Assembly: GCA_021777215.1 (NCBI GenBank)
Contig: JAJYDS010000005.1
Coordinates: 1-59,114 of the forward strand
DNA length: 59,114 nucleotides
Reading direction: 5' to 3'
DNA from: a bacterium
GTDB taxonomy: Bacteria; Babelota; Babeliae; Babelales; Vermiphilaceae
A program made the position numbers and the translations under genes. A model generated the notes under the pieces. The model saw only the letters and a program-made list of their open reading frames with translations. It ran no database searches and was not told the origin of the DNA. Shown here in pieces: positions 1-59,114 of this stretch. The first letter of the stretch is position 1; every line of letters begins with the position of its first letter.

Positions 1-167
1 CTTAACCTCTATGTTAAAAAGTACAATTCTTATCGTCCCCACCAAGCTTTACAGTACCTGACGCCTCTGCAATACTATAGCTCTGTATTCGGGGCCTAAT
101 TTTTCCCAAATGTATTGAACCAGGTCAACTCCTGGACAATCAGACAAAAAAAATCTACAATGTGTAA
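1..167. other. Non-coding stretch upstream of rpsU, possible small RNA
   Basis: No convincing reading frame is visible. A small hairpin with a 5-bp stem CCAGG/CCTGG lies at 120-135, and a good terminator follows at 168-200, so some transcript entering from the left or starting here ends before rpsU. I compared the segment by eye with bacterial SRP RNA and tmRNA; the diagnostic GGAAGGAAGCA loop of SRP RNA and a tRNA-like CCA end are absent. It may be the tail of an RNA gene that begins outside the window. Confidence 0.3.
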
Positions 168-200
168 GTGCCCTCTTTCAGGGCGCATCTTTCTGTTTTT
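168..200 (+). terminator. Rho-independent terminator before rpsU
   Basis: A 7-bp stem GTGCCCT/AGGGCGC with loop CTTTC (168-186) is followed by a T-rich tract at 189-200. It separates whatever is transcribed from the left from rpsU, which therefore probably has its own promoter in 186-230. Confidence 0.65.
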
Positions 201-241
201 AATATAAAAGCGTTGCACAAAACGAGAGGATTTTCGATACC

Positions 242-454
242 ATGCCAAAGAAAGCCAACATCGAAGTACATGTCAGCACCCATATCGACCGAGCCCTACG
301 TCAACTCAAGAAAAAAATTGAACGCGAAGGCGTTGTACGCGATATGAAACGCACGGTTTATTTTGAACCAACCACCCAAAAACGTCGCAAACGTCTTTTG
401 CGTGCAATCAAACAAAATTATGTACGCATGGTAACCAAGGGTCTTGCTAAGTAA
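242..454 (+). CDS. rpsU: 30S ribosomal protein S21
   Basis: A 70-residue, very basic protein of the bS21 family, the small-subunit protein near the anti-Shine-Dalgarno end of 16S rRNA that helps translation initiation. The middle segment EREGVVRDMKR and the following YFEPTTQKRRKR correspond to the bS21 core (variable KAG-V-RE-R, then YEKPT-KRKRK). The length is normal for the family. AGAGGA lies 11 nt before the ATG. The gene is followed by rbfA, giving a translation/ribosome-assembly pair. Confidence 0.93.
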   Translation: MPKKANIEVHVSTHIDRALRQLKKKIEREGVVRDMKRTVYFEPTTQKRRKRLLRAIKQNYVRMVTKGLAK

Positions 455-494
455 GCACTTCCTTTGCCATCTTCTGCCTGGACCTAGGTGTTTT

Positions 495-863
495 ATGACG
501 CTCAACCGATCCCGTGACATAAAGATTGCTCAAAAAGAAAAAGCCCTTCTGCGGGCGATTTCGAGTTTATTTATGCAGCTCACTATTGATGAACCAACCT
601 TAAACGGTATTTTTATCAATCGCGTACACCTATCGCCGGACAAAAGTCATTGCACTGTCTATTTTTACACAGCGGCGGGCAAAAAAGATTTTGAAGAAAA
701 ATTGCCATTGCTTATTCTCTACAAACCATCAATGCGACACGCTCTTTCCCAAGAATTGCTCGCACGATATACTCCTGATTTGCGTTTCGCTTTTGATGAA
801 TTATTTGAAAAACAACAACGCATCGAAACTCTTATTGATTCAATAAAAACGGAGAAAAAATAA
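495..863 (+). CDS. rbfA: Ribosome-binding factor A
   Basis: RbfA binds the free 30S subunit and acts in late 16S rRNA maturation. The 122-residue product has the family pattern: basic N-terminus (LNRSRDIKIAQKEKALLRAI), then INRVHLSPDKSHCTVYFYT, matching the KH-like V-LS-DL--A-V---- strand, then a C-terminal helix ending in EKQQRIETLIDSI (family: variations on R-pelxFxxDxsxe-g-ri--ll). I chose the ATG at 495, which follows AGGTG by 4 nt; a longer frame opens at a TTG (444) inside rpsU but adds non-conserved residues. The tail overlaps the likely start of the prepilin peptidase. Confidence 0.85.
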   Translation: MTLNRSRDIKIAQKEKALLRAISSLFMQLTIDEPTLNGIFINRVHLSPDKSHCTVYFYTAAGKKDFEEKLPLLILYKPSMRHALSQELLARYTPDLRFAFDELFEKQQRIETLIDSIKTEKK

Positions 864-1621
864 TACTCCTTTTAATTGTTTTCATCCCCCTATTTCTCTG
901 CTGGGGTTCATTTTTGAGCAATGTTGGTTACCGCATCGTACGCAATCAGTCTTTTTTCTTTAATCGTTCTCGCTGCCCTTCCTGTCGCACAACCCTTGTA
1001 TGGTATGATTTAGTGCCTCTTGTTTCTTGGATTTTGCTACGCGGACGCTGTCGTTCCTGCCAGAAACCTATTTCGTGGCTCTACCCTTTTATTGAATTTC
1101 TGACAACAGCACTCTTTATCCTCTTGATCCTCTTTCAGCCAATAGACTATTTCGCCGCCTATTTTATTTTTTTCTCGGCACTCATTGTCAGTGTAAGATC
1201 AGATCTAGAAACCATGCTCATCTCTCGCTATGTCACTCTATTTCTAGTCCCGGCAGGATTTTTATTTAGTGGATTGGGATTGCTGCCCATCAGCCTCACC
1301 CAAAGCATATTGGGGGCATTGGTCGGCTATGCCCTCCTCTGGGGAACAGCTCAATTCTTTTTTCTTTTAACCCGCAAAGAAGGCATTGGTCAGGGAGACG
1401 TAGAATTATTGGCACTCATTGGATCATTTACTGGCATAGCTGGCGCATGGCTTTCGCTGCTCATTGGTTCCTTAGCCGGGTCACTTATTGGCCTGAGTTA
1501 TATAGCTGTCGCAAAAGTAGGCAGAAATGCCAAAATACCGTTTGGGCCTTTTTTGGCTCTTGGTGCCTTTGGCTACGTTTTTTTTCGCGAACCACTTTTC
1601 AAGCTGCTTACGGGAATCTAG
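863..1621 (+). CDS. pilD: Prepilin peptidase / N-methyltransferase (PilD/GspO type)
   Basis: Membrane aspartyl peptidase that removes the leader of type IV prepilins and pseudopilins and usually methylates the new N-terminus. Visible are the zinc-type cysteines CPSC and CRSC (the CxxC...CxxC motif), the segment RSDLETMLISRY with a catalytic-type Asp, and GQGDVELLALIGSF with the second Asp of the GxGD motif. About seven hydrophobic segments follow one another. The family N-terminus, a hydrophobic helix ending GSFL-N--YR, is encoded in frame from about 863 with no ATG/GTG/TTG until the TTG at 914, which would cut the helix. GGAG at 851-854 is ideally placed for an AUA start at 860 or 863. If AUA is not used, the annotated start is 914. 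A pilin gene lies just downstream on the other strand. Confidence 0.88.
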   Translation: MLLLIVFIPLFLCWGSFLSNVGYRIVRNQSFFFNRSRCPSCRTTLVWYDLVPLVSWILLRGRCRSCQKPISWLYPFIEFLTTALFILLILFQPIDYFAAYFIFFSALIVSVRSDLETMLISRYVTLFLVPAGFLFSGLGLLPISLTQSILGALVGYALLWGTAQFFFLLTRKEGIGQGDVELLALIGSFTGIAGAWLSLLIGSLAGSLIGLSYIAVAKVGRNAKIPFGPFLALGAFGYVFFREPLFKLLTGI

Positions 1622-1633
1622 CCTTATCCGCTT

Positions 1634-2113
1634 CTAATCTGTCAGATCATCCTGAACTACCGTAATCGTATTATTCTGATCAATGGTTAGAATGTCTGGC
1701 TTGCCATCGCCATCAATATCTCCAGCAGCAACGGCAACAAAACCATCTTTATCGGCCTTGGAGATACCCAAATTGCTTGCGGGTGTCTCAAGCTTTCCTG
1801 TCACATACCCACGACCTTCACCCCCACCCGAGAAGCCATACGTATAATAAAACTTTTCGTTTTTGCCACCGCCAGAATACCCTTCGGGTTTCCAGCCAAT
1901 ACCTCCTTGGCCAAGCAGCACGCTAGAATACGTGCCATGTTCTGCCCAATAGGATTTTTCAGCAGCATAAATCGAGTTCAATTGCATATATGCTTCAGCC
2001 CGCTTTGCTTTGGCTAAAAAACGCATAAAACTCGGCACTGACACCATAGCCAGAAAACCAATGATAGCAATAACAATCATTAATTCGATTAAGGTAAATC
2101 CCTGCCTCTTCAT
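1634..2113 (-). CDS. Type IV pilin / type II pseudopilin
   Basis: A 159-residue pilin-like subunit. The short leader MKRQG is followed by FTLIELMIVIAIIGFLAMV, the canonical class III signal with the G/F cleavage site and Glu5, then an amphipathic helix and a globular domain rich in Gly. The C-terminus carries DIDGDGKPDILTID, a calcium-loop-like DxDxDG motif seen in GspG-like pseudopilins and some PilA. I chose the ATG at 2113 (preceded by GGGG) because it gives a normal 5-residue leader; the frame extends 26 codons upstream without support. It is convergent with pilD, whose product should process it. No other pilus genes occur in the window. Confidence 0.88.
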   Translation of the reverse strand: MKRQGFTLIELMIVIAIIGFLAMVSVPSFMRFLAKAKRAEAYMQLNSIYAAEKSYWAEHGTYSSVLLGQGGIGWKPEGYSGGGKNEKFYYTYGFSGGGEGRGYVTGKLETPASNLGISKADKDGFVAVAAGDIDGDGKPDILTIDQNNTITVVQDDLTD

Positions 2114-2287
2114 CTTCCCCTTTCCCTTCTTTAGTTCTAGTGTACGCCGCACAGGGGTTCTCTCGTCAACATAATGCTTAAAAAATCTCATTAATAACCA
2201 ATAAAAAAACTGATGGACGATGGGTATAAATAACTATACACTGATAGAAATTCTTTTATTAATAGCATTGCAAACAAAGGATCTTTT

Positions 2288-2887
2288 ATGAAAAAAATAA
2301 ACTATTCAGTTTTATTTTTAACTACCTTTTTAATATCAAATATTCTTCCCTGCGAACAAAGCACCCAAGACCAGTGTTCTCCGACGGAATATATAATGCA
2401 ATTTCTTGCAAAAAGCGGCACCTACTATCATGGCTCAAGCGATTGGGTAGAGTCTTTAAAAAAAAACAAAGCGGCAAAAACAAACTATGTAGCCACTCGC
2501 GGCACCAGATTAATCGAGTCTTCAGGCATAGTTGTTAGCGCCCATACCTGCTTTAGCGTATTTAGCGAGGTGCCAGTTGATACGGTCAAGGCCTATTTTG
2601 AACTCTCTCTCACCGACGATGATTGCGTGATAATAGCCTCTCGCATTGAAGATATAGAAGTAAGAAAAGTTCTTGATGCGGATGAAATCGCTAAAGTAAA
2701 AACAGCCTCTTTGCCTGAAGAAAAGCTATCTGATACATGTTCAGAATGCACATCTGTAATAAAAGTTGATTGGGATAAAAAAACAAACACATTACGAACC
2801 AAGATGAAAACTCGTTGTGAAAGCAAGATACCACTTACTTTATTTTTAAAAGAATTAAATAAGCAAAGAAACAAACAAGGGTTTTAA
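2288..2887 (+). CDS. Secreted hypothetical protein, cysteine-containing
   Basis: I do not recognise this 199-residue protein. It begins with a basic MKKIN and a hydrophobic stretch to about residue 19, a typical Sec signal peptide ending near LPC-E. The mature part has several cysteines (QDQC, HTC, DDC, DTC, SEC, TRC), compatible with disulfides in an oxidising compartment. Its start has a good site (AAAGGA, 6-7 nt before ATG). It is a stand-alone gene whose last 4 bases overlap the end of the convergent tsaC-like gene. Confidence 0.6.
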   Translation: MKKINYSVLFLTTFLISNILPCEQSTQDQCSPTEYIMQFLAKSGTYYHGSSDWVESLKKNKAAKTNYVATRGTRLIESSGIVVSAHTCFSVFSEVPVDTVKAYFELSLTDDDCVIIASRIEDIEVRKVLDADEIAKVKTASLPEEKLSDTCSECTSVIKVDWDKKTNTLRTKMKTRCESKIPLTLFLKELNKQRNKQGF

Positions 2888-3513
2888 AGCGACGGCACAT
2901 ACCTGCGCAGTTGCGCAATAGAATAAGCCCCCTCACGAATTACTTTAATCTCTGGCCCCGTACAATCGATAATAGTTGACGGGGCTTTTTTTTGTACACT
3001 CTCAACCCCAACACCCTCCTCAGTAATCACATACGTAACGCGCTTGAGAATCTCAGGGTCAAAATCGGCGACAGTTGTAGGCACTGGTCTACCAGAAATA
3101 TTGGCACTTGTGGAAAAAAGACCAGGAAAATGGACCAACAGTTTTTGTAATCCTGCGTGATCAGGAACGCGAATCGCGATAGTCCCCTCAAGAGACTTCA
3201 TAAATGCCGGCAATTCTTTTTTTGCTTTGAAAATAACCGTCAAAGGTCCAGGCCAACAGGCTGCCAAAAGAGGGCGCACGCGAGCACTTTCTTGTGGATC
3301 AACAAAAAAATCGAGCTTTTCAAGCGATCCAATAAGAATGATATATGGCTTGTCGACTCTTTTTTTTGTTTCATCCAGAAATGTCTTGCTTTTTTCGGTC
3401 ACGGCAGCCAAAAAACCTAAAATGGTATCCGACGCCCCCACGAGCAACTTATCCTTTTGTAAAGCCGCCCTAAAAAGCTCAATTGAAACATCACCTAACC
3501 AATGTTTTCTCAT
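2884..3513 (-). CDS. tsaC: Threonylcarbamoyl-AMP synthase (Sua5/YrdC/YciO family)
   Basis: Makes threonylcarbamoyl-AMP from threonine, bicarbonate and ATP for the t6A37 modification of ANN-decoding tRNAs. The 209-residue protein shows the family landmarks: VGASDTILGF (usual PTDTVYGLG), TKKRVDKPYIILI (K-R---KPL), WPGPLTVIF, TIAIRVPDH, FSTSANISG and PSTIIDCT...VIREG. The first motif is less canonical than usual, so a YciO-type paralogue is possible. It faces folC across a 290-bp divergent region. Confidence 0.85.
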   Translation of the reverse strand: MRKHWLGDVSIELFRAALQKDKLLVGASDTILGFLAAVTEKSKTFLDETKKRVDKPYIILIGSLEKLDFFVDPQESARVRPLLAACWPGPLTVIFKAKKELPAFMKSLEGTIAIRVPDHAGLQKLLVHFPGLFSTSANISGRPVPTTVADFDPEILKRVTYVITEEGVGVESVQKKAPSTIIDCTGPEIKVIREGAYSIAQLRRYVPSL

Positions 3514-3570
3514 AGTAATCTTTTTATGGTTTGTAAATTAACAATGTGAAATGAACACAAAATTGCGAGT

Positions 3571-3598
3571 TTGACATTTTTATATTATAGCATATAGT
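3571..3598 (+). promoter_or_regulatory. Predicted sigma-70-type promoter of the folC-like gene
   Basis: A perfect -35 TTGACA (3571-3576) is followed after 16 bp by TATAGT (3593-3598), predicting a start near 3605 and a roughly 200-nt leader. The leader begins with an inverted repeat ATCACG/CGTGAT (about 3607-3625). Confidence 0.6.
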
Positions 3599-3803
3599 GG
3601 TAATAAGATCACGAAATTTGCGTGATTTGAAAGATTTCGCCAACAACAAAAAGCTTCTTCCTTAACATCTCGCGTTCCCGGCAAGACCTAACACTTCGTC
3701 CGGCAACATAGATACTAAGGAATGGGACATACGTTTGCCGGCGCTATCAGAACTAGGCAGTAACCTTTTTAAAGAGTTAGTATTACTAACTAGTGGAGAT
3801 ATC

Positions 3804-5225
3804 ATGAAAGACCTCAAACAGTCTTCTACTAAAGGTGCGGTTACTCTAGGAAAACAACGAAGTTACCAGGAAATCGTAGAGTTTTTAGACAGCAATTGGC
3901 AAACCAACAAAAGCGACGCCCAATTAAGTTGTATGAAACAACTTGATAAGGAGCTTGGATCGGTTTCACAAAAAATTCCTACTATTTTAATCGGTGGTAC
4001 CAACGGCAAAAGTATCACCATGCATTATGCAACCAAATTGCTTAAAGAAGAAGGCTTGTCAGTCGGCGCATTTTACAATCCTCATGTCCTTACCTACAAT
4101 GAGCGTTTTGTCTGCAATAATGAAGCCATTTCCAATAAAACATTTACCGATCTAGGAAACGAGGTCTTGAACACTGCCTCGACACTCTGCCTTACGCCAA
4201 GTTCATTTGAAGTGCTCACGATGATGGCATTACTCTATTTCAAATCGCATAACGTTGACATCGCTCTGCTTGAAGTAAATGAAAGCGGTGCCCATACAGC
4301 TCCTGCCATCTGCAATCCAAAAATCGTCGCTATAACCCGTGTAACTGATGACCAATGCACAACAGACGAACAAAAAACAACTCTTGCTCTGTCCAATGCA
4401 CTCGCCATCGTTAAAAAAGGTACGCACGTCGTATCAGCAAACCAAAGCAAGATCCATCTACAAGAAATGCAAGCAATTGCTGAAGCAAATGGCGGCATTT
4501 GGGCAATGCCTATTCGCAAGGTCGCTCCACTGCACTATCCCTTTGAACAATTGCATGGCCGTTGCGCAGCATTAGCCGAACGTATTGCCGATATTTATAT
4601 AAATACGTTTACCGATAAAGATGCTGTCGTTGTTACTAATTCATTATTAACAAAACAAAAGGGCCGCCGCGGTCGTCCAACCTTGGAAGCAAAACGGCAG
4701 TCAGAATTAAACCCGAAAAAAACTATTGAGCAATTTTGGAAAGAAGAGCATGGCACCCTGCCTGCCCGTTTTCAAGTGCTCGACAAAGAAAAACCAACCA
4801 TTCTTTTGGACAATGCAAGCAACCTTGATGCCTTCAAAAACTTGTTGTTGGGTATACGCTTAATGCATTATCAAAAGCCGCTCAAGGGACTTTCCCTGAT
4901 TATTGGTGGCACCAACCAGGATCTTGATTTTGAAGAATTTTATAAGCTATTGCGCTACTTCTTCAAAAAGACATCGGGGCAAGTGTTAGTCTGTCCAATT
5001 ACTCCAATGGCAGGGCAAAAGGGATGCACCCCTTGGAATGTTGAAGAAATGGCCAATGCTATAAAGGGCATGAAAGTCAAAACCAAAGCATGTAAAGACT
5101 TCAAAGATGCTTTTGAGTCTGCCACTAAATTGGTTGACGACCGTCATGGCTTGGTAGTCATTGCTGGGTCAACATCTCTTGTTTCTGAATACTGGCAGTA
5201 TAAAGGTATGAAGAAACTCTCATAA
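3804..5225 (+). CDS. folC: Folylpolyglutamate synthase-like Mur ligase
   Basis: An ATP-dependent ligase of the FolC branch of the Mur ligase family, 473 residues with the ATG at 3804 (GGAG 6 nt upstream). The P-loop is GGTNGKS at about residues 64-70 and is followed by the FolC-like NPHVLTYNERF. The C-terminal ligase domain starts with LPARFQVL (family PGR-E) and has a conserved-looking IIGGTNQDLD. Departures from typical FolC: the LEVGLGGRLDATN segment reads LEVNESGAHTAPA, and the DGAHNP loop reads LLDNASNLDA. There is a lysine/arginine-rich insert containing GRRGRPT between the domains. Substrate may therefore differ from folate. No other folate genes are nearby. Confidence 0.75.
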   Translation: MKDLKQSSTKGAVTLGKQRSYQEIVEFLDSNWQTNKSDAQLSCMKQLDKELGSVSQKIPTILIGGTNGKSITMHYATKLLKEEGLSVGAFYNPHVLTYNERFVCNNEAISNKTFTDLGNEVLNTASTLCLTPSSFEVLTMMALLYFKSHNVDIALLEVNESGAHTAPAICNPKIVAITRVTDDQCTTDEQKTTLALSNALAIVKKGTHVVSANQSKIHLQEMQAIAEANGGIWAMPIRKVAPLHYPFEQLHGRCAALAERIADIYINTFTDKDAVVVTNSLLTKQKGRRGRPTLEAKRQSELNPKKTIEQFWKEEHGTLPARFQVLDKEKPTILLDNASNLDAFKNLLLGIRLMHYQKPLKGLSLIIGGTNQDLDFEEFYKLLRYFFKKTSGQVLVCPITPMAGQKGCTPWNVEEMANAIKGMKVKTKACKDFKDAFESATKLVDDRHGLVVIAGSTSLVSEYWQYKGMKKLS

Positions 5226-5235
5226 CGAATAAAAA

Positions 5236-5285
5236 TGCATGAGCGGGAATCCGCTTATAAATGGAGAAGCGCTCTCGCTCATGCA
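5236..5285. repeat. Long hairpin between folC and the F0 cluster
   Basis: A perfect 10-bp stem TGCATGAGCG (5236-5245) / CGCTCATGCA (5276-5285) encloses a second short stem GCTT/AAGC (5253-5256, 5267-5270). No clear T-tract follows, so it may be an RNA-stability or attenuation structure rather than a simple terminator. Confidence 0.5.
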
Positions 5286-5355
5286 CCTATCCTCACATCT
5301 CTCTTAACCAGAATATCTCTAGAAAATTATACAATTTGTTGTCTCGAGTGTTTTT

Positions 5356-5640
5356 ATGTCTCTTCTTATATTTATTCTTTCCGGTCTTATCGGCATGAGT
5401 GCTGGCCTGTTCTATGGCCTTTTGTTTATTACACAAAAAAGAAGATTATTCTTCACGAATAACACTCAACGACCAATCTGGCATCATCGTCTCACCTCTA
5501 TTCTCTTGAGCGTACTTCGCGTGGCTCTTTTGGCTGCCGGTTGGTATTACATATTGCGCTCGCCGACAATACCTTTTATACTGATCCTCGTAAGCTTTTT
5601 AGCTGGATTTTGGTTGATAATCACAAAAATGAAAGTGTAA
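5356..5640 (+). CDS. Small membrane protein upstream of atpB (AtpI/AtpR-like by position)
   Basis: A 94-residue protein with three predicted membrane segments: residues about 2-26 (LLIFILSGLIGMSAGLFYGL), 47-64 and 70-88. Two short basic loops separate them. It ends 6 bp before atpB and is probably co-transcribed. In many ATP synthase operons this place is held by atpI or, in N-type ATPases, atpR, which are also short polytopic proteins aiding c-ring assembly. Sequence alone does not let me decide between them, so the function is inferred from position. Confidence 0.6.
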   Translation: MSLLIFILSGLIGMSAGLFYGLLFITQKRRLFFTNNTQRPIWHHRLTSILLSVLRVALLAAGWYYILRSPTIPFILILVSFLAGFWLIITKMKV

Positions 5641-5646
5641 AACCTC

Positions 5647-6396
5647 ATGGCAGGTGAAAACACTGGGCTATTGGCTACTCACCATTGGCGCCCATTCACG
5701 TCTTTCGGATTTGAACATTCTTTTTTTGACCTCAATGCTGACACCCTTATTTATACCTGGCTAACACTCATTATACTTGCCATCGGTATTATTGCCATGC
5801 AGCGCGCCCTCAAAAAAGGATCCGGTTTTCTCTATTTTCTGGTTACTTCAGTAACATCTTTTACTATGGACTTTGTCAGTCAGGCACTTGGCACTTTTTC
5901 GCTCACCCATTATTGTTTTATTGGTACGCTCTTTACGTTTATTCTCTTGTGTAACACGCTTTCATTATTACCGTTAGCTGAAGAACCGACCAATGACCTT
6001 AATACAACACTTGCGCTGGGTATTATCTCTTTTTTCTATATTCAAACAAATGCAATTCGCGCTCATGGCATCAAAAACTATAGTAAAGAATTTTTCTCTC
6101 CCATATTCATCATGTTTCCTTTGCATGTTGTCGGTAAATTAGCAACAATTGTCTCTATTTCTTTCCGTCTTTTTGGAAATATTTTTGGAAGCGCAATAAT
6201 CACTAAAATTTGGCTACAGGCACTTGGCACCTCTGCCCTGTATGAACTCTTGGGTATTGCATTGGGCGCCAATCTGGCCATTATGCTTTTTTTTGGTCTA
6301 TTTGAAGGTTTTTTACAAGCATTTGTCTTTAGCATGCTTACCGTTACCAATCTCGCTATCGCCATCAACAAAGAAGAAGAAGTCCTAGAAGTCTAA
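5647..6396 (+). CDS. atpB: ATP synthase F0 subunit a
   Basis: The ion-channel half of the F0 motor. The 249-residue protein has about six hydrophobic segments. The key helix contains ISFRLFGNIFGSAI, matching the family SLRLFGN motif with the essential stator arginine. The last helix has EGFLQAFVFSMLTV, corresponding to the conserved E--QA-iF--L. It lies 6 bp after the small membrane gene and 13 bp before the c-subunit gene. The other F0F1 genes (b, delta, alpha, gamma, beta, epsilon) are not in the window, so the operon is split. Confidence 0.95.
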   Translation: MAGENTGLLATHHWRPFTSFGFEHSFFDLNADTLIYTWLTLIILAIGIIAMQRALKKGSGFLYFLVTSVTSFTMDFVSQALGTFSLTHYCFIGTLFTFILLCNTLSLLPLAEEPTNDLNTTLALGIISFFYIQTNAIRAHGIKNYSKEFFSPIFIMFPLHVVGKLATIVSISFRLFGNIFGSAIITKIWLQALGTSALYELLGIALGANLAIMLFFGLFEGFLQAFVFSMLTVTNLAIAINKEEEVLEV

Positions 6397-6409
6397 CCGA
6401 GGTATATAC

Positions 6410-7360
6410 ATGGCACCCCTTGCAGCACTATTTCACTATGGAACCGTCGCCCTCACTGTAGCAATTACCGCCATCGGCGTCGGCCTTGGAGAGGGACTGG
6501 CAAGTATCGCCATATTTCGCGCTATTAATATTCAGCCACAAGCACAAGCTGATATTATGCGTACAGCGGTGCTGGGCATGGCTCTTATTGAAACAGCAGC
6601 CATCATGGGCATAACAATGGCTCTTGTAGTACTCTTGGGTTCTCCAGAAGGAGCAGTAAGTCTAAATACCAGTGTTGCCGAGTTGGGCATAGTCTTTGCT
6701 ATCTGTCTTTCTGGTTTCGTGCTTGGTGTCGTATCAGCATTACCAGTTCAACAGGCATGTCTTTCGATTGCTCGTCAGCCTTTTTTTGGACAAAAAATAA
6801 CTCGCTTTATGCTTATCGCCCAATCAATGATTCAAACTCCCATTATTTTTGGTTTCATTGTTGCTATGTACATAAAAGATAATGCTCTGGGAGTCACCAG
6901 TATGTACGAAAGTATTAGATTATTGGCGTGCGGCCTGAGTGTTGGATTGGGAAGTATAGGGCCGGCAATAGGACTTGCCCATTTCGCAAAAACGGCCTGC
7001 CGTAGCGTGGGAATCAACCGCGATGCCTACAATAAATTACTCACCTTCACACTGGTAAGCGAAGCTATTATCGAAACACCGATTATTTTTAGCATGGTAA
7101 TTGCATTACTCCTTATGAACATGGAAAGCACCTCGTTGGTCGTAAGTATATCAATGCTCTCTGCCGCTCTCAGCATCGGTCTTGGCACACTAGGTGCGGG
7201 TATTAGCTCAGGAAGAACTGCTGCTCAAGCAGCCTATCAAATTGCGCTCAATCCAGCACAATCAGGATTGTTATCACGCGTAAGCATGTTTGCTCAGGGA
7301 CTTATGGACACTATAGCAATTTATGCCTTGCTTGTTTCCATCACCCTTCTTTTTCGCTAG
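6410..7360 (+). CDS. atpE: ATP synthase F0 subunit c, four fused hairpins
   Basis: A 316-residue proteolipid, about four times the usual 75-80 residues. Four tandem hairpins align with one another at about 80-residue spacing, each a glycine-rich helix, a short polar loop (such as IARQP, residues 120-124) and a second helix. The ion-binding position is Glu61 (ALIETA), Gln142 (SMIQTP), Glu222 (AIIETP) and Asp300 (GLMDTI). Hairpin 2 therefore lacks the carboxylate. The residue after it is Thr each time, as in Na+-type ligand sets, but the helix-1 Gln of Na+ rings is Glu28, Ser109, Leu189 and Ser267. Such fusions occur in V-type and some archaeal rotors, where they lower the ion/ATP ratio. GAGG lies 8 nt before the ATG. 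Confidence 0.92.
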   Translation: MAPLAALFHYGTVALTVAITAIGVGLGEGLASIAIFRAINIQPQAQADIMRTAVLGMALIETAAIMGITMALVVLLGSPEGAVSLNTSVAELGIVFAICLSGFVLGVVSALPVQQACLSIARQPFFGQKITRFMLIAQSMIQTPIIFGFIVAMYIKDNALGVTSMYESIRLLACGLSVGLGSIGPAIGLAHFAKTACRSVGINRDAYNKLLTFTLVSEAIIETPIIFSMVIALLLMNMESTSLVVSISMLSAALSIGLGTLGAGISSGRTAAQAAYQIALNPAQSGLLSRVSMFAQGLMDTIAIYALLVSITLLFR

Positions 7361-7481
7361 ACTGCTAAAAAACCATACTAAAAGTGAGCTTTATCTCACG
7401 ATATCTGCACTTACCCAATACATTTTTTTATACAGTTTTTACTCAATATTCCTGCGCATAGCATAAAAAAGGGTTATCATA

Positions 7482-8696
7482 ATGAAGCAAAAACAAGAAT
7501 CTCACCCATGCACACTCGAGAGCAACAGAAATACCGCATCATGCAAAATACACGTCGTCTACATCATTACAAAACTCGAGTTGGGCGGCGCACAAAAGAT
7601 ATGCCTCACCCTCTTTGATGGCTTGACTCCCACCGGCATAGCAACCTATTTAATCTCAGGCGATCAGGGATTCTTGGTAGAACAGGTACGCACTAAAAAA
7701 AATGTATTTCTGATTCCTAATCTCAAAAGAGAACTCTCTCTCAAATCACTCTCACACGAAGTACGCGCATTTTGGCAACTCATACAAAAATTACGCGAAC
7801 TCAAAAAAAAGCATCCCCTTATTATCATACACACACATAGTACAAAGGCAGGTATACTCGGACGCTGGGCGGCATTTTTTTCGGGCATTCCTCGCCGCGT
7901 ACACACAATTCACGGTTACGCATTTCATGAACACCAATCAACCCTGACCTGGTTGTTACTCTATCTACCAGAACTCTTCACCAGTTTTATCACTACCCAC
8001 TTTATCTGCGTTTCAACTGCTGACATCAAAACAGGAATTAAACTCTTTCCCCGTTTTGCACACAAACATTCCATGATCCGTGCAGCAGTCGATTGGCAAC
8101 AATTTTTTACCCCCGCAGTACAGACAAGTTTCCCCACTACACCAATGCCGCATTTTATTTTTGGCACCGTAGCCTGCTTTAAGCCTCAAAAAAATCTCTT
8201 TGATCTCCTTCAGGCTTTTGCCTGGGTACACAAAAAAAATCCCCACACCTATTTGGAAATTATCGGCGATGGCATACAACGACCAGCGCTAGAAGCATGG
8301 ATTAAACAACACAATCTATCAACTGTTATCATCTTGCATGGGTGGCAAGATAAAGTTGCTCCCCTCATGCGCTGCTGGAATACCTTTGTACTCAGCTCAC
8401 TCTGGGAGGGATTACCCTGTGCAGTCATTGAAGCTCGTCTGCTGAAATTGCCCGTCATTAGTTATGCAACGGGCGGCATCCCCGACGTAATTAAGCATGA
8501 ACAAAATGGCTTACTCTGCAAAAAAGGTGATTGGTCACAATTAGCGCAGCATATGCTTACGATGAGCCAAGATCAAGTTTTGTATAAAAAGCTTCATAAC
8601 CAGAGCGACATGCTTGATGATTTTCAGGATGCATACATGGTGCATGCTCACGATACTTTGTACAAAAAACTATGCACCTCAAAAAAAATGTATTAA
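7482..8696 (+). CDS. Glycosyltransferase, GT4 family
   Basis: A 404-residue GT-B retaining glycosyltransferase. The N-terminal domain begins after about 20 residues with VVYIITKLELGGAQK, the usual G-G(A) acceptor-side loop. The C-terminal nucleotide-sugar domain has GTVACFKPQKN, LEIIGDG and the signature SSLWEGLPCAVIEARLLKLP with the E-x7-E pair, then TGGIPDVI. It is cytosolic or membrane-associated and probably builds an envelope polysaccharide. It stands alone, with AAAGGG before the ATG. The acceptor cannot be named from sequence. A second GT4 gene lies at 12659-13783. Confidence 0.88.
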   Translation: MKQKQESHPCTLESNRNTASCKIHVVYIITKLELGGAQKICLTLFDGLTPTGIATYLISGDQGFLVEQVRTKKNVFLIPNLKRELSLKSLSHEVRAFWQLIQKLRELKKKHPLIIIHTHSTKAGILGRWAAFFSGIPRRVHTIHGYAFHEHQSTLTWLLLYLPELFTSFITTHFICVSTADIKTGIKLFPRFAHKHSMIRAAVDWQQFFTPAVQTSFPTTPMPHFIFGTVACFKPQKNLFDLLQAFAWVHKKNPHTYLEIIGDGIQRPALEAWIKQHNLSTVIILHGWQDKVAPLMRCWNTFVLSSLWEGLPCAVIEARLLKLPVISYATGGIPDVIKHEQNGLLCKKGDWSQLAQHMLTMSQDQVLYKKLHNQSDMLDDFQDAYMVHAHDTLYKKLCTSKKMY

Positions 8697-8818
8697 AAGC
8701 CGTGTCCCTAGAATAACCTCATCTGAAGCAGCAATAAGTCCCTATTAACATCACTCCTTTTATGCATACTAAAACGATTTTAAAAACAGATGCGCCCAAC
8801 CATGTAATTGAGACAGAC

Positions 8819-9580
8819 ATGAAAAACGGCCGTTTTTCAAAGCGCACATGCCTAGCCACCACGCTGCTGCTCATCATCTGCATCGGACAAGTATCCGCCA
8901 TGCATCATACCGAGAGTACACTGCCATTACTGCCATCCCATCAGAACCGCTCACAATCAGTATAATCACGCAGAACACAATCGAAGAGAATACCCAAAGT
9001 TCCGGCACCCTCATCGAAGAAAAAGAGAGTGCACGTGCGCTGGCAACAGACATGACTATTGCGTGCCTCTATCTAGCAAGCAGTATTCCACAGACAGGAC
9101 CGGCGGCCAGCACTGCAACAGATATTGCCGCCAGTGCTCTCTGGCTGGGAGATGGTTTAAATGAATTGCGCGACAAGAACAAAAAAATCTGCCTCTCTAA
9201 CAAATACTACTATTGCTGGCCTTTTTCTTTTTGGCGGCATCCCAACAATCCCTGAAAAAACGCGCACAGAAGCAACTATCAGCGCAAGCCTACTCTGGCT
9301 TGGTGACAGCATCTGCAAACTCTGGCGAGCCCCAAAGAAAATATGTGAGACACTTACCGATGTAACAATCGCCAGTCTGTTTCTCGCGGGCAGCATGCCC
9401 TGCATACCCAAAGAACAACAAAGCGAAGCAAATATCGCCGCGTGCGTCCCCTGGCTAGCAGACAATAGCATAGATTTAGTTAAGCTCTGCATTAACCGCA
9501 AAAATCAACAACAGACTCTTCATACAATGAAAAGTATTTCAAATTCTTCGCTTAAAAATATCACAATAGAAACAGAGTGA
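8819..9580 (+). pseudogene. Frameshifted secreted protein with three ~50-residue repeats
   Basis: Three overlapping frames make one protein if two compensating shifts are allowed. Frame 2 gives MKNGRF...LLLIICIGQVSA, a clear signal peptide, then ends at 8965. Frame 1 (to 9255) gives repeat 1, TDMTIACLYLASSIPQTG ... ALWLGDGLNEL. Frame 2 again (to 9580) gives repeat 2, TNTTIAGLFLFGGIPTIP ... LLWLGDS, and repeat 3, TDVTIASLFLAGSMPCIP ... VPWLADN. The repeats match one another across the frame change, so this is not chance. The second shift falls near the CTCTCT run at about 9193-9198, the first between about 8900 and 8965. It could be a decayed gene, an assembly error or less likely programmed frameshifting. 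Function unknown. Confidence 0.65.
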
Positions 9581-9663
9581 AAAAACGTAAAATAAAAACG
9601 TGATTTTTTAAATGCAGGCGAGTATACTAACTGACGATAAAACGTAAATACGAAAGGCTCTGT

Positions 9664-10587
9664 ATGAAAAAATATGATTTTTTATTGGACGCCATTGGTA
9701 ACACACCGCTGGTTAAAGTAAAATTCGAAACACCAGGATCGGTGTACGCAAAACTGGAGTACCTCAATCCAGGAGGAAGTGTAAAAGATCGTTCCGCGCT
9801 GTACATGGTACAACAGGCAGAAAAGTCTGGACAATTAAAACCAGGCGGCACACTCATCGATGCATCATCAGGAAACCAAGGTATCGCAACCGCTATGATC
9901 GGCGCAGCACGCGGTTACAAAGTTATTATCACCATATCGGAAAAAAGCAGCCTCGAAAAAGTAAACACCATCAAAGCGTATGGCGCACAAGTCGTTGTCT
10001 GCCCTTCGACAGAATTTATCGAAGATCCACGCAGTTACCACAGCCAAGCGGTCGCTATTCATAAAAAAACGCCAAATTCATTCATGCCAAATCAATACTT
10101 CAATATCGAAAACAGAAACGCTCACTACAGCTTGCTCGGCCCTGAGATCTGGAAACAGACAGAAGGAAAAGTAACCCACTTTTTCGCTGGCGCAGGTACA
10201 GGAGGCACGGTCAGCGGCGTTGGCAAATATCTCAAAGAACAAAATCCTAACATCAAAGTATTTGCTGTTGATTCGATTAACTCATTCAGAACAACCAAAG
10301 GACACCCAAAGCCATATAAAGTTGAAGGCATGGGAATTGACTTTGTCTCCCCGGTTCTTGCTAACGAGGTAATTAGCGAATTTATACCCGTATCAGACGA
10401 AGATGCACTGGGCATGCTGCCAGTATTAGCATCACAACATGGTATGCTCGTCGGTCCAAGCAGCGGCGCAGTTGCCTATGCAGCAAAGGAATACGCAAAG
10501 ACTCTGGGCAAGAATGATCTTGCAGTCATGATTTTTGGTGATTCAGGACGCGCCTATTTGACCAAGAATTTTTATAACAAAAACTAA
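9664..10587 (+). CDS. Cystathionine beta-synthase / cysteine synthase-like PLP enzyme
   Basis: A fold-type II PLP enzyme of 307 residues. The PLP lysine is Lys41 in GGSVKDRSA, preceded by IGNTPLV. ASSGNQGI is the substrate loop, GAGTGGT binds the cofactor phosphate and GPSSGA is near the C-terminus. DPRS, QYFN--N--HY and VEGMGIDFV are closer to cystathionine beta-synthases than to CysK. The heme and CBS regulatory domains are absent. Likely reaction: beta-replacement on serine or O-acetylserine. No cysE or other sulfur genes are nearby. AAAGG precedes the ATG, and a strong terminator follows at 10615-10654. Confidence 0.87.
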   Translation: MKKYDFLLDAIGNTPLVKVKFETPGSVYAKLEYLNPGGSVKDRSALYMVQQAEKSGQLKPGGTLIDASSGNQGIATAMIGAARGYKVIITISEKSSLEKVNTIKAYGAQVVVCPSTEFIEDPRSYHSQAVAIHKKTPNSFMPNQYFNIENRNAHYSLLGPEIWKQTEGKVTHFFAGAGTGGTVSGVGKYLKEQNPNIKVFAVDSINSFRTTKGHPKPYKVEGMGIDFVSPVLANEVISEFIPVSDEDALGMLPVLASQHGMLVGPSSGAVAYAAKEYAKTLGKNDLAVMIFGDSGRAYLTKNFYNKN

Positions 10588-10614
10588 AAAATATCCCGTT
10601 TTTTAACAAATAGC

Positions 10615-10654
10615 AGCCAGCGTTTGAAAATAATCTTCAAACGCTGGCTTTTTT
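10615..10654 (+). terminator. Strong terminator after the CBS-like gene
   Basis: A perfect 14-bp stem AGCCAGCGTTTGAA (10615-10628) / TTCAAACGCTGGCT (10636-10649) with a 7-nt loop is followed by TTTTT. A further 9-bp inverted repeat GCTGTTTTT/AAAAACAGC lies at 10695-10716. Confidence 0.9.
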
Positions 10655-10762
10655 ACATCGACACAATACTTTAATACAAAAACAAATCACATACGCTGTT
10701 TTTAAGAAAAAACAGCATCTTGAAAATTATATTTTTTAAGACAAAATAAGTAATAGAGACTC

Positions 10763-10771
10763 TGTTATACA
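10763..10771 (+). promoter_or_regulatory. Possible extended -10 element
   Basis: TGT followed by TATACA resembles an extended -10 box about 24 bp before the start at 10795. The same TGTTATAC core occurs at 30736-30744 before the HAD gene. No convincing -35 box is seen for either. Confidence 0.4.
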
Positions 10772-10794
10772 CTTTATTACTTAAAGGACTCTTG

Positions 10795-11325
10795 ATGTAC
10801 AAAACAATCCGGCTGAGCATCCTCTCCTTCCTCTCCATTCTTACGGCACACCAACTTACGGCGAGTTACACCATGGACTTTCTCACAGCAGACCCAGAAA
10901 ACTATCTGGCAGCCGCTGAAAATGCGACCGAAAAGCAGCCTGTCACTATTAATAATTATTACAATACAAATAGCAAAAAAACAGCGGGCCACCAGCTGCG
11001 TGCGGCCGTTAAAGTGGTCGGTGGGGTGGCATTACTACTCCTGGGGCTGCGCTATGGCAAAATGGTACGCGTCTACACAAAAGATGTAGTGACCATGCCA
11101 ACGCGAGTAAAACACATCCATGCACGCGTCAAAGCCATAGAGAAAAACATGGCAACTAAAGAACAATGCGATGCCATACGCGCAAAACTCGCTGAACTTA
11201 AAACCGTTGTCGCAACCAAAGAAGATCTGGCAACCCTTGCAACCAAGGGTGATCTTTCACCTCTGGCAACCAAAAAACAAGTTGCCGCGCTGTCTGATAT
11301 TCTGGAGAAAATGCTTCCAGCCTAA
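10795..11325 (+). CDS. Secreted/membrane hypothetical protein with coiled-coil tail
   Basis: I do not recognise this 176-residue protein. Residues 1-23 form a signal peptide (MYKTIRLSILSFLSILTA). A membrane helix follows near residues 68-82 (VVGGVALLLLGLRYG). The C-terminal third is a predicted coiled coil built on a repeated ATK-x-DL pattern: ATKEQCD, ATKEDLATL, ATKGDLSPL, ATKKQVAAL. Such TKxDL ladders are common in structural coiled coils. I start at the ATG at 10795 (AAAGGA 7 nt upstream); a TTG one codon earlier is less likely. It is convergent with the next gene. Confidence 0.65.
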   Translation: MYKTIRLSILSFLSILTAHQLTASYTMDFLTADPENYLAAAENATEKQPVTINNYYNTNSKKTAGHQLRAAVKVVGGVALLLLGLRYGKMVRVYTKDVVTMPTRVKHIHARVKAIEKNMATKEQCDAIRAKLAELKTVVATKEDLATLATKGDLSPLATKKQVAALSDILEKMLPA

Positions 11326-11337
11326 CATAGAAGCCCG

Positions 11338-12279
11338 TTAAAAAGTAACCCGAGCAAGATTAAGCGGTTTGGGAACGCCAGCACCAAGATAATCATGTTT
11401 TTGAGGCTCACTGCGCACCCGTGCATATCCCATTTTTTCAAGCGCCCCACACACATTGGCACAGTGCGATCCGCCGGCAAAAAGAACAATGAGCTCCTTA
11501 TCTGCTGCTGTCACAATCTGATGCAGAATTTTGGAGTCAAGCAGCTGGCTATCAAAAATAAGTAAGTCTTTAAGCATCTCGAGCTTGTTCCCTCCCCGCA
11601 TATGATCTCCTACATAGCGGGCAACAGAGACGGTATTTTCCCGTGACAATGCAAAATCGTTCATTTTCTTTTTTACCGCGGCAACTCCTTTTTGGTGTAC
11701 ATTCTGTAAAAAAGATCCATCGCGATAGGTCTCTATCTCACCTATAGTACGGGCAATCTCGTCACGAAGCGCCCCCATGGTTATCATGGTTGTAGAGGCA
11801 AAACTTGCCGGATCAGCCGATGGCGCATTAAAGACGGGCCCTAACGACGTCACCCGACAAAAGCGATATTCGACATTGCAAACCGAGGCTCCTGCCGCCT
11901 GACATTTTTCAGTCAGCCCACCCAATATACCTCCTCGTGGCCGAACACAGAAATTGCCACAACTCGCACACCCCCGGTCATTGGCGGCACACAAATCTTC
12001 TACAATAATCTTACAGGAATTTTTATTTACTTTTTTCAAAAGATTATCGATATGAACAGACTGGGTAGCATGTACTTGTTGAGTAATTGCCGTCAATTGA
12101 TCATGAAAATCACTATAGGCTAACACTTTCTGATATCTACCCCGTGATCCATCCCATTTACGTAGCATCGTTACATCGTAGATAAATGCCGGCGCTAGAC
12201 ACCCATAACAAAAACCAAAAATAACCAATCCACACCGTATTATACAATCAACTCTTCGCGCCCAACAACACCTGCACAT
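11338..12279 (-). CDS. Secreted, cysteine-rich hypothetical protein
   Basis: No family recognised. From the ATG at 12279 the protein has 313 residues; the frame extends 21 codons further with other possible starts. The N-terminus MCRCCWARR plus the stretch CIIRCGLVIFGFCYGCLAPA looks like a signal or anchor segment rich in cysteine. A cluster CAANDRGCASCGNFC (mid-protein) could bind metal or form disulfides. A later LIVLFAGGSHCANV resembles a Rossmann-like strand-loop. The gene is convergent with 10795-11325, 12 bp apart. Confidence 0.55.
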   Translation of the reverse strand: MCRCCWARRVDCIIRCGLVIFGFCYGCLAPAFIYDVTMLRKWDGSRGRYQKVLAYSDFHDQLTAITQQVHATQSVHIDNLLKKVNKNSCKIIVEDLCAANDRGCASCGNFCVRPRGGILGGLTEKCQAAGASVCNVEYRFCRVTSLGPVFNAPSADPASFASTTMITMGALRDEIARTIGEIETYRDGSFLQNVHQKGVAAVKKKMNDFALSRENTVSVARYVGDHMRGGNKLEMLKDLLIFDSQLLDSKILHQIVTAADKELIVLFAGGSHCANVCGALEKMGYARVRSEPQKHDYLGAGVPKPLNLARVTF

Positions 12280-12658
12280 AAAAAACAACGGCCCCCCGGC
12301 ACATGCTCGTCCCCCCAGACTTGCCATACCCATTCCCCCCAAATAGACACGATTCCCTTCTCCTTACTTTCTTCCTCTTTAAATATTGTAATTCAGTTTG
12401 GATATTTATATCAATATGTTTTATTTATTTTATAAAAAAAGAATTTTTATTTGAGCAAAAAAAGAAAATAAAATCTTCTAAAAAAAACGAGGGCATGAAA
12501 AGCACGTCTAGCAAGCAACAAACAGTGCCTCTAAAAAAATGTAAACGAAAAAACAAAAAAGGGAAAAAGAAACCCCCATCCAGACAGAACGTCGTGGATA
12601 GGGGAAATGGAGGTTATCATTATTATAAATATCAGCGTATCCCAACTTTTTTTAAAAA
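12280..12658. other. Intergenic region, AT-rich
   Basis: Contains the promoter region of the leftward hypothetical gene and, at 12555-12604, a terminator for the leftward glycosyltransferase. A rightward reading frame rich in Lys (from about 12495) crosses it and runs into the glycosyltransferase gene on the opposite strand; it has no ribosome site and I do not believe it. Confidence 0.5.
12555..12604 (-). terminator. Terminator of the GT4 gene
   Basis: On the minus strand, CCCC-T-ATCC pairs with GGATGGGG (12574-12604, one bulge), followed by TTTCTTTTT. It lies about 55 bp past the stop of the glycosyltransferase. Confidence 0.6.
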
Positions 12659-13783
12659 TCAAATTTTCACGCGACACAAAGCCAGGTTAGCAAAAAGATG
12701 CGAGTATGCTGCATGCATTGCACGCTGGGAAAATTCTTGCTGTACTTTTTTTTGCGCGCAAGCACCCAACTCTTTTCTAAGTTGTTGATTAACTCCTAAG
12801 ACAGCGAGTATCTCGGCAAGCTCTGCAGGATTCCCGGACTGAATCACCATACCATCTACCGCATGGGTAATCACCGGATGCCTCGTCCCCGCATGAGTAA
12901 CCACACAGGCAAGGCCAAGACTCATAGCTTCCAACAACGCAAGAGAAATACCTTCCTTATCAGATGTCTGCACAAAAATATCCATAATGGGATAGTACCC
13001 ATAGGCCGGTGAATCATGCACAAAGCGCACATGCGGATCAGCACCTAAAAGGCCGCGCTTTTCAGCCTGATCACGCAACAGAGATTCTTGTGACCCTGAG
13101 CCAACAATAAGCAAGCGCGCATGCGGCACGTGCTCTAAAAAAGCGGCAAAACCTTCTAACAACAAATCATAGCGCTTAACGGGCTCTAAGCGGCCAACTG
13201 TACCAATGACCAGATGTTCGTGGCTAAAACCAAAAGCATACCGGTTTTTGCGCAGTTGAGAGCTTTTTTTACCAATTTCATCATAATCTACGCCATTTTT
13301 TATTACTTTAAGCGCTGACTCTACCCGATACTTTTGTAAAACCCCTTGAGCAACCTCATCTGAGACAGCAACAAGGCGAGTTGCCGCACGAATCGTACAC
13401 CAATCAAGCATGTTACGTAGCAAGCCATCTTGCTCCACATTGTTATGCATAACGGAAACAACAGGAATACCCAGTAAGCGAGCCACAACGCGACCCGCAT
13501 TGTTCGCGCTCCATAAAAGCGTATGCAGGCAGTCTGGCTGTAGCTTTTTTAGTAGGCGATATAATCGCCCAAAAAAGAAAAGGTCATAGCGGAAAAAAGA
13601 ACCTGAAATCTGATGACAGGGTATACCTAATTTTTGAAGTCGCTCTCTATAAGGGCCATCATGAACATAGAGTACAATTTGGTCAAAATTCTCGTATGCC
13701 AGCTGTTCAACTAAATAATAGAGTGTCGTCTCAGCACCGCCAATTTTGAGACTCGAGGTAAAATGGACCAGTTTAATACGCAT
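12659..13783 (-). CDS. Glycosyltransferase, GT4 family
   Basis: A 374-residue GT-B enzyme. It starts VHFTSSLKIGGAETTLYYL (acceptor domain, Gly-Gly loop), then VVSVMHNNVE, VAVSDEVAQ and KVIKNGVDYD at the domain linker. The donor domain has GTVGRLEPVKRYDLLL, LLIVGSG and SDKEGISLALLEAMSLGLA with the E-x7-E signature. It is the last gene of a leftward group after ferredoxin and an acyl-CoA ligase, 101 bp after the latter. Likely role is assembly of a surface glycan or glycolipid. It is only distantly similar to the GT4 at 7482. Confidence 0.9.
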   Translation of the reverse strand: MRIKLVHFTSSLKIGGAETTLYYLVEQLAYENFDQIVLYVHDGPYRERLQKLGIPCHQISGSFFRYDLFFFGRLYRLLKKLQPDCLHTLLWSANNAGRVVARLLGIPVVSVMHNNVEQDGLLRNMLDWCTIRAATRLVAVSDEVAQGVLQKYRVESALKVIKNGVDYDEIGKKSSQLRKNRYAFGFSHEHLVIGTVGRLEPVKRYDLLLEGFAAFLEHVPHARLLIVGSGSQESLLRDQAEKRGLLGADPHVRFVHDSPAYGYYPIMDIFVQTSDKEGISLALLEAMSLGLACVVTHAGTRHPVITHAVDGMVIQSGNPAELAEILAVLGVNQQLRKELGACAQKKVQQEFSQRAMHAAYSHLFANLALCRVKI

Positions 13784-13818
13784 TATATCGTTCTGAAAAT
13801 GTATATCCTAAATTCTTT

Positions 13819-13860
13819 AAAGCAGGTAAGTCACCCTGAGGCAAGACCTACCTGCTTTTT
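13819..13860. terminator. Hairpin between the acyl-CoA ligase and GT4 genes
   Basis: A perfect 10-bp stem AAAGCAGGTA (13819-13828) / TACCTGCTTT (13849-13858). The T-tract is better on the plus strand (TTTTT) than on the minus strand (TTT), so as a leftward terminator it would be weak. Confidence 0.5.
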
Positions 13861-13884
13861 CTCAGCTCCGCATGATCGATAGTG

Positions 13885-15468
13885 TTATTTTAATTGCTTA
13901 CGCAATACCTTTTTATCAATTTTTCCCGTCGCAGTAACTGCCAACTCATGCGTAGTGATAATAAACTCTCGCGGCACTTTGTACATAGCCAAATGCTGCA
14001 TACACAAATCACGCAATGTTTTTTCAAGACCGGGATCTACCTTACTTACTTGAACAAATGCAACCGGCACTTCACCCTCCATATCCGCAGCCTTGCCCAC
14101 CACGCCTGCACGTATCACCGCCGGATGACTCATCAGTACATTTTCAATTTCTTGCGGATAAATATTGAAACCTTTATTAATGATAAGATCTTTCAAGCGT
14201 CCGGTGATCACAATTTTACCCTTGGCATCAATATAGGCTAAATCACCCGTATCAAGCCATCCATCTTTGATTACCTTCGCTGTTTGCTCAGGTGCATTAT
14301 AGTACCCGAGCATAACATTATCACCTTTTACCCACAGCGCTCCAATCTCTCCCTGCGGCAGGACTTTTCCGTGATCATCGCGGATCTCACAGGAAACACC
14401 CAGAACCGGCCGCCCAATAGTATTTGTTGGTCCTGCCTCATCCTCAAAATCAACCGCGATGACGGGTGAAGCCTCGGTAAGTCCGTAACCATTGCAAAGT
14501 TTGCGACGATAGACCAATTCAAAAGCACACCGAATACGATCAGGTAATGCATCGCCACCAGAAAAAAAGTATTTCACCGAATCAAGCGGTGCATTTTTCA
14601 TTAAACAGATAAGACCAAACAATGCTGGAATTCCTAAAAAAAAGGTCGGCTTATGCTGTAACGCTCCTAAAATATAACGCCGTTCAATTTTAGGAACCAA
14701 TACAACTGTGCATCCCATAAAAAGCACCGCCCAAACACAGGTGCTTTGGGTAAAGCTATGAAAAAGAGGGAGCACTCCCAAAATACGTTCTGTGTGATGA
14801 AGTTGCATACAAGAAACAATCTGAAATGCATTGGTCATACAATTGCGCGAGCTCAGCATCACCCCTTTAGGTAACCCTGTCGTCCCTGATGTATAGAGCA
14901 ATGCAATCAATTCATCCGAATCAAGTTCATGAACCTTAAAGTCTGGCAACTGCACTGGTATAGGCTCATCAAGACGCATATCTTGTTCGGTTAAGATAGG
15001 CAGCGTTACTACTGCAGGCATAGAACGGAAGTGCTCAACTTTATCAGCACTGGTGATAATAAGTACGGGCTTGGCATCGTTAAGTATATGCGTAAGCTCA
15101 ACTTCCTTTAAAAAGGTATTAAGGGGTACAACTACCGCACCCATCTGGACAATACCATAATACCCTATATAAAATTCGATCGAATTTTCTAAAAACAAAA
15201 ACACGCGATCATGCGGACGAATGCCACGCTCAATCAAAAGTTCACTCAAACGCAATGCACGGTAATACAAATCTTTGTAGGTTATTTTTTTATCTACGCA
15301 AATGAGCGCTACGTTATCAGGATACCGTTTCGCAGTTCTTTGAAGCAAAGAACCCAAAAAAAAGGTTTTACCATTTTTAAAAATCTCCGCGCGTAATTCA
15401 TTAATGTACGCCGGCAAATCACCGACAATGCGATGATAGACTGATTTATAAAGCGATTGTAATGACAT
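13885..15468 (-). CDS. fadD: Long-chain acyl-CoA ligase-like AMP-binding protein
   Basis: An adenylate-forming enzyme of 527 residues that activates a carboxylic acid, probably a fatty acid, to its CoA or ACP thioester. Motifs in order: LLYTSGTTGLPKGVML (P-loop-like A3), NGYGLTEASPV (A5), GWLDTGDLAYID (A7), GRLKDLIINKGFNIYP (A8) and TATGKIDKK with the catalytic lysine (A10). Start: GAGGA precedes two ATGs; the one at 15468 has 6-nt spacing, the one at 15474 overlaps the ferredoxin stop as ATGA. Tight coupling with ferredoxin suggests co-regulation. The acid substrate cannot be read from sequence. Confidence 0.88.
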   Translation of the reverse strand: MSLQSLYKSVYHRIVGDLPAYINELRAEIFKNGKTFFLGSLLQRTAKRYPDNVALICVDKKITYKDLYYRALRLSELLIERGIRPHDRVFLFLENSIEFYIGYYGIVQMGAVVVPLNTFLKEVELTHILNDAKPVLIITSADKVEHFRSMPAVVTLPILTEQDMRLDEPIPVQLPDFKVHELDSDELIALLYTSGTTGLPKGVMLSSRNCMTNAFQIVSCMQLHHTERILGVLPLFHSFTQSTCVWAVLFMGCTVVLVPKIERRYILGALQHKPTFFLGIPALFGLICLMKNAPLDSVKYFFSGGDALPDRIRCAFELVYRRKLCNGYGLTEASPVIAVDFEDEAGPTNTIGRPVLGVSCEIRDDHGKVLPQGEIGALWVKGDNVMLGYYNAPEQTAKVIKDGWLDTGDLAYIDAKGKIVITGRLKDLIINKGFNIYPQEIENVLMSHPAVIRAGVVGKAADMEGEVPVAFVQVSKVDPGLEKTLRDLCMQHLAMYKVPREFIITTHELAVTATGKIDKKVLRKQLK

Positions 15469-15470
15469 CT

Positions 15471-15668
15471 TCATTCCTCTTGCACCTTTATTACTTGAAC
15501 AGGACACTGACGTGCCGCCTCTTTAATTGCTTCTTCATGCGCTTGAATATCCGCATCCGCATTCACCCGCGCACGATCGGCAATATCAAACACGGCCGGC
15601 GCCAGGTCTTGGCATCTGCCACATGAAATACATCCCGGCTCGATTATTATTCTTATTTTCTTTTTCAT
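15471..15668 (-). CDS. Ferredoxin, single [4Fe-4S] cluster
   Basis: A 65-residue electron carrier. The cluster ligands are C13-IS-C16-GR-C19 and a fourth Cys in the C-terminal QCPVQVI segment (C-x2-C-x2-C ... CP), the mono-cluster pattern of Bacillus/Pyrococcus ferredoxins, with an acidic middle helix. It directly precedes the acyl-CoA ligase with near overlap. Its electron-transfer partner is not evident in the window. Confidence 0.9.
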   Translation of the reverse strand: MKKKIRIIIEPGCISCGRCQDLAPAVFDIADRARVNADADIQAHEEAIKEAARQCPVQVIKVQEE

Positions 15669-15777
15669 ATAAATCTCTGTTTTTGGTTATCCCCAAAAGA
15701 CAACTTCCCCTTTTTATCCTATACTTATACTAAAAAAAAGTTACCCGCATAGCAACTTATCCCCCAAAAAGGCACCC

Positions 15778-16419
15778 ATGAAACAGCTCAAAAAGGGCAT
15801 TCTTATCGCCGTAGAAGGCATCGATGGTTCTGGTAAAAGCACCCTTGCACTTAACCTCTATCAAGAACTGCGCGCCGCCTACACCGCCGTCGTCCTCACC
15901 AAAGAACCCGGCGATAGTCAATTAGGCACTACCTTACGTTCACTTCTACAAGAAAAACCAGTACCTGTTTGCCCAAAAGCAGAATATTTGCTCTTTGCTG
16001 CGGATCGCGCACAACATATGCAAGAAATCGTAGTCCCCGCGCTTAAAAATAAGGCTATCATCATTTCCGATCGGATGGCAGACTCTTCGCTTGTCTATCA
16101 AGGATATGGACGCGGCCTTGAATTAGCTATGATTGAAAAAATTAACTACTGGGCCATGGGAGGCATATTCCCAGATTTGGTATTCTATGTATCTGTCCCG
16201 CTGAGTGTGGCACTCGAACGAATTACCCTACGTAAAAAACCTCTCAGCTCATTCGAACAAGAGCAAGCACAATTTACACAAACACTGCTCACTGGATTTC
16301 AAGAAATCTTTAAAAAGAGAACTAATGTCATCACTCTTGATGGCACCCTTTCGCCACAGGCGTTGACCCATGAAGCACGCACGAAATTAGAAAATTTTAT
16401 CATAACATATTCGCTCTAA
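15778..16419 (+). CDS. tmk: Thymidylate kinase
   Basis: Phosphorylates dTMP to dTDP. The 213-residue protein begins with the P-loop VEGIDGSGKST, followed by the dTMP-binding DR motif in ISDRMADSSLVYQGYGRGL. The LID region is around RITLRKKPLS. Normal family length. AAAAGG precedes the ATG by 6-7 nt. It is followed after 19 bp by holB, a very common bacterial pairing. Confidence 0.95.
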   Translation: MKQLKKGILIAVEGIDGSGKSTLALNLYQELRAAYTAVVLTKEPGDSQLGTTLRSLLQEKPVPVCPKAEYLLFAADRAQHMQEIVVPALKNKAIIISDRMADSSLVYQGYGRGLELAMIEKINYWAMGGIFPDLVFYVSVPLSVALERITLRKKPLSSFEQEQAQFTQTLLTGFQEIFKKRTNVITLDGTLSPQALTHEARTKLENFIITYSL

Positions 16420-16438
16420 AAACTACTCGAGAACCTGT

Positions 16439-17254
16439 ATGGCCAAACGCGCAACAGACACGCACCGACATCCTACTAAACAAGAGCCCGAAACTCTTGC
16501 GCTACAAAACGGAACACTTTCCTCCATGAATAAATCCCTCCATACGGCATATCTCTGGCTTGGACCACATGCACTGCTTGTGGAAAAAACAATTGATTTT
16601 TTACAAAAACAATTTTGCCCCACTGGCGGCTGCGGCACCTGCATTGCCTGCATACAGATTAAAACTCAGCAACATCACGCAGTCAACTGGCTTGCCCCCG
16701 CAAAACAGTACACTCTAGAAGAACTTGAAACTATTTTTTCCACCATAATTTTTGCACTCGCACCCGGCGAGCATTTTTTCTTTGTTATTCAAAAGGCTGA
16801 TTTTCTTACCACCGTCTGCGCAAACAAATTACTCAAATCGATAGAAGAACCGCCTGCAGGTTATCATTTTATACTGCTCGCACAACGTCATGATGCTATA
16901 TTACCCACCATCCGCTCGCGCTGTATCAGCGCGACCTACACCTCAGACACAGTATCCGATGAGCATATGCAGCTTTTTTCGATTTTCACCAGCATGCTAC
17001 CGGGAGACCCGGCTGCTTTTTTAAAACTGGTTGATCAAGCGGCTCTTAATGAGCGGGAAAGCATTGAATTGCTCGATCGACTCCTCAAATTTTGGCTCAA
17101 AAAAAACAGCCTGGCATGCACTGAAAAAGAAAGTCCTGCTCATGCGCAGACACGCCGCATTGTATCTGTATTGCAACACGCCGCACAAATACCACCCATG
17201 CCGGGCAGCAGCAAGCTTTTTTGGAAAAATCTATTTTTACAGATTAAGCAGTAG
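16439..17254 (+). CDS. holB: DNA polymerase III delta' subunit
   Basis: Clamp-loader subunit of the replicative polymerase. The diagnostic segment is NKLLKSIEEPPAGYHFILL followed by ILPTIRSRC, the sensor/SRC motif of the family. The zinc-like cluster CPTGGCGTCIAC sits about 40 residues into the conserved part. No intact Walker A is present (YLWLGPHALLVEK at that place), as in many delta' proteins that do not hydrolyse ATP. The first 29 residues are non-conserved; a Met at 16526 (MNKSLHTAYLW) may be the true start. At 271 residues it is somewhat short. Confidence 0.82.
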   Translation: MAKRATDTHRHPTKQEPETLALQNGTLSSMNKSLHTAYLWLGPHALLVEKTIDFLQKQFCPTGGCGTCIACIQIKTQQHHAVNWLAPAKQYTLEELETIFSTIIFALAPGEHFFFVIQKADFLTTVCANKLLKSIEEPPAGYHFILLAQRHDAILPTIRSRCISATYTSDTVSDEHMQLFSIFTSMLPGDPAAFLKLVDQAALNERESIELLDRLLKFWLKKNSLACTEKESPAHAQTRRIVSVLQHAAQIPPMPGSSKLFWKNLFLQIKQ

Positions 17255-17440
17255 CATGTGCATTGTTATACAAGAGCATGCAACTATTTTTCTGTATAAA
17301 AAAACAATAATTCGCACAATCATTTTCACTGAATTTTTTAAAATGAACTTCCTCGCTTATGCGTGTATATTTTTCTCGCCGTTTTAGTACTTTTTTTAAA
17401 TCTCACATAAGAATAAATATAACATAGGGAGATTTGTGTT

Positions 17441-18442
17441 ATGACACGTCCTCTGATAAGAAGAGTGGCATTTGATATAGGCTCATTAACCACCAAAATG
17501 ATCACCGCTGACATTGATCCAGAAACAAATACTGTAGTAAAAATAATTGCCAAAGATACGCGAAAAACAGAATACAAACATGATCTTGAAAAATCTAGCA
17601 ATTATGGAAACTTTAGCAGAGAGATGATCGAAAAAGGCATTCAAGCACTCAAAGAACTTAAAAATGAATGCGAAAATCTTCAACCACAGCCACAAGAATA
17701 TGCCGCGGTGGCTACTGCAGCATTTAGAACAGCAAAAAACAGTGCTGCAATCATTGAAAAATCGCTAAAAGAACTATGCATACCTATCACTATTATAAGC
17801 CAAGCAGAAGAAGCGCAGTTAGGTTTTTATGGCGCTCTTGCCCGCACCGGCTCTGATAAAAGCAAAAGCATAGTCTGGGATGTTGGCGGTGGCAGCATGC
17901 AAATTACTACGTTAGATGCCCAGGGAAAAATTCTTTTCTATGGCAACACCTTTGGTTTTATCCGATTTACCCGAGATGTAATAACTAATATCGAACATAA
18001 GGATATCGCCAAAACACATTCACCTAATCCTATGAATCGATTAAATATCACTGACGCCCTTTCCTATGCAGCACATCTGGCTACCGCTATTCCTGATTTT
18101 ATTACCCATAAATGCGCGCAGCCTGGCGCAATAATCATTGGTATTGGTGCCGTTTATTATGCTACTCATGAAAAAAAAGAACAGATAAGCACTATAAAAA
18201 AATATACTCAAAGCGATATACTTGATCTCCTTGAAAAAAAGGCCGGCAGAACAGACCTCATGCTCACAAAGGAAACACATCCGGCAATCCCTACGACAGT
18301 AAGCGTTACTGGATTGACGCTTATTCTTGGCTTTATGAAACAGCTCTGTATAGAATCTTTAACCATAGCCGAAGTGAATCTAACAGACGGGCTTCTTGTT
18401 AGCCCGACCTATTATAACGATTATGCCCTTAAAAAAAATTAA
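17441..18442 (+). CDS. Ppx/GppA-family phosphatase
   Basis: An exopolyphosphatase or pppGpp phosphohydrolase of the actin/hexokinase fold, 333 residues (only the core two domains). Motifs: VAFDIGSLTTK (phosphate 1 loop), ATAAFRTAKN (family ATSA-R-A-N), ISQAEEAQLGFYGAL with the catalytic Glu, and IVWDVGGGSMQIT (phosphate 2). Polyphosphate and (p)ppGpp substrates cannot be separated by sequence. AGGGAG precedes the ATG. It stands alone. The C-terminal HD-like domain of GppA/Ppx from enterobacteria is missing. Confidence 0.87.
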   Translation: MTRPLIRRVAFDIGSLTTKMITADIDPETNTVVKIIAKDTRKTEYKHDLEKSSNYGNFSREMIEKGIQALKELKNECENLQPQPQEYAAVATAAFRTAKNSAAIIEKSLKELCIPITIISQAEEAQLGFYGALARTGSDKSKSIVWDVGGGSMQITTLDAQGKILFYGNTFGFIRFTRDVITNIEHKDIAKTHSPNPMNRLNITDALSYAAHLATAIPDFITHKCAQPGAIIIGIGAVYYATHEKKEQISTIKKYTQSDILDLLEKKAGRTDLMLTKETHPAIPTTVSVTGLTLILGFMKQLCIESLTIAEVNLTDGLLVSPTYYNDYALKKN

Positions 18443-18485
18443 AAAAGAAGCCTCGTAAAAATATTTAACTTTTTTAACAACAAAT

Positions 18486-19064
18486 TTATTGTAACTGATA
18501 ACTCTCGACATCGGTATATACTGGCCCATCCGGCGTCAGCTCAGATTTTTTGAGTACAAATGAATTGATCGTAAAATCAATTTTTTTTATCGCAAATTCT
18601 TGCAGCACTGTTTCTAGCTTTTCTCTATCGGGCACCCATTTAACACGTGCAATGGTAACATGCGCGACAAATGATCGCATTTCTTTTTTATACCATGGCG
18701 CAAGTACCGTCTCAATCTGCGCAACCAATGGAGTCAGTTCCGGGCACCGCACATTCAAAAATAAAACTTTAACTTCTTGTCGCGATAAAAAAAAATCAAA
18801 AGATCCAAGACTCGCATGCATCGCTGGTGCCATAATTGTACGCAAAGCATCTCTTATTGGCTCAATATTTTCTGGCGCTACTTCTCCCAAAAAGGCAAGC
18901 GTCATGTGCATCCCCCGCTGCTGGGTATACGTACCTTCAAACAGCTTTCTTTTTTTAAAATAGCGCTGAATACGTGCTACTTCATCAATAATTTCTTGGG
19001 GAAATTCAATGGCAATAAATAAGCGTAGATCAGCTCCCATAGATGGTTGCCGCTGGTTATTCAT
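18486..19064 (-). CDS. thpR: RNA 2',3'-cyclic phosphodiesterase (ThpR / 2'-5' RNA ligase)
   Basis: A 2H phosphoesterase, 192 residues. It starts LRLFIAIEFP and holds the two catalytic HxT motifs, MHMTLAFLGEV and FVAHVTIARVK. ThpR opens 2',3'-cyclic phosphates on RNA ends and can join tRNA halves by 2'-5' bonds in vitro. AAGGAG lies 10 nt before the ATG at 19064; an ATG at 19073 is only 1 nt from it. rtcB and its partner archease lie 0.9 kb away, so RNA end-processing genes cluster here. Confidence 0.88.
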   Translation of the reverse strand: MNNQRQPSMGADLRLFIAIEFPQEIIDEVARIQRYFKKRKLFEGTYTQQRGMHMTLAFLGEVAPENIEPIRDALRTIMAPAMHASLGSFDFFLSRQEVKVLFLNVRCPELTPLVAQIETVLAPWYKKEMRSFVAHVTIARVKWVPDREKLETVLQEFAIKKIDFTINSFVLKKSELTPDGPVYTDVESYQLQ

Positions 19065-19201
19065 TTTTTTCATACTCCTTCTTCTTACAATGCCGTGCAT
19101 TCATACACGCTAGTTTACACAACCAATCATACTGAAAAACAAAAAGTATTGCCTCTCTCATACCAACAGCAGTATCACTGAAGAAAAACAGGAGAACACA
19201 C

Positions 19202-19990
19202 ATGCCAGCACGGCTGAAAACTCCCACAAAGTTCGCTATCAACATCTTGTTACTGCCAACAATATCTTATACCTGCCCCTTGCAAACCTTGGCTAAAGGA
19301 ATTCTTGCCCAACACTGCTCTCAGGTTGTCGAAAAACAACAGCAATTACTTGCTCAACTAAAAGAAACACATGATGCCGATCTGAACAATGCATTACTCC
19401 GCGATACATTAATTGATGCACTCGAAAAAAATGATACTTTTCCCGTACTAACCAATAACAAACAGACGGTAGATACCGCAATCCGATTGTTCAGTAATAC
19501 ACCCGGATTTTTGCCAATATTGCGGCATATACTCGTCACCGTCGATGCACCTAATGATGCCAAAGGCTCCCTTTATCTGCTTGAACGAGCAATAGATTTT
19601 GCACCCCATGGAGAAATACAAGCACTGAGCACTGAAAAACAAGTACTGCTACCTATTGAAATGACTAAAATAGAACAAGCAAAAAAATCACCCCCTGAAG
19701 CTGAACAAGAAAATCCTCTCATACGTGGCGTAGTCGATATAGTCACCGCCCGGGTATGGGTAAAATGCAAAAACATTAACTGGAACAAACTTCCGTTGCA
19801 CGTAAAAAATCTAGCGCGCGTCACCGAACTCAAAGAACAATTCCTCACCCTCCAACAGCTCGCTGATGAATATAATGCAACGCATACAGAAGATGACGTG
19901 ACCTTTGTAGTCAGTTCAAAAACAGCTATCCCTGCAAGTTGGAAAGCATGGTTTGACGATCATATTATCGCATATTGGCAACAAAATTAA
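19202..19990 (+). CDS. Secreted hypothetical protein
   Basis: A 262-residue protein I do not recognise. A signal peptide covers about residues 1-25 (KFAINILLLPTISYT), followed by mostly helical, polar sequence (LAQHCSQVVEKQQQLLAQL). No enzymatic motif is seen. AGGAG lies 8 nt before the ATG. It sits between thpR and rtcB and its last 4 bases overlap the end of convergent rtcB. Confidence 0.6.
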   Translation: MPARLKTPTKFAINILLLPTISYTCPLQTLAKGILAQHCSQVVEKQQQLLAQLKETHDADLNNALLRDTLIDALEKNDTFPVLTNNKQTVDTAIRLFSNTPGFLPILRHILVTVDAPNDAKGSLYLLERAIDFAPHGEIQALSTEKQVLLPIEMTKIEQAKKSPPEAEQENPLIRGVVDIVTARVWVKCKNINWNKLPLHVKNLARVTELKEQFLTLQQLADEYNATHTEDDVTFVVSSKTAIPASWKAWFDDHIIAYWQQN

Positions 19991-21480
19991 TCACCTTTAA
20001 TCACCGCCAGAGGACGCAAGCGAGCTACTTTTCGCGCAAGCCCAGCACCATGCACCACATCTACCACATTGTCCACATCTTTATAGGCGATGGGCGCTTC
20101 TTCAGCAAGTCCGACCAATGAATGAGTGCGTATAATAATTCCCTTGCTCTCCAATTGCGCCCGCAACTCTGCCCCCCGCACGCTTCTTTTTGCTTTCATA
20201 CGCGACATACGTCTGCCTGCACCATGGCAACATGAACCAAAAGCTATGTCCATACCGCGCTCAGTTCCGGCCATCACATAGGATGCCGTACCCATGGTGC
20301 CTGGTACAAAAACAGGATGGCCAACAGACTTATAGCGATCTGGTTGTTCTGGTCTGCCTGGGCCAAATGCGCGCGTTGCACCCTTGCGATGCATAATAAC
20401 TTTTTTTTCGATACCATTAATCATATGCTTCTCTATTTTGCCAATATTGTGTGCAATATCGTAGATCGTATTTACCTGCACATCAGCGCCAAGCACCGCA
20501 TGAAATGATTCGCGCACCCAATGGCCAATCATGTGCCGATTTGCCCACCCATAATTTGCGGCAGCGCTCATCGCGGCAAAATAATTTTGCGCCTCTGGTG
20601 AATGAAATGGGGCGCAAACCAACTCACGATCAGGCAATTGATATCCCCATTGAGAAAGTACTGCCATCATAAGGCGCACATGATCGGTACATGTTTGATG
20701 ACCAAGCCCACGTGAACCGCAGTGAATCATAATTACCACACCGCCTTGCGCAAGGCCAAAAACGTGCGCCGCTTGCGCATCAAAAATTTCTTCTACATAT
20801 TGAATCTCTAAAAAGTGGTTACCCGAGCCGAGAGTACCCAGCTGATCTGCACCGCGGTTTTTTGCTTTATCGCTTACCTGGCCTGGATCAGCACCAGCCA
20901 TGCACCCACGTTCTTCACAAAATTCTAAATCAGCCGCTGTACCATATCCCAACTCAAGCATACGCTTAGCACCATGATGCAGTACAAGATCGAGCTCGCG
21001 ATACCCCATCTCAAGCATTCCTCCTTTACCAACGCCTGAGGGTACAATATGAAAAATTTTTGTTGCCAATTTTTCCAAATGGGGGTGTAAATCAGCCGCC
21101 GTCAAATTCGCAGCCAATAAACGTACCCCACAATTGATATCATAGCCTATGCCACCGGGAGAAATCACACCTCCCTCATCAATAGCCATAGCAGCGACAC
21201 CACCAATAGGAAAACCATACCCCTGATGGATATCAGGCATAGCAAACGCATATCCCTGAATGCCAGGCAAAGTCGCCACATTCACTAATTGCTCAAGAGA
21301 ACGATCTTCTAAAAGAGCGGATAACATTTCATCACTACTAAAAACACGCGCTGGCACACGCATATCCGAGCGAAATGTTTTTGGAATTTCGTACGTAAAG
21401 TCATCGAGCTTGACCAAGGCCGCACGCATTAACCTGTTTTCTTCCACAACAGACCCTTTTTTAAAAAACGTATTTTGCAT
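19987..21480 (-). CDS. rtcB: RNA-splicing ligase RtcB
   Basis: Joins RNA 2',3'-cyclic phosphate or 3'-phosphate ends to 5'-OH ends with GTP and Mn2+. The 497-residue protein has PDIHQGYGFPIGGVAA, GYDINCGVRLL with the Mn-binding Cys, GSGNHFLEIQYV, IHCGSRGLGHQ, HRKGATRAFGPG and GSCCHGAGR with the guanylylated-His region. Full family length. Its ATG overlaps the archease stop by 1 nt (TAATG), indicating coupled translation with its activator. Function may be tRNA repair, perhaps after host or toxin cleavage (inference). Confidence 0.96.
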   Translation of the reverse strand: MQNTFFKKGSVVEENRLMRAALVKLDDFTYEIPKTFRSDMRVPARVFSSDEMLSALLEDRSLEQLVNVATLPGIQGYAFAMPDIHQGYGFPIGGVAAMAIDEGGVISPGGIGYDINCGVRLLAANLTAADLHPHLEKLATKIFHIVPSGVGKGGMLEMGYRELDLVLHHGAKRMLELGYGTAADLEFCEERGCMAGADPGQVSDKAKNRGADQLGTLGSGNHFLEIQYVEEIFDAQAAHVFGLAQGGVVIMIHCGSRGLGHQTCTDHVRLMMAVLSQWGYQLPDRELVCAPFHSPEAQNYFAAMSAAANYGWANRHMIGHWVRESFHAVLGADVQVNTIYDIAHNIGKIEKHMINGIEKKVIMHRKGATRAFGPGRPEQPDRYKSVGHPVFVPGTMGTASYVMAGTERGMDIAFGSCCHGAGRRMSRMKAKRSVRGAELRAQLESKGIIIRTHSLVGLAEEAPIAYKDVDNVVDVVHGAGLARKVARLRPLAVIKGD

Positions 21481-21923
21481 TAAATATCAAACACAATATC
21501 TGCCTGCCAACCACCAAGAACTTCTTTTACCACTAAATCATGATAAGTCACTGCTTTAATTTCCGTCACTTCAAAACCGGTAATAGCAACTCCTTTAATA
21601 GTCGCATGCACCTGCGTTTGACTTATTTCATGAATAATCGCATCAAGATATGCTTCGTTATGTACATCAGATAAGTAGAGCGCCTCAGAAAGAAAATCGA
21701 CCAAAAGCGCGTCAAAATCAGGTGCCTGTACCCGCACCTCTCGAGCTACAGACAAACGCGGACAGACCAGCAAGCCGTTTTTAAAAGTGCATCCAGGGGC
21801 CTGCGGCCGCGCACTCTGAAACATACCACTCAGTGCGTGACAAAATAACTGAGCTCGATCAGCCCCATACACGCGGATTTTAATATCCGCAGTATGCGCA
21901 AGTAATTCAAAATCTTTTTTCAT
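21480..21923 (-). CDS. Archease (RtcB activator)
   Basis: Archease promotes the guanylylation and turnover of RtcB. The 147-residue protein shows the family landmarks LLAHTADIKIRVYGAD at the N-terminus, DFDALLVDFLSEALYL in the middle and EIKAVTYHDLVVKE near the C-terminus, plus a terminal DIVFDI with the acidic metal-binding end. I start at the ATG at 21923, 6 codons inside the open frame (MKKDFELLAHT). Transcribed ahead of rtcB. Confidence 0.93.
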   Translation of the reverse strand: MKKDFELLAHTADIKIRVYGADRAQLFCHALSGMFQSARPQAPGCTFKNGLLVCPRLSVAREVRVQAPDFDALLVDFLSEALYLSDVHNEAYLDAIIHEISQTQVHATIKGVAITGFEVTEIKAVTYHDLVVKEVLGGWQADIVFDI

Positions 21924-22186
21924 ACAACCCTTTTTTACCATTCTTACTTTCTCGGTACAAACACCCGCACTTTTAGAAACCTAGAGCATTCCTCTGCCCC
22001 TACGCTACATAAAAATAGTATCCCAAGCAATAAAACTATGGACGCGTGCGGGTAGCGTCGTGCTACAGTTAAAACATAGGGAAAAATCGCGTCAAAAGAG
22101 GATGTGTGAGTGCTCGGCCTGGTGCTCATGCACGCATCAGATCTTTTTGGCGCATACTGTCTTGAAAAAAACATAGGGGGAGTTAC

Positions 22187-23359
22187 GTGAAGATCGTACG
22201 CATGCTCACGCTCGTGAGCATATCACTTACTGTTTTATTACCAAAGTATTTCTACAGCATGCAGGAAGCTGTGCGTGAAGACCAAGCCTCATCATCAACA
22301 CAAGCACCAAAAGGTACAAAAAACTATACGCTTGCCGATATCGCCATAGCTATTGCCTACACCTCCGACCATCATGAAGGCAATGTAGAGCAAGCGGCTA
22401 AAAAAGAAGGTTTTAATGAAATGACTCCTACTCTTTTTAGTCGATGGCCAAATGCCATAAAAATTGAAATAAGAGCAGGTGATCATATAGAAGGTAAAGA
22501 AGCCCAAGGAGCTCTTCATGCCTTTTGTGATTCCTTGATTGCTCACGCCTGCAGCTGCTTTACCGGTGGATCTAACCCTAAAGATGAAGCAAATACGGCC
22601 ATACATAAAATAAAAGATTTTGAAAACAGTACCGGCATCCATGTCGCAGCTGGCCCAGGAAATCATGACTTTTATGATAATGATTATACAATTCCAAACT
22701 GGATAATCGAAAGACATGGCAGCCTATGCTATGTAATAACGCTTAAAAAACAGGATGGCACTGAGTTGCCGCTTCATATAATCTGCTGCGGCGTCGGCAC
22801 AGACCAAAAAACATGCGAATGGCTTAAAGAACAATTTGATACCATCATAAGAGAAAAAGGCTATGCCGCTCCCATTAGTGTCTTTATGCATTATGATGAA
22901 CAAAGAGGTAATAATAAAAATTGGATCAGTGATGCGGAAATAGCAAAATTTACAAAAACCCTCGATGTCTATGATAAAGCGCAGAAGCATGATGCAACTG
23001 CCAACCCTGCGCTACCCACGCTTTTCAAGATACTCAGCACGTATGGCAATGTACAAGAAGTTGCTACGGGCCATAGCCATCGATCAGACTTGATACAATG
23101 GCAACCAAATGGCCCAACAGGAGAAACCTATTTCACCCTCTGCGCTGGCGGAGATAAAAAAATTGTTAGTCTGTATGACGCACAAGGCAATCGTTTAGAT
23201 ACCCTCTTTTTCAAAGCACAAAAGACAGCTCAGGGAACCTATGAACCTGTAGAAGTCGATCCAGTAATTGCACAACCAGAGCCAAGCTTTTCTTGGGATG
23301 ATGCAATACAATGCTGGTGGAACCATAAAGTTGTTAATCAATGGTATACTAAAAAATAA
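22187..23359 (+). CDS. Secreted calcineurin-like metallophosphatase
   Basis: A 390-residue protein starting at GTG (GGGGGAG 4 nt upstream), with a signal peptide over about residues 1-24. The two-metal phosphoesterase motifs are recognisable: AGDHIEG (motif GD-x-x-E), GPGNHDFYDN (GNHD), VFMHYDEQ (H) and ATGHSHRSD (GHxH). The usual first D-x-H motif may be TSDHHEG (residues about 59-65). It probably hydrolyses a phosphoester outside the cytoplasm. A terminator follows at 23377. Confidence 0.75.
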   Translation: MKIVRMLTLVSISLTVLLPKYFYSMQEAVREDQASSSTQAPKGTKNYTLADIAIAIAYTSDHHEGNVEQAAKKEGFNEMTPTLFSRWPNAIKIEIRAGDHIEGKEAQGALHAFCDSLIAHACSCFTGGSNPKDEANTAIHKIKDFENSTGIHVAAGPGNHDFYDNDYTIPNWIIERHGSLCYVITLKKQDGTELPLHIICCGVGTDQKTCEWLKEQFDTIIREKGYAAPISVFMHYDEQRGNNKNWISDAEIAKFTKTLDVYDKAQKHDATANPALPTLFKILSTYGNVQEVATGHSHRSDLIQWQPNGPTGETYFTLCAGGDKKIVSLYDAQGNRLDTLFFKAQKTAQGTYEPVEVDPVIAQPEPSFSWDDAIQCWWNHKVVNQWYTKK

Positions 23360-23376
23360 TCGTGCATAGTTTTTAA

Positions 23377-23399
23377 GGGGCGCTTGAGCGCCCCTTTTT
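23377..23399 (+). terminator. Terminator after the metallophosphatase gene
   Basis: GGGGCGC-TTGA-GCGCCCC (23377-23394) followed by TTTTT. Confidence 0.9.
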
Positions 23400-23493
23400 C
23401 TTTTTCGCCATGCAAAACTTATAAAGAAGAGGTAGGAAATCAAAGGCGCCCCTGCTATCATAAAGTAACAACCCTCAAACAACAGAATCTCAC

Positions 23494-23928
23494 ATGGCCA
23501 AACAACTGGGCGACTTAGTCGCCACTCTTTTTCACCAATCACATGACTGGAAAATCACCCTGCTCAGCGCATGGCCGGATATTGTTGGCCCGCTAGTCTC
23601 CAAGGTACAGGTTGAAAAAGTTATGGAGGATACTATTGTTTTGGCAGTAAAAGACTCCTGTTGGCTTCAAGAACTCTACCTGCTTACCCCTGTACTACTC
23701 AAAACAATTAACAAAACTCTAGACCAGCCGCGCATAAAAAACTTACGCTTTAAAATAGCTGATAGCTCTGTTAAGGACATAAAAAAAAGAGATAGTGTAG
23801 TACGACAGCCGGTACCTAAAAAAATCTACTTAAGCCCCGCCGAACAGGCATCGTTGGAAAAAATAAGCGATAAAGAACTACGGCAGGCATTGCGACAATT
23901 TTTGGTGCGCTGTTACCAAGAAAGGTGA
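23494..23928 (+). CDS. DUF721 / DciA-like protein
   Basis: A 144-residue protein with the DUF721 pattern: W-x-IVG near residues 27-31 (AWPDIVGPLV), a hydrophobic strand ending in IVLAVKDSCWLQEL (family L-V-v-sSaWa-EL) and a following helix. DciA proteins of this family help load the replicative helicase DnaB in bacteria without DnaC/DnaI. The C-terminal tail (residues about 105-144) is basic and helical. Its stop overlaps a possible GTG of the next gene. Confidence 0.75.
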   Translation: MAKQLGDLVATLFHQSHDWKITLLSAWPDIVGPLVSKVQVEKVMEDTIVLAVKDSCWLQELYLLTPVLLKTINKTLDQPRIKNLRFKIADSSVKDIKKRDSVVRQPVPKKIYLSPAEQASLEKISDKELRQALRQFLVRCYQER

Positions 23929-23930
23929 CT

Positions 23931-24860
23931 ATGAATCATACCCACATGGCTCCCCATAGCGTAGCCATTGCATATCTACTGGGCATGCTCAATGTATCGG
24001 CGCAGGCAACAGACACATCGCATCTGCATGACTACTTCTGGTTTAATTATCAACTGTCAGCCGGAAAAGTGAATGAAGCCAATGCCTGGTTTAACAAAAA
24101 TTTACAAACGGCACCAGTACACGTCTATAAAGGATATACGCAACTATTGCATGCCGCCGGAAAACATCAAGCAATCACGGCACTCATACCTAAACTTGAT
24201 GCCCACTTTGCCACCGACCCAGACATACAGCTTATTTTTTATCAAGCATTAGCTCATACAGGCAACACGCAACGCGCACACGAACTCCTGATAAACCTCA
24301 GTAGGCAGTTTAAAAGCAACCAGGAAGTCGCCTACATGACCGCACAAACACATCTGGCAAATCATGAACCCAATAATGCCCTCTCAGTTATCGATGACTA
24401 CCTGAATAGCACCCCTCCCAAATCAAATAATTTTGTTTTCTATTTTATGAAGGCTCAAGTTTTTACCCTTCTTGATAAAAAAAAAGAAGCGCTTGAAAGC
24501 GCATCAAAAAGCGTGCGCATGCAGCCACTTTTTGATGCCGGATGGCTACTCAAAAGTGTTCTCGAGGAACAAATAGGCCAACCGCAAGCGGCAATCAAGG
24601 GGTATATCACCTACTTAGAACTCGCAGGAGGCAATGATATGGTTGAAAAACATCTGCTTAGCTTATTTTTTAAACAAAAAATCGCCCAGTACAAGCAAAA
24701 AGAGCTCACCGTTCCAACTGTCTGCTTGGAAAAAGCGGTAGCACTCTTTCAACAGAAAAAATATTCTCAGGCGCTGCAAGACCTTGACCAATGCCTGGCG
24801 ATACAAACAAAAAGTAATTCAACGTCAAAAACTGCACTCATAAAGAAGATTTCCAAATAG
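23931..24860 (+). CDS. Secreted TPR-repeat protein
   Basis: A 309-residue protein from the ATG at 23931 (AAAGG 5 nt upstream). The N-terminus, residues about 7-25, looks like a signal peptide ending in SAQA. The rest is made of helix pairs with the TPR spacing, for example YQLSAGKVNEANAWFNKNL, YQALAHTGNTQRAHELL and ALSVIDDYL, then AQVFTLLDKKKEALESASK. It probably scaffolds periplasmic protein contacts. Co-transcribed with the DciA-like gene, with a 2-bp gap. Confidence 0.7.
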   Translation: MNHTHMAPHSVAIAYLLGMLNVSAQATDTSHLHDYFWFNYQLSAGKVNEANAWFNKNLQTAPVHVYKGYTQLLHAAGKHQAITALIPKLDAHFATDPDIQLIFYQALAHTGNTQRAHELLINLSRQFKSNQEVAYMTAQTHLANHEPNNALSVIDDYLNSTPPKSNNFVFYFMKAQVFTLLDKKKEALESASKSVRMQPLFDAGWLLKSVLEEQIGQPQAAIKGYITYLELAGGNDMVEKHLLSLFFKQKIAQYKQKELTVPTVCLEKAVALFQQKKYSQALQDLDQCLAIQTKSNSTSKTALIKKISK

Positions 24861-25003
24861 ACTACGCGTAATATCAGTAGCTCTCCACAGGCGTCCATTT
24901 AGGTTAAAACATGCTACCCTACTGACCTTTTTGTAAAAAACTGGTACTATTACAAACGCTATGATAGAAAAAAGCATTCGTAATCAATGGTAAAAGCGTG
25001 CCA

Positions 25004-26128
25004 ATGAAAAACAAAATACAGGACACAAGTATCTGCTTCGTTGCTGGTTGCTCTGGTGGCCACATACTTCCCTGTCTGACTTTAGCGCAACAAGAACGCG
25101 CAAAAAACCCACAATTATTGGTACTTTTTTTTACTACAGACCGCGCTCTTGATAAAAAAATTCTAGCCAGCGCTTCTGACACCGTAACACATCATGTTAC
25201 ACTTCCGCTCTCATCACTCACCTATGGAAAATGGTACAAACTTCCCATTCTTTTTTGGTATCTCATCCGCTCATTTTTCACAAGCATGAATCAACTGGGA
25301 AAATGGCATCCTGCCTATGTACTGACCACTGGCAGCCATATCGCCATTCCTGTTTGCTTAGCCGCTTGGATTTTACGCATCCCCGTCAAACTTTTTGAAG
25401 TAAATGTGCTACCAGGAAAAACAATAAAACTCTTGGCTTACTTTGCAAAAGAAATTTTCATCTGCTATGCGCAAACAAAAAACTATCTTCCCGCACACAA
25501 ATGTATACTCAGCGCCTATCCCATTAAATGTGTCGAATCAGATAGGATGCTTTCAGCAAAAGATGCACTTCAGATAATTACCGCGCAAGAAACAATAGCC
25601 ACTGAAGATTACTCAGCTGAAAAGATACTTACACCTGATAAAAAAACACTTTTAATTTTAGGTGGCTCACAAGGCTCTCTCTTTTTGAATCAGCTGATTA
25701 AAAAAGTATTAGATAGTGATACGGCACCAGCGCAAAACAATTCTTCTGCTGCTCCAGAAAAACACGTGCGTGATGAGATACAAATCATTCATCAGACTGG
25801 CGACCTTGATCAAACTGACTGGAAACGCTTTTATGCACAACGCGAGATACCCGCGCTCGTATTCACCTACCGCAATCAGATGGCTCCTTATTACGCCGCA
25901 GCAGATATTATAATCTGTCGCGCAGGTGCAGGAACTTTAGCAGAACTTATTTTTTTTAATAAAAAAAGTATTGTTATCCCTTTGGAAACGAAAGCAACGG
26001 ATCATCAGTTAAATAATGCGCTCGTGTGCGCCAAAGAACATCCCGAGCTTATTACGGTGCTCAGACAAAATGAACTAGCGGATAACGCACAAAAGCTTGA
26101 AACCTTACTTAAGCAAATCTTGGCATAA
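25004..26128 (+). CDS. murG: UDP-GlcNAc:undecaprenyl-PP-MurNAc-pentapeptide GlcNAc transferase
   Basis: MurG makes lipid II at the inner face of the cytoplasmic membrane. Visible: the N-terminal G-loop VAGCSGGHILPCLTLAQ, the second loop TTGSHIAIPVCLAAW, LFEVNVLPGKTIKLL (family E-N---G--N), and the donor domain with LILGGSQGSLFLNQL, HQTGDLD, YYAAADIIICRAGAGTLAEL and DHQLNNA. About 375 residues, with a short extra segment (near residues 180-205) before the donor domain. A GTG two codons upstream (24998) is an alternative start. It is convergent with the PBP gene, 33 bp apart. Confidence 0.92.
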   Translation: MKNKIQDTSICFVAGCSGGHILPCLTLAQQERAKNPQLLVLFFTTDRALDKKILASASDTVTHHVTLPLSSLTYGKWYKLPILFWYLIRSFFTSMNQLGKWHPAYVLTTGSHIAIPVCLAAWILRIPVKLFEVNVLPGKTIKLLAYFAKEIFICYAQTKNYLPAHKCILSAYPIKCVESDRMLSAKDALQIITAQETIATEDYSAEKILTPDKKTLLILGGSQGSLFLNQLIKKVLDSDTAPAQNNSSAAPEKHVRDEIQIIHQTGDLDQTDWKRFYAQREIPALVFTYRNQMAPYYAAADIIICRAGAGTLAELIFFNKKSIVIPLETKATDHQLNNALVCAKEHPELITVLRQNELADNAQKLETLLKQILA

Positions 26129-26161
26129 CATTGTACAAAATCAACAGTCTCCAAGAAGTGT

Positions 26162-28102
26162 TCACACAAAAACGGCAATCGATTCAGGATCATCACTTCG
26201 CGTAGACCGACCAGATTTTTCATTAACTATCAGTTCCGTAAGCGAAGGATCGTAAGAAAATTGCTGTTGATTTGAAATCATAGAAGCTCGTTGCCCTTTT
26301 TTTTGCGCCGCCTGCAACTGTCTATTAAAACCCATCCAAATAGGAAATGCCGTACGCAGCGGAAAAACATTTTTTCCCATAGATCGATTATCATCACAGC
26401 CAATATACACCGCGGTAGTTAAACTCGGCGTAGAACCAACATACCAGCAGGTGCGACAATCATTCGTGGTACCCGTTTTACTAATCGCTTCACTTTCAAT
26501 CCATTCCTGCGGAAACCATTGGCGAACTCTTTTAAGACCCAGCATAAGAACTTTTGAGACTTGCCCACTTATTCGCGGTGGCAACACGCGCTCAGATGCC
26601 GCCGTAAGACACTGTTCTTTGTGAATCTTTGTACCCCATCTATCTTTAATCCAAGATATATAGTGTGGTGCAACATATTCTCCGTCGTTGGCAAACACAT
26701 TGAACATACCCGCCACCTCCTGCAAGGTACCATTAACACATCCTAGTGCCAATGAAGGGTATGGATTACACTGTCCACTCAAATGGCACTTACGCGCAAG
26801 CTCGATAACGGGCTCATAACCAACGGCAAGTAATGTTTTTATCGCGACAGTATTAATCGAACGATACAACGCATACGCAAGCGTTACTCGTCCATCAAAC
26901 TCTAAATCAAAATTATTGGGCGACCAAATACTGCCATCAGGCATCTGCATATCAAGAGGCGCATCAAGCTCAGTATCAATAAAGGAGGTCCCTTTTTCTA
27001 GCGCTGCCGCATAAATAAGCGGCTTGAACACCGACCCTATTTGTCGCCGCGCTTGTAATGCACGGTTAAATTGCGAAGCATTAAAATCATACCCGCCAAT
27101 TAATGCTTTTATCGCTCCCGTCTGCACATCAATAGAAATAAGAGAACCATCAATATCGGATAGCACTGTTTTTTTGAGTTTTGTCAGGTGCTCACGGAAC
27201 TCGCACTGAGCCAAGCGCTGCGCCTCTTGATTAAGCGTCGTTTTAATCACAAGGCCTCCGCCATACAACTGCTCTTTTCCCACCAACTCTTCCAAAAAGA
27301 GCCGCAATGTTTCTTTCAGATGTGGTGCCAACGCATCTTTATCGCGTGCAGCGAGTGAAAGCTCTTGAGCTTTTGCTTGTTCATAGGATCGCTGATCAAT
27401 ATACCCCAAGCGATACATACTCCTCAAAATAACATTACGTCGTTTTTGAGCTGAAAATGGACAAATTAATGGGCAATACTGCGCCGGTGAACGTACGATG
27501 CTAGCTAACAATGCTGCCTGTGCTACGGTTAACTGCGCTGCATCTTTACCCCAAAAACGCTGACTCGCCGCCTGCACACCGTACATACCACAGCCAAAAT
27601 AGACGTGATTTAAATAGGTCTGCAAAATCTGTTCTTTAGTGTACTGACGCTCTACCAGCACTGCACATAGCTGTTCTTTAACTTTTCGGGCCATAGTTTT
27701 TTTAGAATCAAAAAAGAGTAACTTCACCAGCTGCTGAGTAATGGTACTGGCACCCTGCACATAACGCCCATGATAAAGATTCACCAACAAGGAACGGATA
27801 ATACCCCGCCAAGAAATCCCGCCATGCTCAAAAAAAGACCAGTCTTCTGCCGCGATAAACGCATTAATCAAATGGGGAGGCATTTGTTGCAGCGTAATAG
27901 GTTCCCGCTTTTCAAGCTGGAACCGCGCCCACTCTACCCCTTCATCATCAAGTAAAATAGTAGGAGTGCCTGAGTCATAGCGTTCAAGAATAGAAAAATC
28001 GATCGGCTTATGGTGCAACAGATAAAAAAAGCCGCCAAAAGCAAACGCGATGAAAAAAAAGAAAAATAACAGAAATGAACGAACATAGAGAGCAATATTC
28101 AT
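26162..28102 (-). CDS. Class A penicillin-binding protein (PBP1a-like)
   Basis: A bifunctional peptidoglycan synthase, 646 residues. A membrane anchor covers about residues 7-29. The glycosyltransferase domain has EDWSFFEHGG with catalytic Glu86, then GASTITQQLVKLLF (residues 118-131) and KVKEQLCAVLVE. The transpeptidase domain has the S-x-x-K box GSVFK with Ser357, S-x-N at Ser415-Asn417 and KTGT at 542-545. It uses lipid II, the product of MurG encoded alongside. Slightly shorter than E. coli PBP1a, lacking a large OB insertion. Confidence 0.93.
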   Translation of the reverse strand: MNIALYVRSFLLFFFFFIAFAFGGFFYLLHHKPIDFSILERYDSGTPTILLDDEGVEWARFQLEKREPITLQQMPPHLINAFIAAEDWSFFEHGGISWRGIIRSLLVNLYHGRYVQGASTITQQLVKLLFFDSKKTMARKVKEQLCAVLVERQYTKEQILQTYLNHVYFGCGMYGVQAASQRFWGKDAAQLTVAQAALLASIVRSPAQYCPLICPFSAQKRRNVILRSMYRLGYIDQRSYEQAKAQELSLAARDKDALAPHLKETLRLFLEELVGKEQLYGGGLVIKTTLNQEAQRLAQCEFREHLTKLKKTVLSDIDGSLISIDVQTGAIKALIGGYDFNASQFNRALQARRQIGSVFKPLIYAAALEKGTSFIDTELDAPLDMQMPDGSIWSPNNFDLEFDGRVTLAYALYRSINTVAIKTLLAVGYEPVIELARKCHLSGQCNPYPSLALGCVNGTLQEVAGMFNVFANDGEYVAPHYISWIKDRWGTKIHKEQCLTAASERVLPPRISGQVSKVLMLGLKRVRQWFPQEWIESEAISKTGTTNDCRTCWYVGSTPSLTTAVYIGCDDNRSMGKNVFPLRTAFPIWMGFNRQLQAAQKKGQRASMISNQQQFSYDPSLTELIVNEKSGRSTRSDDPESIAVFV

Positions 28103-28162
28103 ATACTCAAGCGCCTACCTGTACCCTAAAATACCCCAACACATCACTGAGTATACACGAAA

Positions 28163-28196
28163 AAAAAGGAGCCGTGAAAAATCACGACTCCTTTTT
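28163..28196 (-). terminator. Terminator of the leftward secreted protein gene
   Basis: On the minus strand, AAAGGAGTCGTGA pairs with TCACGGCTCCTTT (one mismatch) around an AT-rich loop, with further T bases after it. Located 20 bp past the stop at 28217. Confidence 0.75.
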
Positions 28197-28216
28197 GATT
28201 TTTAAGAACTAATTAC

Positions 28217-28672
28217 TTAGTTCGCTGCTTCGTCATCAGAACCTGCGATGAAGTTTCTGAAAGCTTCATTGGTGTTATAAAGAACGAGGCAAGTAGCAGC
28301 GGTTAAGCCAAGACCGGTAAGTACTTTATAGCTTACAGGGAGCGCAGCAAAGGCCTTGCAACGATCAGAGGTATAAGTTGTCATAGATTTGCAAATAGTG
28401 CAGGTTTTTTCACGAGCTTTACCAAAAAAGCCTGTTTTAGATGTTTGTACTTCTGTGTTTGGTTGGTTTTTAACATCTGTTGGCTTCGCATCCGATTTTG
28501 CATTTTCTGCAACTGGAGCTGATTCTGGTTGTTTTTGGTCTACTGATGGGGTTGCTGATGCTGGTTGTTCGGTTTTAGCTTTTCCCGAAGAAAAAAATGC
28601 ACCTTCTGCACCAGTGAAAGCTACCAACCCAAGACCAAGAACAAGAGACAAAGAAAAAAACTTTTTCATCAT
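28217..28672 (-). CDS. Secreted/membrane hypothetical protein, Pro/Ala-rich
   Basis: A 151-residue protein with a strong signal peptide (MMKKFFSLSLVLGLGLVAFTG). A disordered, Pro/Gln/Ala-rich stretch covers about residues 32-80, followed by KTCTICK (a C-x-x-C pair), and a predicted membrane helix near the C-terminus (VLTGLGLTAATCLVLYN). AAGGAG lies 5 nt before the ATG. A clear terminator and good initiation signals suggest high expression. Family not recognised. Confidence 0.65.
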   Translation of the reverse strand: MMKKFFSLSLVLGLGLVAFTGAEGAFFSSGKAKTEQPASATPSVDQKQPESAPVAENAKSDAKPTDVKNQPNTEVQTSKTGFFGKAREKTCTICKSMTTYTSDRCKAFAALPVSYKVLTGLGLTAATCLVLYNTNEAFRNFIAGSDDEAAN

Positions 28673-28869
28673 AAAGACTCCTTGTGATGAAAGATTGTAT
28701 AAATATGCTAACCGCTTTGAAAACTGGTAATAAATTACTTGAAACTATCTAATTGTCAACATACAATGTCACTACATGATGCTCATGGAAAAGATATAGT
28801 AACAAAAAGAATAGTTATCTGGGCAACGAGTATAGCAGAGATTACTCAAACTGTTTAGCAGAGATTTTC

Positions 28870-29310
28870 GTGAAAAAATGGTTCTTATTCCTCCTTATTA
28901 TCTTCTTTTTTTTCATGGACCTTTTTTTGCTCTCGTTTTTTAAACAACAGCTCTTTTTTCTCATCCTCAGCGCCTACATTTTTCAGCTCTACTCGAAAAA
29001 CCTATCGCTTGCAGCTCTTGCTGTAACCGCCCTCCTTATTGGTTTAGAATCCTTTATTGTATCTGGCCACTTTGGGCTTCAGTTTATCTACGTACTACCC
29101 GCCACACTCATCGCCCTGCAGGCAAGAAAGAGCTTTTATGCTCCCCGCATACAGCCCTATATCCTTTTTGTCTTGTGTATGGGCGCCCATGCCTTATTAT
29201 TAGATAGAATAGCCCCCCTAACAGCCCCCGCCTTTTTGTATACAAAGAGTCAAATTACTGTTAATCTACTTGTGTTATGGTGCATGATTCGATCTTTGAA
29301 TTCAAAATAA
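28870..29310 (+). CDS. Hypothetical membrane protein, MreD-sized
   Basis: A 146-residue polytopic protein starting with GTG. Four to five hydrophobic segments (residues about 3-24, 26-40, 45-64, 70-86, 96-112). Size, hydropathy and a Phe-rich first helix resemble MreD, and mreB, PBP and PASTA genes occur in the window, but I see no diagnostic motif, so this is only a suggestion. It ends exactly before RNase P RNA. Confidence 0.5.
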   Translation: MKKWFLFLLIIFFFFMDLFLLSFFKQQLFFLILSAYIFQLYSKNLSLAALAVTALLIGLESFIVSGHFGLQFIYVLPATLIALQARKSFYAPRIQPYILFVLCMGAHALLLDRIAPLTAPAFLYTKSQITVNLLVLWCMIRSLNSK

Positions 29311-29659
29311 TGGTAGGCAAGGCAATCGCTGCAAACGTGAAAACGTTTACAGAGGAAAGTCCGGACTCCTAACGAAATGTGTGCCTGCGAAGAATTTACT
29401 CAACGCAGGGGGGTGTAAACCCATGGAAAGTGCCACAGAAAATAACCGCCAATAACCTTGGTTGTTGGTAAGGGTGAAAATGTGCGGTAAGAGCGCACGG
29501 GTATAGTTAGTAATAGCTATGCAGGGCAAACCCCACACGGAGCAAGACAAAATAGGCATGTGTCGGTTATTCGTTCCGGTTAAACATGCGGGTATGTCGC
29601 ATAGATGAATGGTTGCCACTTCAGCAATGAAGAACAGAATCCGGCTTATCGCCTACCAG
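29311..29659 (+). ncRNA. rnpB: RNase P RNA (class A)
   Basis: The catalytic RNA of RNase P. Near-invariant segments are present in order: GAGGAAAGTCCGGACTCC (29351-29368, P4/CR-I), GTGCCACAGAAA (29431-29442), GGTAAGAGCGCAC, then GCAAACCCCACACGGAGCAA, AAATAGG, and at the 3' end ACAGAATCCGGCTTATCG. The 5' GGTAGGC (29312-29318) pairs with 3' GCCTACC (29651-29657) as P1. The length, about 349 nt, is normal. A repeat begins 2 nt after the terminal CCA. Confidence 0.97.
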
Positions 29660-29660
29660 G

Positions 29661-29747
29661 CTTCGCTCATCCGGGCCTTCAGGCTCGGCGAGCTACGCCT
29701 GGCTAGCGCCAGTTTCGCTGCATCCGGCGAAGTCCGGCATAGCCTTA
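29661..29747 (+). repeat. Dispersed repeat, copy A
   Basis: Starts 2 nt after the ACCA end of rnpB. Its first 53 bp (29661-29713) match copy C at 46205-46257 (opposite strand) with 5 mismatches, and bases 29676-29747 match copy B with one substitution and one indel. It contains palindromic cores such as CTGGC-TAGC-GCCAG. It holds no credible gene. Confidence 0.85.
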
Positions 29748-29785
29748 TTAAACTGCTTGGTTTTACGCTAAAGGCGACGACGGAA

Positions 29786-29858
29786 CCTTCAGGCTCGGCG
29801 AGCTACGCCTGGCTAGCGCCAGTTTCGCTGCATCCGGCAAAAGTCCGGCATAGCCTTA
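29786..29858 (+). repeat. Dispersed repeat, copy B
   Basis: A 73-bp near-identical direct copy of 29676-29747, separated by 38 bp. It lacks the first 15 bp of copy A (the CTTCGCT part). It lies 40 bp before the PASTA gene. Confidence 0.85.
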
Positions 29859-29898
29859 ACATCTAACTTAAAAACCCTACTCGATCAGTACAAAAAAT

Positions 29899-30675
29899 AT
29901 GCTAAAAAACTTCACTCACTTAAAAAACACTTCCGGTCGCTTTGACTGGCTTTTCCTGATCCCTTTTCTTTGTTTTGCTGGTGGCTATTTTTTGATTGCC
30001 CATTTTTACGGTGCCAAAGAAATTCAGACACCCGCCCTTATTGGCAAACCACTGCAAGAAGCTGCACGGGAACTCTCAGCACGCAATCTTAACCTACGTA
30101 TTATTACCGAAAAACCTGATGCCGAACTGCAGGCGGGTACTATTGTAAGCCAAACGCCTGCGGCAGGGAAACATATCAAAGAAAACCAATCAGTTTTTAT
30201 TGTTATCAGCAGAAGTCTCCCCCGCCCTCTTGCTCCCGATTGCGTTAATAAACCGTTAGAAGCAGCACAAAAAGAATTAGCGGGCCTACAAATAAAAAAA
30301 TACTACCTTACTAGCACCAGCCCAAAAGGATACTGCTTCGCTCAATCACCAACAGCAGGCACAGAAATTACCGATCGACTTATTCTCTATGTATCAACAG
30401 GTAGCAATAAGCCTGTTCTATGGCCAGATTTTACGCACAAACCAATAGAACACGTGCAAACCTTTCTAAAAAATAATCATATCGAGCCTCATATACTCTA
30501 TCCATCAGAACAGCCAGAGAGCAAACAAGAATCAACGACAGATCTCGCCCCAGAAACAGAACCGTCTGTCCCCTCGTTAATGATTAGCGACCAACGTCCA
30601 CTGGCAGGCTCACTACTCATACTTGAAGCAGAAAAAATGCCAAACGTACAGCTTGAAGTACAAAGAGTACCATAA
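29899..30675 (+). CDS. Membrane-anchored PASTA-domain protein
   Basis: A 258-residue protein with a short cytosolic N-terminus, one membrane helix (about residues 19-36, LFLIPFLCFAGGYFLIAHF) and three extracytoplasmic PASTA domains. Repeat starts: TPALIGKPLQEAARELSARN with VSQTPAAGK, then APDCVNKPLEAAQKELAG with AQSPTAGTEI, then WPDFTHKPIEHVQTFLKNN with SDQRPLAGS. PASTA domains bind muropeptides or PBPs; here no kinase or transpeptidase domain is attached. It may tether cell-wall synthesis. No clear ribosome site precedes the ATG. Confidence 0.85.
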   Translation: MLKNFTHLKNTSGRFDWLFLIPFLCFAGGYFLIAHFYGAKEIQTPALIGKPLQEAARELSARNLNLRIITEKPDAELQAGTIVSQTPAAGKHIKENQSVFIVISRSLPRPLAPDCVNKPLEAAQKELAGLQIKKYYLTSTSPKGYCFAQSPTAGTEITDRLILYVSTGSNKPVLWPDFTHKPIEHVQTFLKNNHIEPHILYPSEQPESKQESTTDLAPETEPSVPSLMISDQRPLAGSLLILEAEKMPNVQLEVQRVP

Positions 30676-30735
30676 CCGCGACCATTTTTCGTTTTAAGCA
30701 AAAGAAATCGTTACATTTTAAAAGCCACAGCCTCC

Positions 30736-30744
30736 TGTTATACT
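30736..30744 (+). promoter_or_regulatory. Possible extended -10 element before the HAD gene
   Basis: TGT followed by TATACT; it shares the TGTTATAC core with 10763-10771. No convincing -35 box. Confidence 0.4.
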
Positions 30745-30795
30745 AAGTATATGGACAGACACTGTATCTTCAAACAGATGAAATGGGAACCCTGT

Positions 30796-31557
30796 ATGAA
30801 TTTTTTCACCTTCCAATTAAATATCAAACACTATGCTCTGTATATCTTCTTGGGAGTCCTACTTCTGCCAACCGCGACGCTCAAACTGGTATATGCAACA
30901 GCTGACGTCGCAACCCCCAGCCCAGAAAACACCGCCCTTATCTTTGATTTGGATGGCGTCGTATTAAAAAAACCAGCTATTTTGGGGCCCTTGTATAAAC
31001 ACAAAATGGCGCTCGCCAAAGCGGCTATCAGCCTCACTTTGTGGGCCAATGTAATCACCCTTTTAAGCCATAGATCAGCCGGCGGTCAGTATCAGGCACT
31101 ATTTAAGCAGGAACACCCAGAACTCGTCACGCTGGTGGACGAAATAATGCAAAGCAAAGAACCGATGCAAGAAACAGTCGCACTCATCAAAGAACTTGCC
31201 GCTGCCGGATATTCTCTCCACATCGCCTCAAATATGGATGAAAACGACTTTAAATTCTTCGAACAAAAATATCCCGAACTTTTTTCGCTTTTTAAAGTTA
31301 AAAAACTAATTGCTTACTCAAGCAAACCCCAAGAAAAACCAGTCAAAAAACCAGATCATGCCTACTTTAAACAATTGCTCGAGGAGCTGGGAAAAAAAGG
31401 TGAAAAAAAAGAACATCTTATCTTTATCGATGATCTAGCTAAAAACGCGGCTGCTGCTGAGCAAGCGGGAGGAGAAGAAGGATTATCGAGTATTATCTTC
31501 CAAGACAGCACTCAAGTTCGTCAGGAATTACAAGAACGACAAATTCTAAAAAACTAA
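30796..31557 (+). CDS. Secreted HAD-family hydrolase
   Basis: A haloacid-dehalogenase-fold phosphatase preceded by a hydrophobic N-terminal segment (YALYIFLGVLLLPTATL), so it is probably exported or anchored. HAD motifs: I, LIFDLDGVV with the nucleophile/acid Asp pair; II, HIASNMDE; III, KKPDHAYF with Lys; IV, LIFIDDL. The start at 30796 has weak GGGA upstream; the frame opens at an ATG at 30751. It is related to the gene at 34224 in overall layout. Confidence 0.75.
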   Translation: MNFFTFQLNIKHYALYIFLGVLLLPTATLKLVYATADVATPSPENTALIFDLDGVVLKKPAILGPLYKHKMALAKAAISLTLWANVITLLSHRSAGGQYQALFKQEHPELVTLVDEIMQSKEPMQETVALIKELAAAGYSLHIASNMDENDFKFFEQKYPELFSLFKVKKLIAYSSKPQEKPVKKPDHAYFKQLLEELGKKGEKKEHLIFIDDLAKNAAAAEQAGGEEGLSSIIFQDSTQVRQELQERQILKN

Positions 31558-31565
31558 TTAGTTCA

Positions 31566-32573
31566 CTAAAGAACGTTTTCATATTCCAATGGTTGAAGCA
31601 TGCACTCTTGCAGAAACTGAGCTACTGACCTGTTTTCAAAAACAATGTGATAGATACCGGTACATAACGGTGCCGGTATTTTCTTTTTTTGTACAAGCTG
31701 ATACACCGACTGCACGGTATTGATTCCTTCAGGAACGTGTCCGAGCGTCTGCAAAATGGTCGTTAGAGATTCGCCCCTTCCAAGACGAAGCCCTACTGCA
31801 CGGTTCCTACTCTGTTCCCCCAGAACCGTCATTACCAAGTCCCCCACACCAGAAAGACCATACAGTGTTTCTTTTCTACCGCCAAGGATACGAGCAAACC
31901 CCTCCATTTCACGTAAACCTCGAGTAAGCAAAAAAGCCTGCGCATTATCACCAAAACCCGCACCATCTAAAATGCCGACCCCCAAAGCAAAGACATTTTT
32001 CAGTGCGCCGCCTACTTGTACGCCTGCAAAGTCACGTGAAAGGTACGGCCTAAAATACGAATTGGCCAACACCACTTGCAACTCAAGACCAACGGCGGAA
32101 TCAGTTGCTGCAAGTGTAACCGCAGTGGGCTGCTTCCGGGCTAAATCAGAGGCAAAGCTCGGACCGGCAAGCACTGCTTTTTGCACGGTGCAACCAAAGA
32201 CATCATCAATAATGTTGCCAGGAAGCATAAGGGTTTTCTGTTCTATGCCCTTACTCAAAACAACCCAAATTTGTTCGGAAGAAAAACAGATAATCGTTTT
32301 TTCTAATACGGCACGAAGATATTGGACGGGCGTTGCCTGAAAAACCCAACGCGCGCCGCAGATGGCTTCGCGCAAATCCGTTGTAGGTTGAATTTTATGA
32401 TCAAGTAATATGCCTGGCAAATAGCGAGTGTTCATACGTTCTTGCTGCACCGTCTGCGCAACCGCAGGATCATAGCACCACAAACGAACTTCGTAGCCGT
32501 TTTCAGCTAACAAGGTGGCAACTGCAGTTCCCCAAGCTCCTTCACCCAAGACCCCTACATGACTCTGCTTCAT
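31566..32573 (-). CDS. gpsA: Glycerol-3-phosphate dehydrogenase [NAD(P)+]
   Basis: Reduces dihydroxyacetone phosphate to sn-glycerol 3-phosphate for phospholipids. The 335-residue protein begins VGVLGEGAWGTAVATLLA (Rossmann G-x-G-x-x-G). Then come VVLSKGIE, LAGPSFASDL, VGGALKNVFALGVGILDG with the catalytic Lys, FLTRGLREM, and the C-terminal GLSGVGDLVMTVLGEQSRNR. AGGAG lies 5 nt before the ATG at 32573. It follows uppS by 23 bp, giving a lipid-carrier operon. Confidence 0.95.
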   Translation of the reverse strand: MKQSHVGVLGEGAWGTAVATLLAENGYEVRLWCYDPAVAQTVQQERMNTRYLPGILLDHKIQPTTDLREAICGARWVFQATPVQYLRAVLEKTIICFSSEQIWVVLSKGIEQKTLMLPGNIIDDVFGCTVQKAVLAGPSFASDLARKQPTAVTLAATDSAVGLELQVVLANSYFRPYLSRDFAGVQVGGALKNVFALGVGILDGAGFGDNAQAFLLTRGLREMEGFARILGGRKETLYGLSGVGDLVMTVLGEQSRNRAVGLRLGRGESLTTILQTLGHVPEGINTVQSVYQLVQKKKIPAPLCTGIYHIVFENRSVAQFLQECMLQPLEYENVL

Positions 32574-32596
32574 GAAAACTCCTGTTTTACCCTCGC

Positions 32597-33286
32597 TTAT
32601 TTCCCAAAATTTCTTTTGCATTCATCAAAATAGTTCACCGCTTTGTTAAGATCTTCATGGGTGATAGCAGGCCAAAATTGTTCGCTAAAATAGAGCTCTG
32701 CATACGCAGCCTGATACAACAAAAAGTTACTCAATCGTTGTGCTCCGCCCGTTCTGATAACCAGATCTGGCGCAGGAACGGCACAGGTCCACAAATGCTC
32801 AGCTACCGTGGCATCGCTTATGGCATCCGCATCAAGTTCGCCGTTTTTTACTTTGCGCGCAATCTCTTTGACGCTATGACAAATTTCTTGGCGTCCCCCA
32901 TAGCAAAACAATATCTGTACATGCAAACGGCTACCCGCAGACGTCTTTTTTTCTAATAACTCAAAATGAGGGCTAACCGAAGCTGGGAATTTATCCCGAT
33001 CACCAACAAACGTAATCCGCACATCTTTTTTTAGCGCCCAATCAAGCACCGAATCTGTCTCTTGCGCAACAAGAGAAAATAAGAAATTGAGCTCCAAAGG
33101 CGTACGATTTAAATTTTCAAGCGAGAAAGCATAGAGCGATAAATACGGAATGTTTTTTTCAAGACAGAAATCAACGACCTGTTCGATCGTTTTACTTCCC
33201 TGTCTATGTCCTTCCCACGGTGGCAATCCCCACTGTTTTGCCCACCGACGATTACCATCCATAATGCATGCTAAATGTTTAATCAT
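32597..33286 (-). CDS. uppS: Undecaprenyl diphosphate synthase (cis-prenyltransferase)
   Basis: Condenses isopentenyl diphosphate onto farnesyl diphosphate to make the C55 carrier used by MurG. The 229-residue protein has CIMDGNRRWAKQWG (family MDGN-RWA, here Arg in place of the usual Gly, as in many eukaryotic and archaeal enzymes), YLSLYAFSLENLNR and DLVIRTGGAQRLSNFLLYQ then AYAELYF. AGGGA precedes the ATG at 33286. Confidence 0.95.
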   Translation of the reverse strand: MIKHLACIMDGNRRWAKQWGLPPWEGHRQGSKTIEQVVDFCLEKNIPYLSLYAFSLENLNRTPLELNFLFSLVAQETDSVLDWALKKDVRITFVGDRDKFPASVSPHFELLEKKTSAGSRLHVQILFCYGGRQEICHSVKEIARKVKNGELDADAISDATVAEHLWTCAVPAPDLVIRTGGAQRLSNFLLYQAAYAELYFSEQFWPAITHEDLNKAVNYFDECKRNFGK

Positions 33287-33306
33287 AGCTTCCCTAAAAA
33301 CCGTTT

Positions 33307-34008
33307 TTACGAACGTATGTATCCACACGCTCCATACAAACAAGCACCCATTTTACGCAGACTGTAAGCAACAACAAAATACCCCGCCGTCATACTCGCA
33401 GCAAAAATCAATCGCTCAACGGCAACAAGCGGCAGCAAGGCTTGCCACACCGCTGCATGCATGGGAACCGTGTAAAGCCAAATAACCGAGCCCACCGCAT
33501 GGGCGATAAAGGTGCTCTCTAACGCTGATAGATAGATAGTTCCCGCGCTCTTTTGAGTAAAAGAAGCTGATAAAGACCCGGTAAGCACATACTCAGAAAG
33601 CAGATAGACAACAACCGGAATAAACCAATAAAGAGAATAATACCAAACTTGAGCACCCACCGGATGGATTACAAATAAAAACATGCAACCAAGAGGCAAC
33701 ACCACATGCATCAAACTTGAGCGCGTTGCCCATGAAAGTGAGGCGCATAACCCCGGCAGAAAATGGGCTAGTATATGCGCATCAAGAGCAGCTCCCCAGA
33801 GGCTCCGTATTAAAAGGCGCAGGCCAGTGAGAAAAACAGCACCTCCCACCCCAGCAAAAGCACCCGCCAAGGGGAAAAGGACAGCTTTAACAGAAAAGAA
33901 TGCTGCCCAAGAACCCAAAATAGGGGTAAGCGGAAACCAACAGAGTGCAACCGATACCACTCCAACTATCCCTAGCGCCCCCTTTTTTAACCAATTTTTT
34001 ATTGACAT
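33307..34008 (-). CDS. Hypothetical polytopic membrane protein
   Basis: A 233-residue protein with about six hydrophobic segments, for example residues 10-28, 35-62, 96-116, 121-139 and 199-216. I do not recognise a family; the AFAGVGGAVF segment and the layout recall small S-type transporter components, but this is weak. It ends 20 bp before uppS and probably heads the uppS-gpsA operon, which suggests an envelope-related role. Confidence 0.5.
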   Translation of the reverse strand: MSIKNWLKKGALGIVGVVSVALCWFPLTPILGSWAAFFSVKAVLFPLAGAFAGVGGAVFLTGLRLLIRSLWGAALDAHILAHFLPGLCASLSWATRSSLMHVVLPLGCMFLFVIHPVGAQVWYYSLYWFIPVVVYLLSEYVLTGSLSASFTQKSAGTIYLSALESTFIAHAVGSVIWLYTVPMHAAVWQALLPLVAVERLIFAASMTAGYFVVAYSLRKMGACLYGACGYIRS

Positions 34009-34223
34009 AGACAGTTCTCCCCAAATGGCAGGCTATGACCCACAAAAAAATAGAATAATCATTTTTTAGCAAAATGGTGCAAGCAAAAGATTCCCTTTAT
34101 TAACTCTTTTTTGGGAATCAGGCACCTTGTTTGTTAGTGTAGGCATAACCCCTAAAAAAACAATCTCTTTTATGCTAAAATGACAGAGAAAATAATAACC
34201 TTTTATAAAATAGGGGTATACCA

Positions 34224-34985
34224 ATGGCCTCATATCCTCTCACACTTGTTAGCCTTGGGCTCACGGCGCCGGTGGTGTACCGTATGTTCAAAACCCTAAC
34301 GCGGACGCTCCGGCGCATAAACCCCCAAAAGCGGTCCGTCTTCATGTCGCCCCTTACCATGCCCGTATGTCCCCAAACAACTATAATCACCTTTGATATT
34401 CACGGAGTGCTTTTTACCAAAGACTACAGGAAAATAGCCTCACTTGTATGGCAAAATCCTTGGGTAATTAAAATTCTTTTTTATGCCCTAAATCCCTTTT
34501 TTATTCTTGATATACTCAAGCTTATTATTAAAAAGGGAGTCACCGAAGAATATATTATTGGTCTCGGTAAAAAACACTGCTCATTTGAACAATTCATTCC
34601 CCTAGGAATTGCTATCGCCAACGCACAAAAACCAATTACTCAGACGGTGCAGCTAGCACACCAGCTCAAACAAAAAGGCTACACCATTCACATCATGTCG
34701 AATATAGGAAAAACTATTTACGCAGATCTGGCCTACAGTTATCCGGAGGTGTTTAAACCGTTTGATGCGGTCATTGCCCCCTGCGCGGAGAATGATTACT
34801 GTGGCAAACCTCACCAAGCATTTTTTGATCAGTACTACAAAGAATACAGTAATCCCAAACAACTCTTATTGATCGATGACAAGCCAATCAATATAAAAAA
34901 AGCGGTACGAGCAGGCATGGGAGGAATCTGTTTCGTACATCCTCATGCATTACGACGCATATTCACCCGCCTAGAAATTTTATAG
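34224..34985 (+). CDS. HAD-family protein with an altered motif I
   Basis: A 253-residue HAD-fold protein. Motif I reads ITFDIHGVL, with the nucleophile Asp58 kept but His60 in place of the second Asp. Motif II is IHIMSNIG, motif III Lys is in CGKPHQAF and motif IV is LLLIDDKPIN. A hydrophobic stretch near residues 1-20 could be an anchor. GGGG precedes the ATG. Its order of elements parallels the exported HAD gene at 30796. Activity as a phosphatase is uncertain because the acid/base Asp is replaced. Confidence 0.7.
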   Translation: MASYPLTLVSLGLTAPVVYRMFKTLTRTLRRINPQKRSVFMSPLTMPVCPQTTIITFDIHGVLFTKDYRKIASLVWQNPWVIKILFYALNPFFILDILKLIIKKGVTEEYIIGLGKKHCSFEQFIPLGIAIANAQKPITQTVQLAHQLKQKGYTIHIMSNIGKTIYADLAYSYPEVFKPFDAVIAPCAENDYCGKPHQAFFDQYYKEYSNPKQLLLIDDKPINIKKAVRAGMGGICFVHPHALRRIFTRLEIL

Positions 34986-35022
34986 TCCAGGTTCTGTAAA
35001 ACAACGACAAGCTCACGCCACA

Positions 35023-37611
35023 CTAGAATGTCTGCGAACTATTTTCATGTTTGGTGTTCGCACGATAATAAAAGGCTTTCACGATTTCTACGGTGGCAAA
35101 ATAGATAATCATAATAAGAATAATAAGCCCCAACTGCCTCCAATTAAGTTGAGCAAACCCTATATTTTCGTGTGCCCATGGAGCAAGCGCTAACACGGCT
35201 ATCACTGCCAGCACGAACCCTGAACTAGCTACTATCGGCCACGAAGGTCGTAATGCTTTAAAAAATGGTTTTGCCGTACGAATGGCGTAGAAAAAAGCCA
35301 ATTCCTGTAGAACACTTTCCACAAACCATCCCGTTTGAAAAACGGCAGGAGGATAGGCATAAAAAGCGGCAAAAAAAACAAAATCAAACAAGGAGCTTAT
35401 CAAACCAAAAATGACCACCAACAACATCAGCTTTTTTATGGCATACTTTTTGGGTCGCTTTAGTTCGTCGGGGTCAACATTATCCGTTGCAATGGCAAGC
35501 AGAGGAAAGTCGCTCAAAAAATTGACCAGCACAAGCTGCACCGGCAGCATAGGTAAAAATGTAATAAAAAATGAAGCAATACCCAGTGAATAAAAATTAC
35601 CAAAGGTTGATGCCAGAGATGTCCTGATATATTTCATGGTATTGGCAAAAACTTTACGCCCCTCTTCAACCCCATCGATAATAACCGCCAAACTCTTTTT
35701 GAGCAAAATAATATCAGCTGCTTCTTTAGCGATCTCTGCCCCCTCACTTACCGCCAGTCCTACATTCGCCACTTTGAGCGCCGGTGCATCGTTAATACCA
35801 TCGCCCAAATACCCAACTGCATGCGACCGTTCAAGTAACTGCACAATCTGATACTTCTGCTGCGGCAAGATGCGAGAAAAAACCGCATATCTTTCAACTG
35901 CATCCAACTGTGCTGATTCAGAAAGCTTGGAAAATTGCTCACCGGTCAAATACGCATTTTTATCATGCACAAGTCCCACTTCAAGTGCAACCGCGCCGCA
36001 CACCTCGGGACTATCGCCACTGAGCATTTTTACGGCGATTCCCAATTTTTGTGCCCTATGCAACGCCTGATGGACGGTTTTTTTAATAGGATCGGAAAAA
36101 GAAATAGCACCTACAAAATCAAAGTCGGTTGCCCCCTGGACTGCTTCATTTAACTCTGCCACAGGAGGAAAGGCTTTTTTTGCAACGGCAAGCACGCGAC
36201 GGCCCTGCGCCCCCTCTTGAGCAACCCAACTTCTAATACTTTCCGTTTCGCTCGCGATTTGAGTAGCACAGCGCGTAAGAACGACTTCAATAGCTCCGCG
36301 CACAATAAGTTCCCCCGTGGCATCACTCTGTGACAAACCAAAGTCTTGCGGAGTTCCCTTTTGTGCAACCAAAACTAAACTTGCTCGGCGTTCAGCTGAA
36401 AATGGCAGTTCTGCTACTCGGGTATACGCGGAAAGGCGTTGGCGCCCTTCTGGATTTAAGCTGGCATAGAGTGCATTATCAAAACCCTTACCTGTAGCAT
36501 GTTTTTCCTGCCACTCAGACCCGGCCAAAAAAGCATATTCCAAAACAGCGTGTTCATCACGGGCATACACGCGGGCAACTGCCATCCTATTTTCAGTGAT
36601 AGTGCCTGTTTTATCGATGCAGAGAATTTCCATATCGCCCAAATCTTCAATCGCCGTCAACCGTTTTACAACAACCTTTTTTTGAGCCATAAGTAAGGCA
36701 CCTTGCGACAAGCAGAACGTAATAACCACAGGTAATGCTTCAGGAATAATAGTCACGGCAAGAGCAATAGCAAAAATAAAAAAGTCACTCAAGTTGATAT
36801 GGGTCGAATGCAACAGTCCAACTCGTATAACCAAGAGCACGGTAATGGAAACAAACATGAGACGCATAAGAAAGCCACTGAACAAAGAAATGCCTTTAGA
36901 AAAACTACTCAAGCGAGCAGTATCTGCTGTCAGGGCACTAATATCGCCAAAGTAGCTTTCTTTACCTGTCGCAATTACCACTCCCATTCCACTTCCACTC
37001 ACCACTGTTGTACCGGTAAAACAGATATTTTTCGCTTGAAAACTGTTTGCCACACCCGGACAAGGATCGCTCTCTTTTTTTACCGGCATCGATTCACCCG
37101 TCAACAGTGATTCATCGAGCAAAAAGTTAGTCTCTTTTATCACGCGAACATCAGCAACAATACGATCGCCCGCTTGAAAAAAAATAATATCTCCCGGAAC
37201 AAGTTGCTTACTCGCCTGCGACTCTCGTACCCCATTGCGCAACACCGTAACTCGAGTAAGCAAAAAGCGCCTTAAATACATTAAAACGCGCATAGATCGA
37301 TACTCTTGATAAAAGCCCAAAAGAGCATTAAGCAAAACGATCGCGATTAACAATGCCCCTTCAGCAAAACGCTGCAAAAAAAAGAGCAACGAACCCGCAC
37401 CAAGTAATAAATAGATGAAAGGAGAACGCACCTGATTAACTAAAAAAGAAATCCAGGATTCAGAGTGTAACGCTATTTCATTGGGACCATATTGAGCTAA
37501 ACGCCGCGCAGCTTCTTGCTGCGATAAACCAGTATCAACAGAGCTACCTAGCTCCTGCATTACCTGAGAGGCTGACGATGCAGCATAATATGAAAAAGAT
37601 TCTTGCTTCAT
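35023..37611 (-). CDS. P-type ATPase, MgtA-like (Mg2+-type, P3B)
   Basis: An 862-residue cation pump in the inner membrane. The N-terminal cation-ATPase domain has LSQQEAARRLAQYGPNEIA. The actuator domain has LLTGESMPVKK. The phosphorylation site is CIDKTGTITENRM, and the hinge is LGDGINDAPALKVANVG. The C-terminal membrane part, with SLASTFGNFYSLGIASFF and FLPMLPVQLVLVNFLSDF, follows the MgtA/MgtB pattern better than Ca2+ or K+ pumps. I chose the ATG at 37611 because the longer frame overlaps the upstream LOG gene. It is the last gene of a three-gene leftward run with two LOG paralogues. Confidence 0.85.
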   Translation of the reverse strand: MKQESFSYYAASSASQVMQELGSSVDTGLSQQEAARRLAQYGPNEIALHSESWISFLVNQVRSPFIYLLLGAGSLLFFLQRFAEGALLIAIVLLNALLGFYQEYRSMRVLMYLRRFLLTRVTVLRNGVRESQASKQLVPGDIIFFQAGDRIVADVRVIKETNFLLDESLLTGESMPVKKESDPCPGVANSFQAKNICFTGTTVVSGSGMGVVIATGKESYFGDISALTADTARLSSFSKGISLFSGFLMRLMFVSITVLLVIRVGLLHSTHINLSDFFIFAIALAVTIIPEALPVVITFCLSQGALLMAQKKVVVKRLTAIEDLGDMEILCIDKTGTITENRMAVARVYARDEHAVLEYAFLAGSEWQEKHATGKGFDNALYASLNPEGRQRLSAYTRVAELPFSAERRASLVLVAQKGTPQDFGLSQSDATGELIVRGAIEVVLTRCATQIASETESIRSWVAQEGAQGRRVLAVAKKAFPPVAELNEAVQGATDFDFVGAISFSDPIKKTVHQALHRAQKLGIAVKMLSGDSPEVCGAVALEVGLVHDKNAYLTGEQFSKLSESAQLDAVERYAVFSRILPQQKYQIVQLLERSHAVGYLGDGINDAPALKVANVGLAVSEGAEIAKEAADIILLKKSLAVIIDGVEEGRKVFANTMKYIRTSLASTFGNFYSLGIASFFITFLPMLPVQLVLVNFLSDFPLLAIATDNVDPDELKRPKKYAIKKLMLLVVIFGLISSLFDFVFFAAFYAYPPAVFQTGWFVESVLQELAFFYAIRTAKPFFKALRPSWPIVASSGFVLAVIAVLALAPWAHENIGFAQLNWRQLGLIILIMIIYFATVEIVKAFYYRANTKHENSSQTF

Positions 37612-37639
37612 ATCTATCCCATCTTTTTTAAGACACGCG

Positions 37640-38332
37640 CTATTTTTTTTCGATCGATTCGCACCCATTTCTATTTTTCGCGCAGGAATCTCTTATAATT
37701 GCCAACGTTTTTTCCAGATCATCTGTTACTTGCACTAATTTTTTACATTCTGCTGGAATAAAACCCTGCGCTATTCCTGACTCATACATCCAGACAAGCA
37801 ATGGTTTCCAATAGGCCGTACCAATCAAAACCACTGGATGTAAGGGCAATTTTTGCAATTTCATAAGATTTAAAAGTTCGAACAACTCATCAGCCGTACC
37901 GATTCCCCCTGGAAATACCACAAATGCAACAGAGTATTTCATAAGTAATTGTTTGCGCAAATAAAAATAGGGCATAGAGACAACAAATGCACAGCGACTC
38001 ACAAAGCCACCATTTACGCCATAGACCCCTATTCCAAGCGTATAGCGGCACGCATCGCCCTTTTTTAATGCCGCTGCATAAGCACCACAATTTGCTGCTT
38101 CCATAATGCCCGGGCCTCCACCCGTTAATACCGAAATCTTATGATGTACAAGCTGGCGAGCAAACTCATACGCATGCTGCACAAAAGGGCTGCCATCCGG
38201 CGCCAGCTTTCCCCCAAAAATAGTCACTATGGGTTGCTGCAAACGCCCTACATACAACAGCGCACGTACACCAACTAAGCCAGCCCATACCGAAGAAAAA
38301 AAAAGTTTAACCCCTTGAAAAAACCAATACAT
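37640..38332 (-). CDS. LOG-family protein (phosphoribohydrolase-like), paralogue 1
   Basis: A Rossmann-fold protein of the LOG/lysine-decarboxylase-like family, 230 residues. It has TGGGPGIMEAAN and the signature FPGGIGTADELFELL (PGG-x-GT-xx-E), which forms the nucleotide-hydrolysing site. Family members release base from nucleoside 5'-monophosphates (cytokinin activation in plants), and in bacteria the substrate is often unknown. A hydrophobic N-terminus (YWFFQGVKLFFSSVWAG) could attach it to the membrane. AAGGA is 5 nt before the ATG at 38332; an ATG at 38353 is possible. Confidence 0.85.
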   Translation of the reverse strand: MYWFFQGVKLFFSSVWAGLVGVRALLYVGRLQQPIVTIFGGKLAPDGSPFVQHAYEFARQLVHHKISVLTGGGPGIMEAANCGAYAAALKKGDACRYTLGIGVYGVNGGFVSRCAFVVSMPYFYLRKQLLMKYSVAFVVFPGGIGTADELFELLNLMKLQKLPLHPVVLIGTAYWKPLLVWMYESGIAQGFIPAECKKLVQVTDDLEKTLAIIRDSCAKNRNGCESIEKK

Positions 38333-38364
38333 ATGATTCCTTTTTTTACGCATCATTACGCCTT

Positions 38365-39036
38365 TTACTTGCCTAATTGGCCTCGCCACAGTACACAGAT
38401 GTTACTGATAGAACAAAAGGCTTCTTCTAAATCATCCGTTACCGTAAAAAGACGCACATCTTGTTCTGAAATTGCACCATGCTGCAATGCTTCAGCTATC
38501 CACGTCATAAATGGTGCCCAAAATTCCCTACCTATCAATATAAGCGGAACCCGCTTAAGCTGTTTTGTTTGCATAAGAGTTAACACTTCAGCCAATTCAT
38601 CGAGCGTACCAAACCCTCCGGGGAAAACCACAAATGCAACTGAATAGTGAGTGAGTAACCACTTGCGCGCAAAAAAGTAATCCAGCTCGAAATACTCTTG
38701 TACGCAGGGATTTTTAGGTTCGCGAAGGTCAGTAACACCTATTCCCAGACTACGTCCCGTTCCCTTTGTAGGCACGGCACCACAACTTGCAGCTTCCATT
38801 ATACCCGGGCCTCCTCCGGTAAGCACAGAAATATTTGCTTCAACAAGCTTTTTTGCTAGCACGTTTGCTTGCTTGGCGTAAGGATCATCAAGTTTAAAGC
38901 GAGCGCCACCAAAAAAAGAGACGATGGGCACTGGCACCCGTGAAACACGCCATGCACCATATACCATTTGCAAAAACACACGCATCAAGCGCCCCATTAA
39001 CGTAAAACTTATGCCTACTCTTTGTAGCCAATTCAT
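38365..39036 (-). CDS. LOG-family protein (phosphoribohydrolase-like), paralogue 2
   Basis: A 223-residue paralogue of the next gene, clearly a tandem duplication. It has TGGGPGIMEAAS and FPGGFGTLDELAEVL at equivalent places, and an N-terminal segment FTLMGRLMRVFLQMVYGAW that is amphipathic or hydrophobic. GGGGG precedes the ATG. The pair plus the downstream P-type ATPase form one leftward transcription unit. Confidence 0.87.
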   Translation of the reverse strand: MNWLQRVGISFTLMGRLMRVFLQMVYGAWRVSRVPVPIVSFFGGARFKLDDPYAKQANVLAKKLVEANISVLTGGGPGIMEAASCGAVPTKGTGRSLGIGVTDLREPKNPCVQEYFELDYFFARKWLLTHYSVAFVVFPGGFGTLDELAEVLTLMQTKQLKRVPLILIGREFWAPFMTWIAEALQHGAISEQDVRLFTVTDDLEEAFCSISNICVLWRGQLGK

Positions 39037-39467
39037 GCTACCCCCGCTCTTTTTTATTAAACAAAGTTTTCAAATCAGAAAGCCCACCAAAATTTTACAC
39101 TACTGGCATACACTTTTGTAACAATCTTACTAAAAATAAGGCTTTTCAAAGAACCTCAGAATTAAAGAATGCTCATCAATGTGTGAAACTCCCCGCAGCA
39201 AGCTGCGGAGCATCTTAAGACACAAAAAAAATCAAAGAATTACGAGGCAAGCCTCGGGGAATTAAACCCCTCTCTGGTTAAAAACACCTTCTCTTATGGG
39301 AAACTAAAGGCATTTTTTACATGACAACATATTCAGTTTGAAATTTTAACTTTTTTATGATAGGATAAAATTGAGAAACAAGTAATAAAAAGAAGACAGA
39401 AAGTGGCTTTCAGTATATAATAACAGTGTAAATAGGCAAAAAGATGAAAGAATCTGTGGGAGGACTT
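39037..39467. other. Intergenic region with two repeat-like hairpins
   Basis: No gene seen. It holds the promoter region of the leftward LOG genes, then hairpin CTCCCCGCAG-CAAG-CTGCGGAG (39189-39210) and, 32 bp later, CGAGGCAAGCCTCG (39243-39256), which continues into GGGG-AATTAAA-CCCC (to 39270). Both hairpins share the loop CAAG and resemble REP/IS-end palindromes. AT-rich DNA follows before the next gene. Confidence 0.6.
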
Positions 39468-40910
39468 GTGAGAAGAAGGTTAAAAAAGTATCTTCTCATT
39501 TCTATTTTCTGTGGATATATTGTTCAAGCGCAAGACCAGCTTGTATCACAAACAGCACATATTCCCGCTGGTACTCGCTTTGCAACGCCGCAATTGAAGT
39601 CAACTGAAAAGGAGACGTGGATTGTAGTTTTTGTGCATGGCATTATGAGTGTACAACCTCATCTTAATGCGGCAAATTTTTTACGTTTCATGGCTGATGA
39701 TGTACAAAAAACGACCTATTCAAAAACAGTCGAATTGATGCGTCAAGATCCAATCTTTTACCAATATCAGGCTATGCAAGGTTTCGGTCTCGTCCCGGTA
39801 AATACGGCCGATCGCACTCCAGGAAATGCCTCATGCGCATTAGCCAATGTCCTTAATCGCATCACCGAACAATGCTATCCAACAAAACAAGTTGATCCTC
39901 ATTATTATACCTTTGGCTGGTCAGGCTTGCTCAGCGTACGGCAACGCTACCTTGATTCAAAACAATTATTCCTTGCGCTTGAAAAAGAAGTTGCCGCGTT
40001 CCGGGAGCGCGGTATTAATCCAAAAGTAAAAGTGATCGGCTATAGCCATGGAGGAAATGTTGTCCTCAACTTGGGGGCAGTTGCACAGAACTTTCCAAAT
40101 TCCACCCTCAGTATCGATGAGGCTATTTTCTGGGGAATGCCGGTACAGCGAGAAACTGATTCCTGTATTAACAGCCCCATTTTTAAAAAAATTTATCATT
40201 TTTATTCTGCAGGGGACCGGGTCCAAAAACTCGACTTTTTCTCCTTTAGAAGATTCCTTTCGGAGCAAAAATTCAAACGACGACGCCATTCACTTAAATT
40301 GCCAGCAAAACTGATTCAAATTCAGATAAAAATAACGCGCAATGCACGACATACGCGAAAAAACCAAGACCAATTTGAGCACACCTTTGATTTCACTGAT
40401 CCGGCAGTCGTCTCGGGCAATTCCCATTTGCTGCGCGATTCTTCTCCTGGACATGCAGAGCTTTGGGCATTCGGTTGGTCGCAAACACACTATCGCTCAA
40501 CCTTTGCACTCGCACCATTACCGGCAATTTCGCTCATACCATTTTATATGTACATTCTCGAGTCTGTTGAGAAATATACGAGTCCTTATGCCCCTATCAT
40601 CATCGATGTGCGCCCTGAGCATGGCCTTGCATTGGTTAAAAATATAAAAAACAGAAAATTCTATTCAGTCTTCAACTTTATCCAGCCAGACAGATTTAAA
40701 GAGCTACAAGAACTAGCCCTTGTGTTTAAACCAGAACGTTTTGATGAACAACTCATTAATGAACATATAAAACAGGCGTACACCGTGGCCAAGAAACATT
40801 ACCTTGATAACTGGAGCAAGGCACCGCATCGCGTACGCAAAAGAAAACTTGCTAAAAAAATGGCGCTGCAGGAAGTGGCCAATGGGGCCAAGGCAAAGCA
40901 ACTGAATTAA
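39468..40910 (+). CDS. Secreted alpha/beta-hydrolase (lipase/esterase-like)
   Basis: A 480-residue protein with a signal peptide of about 20 residues (RRRLKKYLLISIFCGYIVQA). VVFVHGIMS is the oxyanion-hole strand and VIGYSHGGNVV the nucleophile elbow GxSxG. A candidate catalytic His is in DSSPGHAELWAFG, with an Asp likely in the 190-260 region (YHFYSAGDRVQ). The C-terminal quarter is basic. Start: GGGAGGA lies 4 nt before this GTG; an ATG at 39444 is the alternative. A lipid- or ester-cleaving exported enzyme, plausible in host interaction (inference). It stands alone. Confidence 0.75.
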   Translation: MRRRLKKYLLISIFCGYIVQAQDQLVSQTAHIPAGTRFATPQLKSTEKETWIVVFVHGIMSVQPHLNAANFLRFMADDVQKTTYSKTVELMRQDPIFYQYQAMQGFGLVPVNTADRTPGNASCALANVLNRITEQCYPTKQVDPHYYTFGWSGLLSVRQRYLDSKQLFLALEKEVAAFRERGINPKVKVIGYSHGGNVVLNLGAVAQNFPNSTLSIDEAIFWGMPVQRETDSCINSPIFKKIYHFYSAGDRVQKLDFFSFRRFLSEQKFKRRRHSLKLPAKLIQIQIKITRNARHTRKNQDQFEHTFDFTDPAVVSGNSHLLRDSSPGHAELWAFGWSQTHYRSTFALAPLPAISLIPFYMYILESVEKYTSPYAPIIIDVRPEHGLALVKNIKNRKFYSVFNFIQPDRFKELQELALVFKPERFDEQLINEHIKQAYTVAKKHYLDNWSKAPHRVRKRKLAKKMALQEVANGAKAKQLN

Positions 40911-40981
40911 CGATAGAAAAATAGTTAAAGCTCATCCAAAGAACAAAACATAGGTTCCTCTTCTCTTTAGTACCCATTTTA

Positions 40982-41069
40982 TTGAAATAATGACCTCAAA
41001 AGGTTTCCGTTATTTCAATTTATACCCTTTTTTTGAAATAACGTGGTAGACTGAGCGTTGTTATTTCAA
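40982..41069. promoter_or_regulatory. Doubled inverted-repeat operator upstream of fic
   Basis: Four copies of TTGAAATAA/TTATTTCAA occur: 40982-40990 (forward), 41010-41018 (reverse), 41033-41041 (forward) and 41061-41069 (reverse). Each forward-reverse pair has the same 28-bp centre-to-centre spacing, about 2.7 helical turns. This arrangement fits cooperative binding of a dimeric wHTH regulator; the Fic protein downstream carries such a domain. The last half-site ends 29 bp before the ATG. Confidence 0.75.
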
Positions 41070-41098
41070 TTTTCCCTCTTTTTAAAAAGGGATTCCCT

Positions 41099-42220
41099 AT
41101 GCGCCAAACAGGCCATTACGAAAAACTCGGCACCACCACCTATTTTATTCCAAATCCACTACCACCTGAAAATCCAAAACTTACACTTACCCCAGAAGCA
41201 ACAAATCTCTACGGACAAGCAATGAATAGTCTGGGAAAATTAAATGAAATGGCTCATCGCGTCCCGGACATTCAGCGTTTTATTAAAGCCTACATCACCA
41301 AAGAAGCGCTTCTTTCTTCCGCTATTGAGGGGGTTCATACAACACTTCTGGACGTATTCACCCAACCATTATCAACTATAAAGCCCAATAAAAACACTCA
41401 ACTGGTTTTAAATTATACAAAAGCCCTCACTAAAGCTCTCACCCTCATCCAAGACGAAGGGCTCCCTATCTCATCCCGCGTCATTCGGGCTGCGCATAAG
41501 GAACTAATGGAACTCGGCCAGGGGAATAAGTCAGATCCTGAAAACTATCGAAAACAAGCCGTCATCGTTGGCAATCTCGTCCCACCACCCGCGACTCAAG
41601 TGCCGGAGCTTATTTCACAGCTTGAACAATTTATCAATACCAATGAATCACTCGCCCCTCTCATTAAGGCAGGACTCGCCCATGTTCAATTTGAGACTAT
41701 TCACCCCTTTTTGGATGGCAATGGAAGAATAGGCCGCTTACTGATTGTTCTTCAGCTCATCGACAGCAAACTACTACTTGCCCCGATTATTTATCCTTCA
41801 TATTATTTCAAAAAACACGCTCTCGAGTACTACCAAACGCTTGACCGCGTAAGAACCACAGGAGATTTTGAAGGGTGGATTCTTTTTTATCTACGAGCCA
41901 TACATGCAAGCAGCATTGATGCCTACCGACGCGCCAAAGATATTGAAACATTAGAAATGGAGCTCGCCTCCCTTTTTAGAAAAAAAAGCAGCACATACCA
42001 AGAAAGTCGCCTAAAAGCCCTTACTATCCTTTTTAAGTTTCCCATCATCAGCATTAAGGAGCTCGCCACACAACTTGGAGTAGCATATAACACCGCAAGC
42101 AAAATTATTGCCGATTTTGTTCAAGAAAACATTCTGGTTGAAAGCACCAAGCAAAAACGAGGTAAGTTATTCAAGTTCGAGCAATACTTGGATATTCTTG
42201 AGCAAGAATACGCAGAATAA
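41099..42220 (+). CDS. Fic-domain protein with C-terminal winged helix
   Basis: A 373-residue Fic AMPylation enzyme (class II layout). Domain order: N-terminal DUF4172-like region with the inhibitory motif SSAIEG (Ser73-Gly78), the Fic core with active-site HPFLDGNGRIGRL (His202), and a C-terminal winged helix (SIKELATQLGVAYNTASKII, about residues 321-340). Family proteins transfer AMP from ATP to Ser/Thr/Tyr of targets, restrained by the Glu77 finger. AAAAAGGGA precedes the ATG. A doubled inverted-repeat operator sits just upstream, suggesting autoregulation. The target is unknown. Confidence 0.93.
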   Translation: MRQTGHYEKLGTTTYFIPNPLPPENPKLTLTPEATNLYGQAMNSLGKLNEMAHRVPDIQRFIKAYITKEALLSSAIEGVHTTLLDVFTQPLSTIKPNKNTQLVLNYTKALTKALTLIQDEGLPISSRVIRAAHKELMELGQGNKSDPENYRKQAVIVGNLVPPPATQVPELISQLEQFINTNESLAPLIKAGLAHVQFETIHPFLDGNGRIGRLLIVLQLIDSKLLLAPIIYPSYYFKKHALEYYQTLDRVRTTGDFEGWILFYLRAIHASSIDAYRRAKDIETLEMELASLFRKKSSTYQESRLKALTILFKFPIISIKELATQLGVAYNTASKIIADFVQENILVESTKQKRGKLFKFEQYLDILEQEYAE

Positions 42221-42356
42221 AAAACAAGATCTCATACACTCTCTGCAAAACATACAATGGAACACGAACGCACACTGTTTATTTACAAAGCAGTGTGCTT
42301 GTAATCAGGATCCCCGGCACACACGGCAAAAATAGTTGCTTGCTCAACGCAATAGA

Positions 42357-42908
42357 TCATTGCTTGAGCGCAACATAGATAGGCACCTCTGGTACCGGTT
42401 TACTCAAAAGTGCCGCATCATAGACTTCAAAATCAGCAGTAAAAGCTCTATCAAGAGGCAATTGCCAAATTGCTCCCCACATCATTCCTACTGCCTGGGC
42501 AAATTCAATCCCTTGAGCAGTAAAAAGTGCGTACTGCCCCTCCGGTATAACACAAGAAACCATACCAGCTGGCACCGTATCAAAAGAATTCACCTGCTTA
42601 CCAATGATCATGGCATAGGAACCATCAGGCGCATAGTCCGTATAAACCGCATACAGCTTCTGAGGTTCTACTACCGCCGGAACATTCTGCAAAAGATTAT
42701 TTTCCTGCACGGTTTTCCAAAAGACTGGAATATCTTGAAATGCCTTACCCTCTGCGTTAGTCGTACGCAAAGAAACGCCGATAATAAAGCGCGTTTTTAA
42801 AGATTCGCGAGCATAATCCATACGAGTTTCCTTTTGCATTGAATTCAGGGTAGTCACACAACAACCAAAGACAAGAAAACAAAAAACAGCACACACAATT
42901 TTTTTCAT
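42357..42908 (-). CDS. Exported GyrI-like (effector-binding) domain protein
   Basis: A 183-residue protein starting at 42908 (AAGG 5 nt upstream). A signal segment (residues about 2-20, IVCAVFCFLVFGCC) is followed by a domain with the GyrI/AraC-effector pattern: IIGVSLRTTNAEGKAFQDI, PVFWKTVQE, LYAVYTDYAPDGSYAMIIG and VPAGMVSCVIPEGQYALFT. In this fold the C-terminal part binds small molecules. Its exported form is unusual. It follows ksgA, 103 bp apart. Confidence 0.8.
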   Translation of the reverse strand: MKKIVCAVFCFLVFGCCVTTLNSMQKETRMDYARESLKTRFIIGVSLRTTNAEGKAFQDIPVFWKTVQENNLLQNVPAVVEPQKLYAVYTDYAPDGSYAMIIGKQVNSFDTVPAGMVSCVIPEGQYALFTAQGIEFAQAVGMMWGAIWQLPLDRAFTADFEVYDAALLSKPVPEVPIYVALKQ

Positions 42909-43011
42909 AAAACCTTCTGACAAAATACGCGTACACACAGGGCACCGCAAACATACCTCCTGCTGTATACGCACAAAAAAATACTTGCAACAAAACGACA
43001 TGGGGGCCAGG

Positions 43012-43788
43012 CTAGCTACGCACCGCTTCCCATAATTCCAGTAGTTCGTCCATAGAAAGCTGTTGCGCACGCAAGGCCAATTGCTCTGCTGATATTTTAG
43101 TCAAATCATACTGTCCCTGCGCAAGATTATTGCGCAACATACGACGTGGTTGATGAAAACATAGTTTTATAAATTTCCAAAAATTCTCCTCATCTGGAAT
43201 AGATGCCACCGTCTGCTTTGCCTTAAAATATACTAGCCGAGAAAATACTTTTGGCGGCGGCAGAAATGCTGTTGGAGAAACTTTCATTAACAATTTCAGC
43301 TCAAAATAGTGATTAAAAAAGAGCGAAGGAAATCCATAACCACGACCACTTGTTTTAACTAATTTCTGCGCCACTTCCTCTTGGATCATAAACACGCCGT
43401 GCGTTATCACATCGCGATGCTTCTGGAGCATATGTAAAATAGGAAAAGTAATTTGATAGGGCAGATTGGCCAAGAGCACCCACGGCACATGCTCCTGAAA
43501 ACGAGAGAAATTGATATCCAAGATATTTTCTTCAAATACCGTAAACCGTGGATCCTTGATTGTCTCTTTCAGTAGTCGCACCCAGTCAGCATCAATCTCA
43601 AATGACCAGAGCCGTGCAATCGGTTGCTGCAAAATATGACGCGTGAGAAAGCCATCTCCCGGGCCAATCTCGACCACCGACGCCTGCTGTAAGTCAACGT
43701 GATCAAGCATGACATGCACGACAGAATCTTGCCGCAAAAAATGCTGCCCGTATTGCTTTTTTAATGGAATGCCATGACTAAAAGCCAT
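43012..43788 (-). CDS. rsmA: 16S rRNA (adenine-N6,N6)-dimethyltransferase
   Basis: KsgA/RsmA dimethylates A1518 and A1519 of 16S rRNA with SAM. The 258-residue protein has LKKQYGQHFLRQDSVV, the SAM loop VVEIGPGDGFLTRHIL, LLANLPYQITFPIL (family N-PY-is-p), and VFMIQEEVAQKL. The C-terminal small helical domain carries FHQPRRMLRNNLAQ. Starts 7 bp after mreB. Confidence 0.95.
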   Translation of the reverse strand: MAFSHGIPLKKQYGQHFLRQDSVVHVMLDHVDLQQASVVEIGPGDGFLTRHILQQPIARLWSFEIDADWVRLLKETIKDPRFTVFEENILDINFSRFQEHVPWVLLANLPYQITFPILHMLQKHRDVITHGVFMIQEEVAQKLVKTSGRGYGFPSLFFNHYFELKLLMKVSPTAFLPPPKVFSRLVYFKAKQTVASIPDEENFWKFIKLCFHQPRRMLRNNLAQGQYDLTKISAEQLALRAQQLSMDELLELWEAVRS

Positions 43789-43795
43789 TGTCCAA

Positions 43796-44848
43796 CTATC
43801 GCATTAATGTTTCGCGGAAAAATTCCAAATTTTCCACCGCTTTTCCCGCACCCTTGACCACACAAAACAATGGATCCTCTGCAACACGCACCGGCAATCC
43901 AGTCTCTTTGGCAATCAAACGATCAAGACCGCGCAATAGTGAACTACCACCAGCCATAACAATACCTTGGTCAACCAAATCAGATGACAACTCTGGCGGC
44001 GTATTTTCCAATGCGATACGAATTGTATCGATTATGCTTGCTACGGTTTCCAACAATGCTTCGTTTACTTCTTGAGCCGTGAGCGTCACCGTTTTTGGTA
44101 CGCCTGTCACCAAATCACGACCTTTTACCTGTACTGAACGTTTGCTCAGTTCTGGATCAAGCATCGCTGAACCAATCTCTATTTTGATCTGCTCGGCAGT
44201 ACGCTCACCCACTAACAGATTATATTTTCTTTTAACATATTGAACGATGGCACGGTCCATTTCATCGCCGCCAATCCGCACCGATTTACAAAACACCACT
44301 GATTTAAGTGAGATAACAGCAACTTCGGTAGTGCCGCCCCCAATATCAACGATCATATTACCAGATGGCTCTTGCACCATTAATCCTGCGCCGATTGCTG
44401 CCGCCATAGGTTCCAAAATAGTATGCACTTCGCGCGCACCCGCCTGACGAGCAGCATCCTCTACCGCACGTAATTCAACCTGGGTAATACCCGATGGCAC
44501 GCCAATTACCATACGCGGTCGCACTAAAGTACGTCGATCATTGTGCACCGAACGAATAAAGTGACGCAACATATATTCAGTTAACTCTAAATCAGTAATA
44601 ACACCGTCACGCATAGGACGACACGCAACGATATTTTCTGGCGTTTTACCCAACATTTCTTTTGCTTCCTTACCAGCAGCCAATACCTGCGATGTATGGG
44701 CTCGCACCGCAACAACGGAAGGCTCATTAAGCACAACACCCTTGTTACGTACGTATACAACCGTATTTGCTGTGCCAAGATCAATTGCCACATCATTAGA
44801 AAAAATACTAAAAAGCCGCTGCGCGGGAAGAAATTTGAACATACTCAT
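43796..44848 (-). CDS. mreB: Rod shape-determining actin MreB
   Basis: Bacterial actin forming membrane-bound filaments that direct elongation. The 350-residue protein starts FSNDVAIDLGTANTVVYV (phosphate 1 loop), has VIGVPSGITQVELRAV, MIVDIGGGTTEVAVI (phosphate 2) and IVMAGGSSLLRGLDRLI (adenosine loop). The N-terminal amphipathic piece MFKFLPAQRLFSIF suits direct membrane binding. Order on the minus strand: outer-membrane protein, mreB, rsmA, GyrI-like gene. Confidence 0.97.
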   Translation of the reverse strand: MSMFKFLPAQRLFSIFSNDVAIDLGTANTVVYVRNKGVVLNEPSVVAVRAHTSQVLAAGKEAKEMLGKTPENIVACRPMRDGVITDLELTEYMLRHFIRSVHNDRRTLVRPRMVIGVPSGITQVELRAVEDAARQAGAREVHTILEPMAAAIGAGLMVQEPSGNMIVDIGGGTTEVAVISLKSVVFCKSVRIGGDEMDRAIVQYVKRKYNLLVGERTAEQIKIEIGSAMLDPELSKRSVQVKGRDLVTGVPKTVTLTAQEVNEALLETVASIIDTIRIALENTPPELSSDLVDQGIVMAGGSSLLRGLDRLIAKETGLPVRVAEDPLFCVVKGAGKAVENLEFFRETLMR

Positions 44849-44868
44849 GGTCAGACGCCCTTACGCTA

Positions 44869-46128
44869 CTAAAAACTAAATTCTACACCAAGCATAATGC
44901 GATTGGTTTTTACACTTCTTTCAGTCACAAACAATGATACAGGAATATCCCAGGTGAAAAAAAGCAATGGTTCAAATGATCGCAATTCTTTCATTTTTCC
45001 AAAATCATAAAAAGCCGTAAAACTAGCATAATCAGACCCCCAATGGGAGAAAGCTTCTGCCTGACAAAGATTAACAGGCACGCAACCGGTCGGCCGCGCA
45101 TCGCTCCAAGAGTCACGCATATGCTTGGTCAAGGTATAATCAACGCGAAGCCCTAATCCTCCACGTAAGCCCTCTATGGAAGCATACGGAGAAAAAATAA
45201 AGGTAACTCCCGGGTTAATACGCGCATTACCCTGCGCTACTCCAAAAATGCTTGGCTCCTGGGTAACCGGCATGCGCACCATTTTGGTCTTGGCAAACCG
45301 TTTATTGAGCCGCGCAAAAAGACCAACCTTGAAATCTTCTTTTGCTTCAACCTCTACATCAACCTGTCCATACATACCCCAAAAACCATCCCCGCCAAAA
45401 GGAATAGACGCCGGCATCGTCGGACAACGCGTCACGCCCATTGGTGCCAACAACCCTACGCGCATGCCCGTATCAATAGAGCGACACTTAAGTTCATAAT
45501 CCCAACGATACCCAACACGTGCATACAAATCAAAATCACTCGAACCTACCTGATGAGCATAATTCTGTTTAAAGCCAAGCTCCGCTAAAGCCTCGCGCAA
45601 TGCTTCATCAAGCGTAATATCCGTCAACATACTCCCAAAATTCATATTATTTCTGTCAGAAAAAAATTCTTGGCGGGAAGTTGAACGCATAACAAACCAG
45701 GTAAAGCCAAGCTGTAGCAAATCTCCCAATTGTTGTTGATAACCAAAGGCGGCACCCTGTGTTTGCAAATGTCCATCAACACGAAAAGGGATTTTTTGAT
45801 CCTGCAACTCACTTAATAATGGCGAAAGAGACATCTGCGCTATACCCATGGATTTAGTGAGCACCCCCAAATCAAACGGTCCATATATTTCGGGAATACC
45901 CAAAAAGTCATCGCCCTGCCCAAAAGCCTGACTCGCCGTCATTGCAAACAACGCACCACGCACATGCGATGGACGATCGGCACAGGTAATGTATGAGCGC
46001 TGCAATAAAGGCATATACCGATTATCGTAGACCATGCCCAGCATGCGCTGCGAAAGCGCACCTACAAACATCACCACTACCACTAACCGTCTACTCATGC
46101 ACCAGAAATTGCTGTTTATTTTGCCCAT
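44869..46128 (-). CDS. Predicted outer-membrane beta-barrel protein
   Basis: A 419-residue exported protein. Residues about 11-32 look like a signal peptide (MSRRLVVVVMFVGALSQ). The body alternates short amphipathic strands with turns (LQLGFTWFVMRS, DFDLYARVGYRWDYELK, GLGLRVDYTLTKH), and the C-terminus NRIMLGVEFSF ends in Phe, the BAM recognition signal. No family recognised; size suggests about 12-18 strands. AGGG precedes the ATG at 46128. It lies upstream of mreB, 20 bp apart. Confidence 0.72.
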   Translation of the reverse strand: MGKINSNFWCMSRRLVVVVMFVGALSQRMLGMVYDNRYMPLLQRSYITCADRPSHVRGALFAMTASQAFGQGDDFLGIPEIYGPFDLGVLTKSMGIAQMSLSPLLSELQDQKIPFRVDGHLQTQGAAFGYQQQLGDLLQLGFTWFVMRSTSRQEFFSDRNNMNFGSMLTDITLDEALREALAELGFKQNYAHQVGSSDFDLYARVGYRWDYELKCRSIDTGMRVGLLAPMGVTRCPTMPASIPFGGDGFWGMYGQVDVEVEAKEDFKVGLFARLNKRFAKTKMVRMPVTQEPSIFGVAQGNARINPGVTFIFSPYASIEGLRGGLGLRVDYTLTKHMRDSWSDARPTGCVPVNLCQAEAFSHWGSDYASFTAFYDFGKMKELRSFEPLLFFTWDIPVSLFVTERSVKTNRIMLGVEFSF

Positions 46129-46204
46129 CGCATACCCTGTTAATTTAAAAAACTTTTTTTGGAGAGCGTCATCTGCCTATGTTTTACTAGTCTTTTACCA
46201 AATA

Positions 46205-46257
46205 ACTGGCGCCAGCCAGGCATAGCTTGCCGAGCCTGAAGGCACGGATAAGCGAAG
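46205..46257 (-). repeat. Dispersed repeat, copy C
   Basis: Reverse-strand copy of 29661-29713 with 5 differences in 53 bp. Relative to the tRNA-Ser gene, which is also on the minus strand, it starts 2 nt after the encoded CCA, the same place copy A holds relative to rnpB. Confidence 0.85.
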
Positions 46258-46259
46258 AC

Positions 46260-46351
46260 TGGAGGAGAGAGAGGGATTCGAACCCTCGATCCCGTTTACA
46301 CGGGATAGCCGCTTTCGAGGCGGCCGCTTTCGACCACTCAGCCATCTCTCC
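46260..46351 (-). tRNA. tRNA-Ser (CGA)
   Basis: A 92-nt tRNA including an encoded CCA (46260-46262). Acceptor stem GGAGAGA/TCTCTCC, D-arm with TGGCTGAGTGGTCGAAAGC, anticodon arm CCGC-CTCGAAA-GCGG giving anticodon CGA (reads UCG), a long class II variable arm ATCCCGTGTAAACGGGAT and T-arm GAGGGTTCGAATCCCTC. The discriminator base is U rather than the usual G of tRNA-Ser. Confidence 0.95.
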
Positions 46352-46599
46352 ACATACCCGTTTACCATTAGAACAGCGAGCACCTCTTTATAATACCTTT
46401 TTTTGCTGATTTTAAAAGCTTTGGAGACTCTTTATAGGATAACAAAAGCATGATACACTACCTCGTATGAGTCTTTAAAAAAAGCTCTGATTGTCGCCAT
46501 TTATTATACCCAGAGAAAAATAGGTTGAAAAATAAATGGTAAAAAAGATATCTTGCCAAGAGAATTCATCTTTCTGCATGACCTATAAGGAGGACTCAG

Positions 46600-47766
46600 A
46601 TGAAAAATATACAAGCAATTGTATTAGCCGCCGGTAAAGCAACACGCTTTAATACCGGCACCACAAAACTCACACAAAAAATATGCGGGCAAGAGATGGT
46701 GCTCTATCTCACCAAACTCTTAACACACTTAAAAATACCGACAACCCTGGTCGTTGGCTATCAAAAAGAACAGGTTATGGAAACAGTAAAACGACAGCAT
46801 GAGCAAGCGGTTTCCTTTGTTACTCAAGAGGAGCAACTGGGTACTGGACATGCGCTCATGTGCACCAAGAGTCAGTGGCAGAGCGAAAACCTCTTAATTC
46901 TTAATGGCGACATGCCGTTAATCGCTGAAGATATCATCCAGGGCCTTTACGACAAACATTGCCAGACGCAAGCGGTGATGAGCTTCGTCGTTGCCCACAG
47001 CGAAGACCCGGCCGGCTATTCCTATGGTAGAGTTATTCAAATCGATGGCTCTTTGCAAATCGTTGAAGCAAAACATTTTGATGGCGATCCTCATGAACAT
47101 TGTTTTGTGAACGCCGGTGTTTATATTGTTTCACGTTCATTCTTGGAACAAGCTATCTCTGAAATTAAAAAAAATGAAAAAAGCAGAGAATTTTATTTGA
47201 CTGATTTGGTACAAATAGCAAGCAATCATAAAAAAACAGTAAGCACCACACTCGCTGCATTCGACCGTATTCGCGGCGTGAATGATCTCCAAGAATTGTG
47301 GGCAGCAGAACAAATCAAGCGTTCAGAGCTCATTCGCTACTGGATGAGCAAAGGGGTACGCTTTACCATGCCGCAAGCAATTCATCTTGACGTCCAAGTA
47401 TCGATCGGCGCAGGAACAACAATTAGTGGAGGCGTACATCTTGTTGGCAACTGTGCCATCGGCAGCAATTGTACCATCGGTGCATTTTCATCGCTTTCTG
47501 AGGCAACGATTGGCGACCAAGTAATGATAGAACCGCATTGCATTATCAGTGATGCAACCATAGGCGCCCATGCGCACATAGGCCCCTTTGCGCATCTACA
47601 CAATCAGGCCATTGTTAAAGAACACGCCCACATAGAGAGCTTTACCTATACAACCCAACAGGGCACTCACAAAGCAACCACGGCGCACCAGTATGTCAGC
47701 ACGGCTGAACAAAATACAACACCGACATCATTTCCCGGTGCTATAAAGCCACAAAAAGAGGCTTAA
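46600..47766 (+). CDS. glmU: GlmU-like protein with intact uridylyltransferase, truncated acetyltransferase domain
   Basis: A 388-residue GlmU paralogue (usual about 456). The N-terminal domain keeps the UDP-GlcNAc pyrophosphorylase motifs: IVLAAGKATRF, TQEEQLGTGHAL, ILNGDMPLI, YSYGRVI, the Glu in IVEAKHF, FVNAGVYIV and GVNDLQEL. The C-terminal left-handed beta-helix starts normally (IGAGTTISGG... IGPFAHLHN) but then turns into a Thr/Gln-rich tail, without the HLTYLG and NxGAGT acetyl-transfer segments. It should make UDP-GlcNAc from GlcNAc-1-P but not acetylate. AAGGAGGA precedes the ATG. The missing half is supplied by 49414-50637. Confidence 0.88.
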   Translation: MKNIQAIVLAAGKATRFNTGTTKLTQKICGQEMVLYLTKLLTHLKIPTTLVVGYQKEQVMETVKRQHEQAVSFVTQEEQLGTGHALMCTKSQWQSENLLILNGDMPLIAEDIIQGLYDKHCQTQAVMSFVVAHSEDPAGYSYGRVIQIDGSLQIVEAKHFDGDPHEHCFVNAGVYIVSRSFLEQAISEIKKNEKSREFYLTDLVQIASNHKKTVSTTLAAFDRIRGVNDLQELWAAEQIKRSELIRYWMSKGVRFTMPQAIHLDVQVSIGAGTTISGGVHLVGNCAIGSNCTIGAFSSLSEATIGDQVMIEPHCIISDATIGAHAHIGPFAHLHNQAIVKEHAHIESFTYTTQQGTHKATTAHQYVSTAEQNTTPTSFPGAIKPQKEA

Positions 47767-47774
47767 TAAAAAAC

Positions 47775-49010
47775 ATGATTCGCTTTATTCACACTGCCGA
47801 TGTGCATATTGGCGTCGAAAATTATGGCAAAATTGACAGCGCCACAGGCATGCACTCACGTCTGCTCGATTTTCATCGCGCATTCAGTTACTGCATTGAT
47901 ACGGCCATTGAAAAAAACGTAGATTTTTTTCTCTTTTCCGGCGACGCCTATAAAACAACACATCCCAGCCCCACTCAACAGAAATTGTTTCTCACGAGTA
48001 TGCTTCGCCTGTATAAAGCAGGAATACCCGTAGTAATTGTGGTTGGCAATCACGACAATCCGCTAAGCTTTGGTAAAGCAAACACCCTTGATATTTTTGA
48101 CGAGCTTCCATTTGAAGGCTTTCACGTTATTAAAAAACCAACCATTCTCAATCTCGCCACAAAAAATGGCCTCACACAAATTGTGGGCATCCCCTGGCCA
48201 ACACGCACAACCATCGCACTAACAGACTCGATCGATGAGCGCACCAGCAGCGATTTAACCGCATACATCAGCAAGGCAGTAAGCAGCATCATCGCCGATT
48301 ATGCGCAAAAACTTGACCCTGCACTGCCCGCCGTCTTGGCTGGTCACTTGACGGTGAGTTCTGGTCTTTTCTCTGGATCAGAAAAACGTGCCATCTATGG
48401 CACTGATCCACTTTTTCTCCCCTCGCAACTGGCTATAAGCCCCTTTGATTATATTGCGCTCGGTCACTTGCATCGCTATCAAAATTTAAATACAAACGGC
48501 ATTCCACTTATCTATTGTGGTTCTGTTGAACGTATTGATTTTGGCGAACGGAATGAACAGAAAGGCTTTTGCCTAGTAAGTCTTGAAAAAAAAGGTACCG
48601 CTTCGCACGAATTTATTCCCACACCAACGCGGCCATTTATCCAAATTGAGGTCATGATGCAGCCAGGAAAAAGTCAAACAGAACAACTGCTGCAAGAGAT
48701 GCGAAAAAAAACATTAAAGGATGCAATAGTAAAAATTATCTATCATTTGCCGCCCGATGAAAAAGATACGGTTGATTTACAAGTCATACAGCGTGCCGCC
48801 GCAGAGGCGATGCATATCGTAGATATTTTGCCTATCAGACAACAATCTACGCGTAAATATCGCGCCGCCGTCAAAGTCGATATGGATTTAAAAACACTTC
48901 TGGAACACTACTTTAGCGCCAAGCCTGAATTGGCTACCAAAAAAGATACGCTTATTGAGAAAGCGCTCGAGTTATATCAAGAAGCGCAGAATGCGGCTGA
49001 AGAAAAGTAG
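47775..49010 (+). CDS. SbcD/Mre11-like DNA exonuclease
   Basis: A two-metal nuclease of the SbcD/Mre11 family, 411 residues. Motifs: IHTADVHIG (D-x-H), FLFSGDAYKTT (GD), VVVGNHDNP (GNHD), LAGHLTVS (H) and ALGHLHRYQ (GHxH). The C-terminal cap domain follows, with a long helix at the end. SbcD normally works with the SMC-like SbcC ATPase on DNA hairpins and breaks; no sbcC is in the window. It starts 8 bp after glmU paralogue 1. Confidence 0.9.
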   Translation: MIRFIHTADVHIGVENYGKIDSATGMHSRLLDFHRAFSYCIDTAIEKNVDFFLFSGDAYKTTHPSPTQQKLFLTSMLRLYKAGIPVVIVVGNHDNPLSFGKANTLDIFDELPFEGFHVIKKPTILNLATKNGLTQIVGIPWPTRTTIALTDSIDERTSSDLTAYISKAVSSIIADYAQKLDPALPAVLAGHLTVSSGLFSGSEKRAIYGTDPLFLPSQLAISPFDYIALGHLHRYQNLNTNGIPLIYCGSVERIDFGERNEQKGFCLVSLEKKGTASHEFIPTPTRPFIQIEVMMQPGKSQTEQLLQEMRKKTLKDAIVKIIYHLPPDEKDTVDLQVIQRAAAEAMHIVDILPIRQQSTRKYRAAVKVDMDLKTLLEHYFSAKPELATKKDTLIEKALELYQEAQNAAEEK

Positions 49011-49163
49011 CTCAACATAACCGCACACAATAGCATCTTTTTACGCACGACAGCAAATGAGTTTGATTCCAAAAAAATCTTTCCAATGCTATCGATCTAA
49101 TGGCGCTTGCAAAACACATTCCCCCCTGCTAGGCTACAGGCAAAAAACCCTAAAGGAACCCTC

Positions 49164-49413
49164 ATGAAAGCACTATGAACTCCTGCTGTGCACGCTCATC
49201 AGTTGCAATCTTAGCCGCACCATAGATGATCTGTATAAAAATAATATACAAGCAATCCTGCTAGCGACAGAAAATAGCAGTGATGCCAACACAAAGCCAC
49301 TTTCCCTGCTAAACAAAGTATGTGGCCAGGAACTTATTACCTATCCCCTTACCCTTCTTGCTGCGCACGCAATCCCCACAACCATAGTAGTAATACCGCC
49401 AGAACAAGAAGCA
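49164..49413 (+). pseudogene. Upstream coding remnant of the second GlmU gene
   Basis: AAAGGA (49152-49157) is ideally placed for the ATG at 49164, but that frame stops after four codons (MKAL). The frame that continues into the downstream protein is open from 49168 and encodes, from 49243, NNIQAILLATENSS and NKVCGQELITY, aligned with NIQAIVLAAGKATR and QKICGQEMVLY of paralogue 1. It contains no ATG, GTG or TTG before 49414. Either a single-base shift near 49167-49176 broke the start, the sequence has an error, or a non-standard start is used. Confidence 0.65.
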
Positions 49414-50637
49414 ATGACCGCACTTATTACACGCAACTTTAACACAACATCCATCACCCAAATCCATCAAGAAACTCCGGAAGATATAACAGTCGCGCTC
49501 GCCAAAGCGCTTGAACAACCACAGGAATACATCATTATTATGCATGGCAATCTTCCCCTGCTTGAGAGCACCGTGCTTATGGATGCATTACAACAACACA
49601 TAACCCAAGAAGCAACACTGACCACCGTACAAGCCCACAAGCCCACGTGCACAGTACAAACAACCGACTTGAGCACGCAACAAGAGCCAGAAAAAAGCCG
49701 CACCACAAACACACAGCTCTTGCCAACCCCTACTGCAGCACGCACGGCAACCAGTATGGGCTTCTGTATAGTACGTAAAAGTCTTATCGCGAAAATGCTC
49801 GCCAATACTACACCAGAATCATTATCACAACCATGGTTTATAGCACTTATAGCAACAGCGCAAGAAAATAATCAGGCAATACAATCTTTCCGTGCACCAG
49901 CAACAACCATGTTGAGCGTTATAACCATGCGCGACTTGAACAGCGCAACAAAACTGCAATGCGCGAAACTGATCGACTATTGGATGCAACGGGACGTCAT
50001 ATTCACCGATCCGGAAACTGTACACCTTGATACAAGCGTAAGCATCGGCGCACAGACGACCATTGGCAGCAATGTCCACATCACGGGAAATACGAGTATC
50101 GGCGTCCAATGCCAAATTCACAACTTCTCGCAACTACATGACGCAAAAATAGGAGATAAGGCAAAAATATTTTCGCACAGCGCACTCAATCAAGTAATGG
50201 TGGGCGAACTCACCGAGGTTGGGCCATTTGCGCACCTGCATAACGCCGTCACCGTCGCCGATCACAGCGCCATTGGCAATTTTGTAGAAATTCAACAAAG
50301 CAGTGTTGGCGCATACACCAAGGCCCGTCATCTCACCTATTTGGGACATGCACGCATAGGAAATCGCGTCAACTTTGGCGCCGGCACAATCACCTGCAAT
50401 TATGACGGCCGCAATAAAAATACCACTACAATCGAAGACAATATCTTTATCGGTAGCAATAATACGCTGGTAGCACCCATAACTATTGGCAAAGGCTCAT
50501 TTACCGCGGCCGGCTCAGTCATCACCCAATCGGTACCAGAAAACACCTTTGCAATAGGCCGAGCTCATCAGATAAACAAACTTGATTATGCACAAAAGCT
50601 TCGCGAAAAAGTACAAGAAAAAAACAAACAACAATAA
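49414..50637 (+). CDS. glmU: GlmU-like protein with acetyltransferase domain, degenerate uridylyltransferase
   Basis: The first ATG gives 407 residues; homology begins about 57 codons earlier. The N-terminal domain has lost its catalytic motifs: the GTGHA region reads EDITVALAKAL and NGDMPL reads HGNLPLL. The C-terminal beta-helix is complete: IGNFVEIQQ, RHLTYLGHARIG with the catalytic His, NFGAGTITCNYDG with the conserved Asn, NKNTT, FIGSNNTLVAPITIG. Compared with E. coli, the sugar-binding Arg333 position is His (FAHLHN) and Lys351 is Gln. It should supply GlcN-1-P acetylation. Together the two genes would make a full GlmU pathway. Confidence 0.85.
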   Translation: MTALITRNFNTTSITQIHQETPEDITVALAKALEQPQEYIIIMHGNLPLLESTVLMDALQQHITQEATLTTVQAHKPTCTVQTTDLSTQQEPEKSRTTNTQLLPTPTAARTATSMGFCIVRKSLIAKMLANTTPESLSQPWFIALIATAQENNQAIQSFRAPATTMLSVITMRDLNSATKLQCAKLIDYWMQRDVIFTDPETVHLDTSVSIGAQTTIGSNVHITGNTSIGVQCQIHNFSQLHDAKIGDKAKIFSHSALNQVMVGELTEVGPFAHLHNAVTVADHSAIGNFVEIQQSSVGAYTKARHLTYLGHARIGNRVNFGAGTITCNYDGRNKNTTTIEDNIFIGSNNTLVAPITIGKGSFTAAGSVITQSVPENTFAIGRAHQINKLDYAQKLREKVQEKNKQQ

Positions 50638-50651
50638 AATGCTAAAAAAGA

Positions 50652-50687
50652 GTGGGTTTATTTTCCCTAAAAAAGAAACAAACCCAC
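50652..50687 (-). terminator. Terminator between convergent glmU paralogue 2 and the SurA-like gene
   Basis: GTGGGTTT (50652-50659) pairs with AAACCCAC (50680-50687). On the minus strand it is followed by CTCTTTTTT; on the plus strand only by A-rich sequence, so it mainly ends the leftward SurA-like transcript. Confidence 0.7.
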
Positions 50688-50716
50688 AAAAATCTAAGTA
50701 ATTAGTGTTATCAGGT

Positions 50717-51841
50717 TTACTGCTGTTTAAGTGTGTTTTTAGTTTTGCCAGTATAAGCATCCGCTGCTTCTGAATCTGTCGTTTTTTGCTCTTGTCGCAG
50801 ATAGACTATTGATGCAGAATCAAACAAAGTTTTTTTATACTCAGCCATTACTTCGTCATATTTTGGTTTACGAAGGATATCAACAATTTCGCGATAACGA
50901 TCTTCTAGCGGCGCTAAACGCTCACCCTTTTTATCGACAAGTTTCACTACTTCATAACCACTATCAATTTCTTGCGGTTCGCCGATGGCGCCAACAACCA
51001 TGTCTATAATAAAACGCTTACTCTCGGCTAAGTCACTTTGATCCACCCAAAAAGAATCTTGCCATTCAAGACCAATTCCTTTAAATGATGCCAACTCTTT
51101 ACGTAACTCCTGTTTGCTCGCAGCCTTTGCATAAGGTATAACCGCGCGCTGCACCTGATAACTCGGCTCAAGCATAACGGGGTTTGCCTCATAATAGGCG
51201 AGCACATCTTTTTCCGGAACAATCAAACGCGAACGAATTTTAAAATCAACTACCGAATTAACCGCATACATAATGCCAAATTGCTCGCGGCCTTCTTCAT
51301 ACGTATATCCCGATGCTTTAAACACCGCTTTCAACTCATCAAGAGTCATATTATTTTGCCGCTGCACAGTGGCCAAATGCTTATCTATGGCTTCTTCATC
51401 TGCTGTCATTTTATATTTTTTTGCATCGAGAAAGAGGAGACGTTCAAAAATTGTTTCATCTAACGTACGAGGCGCGCCCTCAAGCGTTGGCCTATTCAAA
51501 TCTGATTGAGTAATTATTTCCGTGCCCTCTTGTGCATAGATAACCACTACAATATCATCAACCGGATAGAGTGTTTTATTTTTTAAAAGGTCAGAACTTT
51601 GTACAACTTTATTTTTCTCTGCGGACACACTCTTTTTTCTGTCGACTTTTACTTTTTTAGATTGGGAATCTTTTTTGCTCGCCGCCACCGACTCTTTTTT
51701 AGGAGAACCTACTGCCTCAACAGCATCCGATGTCCTGACAAGCGTTTTCTGCGTTATAGGAGCTTCTGCGCTGCTATGAATACTCAAGCAACCGGTTATC
51801 GTAACTACAAGAAGACATACGAGCACATTTATTTTTTTCAT
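50717..51841 (-). CDS. SurA-like peptidyl-prolyl isomerase/chaperone lipoprotein
   Basis: A 374-residue envelope protein. The signal peptide ends in a lipobox-like ITGC, so Cys18 may be lipidated. A Lys/Ser-rich low-complexity linker (about residues 40-85) follows. The folded part has the SurA N-domain pattern: ITQSDLNRPTLEG, DETIFERLLFLDAKK, MTADEEAIDKHLATV and NNMTLDELKAVFKASG. The C-terminal region resembles a degenerate parvulin domain. AGGGA precedes the ATG at 51841. Expected role is escort of outer-membrane proteins. Confidence 0.8.
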   Translation of the reverse strand: MKKINVLVCLLVVTITGCLSIHSSAEAPITQKTLVRTSDAVEAVGSPKKESVAASKKDSQSKKVKVDRKKSVSAEKNKVVQSSDLLKNKTLYPVDDIVVVIYAQEGTEIITQSDLNRPTLEGAPRTLDETIFERLLFLDAKKYKMTADEEAIDKHLATVQRQNNMTLDELKAVFKASGYTYEEGREQFGIMYAVNSVVDFKIRSRLIVPEKDVLAYYEANPVMLEPSYQVQRAVIPYAKAASKQELRKELASFKGIGLEWQDSFWVDQSDLAESKRFIIDMVVGAIGEPQEIDSGYEVVKLVDKKGERLAPLEDRYREIVDILRKPKYDEVMAEYKKTLFDSASIVYLRQEQKTTDSEAADAYTGKTKNTLKQQ

Positions 51842-51957
51842 AGTCGCATCCCTTAAGCACAAGCCGCTCATTTACCACTAACAACACTCTGTTTCCTGGG
51901 AACGAATCACTTTTGATATAATACTACCACACTTTCTCCGCTCGCACCCGACACAAA

Positions 51958-51988
51958 GAAAAAGGGGAATGTGCTAAGCACATTCCCC
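51958..51988 (-). terminator. Terminator of the PrsA/SurA-like lipoprotein gene
   Basis: GGGGAATGTGCTTAGCACATTCCCC on the minus strand (51964-51988; 11-12 bp stem), followed by TTTTTC. It lies about 30 bp past the stop. Confidence 0.93.
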
Positions 51989-52020
51989 AAAAGAATACTC
52001 TTTTTCAGTATCTTTGTAAA

Positions 52021-53079
52021 TTAAGCAGCTTTTGCTACTGCCGCTTCAGTGGCTTGTTCAGCAGATTGCGCAGCAGCTGTTTGTGCGTCAACTGGTTGTT
52101 GTTCAGCTTGCGCAGCTTGTGCTGGTTGAGCTTCTGGTTGTGTTTGCTCTGCAGGCTTTGCTTTGAAGTACTCATCGCTGATTACGACTTCGTACTCTTT
52201 TTTCAATTGATCAAGAGCTTCGCCGATAACTTTTTTACGTTTCTCGTGCGATACGTATTGTTCAAGACCAGCCTTGATTTTATCGAATGGTTGATATTGT
52301 GGTTCTTCTTTTGCTGTTGCGGCAAATACCCAGAAAGTCTTGCCATCAGCAGATTTTACCATATCATGTGCAGGGAATTTCTTAAGTTCCAAAACCTTGT
52401 CACGCAATGCGGTGTCGATACCCATGGTGTATTGATGTACTTGTTTGAAATCACGTACATTTTTTGCCAAGTTCAACGCTTTGGCTGTTTTATCAAGATC
52501 TTTAAACTCTTTCATTTTTTCCAAGAAGTTTTTAGCAGCTTCTTGTTTGTCAAATGAAATTGCTTTTGTTTTCACACCGCCACGAGAAATCATCAAATCT
52601 GGCAACACATCTTTGTTTTTTTCGTAGAACTCTTTCAGTTCTTCGTCTGTCACTTTGACAGGATAAGCTTCACCAAAGTACTTGGAGTTAACGATATGTT
52701 TCGCATTGGTCATCATGCGTTCCATATCTTTTTTATATTCTTCTTTTTGATCAACTTTGGAATCTTTTGCCCAGAAATCAACCAACTCTTGGTTTACCAT
52801 GCCCATGAAAACATCTTTTTTCAAATCAGGCATAAATGATAATGCAGCTTTATATTGTGGATTCTCTTCGAGGAACTTATTAAATTCTTGTTCAAATTTT
52901 TGTGCCGTCATTAAGGGTTTACCTTTGAGCGTCACCAAAACTTCATTGCCTTCGGCAACCATCTCTGAACCGGATTTTTTACCTAAATGACCCTTAAGCC
53001 ATTCCCATGGTTTGCAGCCAGCAAAAAAAATAACAGGCACTACCAATAGCACCACCGACAATTTTGTCGCAACCTTCAT
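52021..53079 (-). CDS. PrsA/SurA-like peptidyl-prolyl isomerase lipoprotein
   Basis: A 352-residue protein starting at 53079 (AGGA 6 nt upstream). The signal sequence ends in the lipobox FFAGC, so it should be a lipoprotein. The N-domain has VLVTLKGKPLMTAQKFEQEF and MGMVNQELVDFWAK, then VTDEELKEFYEKNKDVLP before a parvulin-like region (ISRGGVKTKAISFDKQEAA). The tail from about residue 310 is Ala/Gln/Pro-rich and likely disordered. It pairs with the adjacent SurA-like gene as a periplasmic folding system. Confidence 0.8.
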   Translation of the reverse strand: MKVATKLSVVLLVVPVIFFAGCKPWEWLKGHLGKKSGSEMVAEGNEVLVTLKGKPLMTAQKFEQEFNKFLEENPQYKAALSFMPDLKKDVFMGMVNQELVDFWAKDSKVDQKEEYKKDMERMMTNAKHIVNSKYFGEAYPVKVTDEELKEFYEKNKDVLPDLMISRGGVKTKAISFDKQEAAKNFLEKMKEFKDLDKTAKALNLAKNVRDFKQVHQYTMGIDTALRDKVLELKKFPAHDMVKSADGKTFWVFAATAKEEPQYQPFDKIKAGLEQYVSHEKRKKVIGEALDQLKKEYEVVISDEYFKAKPAEQTQPEAQPAQAAQAEQQPVDAQTAAAQSAEQATEAAVAKAA

Positions 53080-53329
53080 GATTTTCCTGTCCTCACCTAT
53101 AAAAAGGGTTAAACGATGTACACTTTTCAGATCTATAAGAATACCTGTTTCCAGAACAAAAGATACTCTACCATGTTCAGCCAAATATGCAATACCAGAG
53201 ACGAATGGACTAAATAATACTTAGGACAAACCCGTCTAAACAAATATTTTCATATAACGCTATCTTCGCGAAAAAAAAATGCGGTATGATGAACGCGGTA
53301 AAATAACCGTATACGAGAAAGGAGAATGT

Positions 53330-54466
53330 ATGAACAAAAAAAGCCCGGCCCAACAAGCCACTATTGCGGCACTAATCTTAGTACTCATGTCTACCCAAGC
53401 CCTAGCTATGCAACCCAGTGGTGCCCAACGCAAATCTAAACAGAACAAAAACTCATCGGCACCCACCATACAAGCAGATGCTCCCCTACAAACACTAGAC
53501 AAACAAAAAACTGCTGCATCTAGCCCTCAAATTATTAAATCTGTATCAATGGCATACGCTGTTGCTGCCGGAGCACCGAAAGAAAAAGAGACTGAAGATA
53601 CGGCGCCCGAAACTGCATTACCCGAAAGTAATAAACCGTCGCAAAGCACACTCGGGCAGGAAAGAGACCTGCAAGAAATTACCGCTGAAGACGTTCTAGA
53701 AGCAAAACAAAAACTGCCCATTGAAACAAAACAGCTGCGCACTGATTCTCCAACGCCAATTAAAACAGAAAAAAAAGAGCTCCCCTATCAATATGAGCGC
53801 GGTGAATTAACAGCAGAAATTGAAAAAATGGGAACATGGTTCAGAACAAGCTCACGCAGAGTGCGTGAAAAAGCTCTTGAACTTGTCGAATACAATCCAG
53901 AAACACATCGCTTAGGAACTTGCGATCCACTAGAAAATGCAAGCCTTTTCGCTACCGCCGTAACAAGTTGGAAATATCATCGCACGCCTGAAGACATTCA
54001 ACAATGTATGCACTTTCTCGACACCTGTCGCGAAAAAAATATCGCCTTAGATAAAACCACCTGTGAAGCAGCGCGTGATTTTCTTAATGAAATTCGAACT
54101 AGCTGGGAAAAAGAGACAAAAACTCAGCTAACAACAGCCGAACAAAAAGCACAAACAGAATTAATAAAACAGATAGAGCAAGTAGAGAAAATATACGAAC
54201 AACAACAAAAAACACTTGGCGAATTGCTTACCAAAAAACATGCCAGTCTTCTTGAAATTCGCACTGCAATAGCAGCCGCTGCTAAACTCTGCAATGGTGC
54301 AAAAATTAGCGACAAAGCACCTCAAATAATGGAATACACCAATAAGCCAGCGTTACTTAAACATCTTGGTTTTACGCAGCCACAAATAATTCCTGAAAAT
54401 CAGGTAAGAAAACTGAAGGACCTGGCCGATCATCCACTTCTTATGGCACCAGAACCTAAAAAATAG
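53330..54466 (+). CDS. Secreted hypothetical protein with coiled coil
   Basis: A 378-residue protein from the ATG at 53330 (AAAGGAG, 5-6 nt spacing). A signal peptide covers about residues 1-27 (ALILVLMSTQALA). Residues about 30-150 are low complexity (Gln/Thr/Pro/Lys) and the second half is helical, with a coiled coil near LIKQIEQVEKIYEQQQKTL. It ends in a proline-rich piece. No family recognised. A terminator follows at 54489. Confidence 0.6.
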   Translation: MNKKSPAQQATIAALILVLMSTQALAMQPSGAQRKSKQNKNSSAPTIQADAPLQTLDKQKTAASSPQIIKSVSMAYAVAAGAPKEKETEDTAPETALPESNKPSQSTLGQERDLQEITAEDVLEAKQKLPIETKQLRTDSPTPIKTEKKELPYQYERGELTAEIEKMGTWFRTSSRRVREKALELVEYNPETHRLGTCDPLENASLFATAVTSWKYHRTPEDIQQCMHFLDTCREKNIALDKTTCEAARDFLNEIRTSWEKETKTQLTTAEQKAQTELIKQIEQVEKIYEQQQKTLGELLTKKHASLLEIRTAIAAAAKLCNGAKISDKAPQIMEYTNKPALLKHLGFTQPQIIPENQVRKLKDLADHPLLMAPEPKK

Positions 54467-54488
54467 ACACTCAATAAACTAAAATAAT

Positions 54489-54534
54489 AAGCCTGGCTTT
54501 ATTCCTCAGGGAGTAGAACCAGGCTTAATTTTTG
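54489..54534 (+). terminator. Terminator between the secreted gene and comF
   Basis: AAGCCTGG (54489-54496) pairs with CCAGGCTT (54519-54526), followed by AATTTTTG. It could end either the rightward gene or the leftward comF. Confidence 0.65.
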
Positions 54535-54545
54535 TAACAAAAGAA

Positions 54546-55274
54546 CTAGCGTGCTCGTGCCGCAACAACTGCAGTAATCGATGCGGGATTAAGCGCACGC
54601 AAAACCTTTGCAGCTTCACGCAGCGTCGCACCGGTCGTCATAAGATCGTCTACCAGAACAATATGCTTACCCGAAAAGAGTACCGGATCAACACCGGCAG
54701 CTAATGTAAAAGCATTTTTAAGATTCTCGCCTCTTTTCGCAGCAGATAACGATGACTGGAACGGCGTACGGCGCACCCGTTTTAAAATCGGCGCCACAGA
54801 GCAACCTCGTTTATCAGCAAGCACTTGCGCCATCTCCTGAGCTTGATTATAGCCTCGCCATGCCTGCCGCGACCAATGCAAAGGAATCGGCACTAAATAA
54901 TCGACTGATGCATATTTAAAATACGTTTTTTCCCAGATTAATTGCCCCAGCTGAACACTCGCCACACTATTTGACCAACGCTTTGCTACAATAAGCGAGC
55001 GAATGGGCTCTTGATAAGATGCCGCAGCAAAAACCGTCATAGAAAAAGTGCTCGTACAAGGAACCATAAAAGAGACAATGGGTTGCACCCGGCTCATACA
55101 TTCATCACAAAACACTATTCGCTTTTCTAGATACCGCTGACAATAGGCACAGGCTGGCGGCGCAATCAAATCAAAAAGTGTCGTAAAAAAAGCTCGCCAA
55201 CCCTGCTCCATATGCACTCGCATGACCGCATATAGGCGCTGGAAGCGAACAACCATACTCAACCGTTGAGGCAT
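54546..55274 (-). CDS. comF: ComF-family phosphoribosyltransferase-like protein
   Basis: A 242-residue protein of the ComF/GntX family linked to DNA uptake or use of imported DNA. An N-terminal zinc ribbon CAYCQRYLEKRIVFCDEC is followed by the family segments PIPLHWSRQAWRGYNQAQ and RTPFQSSLSAAKRGENLKN. The PRPP loop is VLVDDLMTTGAT. Last gene of a leftward run pheT-lspA-pgpA-comF. Confidence 0.9.
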   Translation of the reverse strand: MPQRLSMVVRFQRLYAVMRVHMEQGWRAFFTTLFDLIAPPACAYCQRYLEKRIVFCDECMSRVQPIVSFMVPCTSTFSMTVFAAASYQEPIRSLIVAKRWSNSVASVQLGQLIWEKTYFKYASVDYLVPIPLHWSRQAWRGYNQAQEMAQVLADKRGCSVAPILKRVRRTPFQSSLSAAKRGENLKNAFTLAAGVDPVLFSGKHIVLVDDLMTTGATLREAAKVLRALNPASITAVVAARAR

Positions 55275-55386
55275 GATATCACTCTAAAAAAACTTTTGCA
55301 CGCTTATTAACACTACTCACGCCTCATGCACTCTCAACCATTACCAGCTCTTTTGTAAACTGGCCTTTTTATGCGCGCAATCCCAC

Positions 55387-55845
55387 TCAAAAATATTCAA
55401 GCACCAAAATACACAATGCTAAAATACTACCCGAGAAAAAACCTGCCAGAAGATCGTCGGCCACTACACCGATAGACCCCACTAAATTTTCACACCTTTT
55501 TATACCAAGCGGTTTGACGATATCAAAAAAGCGAAACAGAACAAATGCGAGGACAATCGATAAAGCAGTAATAGGAATAATATTAAAAAGAAAAACAAAC
55601 CCAACAACCTCATCTAGTACAATTTCTGATGGATCATGATTTTTTGCTTCAAATGCATTTAACGCTTGTTGAATAATCCAAAAGGATGCAACCAGTAAAA
55701 TACCACTCACCAACAAATAGTCAGCAGGACTCAAGTCCTCCATCGCCCAGACAAGCGGTGCAGCAACAAGCGTTGCCACTGTACCCGATGCCGGCGCATA
55801 GCCAACAGGACCAAGTGTCGCTAAAAATTTAAAAATACGATTCAT
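55387..55845 (-). CDS. pgpA: Phosphatidylglycerophosphatase A
   Basis: Dephosphorylates phosphatidylglycerol phosphate in the inner membrane. The 152-residue protein has GYAPASGTVATLVA, NHDPSEIVLDEVVGF, FRFFDIVKPLGI and VGVVADDLLAGFFSG, which together form the acidic active site. Four hydrophobic helices. Start at 55845 follows GGTGG. Links to gpsA in phospholipid synthesis. Confidence 0.93.
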   Translation of the reverse strand: MNRIFKFLATLGPVGYAPASGTVATLVAAPLVWAMEDLSPADYLLVSGILLVASFWIIQQALNAFEAKNHDPSEIVLDEVVGFVFLFNIIPITALSIVLAFVLFRFFDIVKPLGIKRCENLVGSIGVVADDLLAGFFSGSILALCILVLEYF

Positions 55846-55887
55846 ACAACACCACCAGCATAAGCAGCACATTGCTGCATCAACTAC

Positions 55888-56418
55888 TCATTCTTTTAGC
55901 TTTTGCGTGACAACCCAAAAAACACCCAGCACTATACAACAATCAGCAATATTAAAAATAGGCCAGGTAAATTGTCCCCATGATAACCGGATAAAATCAA
56001 TAACCCCATGATAGAACAGACGATCAATCAAATTGCCCACCGATCCTGCCACTATAAACATTTCGCCCACAACACTAAAGCCAGCCTGCCAGCGAGTGTA
56101 CATATAATAGGTAAGCAGTGCTGTGATGCCCCCGATAAGAAGCCCCACCAAGATAAAGCCCAGCGCGTCTTGAGTGGCAAAAAGTCCCCATGAAACTCCT
56201 CGATTCACCACCAAATCAAAAGAGATACAGGGGCCAGTAGCAGATCCCATAAACAAACAGCAAGGATCGTCCATGATACAAGTGTCAGAATTAATCCAAT
56301 CCACTCCAGACAATAAAGCAATTGCAGCAGACTTGGTTATACGGTCAACCATAACAAGAATAATGAAAAATACGCCCGAGAGGCACAAATGCACCCGCGG
56401 CGATAATAGATACTTCAT
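55888..56418 (-). CDS. lspA: Lipoprotein signal peptidase (signal peptidase II)
   Basis: An aspartyl protease that cuts prolipoprotein signal peptides. The 176-residue membrane protein has [23 protein letters not shown] with one catalytic Asp and [11 protein letters not shown] with the other. Four membrane helices. Its ATG overlaps the pheT stop as ATGA, so it is translationally coupled. Its clients include the two SurA/PrsA-like lipoproteins nearby. A Cys-rich insert ([12 protein letters not shown]) lies in the first periplasmic loop. Confidence 0.95.
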
Positions 56419-58793
56419 CGAATAACAGCGCCTACTTTCTTCAGATTCGCAGCTACCCGCTCCCACACTTCGTCTGCTTCCTGTTTGACCAAGGTCTTTT
56501 GTAGGTCACGAATGACAAAGCGTAAAGTCAACGATCGTTGCTCAGCCCATTCTTCTTTTTCAAAAAAATCTACCAGCTGCACCGATACGATTTTTTTATC
56601 TGCCTTGGCAACAAGCTCAATCAATTCACTGGCAGTAAGTACCAATGGTACTAATACGCTGATATCTCGAGAAACATCAGGATATTTTGGTACTGGCTCG
56701 AATTCAACCAATGGCGCTTTATACTGAATCAGCGCATCACCGTCTAGTTCAAAAATCAGCGCATCACCTTCACACAAGCCATTCATAAAGGCAGGATGCG
56801 CCTTGCCAAAGCGACCAATAGCAACATCCTCATAAACAATAGCTGCTGTTTGATATGGCATATACCAAGGGAATTCCGGCGCGTCTGTTTTTTTCCATGA
56901 AACAGGAATGGCGAGCATGTCAAAAAAGCCTTCTAACTGCGCTTTTACCTGATAAAAATCAATAACCTTTTTTTGTTCGTATATAATACCCGTCAAGACC
57001 TTTCGTTCACGCACCTGCTTACCCAAATGCCACGTACGCCCCCATTCAAAAAAACGCAATTGATTATAATCGGCGCTATTATTTTGCACAGCCTTAAGCA
57101 TATTGGGTACCAACGTAGTGGCCATACGACGTAAATTTTCAGAAATTGGATTCTTAATATCAACCGTTTCAGTTGGCTCCCATGCAATCTGACGCAAAAA
57201 ATCTTCGTCAAACATGCTGTACGTAGATAACTCACGCATGGATAAAACATAGGCCATATACTGCTTTATCTTACGCACTTGGTACACCCAGTCATGTTCC
57301 GATGGCGCAAGTGCAAGCTTCGGCAATACGGGCGTAATAGCGGTATACCCAAAAAATCGGCCCACTTCTTCAACAATATCTTCTTTAATCGTAATATCTT
57401 TAGTACCGCGATAGGTAGGCACCAACACACGGTAGACATCCGCACCATTTTCGTTGGTCTTATCAACAGAAAAACCGAGCTTGATCAATGTTTGGCAGAC
57501 AAAAGCGGGATCAACCGTAACGCCCAACCGCTTTTCAATAAAATCATGCGTTATAATAATTTCTTGTTCTTGGGCAACGGGACCAAGGGATGTTATCTTG
57601 ATATGAGCCTTGGACGCAACCCCAAACTCATCAAGCAGATATAAAAAGCGCAATAACGCAGTCGTATTTTGATTCGGATCAAGACTCTTTTCAAAACGCG
57701 CGCTTGCTTCCGTGCGTAATTTATGTCGTGTTGCCGCGCGGCGCACAGTTGCCGGATCAAAACAGGCACTTTCCACCATAATAGCGGTTGTATCTCGGCA
57801 AACGGCCGTTGATGCACCTCCCATAATACCTGCAAGGGCCAATGGCTGGTCACCATCACTAATTACCAAGTCTTCTTGCTGTAATTCTAGCGTCTGACCA
57901 TCAAGCAATGTCAACTTTTCTCTATTTTTTGCCAATCGAGCAACTAATTTTTTTGCTGAAAAATTTTTTACATCAAATGCATGCAGCGGTTGACCAAGCT
58001 CGAGCATAACATAGTTAGTACTATCAACAATCGCATCAATAGGACGACTATCAACTTTGCTCAAGCGCATAGCAAGTCCGATCGATGTTGGCAATGCACG
58101 CACCGTTGGCACATAAGTTGCAGCAAATCGCTTACAGTCCTGCGGATGTTTATCTTCAACTGCATAGGGCATTTCATGTGAAGGTTGAGACATCCACTCT
58201 TCACACTGTTTCACCGGAATTGAAGCCAACAGCGGTTCGAGTGGCTTGAGGGGTAAATCTAAAAGCGCAGCAATTTCACGCGCCAAGCCACGATGACACC
58301 ACAAATCGGGGCGATTAGTAATCGATTTATTATCAACGTCTAAAATATAATCAGTAAGCTCAATTGATTTTTTCCAGTCGCCACTTATCAGAGACTCATC
58401 ACATGAAAGCGCCGGCAAAACACTCTCTTTTTCGCCGCCAAAATCAATCATGGTTGCCCAGGCATACCCTTTTTGCACTTTTTTGATCAAAAAAAGAGCC
58501 CCAACCTGCGCATCAGTACGGCAAGAAAGAGTACACTCGGTCTTCCACTCGGGAATAATCAGAATTATTTTCGATGTACACGCAGTCTCTGCCGCTGCTG
58601 ACTCTAAAGGTTCGGCTGCATCCGCAAAAGCAGTAACACGCGCCAAAGCAAGAGGTTTCAGATCGAGCGATATTTTGGCTATATGTTCAATTTCCGCTGT
58701 TTTTTGGTTAAATTGATTCACCAACTCAGGAATATCTAGAGTGCGCCATGCATGATCAATGTGATCAAAAATCCAGGAAATGGATACTTTCAT
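56415..58793 (-). CDS. pheT: Phenylalanine--tRNA ligase beta subunit
   Basis: Structural and tRNA-binding subunit of the alpha2beta2 PheRS, with the B3/B4 editing site. The 792-residue protein starts [13 protein letters not shown] at 58793, the family N-terminus; an open frame extends 26 codons upstream. Further segments: a tRNA-binding EMAP-like domain after it, [16 protein letters not shown] and [12 protein letters not shown] in B3/B4, [19 protein letters not shown] in B5 and the C-terminal anticodon-binding FDX-ACB fold ([13 protein letters not shown]). No pheS is in the window. It leads the run with lspA, pgpA and comF. Confidence 0.96.
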
Positions 58794-58999
58794 GAGGATA
58801 AAAACCTTATACAAATGGGGAAAAAGGCCTTGTATGGGTATTAAGATACGCGAGAATGAAAAAATCTGCAATTATACATATGCCTAAAAAAAGATTCCCT
58901 AGCCAGCTCCTCATCTGGGTAATTAAAATGAAAGTTGTATTGACTGCACAGCTCATTAAAAGTCATAACGCACCCGCATAGCGGGTTGCTTGACGGTTG
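58794..58999. other. Intergenic region with a hairpin, likely IS end
   Basis: Holds the pheT promoter region and, at 58973-58985, the small hairpin CCCGC-ATA-GCGGG, which may be the terminal structure of the mobile element at the window edge. Confidence 0.5.
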
Positions 59000-59114
59000 T
59001 TAGCAGCCCCAAGGGCTGCCAGTTATCACATAAATCTCTGTGCTTACATCAAATCCAGCTTCATCTAGCTGTTCCTGATTTTGAATATATGCACGCACAC
59101 TGTCCTCATCATAT
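59000..59114 (-). mobile_element. 3' end of a probable IS200/IS605-type transposase (partial)
   Basis: The minus strand is open across the window edge and ends at 59000: it encodes DEDSVRAYIQNQEQ, then DEAGFDVSTEIYVI and a terminal GSPWGC. V-x-x-YI-x-NQE is the C-terminal helix seen in HUH (Y1) transposases of IS200/IS605. A 7-bp hairpin GCAGCCC/GGGCTGC (59003-59019) covers the last codons, and another lies at 58973. Subterminal hairpins are typical of that family. The rest of the gene is outside the window. Confidence 0.55.

What the first reader, a model, noticed from the sequence alone, without database searches (positions are those of the whole stretch)
6410..7360. Four-hairpin fused F0 c subunit with one hairpin lacking its ion-binding carboxylate
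Seen: four c-type hairpins in one 316-residue chain, with Glu61, Gln142, Glu222 and Asp300 at the equivalent ion-binding positions. Known: fused c subunits in eukaryotic V-ATPases and some archaea lose carboxylates and so lower the number of ions per ATP, favouring ATP-driven pumping. Inference: with three active sites in four hairpins and mixed helix-1 ligands (Glu28, Ser109, Leu189, Ser267), this rotor may act mainly as an ATP-driven pump, which would suit an organism that takes ATP from a host. A bacterial F-type a subunit directly upstream makes the combination unusual.
Basis: partly seen in the sequence, partly recalled or inferred. Interest (0 to 1): 0.85.

Follow-up and report, generated by a model that had tools for sequence, protein, structure and literature searches.

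The report
Four-hairpin rotor subunit of Dependentiae ATPase
A whole phylum of intracellular bacteria (Dependentiae) carries one rotary ATPase with genes for two kinds of rotor-ring protein, an ordinary small one and a four-fold fused one that in most lineages has lost one of its four ion-binding sites, which suggests a mixed, asymmetric ring in a motor that most likely burns host ATP to pump ions.

Summary
ORF 6410-7360 encodes 316 aa with four F0-c hairpins (Pfam PF00137, E 2.8e-29) and E61, Q142, E222 and D300 at the ion sites. It is neither an assembly artefact nor unique: about 96 of 101 Dependentiae genomes carry it, right after the a subunit wherever checked.

The genome also has an ordinary single-hairpin c subunit (Na+ motif Q/E/T/Y) in front of b', b, delta and alpha on another contig, but only one a subunit and one gamma. 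48 of 51 genomes have exactly five c hairpins (4+1); 71 of 72 have a single a gene. So one F1F0 enzyme has two kinds of c subunit. The best reading is a mixed ring, like the F/V-hybrid rotor of Acetobacterium woodii, whose c1 is the best match by sequence and fold.

The hairpin-2 carboxylate was lost about once, early in one of two deep clades (63 of 64 genomes), and kept in the other (18 of 19). Because both clades share the ATP-importing lifestyle, the loss alone does not explain pump function. Pump direction rests on other evidence: nucleotide translocases, no respiratory oxidase or complex I, and an epsilon without its inhibitory C-terminal domain. New variant of a known kind; ring composition and ion are untested.

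The parts
5356..5640 (+). Small 94-aa membrane protein directly before atpB; AtpI-like candidate (c-ring assembly factor family), weakly supported
   Evidence: Conserved in this position in most of the relatives examined with enough upstream sequence. PF03899 ATP-synt_I is the family hit by most members (8 of 21 at E<=1, best 0.0018), but the window copy itself has no hit.
5647..6396 (+). F-type a subunit (AtpB), 249 aa; the only one in the genome
   Evidence: PF00119 E 3.5e-36; the sole PF00119 match in the genome. Residues equal to E. coli R210, N214 and Q252 invariant in 32 of 32 Dependentiae sequences.
6410..7360 (+). Four-hairpin fused c subunit, 316 aa
   Evidence: Four PF00137 stretches; AF2 pLDDT 96; best PDB match A. 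woodii c1, 4bem_J, by sequence and fold.
6446..6628 (+). Hairpin 1; carboxylate Glu61 (codon 6590-6592), second acid Glu28 in helix 1
   Evidence: E28/E61/T62 resembles the two-carboxylate site of F. nucleatum (PMC3692424).
6683..6874 (+). Hairpin 2; Gln142 (codon 6833-6835) in place of the carboxylate; keeps a canonical ARQP loop
   Evidence: No carboxylate in 63 of 64 clade-B genomes, carboxylate in 18 of 19 clade-A genomes; RQP 122-124 nearly invariant.
6923..7114 (+). Hairpin 3; Glu222 (codon 7073-7075)
   Evidence: E in 78 of 83 genomes; helix-1 ligand is Q in 19 of 19 clade-A genomes, mostly L in clade B.
7157..7345 (+). Hairpin 4; Asp300 (codon 7307-7309), Tyr305
   Evidence: D or E in 82 of 83 genomes, Tyr305 in 78 of 83.

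Best explanation
ORF 6410-7360 is a rotor subunit of the single F1F0-ATPase of a Dependentiae (Babeliales) bacterium. The same enzyme also uses the single-hairpin c subunit encoded with b', b, delta and alpha elsewhere in the genome. The c-ring is most likely a mixed ring of fused four-hairpin and single-hairpin subunits around the one a subunit. In the window's lineage hairpin 2 of the fused subunit passes the a subunit without carrying an ion, so each fused subunit carries three ions over four hairpins. The enzyme most likely runs as an ATPase, spending ATP imported by nucleotide translocases to pump ions and energise the membrane. The site ligands (Q/E, E, S/T, Y in the single c; E28/E61/T62 in hairpin 1) suggest Na+, but hairpins 3 and 4 lack the helix-1 glutamine, so the ion is open. 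Shown: gene content, conservation, residues, predicted fold. Inferred: mixed ring, direction, ion.
For: One a and one gamma gene in nearly every genome (a: 71 of 72; gamma: 66 of 72), with five PF00137 hairpins (4+1) in 48 of 51: the two c types have no second stator to divide between them. The a and fused-c genes often overlap by 4 nt. The single c precedes F1/stalk genes in all 46 loci found. Glu is kept in 46 of 46 single c and all 83 fused proteins keep acids at two or more sites. The best PDB match is A. woodii c1, a chain of entry 4BEM, which holds nine c2 chains and one c1 chain. Direction: TLC in 58 of 61, no COX1, no complex I, epsilon of about 80-100 aa without C-terminal domain, and a published inference of reverse operation in C. 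destructans (PMC6561590).
Against: No protein-level evidence exists for the mixed ring; two separate rings sharing one a, or a minor role for either c, are not excluded. One Glu-to-Gln change in an engineered fused c10 ring of Bacillus PS3 abolished ATP synthesis (PMC8809890), so an inactive hairpin may not be tolerated in every F0. The fused and single c genes lie in different operons. Stoichiometry is unknown. Three of 51 genomes show only four PF00137 matches, although G023 and G050 are under 85% complete.
Confidence: 0.6

Rival explanations
1. Homomeric fused ring: the ring is built of fused subunits only (for example three chains, 12 hairpins, 9 ions, 3 ions per ATP in clade B). The single c is an unused or conditionally used paralogue.
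For: The fused c is the one cotranscribed, and often overlapping, with the only a gene. M. kandleri has all its ring hairpins in one fused chain (PMC2359735).
Against: The single c is as widespread, keeps its Glu in 46 of 46 and nearly the full Na+ motif, and always sits in front of the stalk/F1 genes. An unused gene would not be kept like this in about 1-Mb genomes.
Confidence: 0.15
2. Two alternative rings: the same a subunit and F1 assemble with either a single-c ring or a fused-c ring in different life stages, changing the ion-to-ATP ratio.
For: Separate operons for the two c genes would allow separate regulation.
Against: No expression data. The a subunit would have to fit two ring diameters, and no such switch is documented in the papers consulted.
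Confidence: 0.12
3. The fused c with a forms a separate, F1-less ion channel, while the single c forms the ATPase ring.
For: The fused c lies apart from the F1 genes.
Against: No other a subunit exists for the ATPase. The a subunit keeps the rotary-motor arginine in 32 of 32, and hairpin 2 keeps the RQP loop, the part of c that meets the central stalk (role from general knowledge).
Confidence: 0.05
4. Synthase reading: the enzyme mainly makes ATP from an ion gradient, and the lost site only tunes the ratio, as proposed for A. woodii.
For: A. woodii and C. aceticum use their hybrid rings for synthesis (PMC7911925).
Against: No oxidase or complex I to build a gradient, nucleotide translocases present, epsilon without its inhibitory domain. 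Other primary pumps (Rnf, NQR, decarboxylases) were not searched.
Confidence: 0.15

Closest known systems
F/V-hybrid rotor of Acetobacterium woodii (c1 with c2/c3; PDB 4BEM) and the c1/c2 pair of Clostridium aceticum
   Same: F-type enzyme with one a subunit and two kinds of c, one single-hairpin with a Na+ motif and one fused; the fused one has Gln in place of the carboxylate in one hairpin (PMC7911925); best sequence and fold match.
   Different: Four hairpins instead of two; fused and single c in separate operons; the active fused hairpins mostly lack the full Na+ motif; phylum-wide in host-dependent bacteria that import ATP; half the phylum keeps all four acids.
V-type c/K subunits (E. hirae NtpK, eukaryotic V-ATPase c)
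   Same: Fused hairpins with loss of a carboxylate; fold match (2bl2, TM 0.82 by target length).
   Different: F-type a, alpha, beta, gamma, delta and epsilon genes; NCBIfam scores favour F0 c models; four hairpins.
Multi-hairpin archaeal K subunits (M. jannaschii 3, M. kandleri 13 hairpins)
   Same: More than two hairpins fused in one chain (PMC2359735).
   Different: Archaeal A/V-type; M. kandleri keeps all Na+ ligands in every hairpin; no single-hairpin partner is described there.
N-ATPase (alternate F1F0)
   Same: A small membrane protein precedes a and c; the TIGR03322 c model matches at 99 bits.
   Different: TIGR03322 and TIGR03306 are below their cut-offs; delta is a separate gene and F1 genes are not in the N-ATPase order (order in PMC11738941).

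Membership tests
ATP synthase subunit c (PF00137) | Two-helix hairpins matching the family above its curated cut-off | tested here: met
   101.6 bits against a cut-off of 24, four stretches.
ATP synthase subunit c (PF00137) | Acidic ion site in helix 2 | tested here: met
   Three of four hairpins (E61, E222, D300); hairpin 2 has Q142.
F/V-hybrid rotor (A. woodii type) | F-type enzyme with one a and two kinds of c, one fused and one single | tested here: met
F/V-hybrid rotor (A. woodii type) | Fused c of two hairpins, one without carboxylate | tested here: not met
   Four hairpins; one without carboxylate in clade B, none in most of clade A. Works-like claim kept, strict membership not claimed.
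F/V-hybrid rotor (A. woodii type) | Both c types in one physical ring | not testable with these tools
   Needs the purified enzyme.
F/V-hybrid rotor (A. woodii type) | Na+ coupling motif (Q, E, S/T) in the active hairpins | tested here: inconclusive
   Met in the window's single c (QETY) and in 42 of 46 paired genomes; hairpin 1 has E28/E61/T62; hairpins 3 and 4 lack the helix-1 Q in the window.
N-ATPase | N-type c and a models above their curated cut-offs | tested here: not met
   99.3 against 130.85 bits and 92.4 against 302.1 bits.
V-type ATPase | V/A-type catalytic, central-stalk and a (I) subunits | tested here: not met
   PF00119 a, PF00231 gamma, PF00213 delta and PF02823 epsilon of F-type are present. 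V-type subunits were not searched for as such.

The most novel reading that the evidence does not exclude
An entire bacterial phylum runs its only F-ATPase on an obligately asymmetric ring: a fused four-hairpin block with a fixed, position-specific pattern of active and silent sites, joined with single-hairpin subunits. This would be a second and independent evolution of V-ATPase-like ring asymmetry, tuned for ATP-driven pumping in energy parasites.
Probability: 0.45. Interest if true: 0.75.

Novelty: new variant of a known kind. Interest (0 to 1): 0.6.

Why it matters
Mixed rotor rings in F-type enzymes are documented in a few acetogens only, as far as the papers consulted show. Here the gene content predicts one in a whole phylum, with two sister clades that differ in exactly one ion site. 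That is a natural experiment on how a lost site changes the ion-to-ATP ratio, and on whether such losses really go with ATP-driven pumping: here they do not track lifestyle.

Tried and rejected
Assembly artefact: rejected, the fusion is in about 96 of 101 genomes and in a complete genome. Chance ORF or pseudogene: rejected. Second complete ATPase elsewhere: rejected for the a, alpha/beta and gamma genes. N-ATPase: below cut-offs. Origin of the four hairpins from a doubled two-hairpin unit: suggested by the alternating helix-1 Gln in clade A, but the hairpin tree has 66 columns and does not decide it; H1+H3, H2+H4 and H2+H3 groupings are all compatible. S/T covariation between single and fused c: seen only as a clade difference, not used. 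The first genome-contig scan with one sequence found nothing; the alignment scan found 32 loci from Dependentiae records or unnamed bacterium MAGs, but its single pattern is too specific to exclude other fused c subunits elsewhere. The plasmid search gave one irrelevant c match. Matthies 2014 is not held in the library. Ring modelling with a was not possible with single-chain prediction.

Full report
The observation. ORF 6410-7360 (+) encodes 316 residues with four PF00137 stretches (E 2.8e-29). AlphaFold2 on an alignment of 31 Dependentiae sequences gives eight long helices (mean pLDDT 96.0, pTM 0.92). The a subunit (5647-6396, PF00119 E 3.5e-36) ends 13 nt before it, and a 94-aa small membrane protein precedes a.

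What organism and how widespread. A scan of GTDB genomes with the alignment returned 32 loci, all from records named Candidatus Dependentiae, Babeliales or TM6, or unnamed bacterium MAGs, including the complete genome AP025250.1. Of 101 genomes of the window's phylum, 96 match over most or all of the protein; the others show only the short single c or nothing, and those are mostly incomplete assemblies. In the 33 loci examined in detail the fused c follows a directly, with a 4-nt overlap in many.

A second c gene, but only one stator. The genome has a separate single-hairpin c at G000:C23:71557-71748. Its residues Q30, E63, T64 and Y68 are the complete Na+ motif. It is followed by b' and b candidates (by position; no Pfam hit), delta (PF00213) and alpha; some or all of these genes follow it in all 46 loci found. 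Beta and epsilon lie on C42, gamma on C2. Yet PF00119 finds exactly one a subunit in 71 of 72 genomes, beside the fused c (the exception, G071, has an additional partial match), and gamma is single in 66 of 72 (five incomplete or divergent genomes show none, one has an extra fragment). PF00137 finds five hairpins in 48 of 51 genomes. So the normal picture is one F1F0 enzyme, one a, two kinds of c.

Mixed ring. The simplest reading is a ring that contains both. The precedent is A. woodii, whose c1 is the best PDB match by sequence (E 1e-12 for the protein, 4e-22 for the alignment) and by fold (Foldseek E 3.4e-5). PDB entry 4BEM holds nine c2 chains and one c1 chain. In C. aceticum and A. woodii the second hairpin of c1 reads Q....QT instead of Q....ET (PMC7911925), the same Glu-to-Gln change as in hairpin 2 here. 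That both c types sit in one ring in Dependentiae is inference.

History of the lost site. In 83 aligned proteins the pattern at the four sites is EQED 37, EEEE 16, EQEE 13, EMED 7, DQED 3, and ten others. A tree built without these columns has two well-supported sides (98): 19 genomes of which 18 keep the hairpin-2 acid, and 64 of which 63 lack it. Three changes suffice. With the loss came other changes: hairpin 3 has the helix-1 Gln in 19 of 19 clade-A genomes but Leu in 52 of 64 clade-B ones; hairpin 4 gains Ser267 and mostly Asp300. Each hairpin position forms its own group across the phylum, so the fusion predates the phylum's radiation and the four positions have specialised.

Ion. The single c has Q/E + E + S/T in 42 of 46 paired genomes. 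Hairpin 1 in the window has E28, E61 and T62, like the two-carboxylate Na+ site of F. nucleatum (PMC3692424) but without its Tyr. Hairpins 3 and 4 lack the helix-1 Gln. Na+ is favoured, not shown.

Direction. ATP/ADP translocase family genes (PF03219) occur in 58 of 61 genomes, three in the window's genome. Heme-copper oxidase is absent apart from one 69-residue fragment at a contig edge. Complex I NuoH is absent; the single match carries four in-frame TGA codons and looks like host mitochondrial DNA. Epsilon is present in 31 of 36 genomes, always as a short frame of 79-102 aa; in the window's genome it is 81 aa and ends after the N-terminal domain, so the C-terminal domain that restrains ATP hydrolysis in many bacteria (PMC5990651) is missing. 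The authors of the C. destructans genome inferred reverse operation (PMC6561590). Together this supports ATP-driven pumping. The missing carboxylate adds little: clade-A genomes with all four sites have the same translocases and lack of respiration, and some later clade-B lineages lost a further site (EQGE).

Caveat on mechanism. In an engineered fused c10 ring of Bacillus PS3 one Glu-to-Gln hairpin abolished ATP synthesis (PMC8809890). The Dependentiae a subunit must therefore let a silent hairpin pass, as that of A. woodii does. Its arginine, asparagine and glutamine equal to E. coli R210, N214 and Q252 are invariant (32 of 32), while E219 and H245 are replaced.

Stoichiometry. For x fused and y single chains, clade B has 4x+y hairpins and 3x+y ions per turn, that is (3x+y)/3 ions per ATP. 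Nothing here fixes x or y.

Novelty. Multi-hairpin c/K subunits and a hybrid F/V rotor are known; ProAD treats multi-hairpin c/K subunits as a class (PMC11738941). In the papers searched I found no description of the Dependentiae case; subscription papers and supplements were not available. I file it as a new variant of a known kind.

Noticed in passing
G000:C42:48535-48771 (minus), next to beta; relatives: ATP synthase epsilon is reduced to its N-terminal domain (81 aa in the window's genome, frames of 79-102 aa in relatives), apparently across the phylum.
   Followed up: partly
L070:6822-8444 (G000:C42), minus: A HerA/DUF87 helicase-like gene with a HAS-barrel lies directly downstream of beta-epsilon.
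   Followed up: no
G011:C29:253-1158 and G035:C10:3-206: A NADH dehydrogenase subunit 1 match with four in-frame TGA codons, and a COX1 fragment at a contig edge: probably host mitochondrial contamination in Dependentiae MAGs.
   Followed up: no
window 914-1621 (+) and 1634-2191 (-): A type IV prepilin peptidase and, facing it, a prepilin-like protein with an N-methylation motif and a weak FG-GAP match.
   Followed up: no
window 8848-9580: Two neighbouring ORFs (8848-9255, 9161-9580) hold degenerate repeats of a motif like 'TxATIAxLFLxGxIP...TEATIxASLLWLGD'; no family was searched.
   Followed up: no
L029 (G014), hairpin 2 of the fused c: The only clade-B genome with Glu at hairpin 2: a reversion or an independent retention.
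   Followed up: no
L119 (G046), fused c: The ion-site pattern is DESG: two of four acids lost, at hairpins 3 and 4 instead of hairpin 2.
   Followed up: no

What the first reader, a model, noticed from the sequence alone, without database searches (positions are those of the whole stretch)
46600..50637. GlmU activities divided between two complementary paralogues
Seen: the first gene keeps all recognisable uridylyltransferase motifs but its beta-helix ends before the acetyl-transfer segments; the second has lost the uridylyltransferase motifs but keeps HLTYLG, NFGAGTITCNYDG and the C-terminal beta-helix. Both have FAHLHN, with His where E. coli has the UDP-GlcNAc-contacting Arg333. Inference: duplication followed by complementary decay, leaving two mutually dependent genes, and possibly a heteromeric trimer through the shared beta-helix.
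Basis: partly seen in the sequence, partly recalled or inferred. Interest (0 to 1): 0.8.

Follow-up and report, generated by a model that had tools for sequence, protein, structure and literature searches.

The report
GlmU's two activities on two genes
In this intracellular bacterium the enzyme that normally makes the cell-wall sugar UDP-GlcNAc in two steps is carried by two half-working gene copies, and the second copy looks like one of a family of copies made for export from the cell, which would be a new twist on how parasites tap host sugar metabolism.

Summary
GlmU1 (46600-47766) keeps 38/38 conserved uridylyltransferase columns and 3/26 acetyltransferase columns; GlmU2 (frame 49168-50637) keeps 13/38 and 25/26. 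The assembly (91.9% complete) has no intact glmU. The organism is a Candidatus Babeliales/Dependentiae bacterium.

Loss of the acetyltransferase half is common here: 16 of 88 genomes have only an acetyltransferase-less GlmU and no partner, and 15 of these lack GlmS (acetyltransferase-bearing genomes: 59 of 72 have GlmS; P about 1e-8). The exception has lost GlmS's catalytic Cys. Extra GlmU copies in relatives carry signal-peptide-like N-termini (12/12, versus about 2/65 canonical), as does a second GlmS type. The window genome's only GlmS is of that type. GlmU2 has a similar N-terminal extension, although its best start ATG (49164) is one base out of frame.

Best reading: GlmU1 is a cytosolic uridylyltransferase-only GlmU; GlmU2 is an acetyltransferase-only, probably export-type copy paired with the export-type GlmS. 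Mutual dependence in one compartment is possible but not shown; a heterotrimer is unlikely. No activity, export or expression was tested.

The parts
46600..47766 (+). glmU1: canonical-slot GlmU, nucleotidyltransferase domain plus shortened left-handed beta-helix, acetyltransferase coils gone, SFxGAxK tail kept
   Evidence: (model pLDDT 86.9, ordered to about residue 355)
47775..49010 (+). sbcD (exonuclease subunit); follows glmU in almost all relatives, so marks the ancestral slot
   Evidence: TIGR00619 145 bits; synteny
49164..49166 (+). ATG with an SD-like AAAGGAA upstream; reads only 4 codons in its own frame and lies one base out of frame with glmU2. Probable original start, frame broken as assembled
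49168..49242 (+). N-terminal extension of glmU2 (KHYELLLCTLISCNLSRTIDDLYKN), signal-peptide-like, absent from canonical copies
   Evidence: max 10-residue hydropathy 1.97; extra copies of relatives about 2.0 to 3.3
49243..49980 (+). degenerate nucleotidyltransferase half of glmU2, frame open, catalytic residues lost
49981..50637 (+). acetyltransferase beta-helix half of glmU2; His363, Tyr366, Asn377, Asn386, Ser405, Ala423, Arg440 kept, R333H and K351Q
43796..46128 (-). mreB and an outer-membrane-like protein upstream; conserved flank (mreB - omp - glmU - sbcD - ppiC - surA) that fixes the ancestral order
50717..53184 (-). two peptidyl-prolyl isomerase/SurA-like genes; the conserved right flank, so glmU2 sits in the sbcD-ppiC gap

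Best explanation
GlmU1 is the orthologue of the order's single GlmU. It has lost the acetyltransferase coils and works in the cytosol only as N-acetylglucosamine-1-phosphate uridylyltransferase (inferred from motifs and model). It lost that half because the cytosolic GlmS supply of glucosamine phosphate was lost, as in other lineages of the order; GlcNAc phosphate would then come from salvage or from outside (inferred). GlmU2 is a diverged duplicate with a dead uridylyltransferase half and an intact acetyltransferase half (shown at sequence level). Its N-terminal extension puts it with the export-type extra GlmU copies seen in relatives, and it would act outside the bacterial cytosol, in periplasm, vacuole or host, with the genome's only GlmS, which also carries a signal-peptide-like extension (inferred). 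Together they hold one full set of GlmU active sites, but probably in two compartments as two homotrimers.
For: Complementary conservation, 38/38 and 3/26 versus 13/38 and 25/26. No intact glmU in the assembly although MurA is present. Acetyltransferase loss goes with GlmS loss: 15 of 16 versus 13 of 72, P about 1e-8; in independent pairs 4.8 of 5 same direction with G013 counted as GlmS-lost, none opposite. The one exception, G013, has Ser where GlmS needs its N-terminal Cys. The only GlmS in the window's genome has a 27-residue hydrophobic extension up to the Cys and no Met before it. All 12 extra GlmU copies in relatives have such extensions with SD and ATG or GTG. Export-type GlmS occurs only in genomes with extra GlmU copies (5 of 5 outside G000, P 6e-4, phylogenetically clumped). 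GlmU2's extension has the same length class and hydropathy 1.97.
Against: GlmU2 has no ATG/GTG/TTG in frame before 49414 and its best ATG is one base out of frame, so its signal peptide is inferred across a frame break. Signal peptides were judged by hydropathy only. The genome is 91.9% complete in 43 contigs, so a cytosolic GlmS, GlmM or glmU could be missing. The GlmS-AT association is tested on only 5 supported independent pairs (sign test P 0.06). 13 genomes keep the acetyltransferase without a detected GlmS. Acetyl-CoA is not expected in a periplasm, so an external role needs host cytosol or a supplied vacuole. True GlmM was not found in this genome.
Confidence: 0.5

Rival explanations
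1. Classical subfunctionalisation in one compartment: GlmU2 acetylates GlcN-1-P in the cytosol and GlmU1 uridylylates the product, so each gene is needed for UDP-GlcNAc synthesis.
For: Complementary motif retention; a GlmS and MurA are present; same locus; GlmU2 starting at ATG 49414 would lack any signal peptide and keep the acetyltransferase domain; engineered single-domain E. coli pieces exist as solved structures (1FWY/1FXJ 331 aa; 4AA7, 3TWD C-terminal domain). G015 has a second pair with an eroded full-length copy and an intact truncated one.
Against: The genome's only GlmS looks export-type. GlmU2 is of the extra-copy class, whose members carry signal-peptide-like N-termini, including the truncated partner in G015. 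ATG 49414 has no SD while GlmU1 and most canonical copies have one. Acetyltransferase-less GlmU is frequent without a partner.
Confidence: 0.3
2. GlmU2 is a pseudogene in early decay: the start is frameshifted and only traces of selection on the acetyltransferase half remain. GlmU1 is one of the order's many salvage-type uridylyltransferases and nothing is divided.
For: The SD-equipped ATG at 49164 is out of frame and no other good start exists. The nucleotidyltransferase half is at 22% identity to relatives. The acetyltransferase-less state alone is common.
Against: 25 of 26 acetyltransferase columns are kept, at normal identity to relatives (58.7% versus 60.6% among intact copies). The frame is open through the fast-evolving half (0 of 20,000 simulations). 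One base near the start may be an assembly error.
Confidence: 0.17
3. Assembly gap: a complete glmU, or the missing parts, lies in the unassembled 8%.
For: 91.9% complete, 43 contigs.
Against: GlmU1 already occupies the conserved glmU slot next to sbcD, and in relatives a full copy outside that slot was not seen; extra copies were single-domain or partial.
Confidence: 0.03

Closest known systems
Bifunctional GlmU (NCBIfam TIGR01173; E. coli GlmU, PDB 1HV9/2OI6)
   Same: Both proteins are homologous over most of their length and each keeps one of the two active sites.
   Different: Neither reaches the family cut-off (280 and 289 bits against 366.85); each lacks one activity by motif.
Engineered single-domain GlmU pieces (E. 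coli 331-residue N-terminal piece 1FWY/1FXJ; C-terminal pieces 4AA7, 3TWD)
   Same: GlmU1 and the acetyltransferase-only copies of relatives end or begin at nearly the same places.
   Different: Here the division is natural, on separate genes, with the unused half decayed or deleted.
Chlamydia trachomatis enzymes secreted into the inclusion (glycogen enzymes, PMC4829429; phosphoglucomutase CT295, PMC9251005)
   Same: A housekeeping sugar-phosphate enzyme gains a secretion signal so that host sugar metabolism can be used outside the bacterium (abstracts read).
   Different: There type 3 secretion and glycogen, shown by experiment; here Sec-type signal-like N-termini and the amino-sugar route, inferred from sequence.
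Obligate intracellular bacteria lacking GlmS/GlmM (Rickettsiaceae; PMC5814848)
   Same: Incomplete amino-sugar synthesis with the mur pathway kept; an alternative route or importer is suggested there.
   Different: In the Babeliales the loss also removes the acetyltransferase half of GlmU.

Membership tests
GlmU (bifunctional, TIGR01173) | score over the curated cut-off with both domains complete | tested here: not met
   280.2 and 288.7 bits against 366.85
GlmU (bifunctional, TIGR01173) | uridylyltransferase active-site residues | tested here: met
   GlmU1 38/38 conserved columns; GlmU2 fails with 13/38
GlmU (bifunctional, TIGR01173) | acetyltransferase active-site residues | tested here: met
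   GlmU2 25/26 conserved columns, with R333H and K351Q at sites that vary in the order; GlmU1 fails with 3/26
GlmU (bifunctional, TIGR01173) | trimer and enzyme activities | not testable with these tools
   no complex prediction or assay available
Complementary subfunctionalised pair | no other gene supplies either activity | tested here: inconclusive
   none in the assembly, which is 91.9% complete
Complementary subfunctionalised pair | both proteins active in the same compartment | tested here: inconclusive
   GlmU2 N-terminal extension resembles a signal peptide but its start frame is broken
Exported amino-sugar enzymes (group proposed here) | signal-peptide-like N-terminus with its own SD and start | tested here: inconclusive
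   met for the window genome's GlmS and most of the 12 extra GlmU copies of relatives (two of the 12 have no SD found and one no start found by the script); for GlmU2 only across a one-base frame break
Exported amino-sugar enzymes (group proposed here) | actual export | not testable with these tools
   hydropathy only

The most novel reading that the evidence does not exclude
Several Babeliales run a second, Sec-exported amino-sugar route outside their own cytosol: GlmS whose catalytic Cys is uncovered by removal of a signal peptide, stand-alone acetyltransferase and uridylyltransferase pieces of GlmU, and in one genome a uridylyltransferase-phosphomutase fusion, all with signal-peptide-like N-termini. 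The window's GlmU2 is a member. The bacterium would thereby make GlcNAc-1-P or UDP-GlcNAc in host space.
Probability: 0.4. Interest if true: 0.85.

Novelty: new variant of a known kind. Interest (0 to 1): 0.66.

Why it matters
GlmU is a textbook fused enzyme and a drug target. A group in which its halves are repeatedly lost, separated and apparently re-addressed for export shows how the fusion comes apart, and ties the acetyltransferase half to GlmS. If the export signals work, these little-known intracellular bacteria send an essential cell-wall precursor route into the host, the amino-sugar counterpart of the secreted chlamydial glycogen enzymes.

Tried and rejected
Position of GlmU2 by trees: tried on three regions. 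It is a long branch; pairing with G021 (the other dead uridylyltransferase) is probably attraction, and tests do not reject GlmU1+GlmU2, GlmU2+G003 or GlmU2+the acetyltransferase-only copies.
A shared ancient tandem duplication with G005 (also a second copy between sbcD and ppiC): not supported, the two G005 copies are sisters.
A remnant of sbcD or glmU in the gap before GlmU2 or in the sbcD-ppiC gaps of relatives: none that matters.
Promoter and terminator scans: at chance level.
Search of GTDB contigs with GlmU2 alone: no relative; A1 was too diverse to search; A3 gave the organism names.
The structure search with the GlmU2 model gave only low-quality matches (model pTM 0.47) and is not used.
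R333H as a special feature: rejected, it is common in the order.
Literature on naturally split GlmU and on GlmU in Dependentiae: nothing found in the held library.

Full report
What is there. The window (contig C36 of a 1.2 Mb genome in 43 contigs, 91.9% complete) holds mreB - outer-membrane-like gene - glmU1 - sbcD - glmU2 - two PpiC/SurA-like genes. The same search with related sequences returned records titled Candidatus Babeliales and Candidatus Dependentiae. In relatives the order is mreB - omp - glmU - sbcD - ppiC - surA, so glmU1 sits in the ancestral slot and glmU2 is the addition.

Division of motifs. Against 42 intact full-length relatives, GlmU1 keeps 38 of 38 strongly conserved columns in the nucleotidyltransferase part and 3 of 26 in the acetyltransferase part; GlmU2 keeps 13 of 38 and 25 of 26. 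Median identities tell the same story: nucleotidyltransferase 50.6% versus 22.4%, shared helix segment 49.1% versus 35.8%, acetyltransferase part 18.4% versus 58.7% (intact copies among themselves 49, 47 and 61%). GlmU1 models with high confidence to about residue 355 and then has a disordered tail; its nearest solved folds are GlmUs, including the 331-residue engineered uridylyltransferase piece. The tail keeps a TSFPGAIK motif that occurs near the C-terminus of 35 of 49 full-length canonical copies, in 8 of 17 acetyltransferase-less canonical copies and in none of 13 extra copies (chance about 1%). GlmU1 therefore lost the acetyltransferase coils from inside.

Of 101 genomes of the order, most have one full GlmU beside sbcD. 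Sixteen have only an acetyltransferase-less GlmU, usually checked in that same slot; 15 of these have no GlmS, against 13 of 72 genomes that keep the acetyltransferase (P about 1e-8 without correction for kinship; on the tree 5 supported independent pairs, about 4.8 in the expected direction with G013 counted as GlmS-lost and 3.9 otherwise, none opposite, sign test 0.06 at best). The one with a GlmS, G013, has Ser in place of the N-terminal catalytic Cys. This is what pathway logic predicts: without glucosamine phosphate the acetyltransferase has no substrate. GlmU1 fits this series.

Extra copies and signal-like N-termini. Extra GlmU-derived genes occur in G004, G005, G011, G015, G020, G026 and G028: uridylyltransferase-only, acetyltransferase-only, and in G020 a uridylyltransferase fused to a phosphomutase. 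All 12 begin with a 20-40 residue hydrophobic extension, most with their own SD, whereas canonical copies start 6-12 residues before the LAAG motif, with two exceptions in one genus. A second GlmS type has such an extension directly before the Cys and no Met there. It is found in G005, G015, G020, G026 and G028, always beside a normal GlmS, and in the window's genome, where it is the only GlmS. In the cultivated relative Chromulinavorax, 44% of proteins are reported to have signal sequences (PMC6561590), so export on a large scale is expected in this phylum. Hydropathy is the only basis used here; no signal-peptide predictor was available.

GlmU2 in that light. Its frame opens at 49168 with KHYELLLCTLISCNLSRTIDDLYKNNIQAILLA: an extension of the same length class with maximal 10-residue hydropathy 1.97. 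An ATG with an SD-like AAAGGAA lies at 49164 but one base out of frame. As assembled the start is broken; this may be an assembly error, a recent mutation, or start use further in. The open frame across the decayed half argues that the protein was made until recently.

Origin. GlmU2 is closest to GlmU1 in the shared helix segment (44%), and holding them together does not lower the likelihood, but other placements are not excluded. In G005 a second copy occupies the same sbcD-ppiC gap, there as a uridylyltransferase-only export-type gene, sister to its own canonical copy, so tandem duplication at this locus has happened more than once. G015 is a second case in which a full-length copy has an eroded uridylyltransferase motif (LAASTSSSF) beside a truncated copy with the motif intact. 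G021 has lost the uridylyltransferase motifs and no partner was found.

Verdict. Division of the two activities over two genes is real at sequence level. Which compartment each protein works in, and whether they depend on one another, is open; the evidence leans towards a cytosolic GlmU1 and an export-type GlmU2. All functional statements are inferences from sequence.

Noticed in passing
L080 (own genome, contig C10, start region); L085, L086, L124, L129, L139: A second GlmS type with a 21-27 residue hydrophobic extension ending directly at the catalytic Cys and no Met before it; the only GlmS in the window's genome.
   Followed up: partly
L051:4757-7066: 770-codon frame with a signal-like N-terminus, a GlmU-type uridylyltransferase and a phosphomutase fused in one protein (G020).
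   Followed up: partly
L045:4749-5525, L046:4922-5725, L047:4986-5822: Stand-alone GlmU acetyltransferase domains with signal-like N-termini, next to flippase-like genes, in one genus.
   Followed up: partly
L049:6190-7881 (- strand): A frame whose sequence resembles ATP sulfurylase, with a signal-peptide-like N-terminus; another housekeeping enzyme that may be exported.
   Followed up: no
window 47720-47763 and C-termini of canonical GlmUs: Conserved C-terminal SFxGAxK tail in canonical GlmUs of the order, kept even where the acetyltransferase coils are lost; function unknown.
   Followed up: partly
own genome contig C2:121609-122922: No true GlmM found; only a PMM/PGM-type mutase. Nine other genomes of the order also lack a strong GlmM match.
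   Followed up: no
L053, L054, L057: Full-length GlmUs with partly eroded uridylyltransferase motifs (E154K/T, G140S/D; also K25N and N227S in G001) and no partner found; how they make UDP-GlcNAc is unclear.
   Followed up: no
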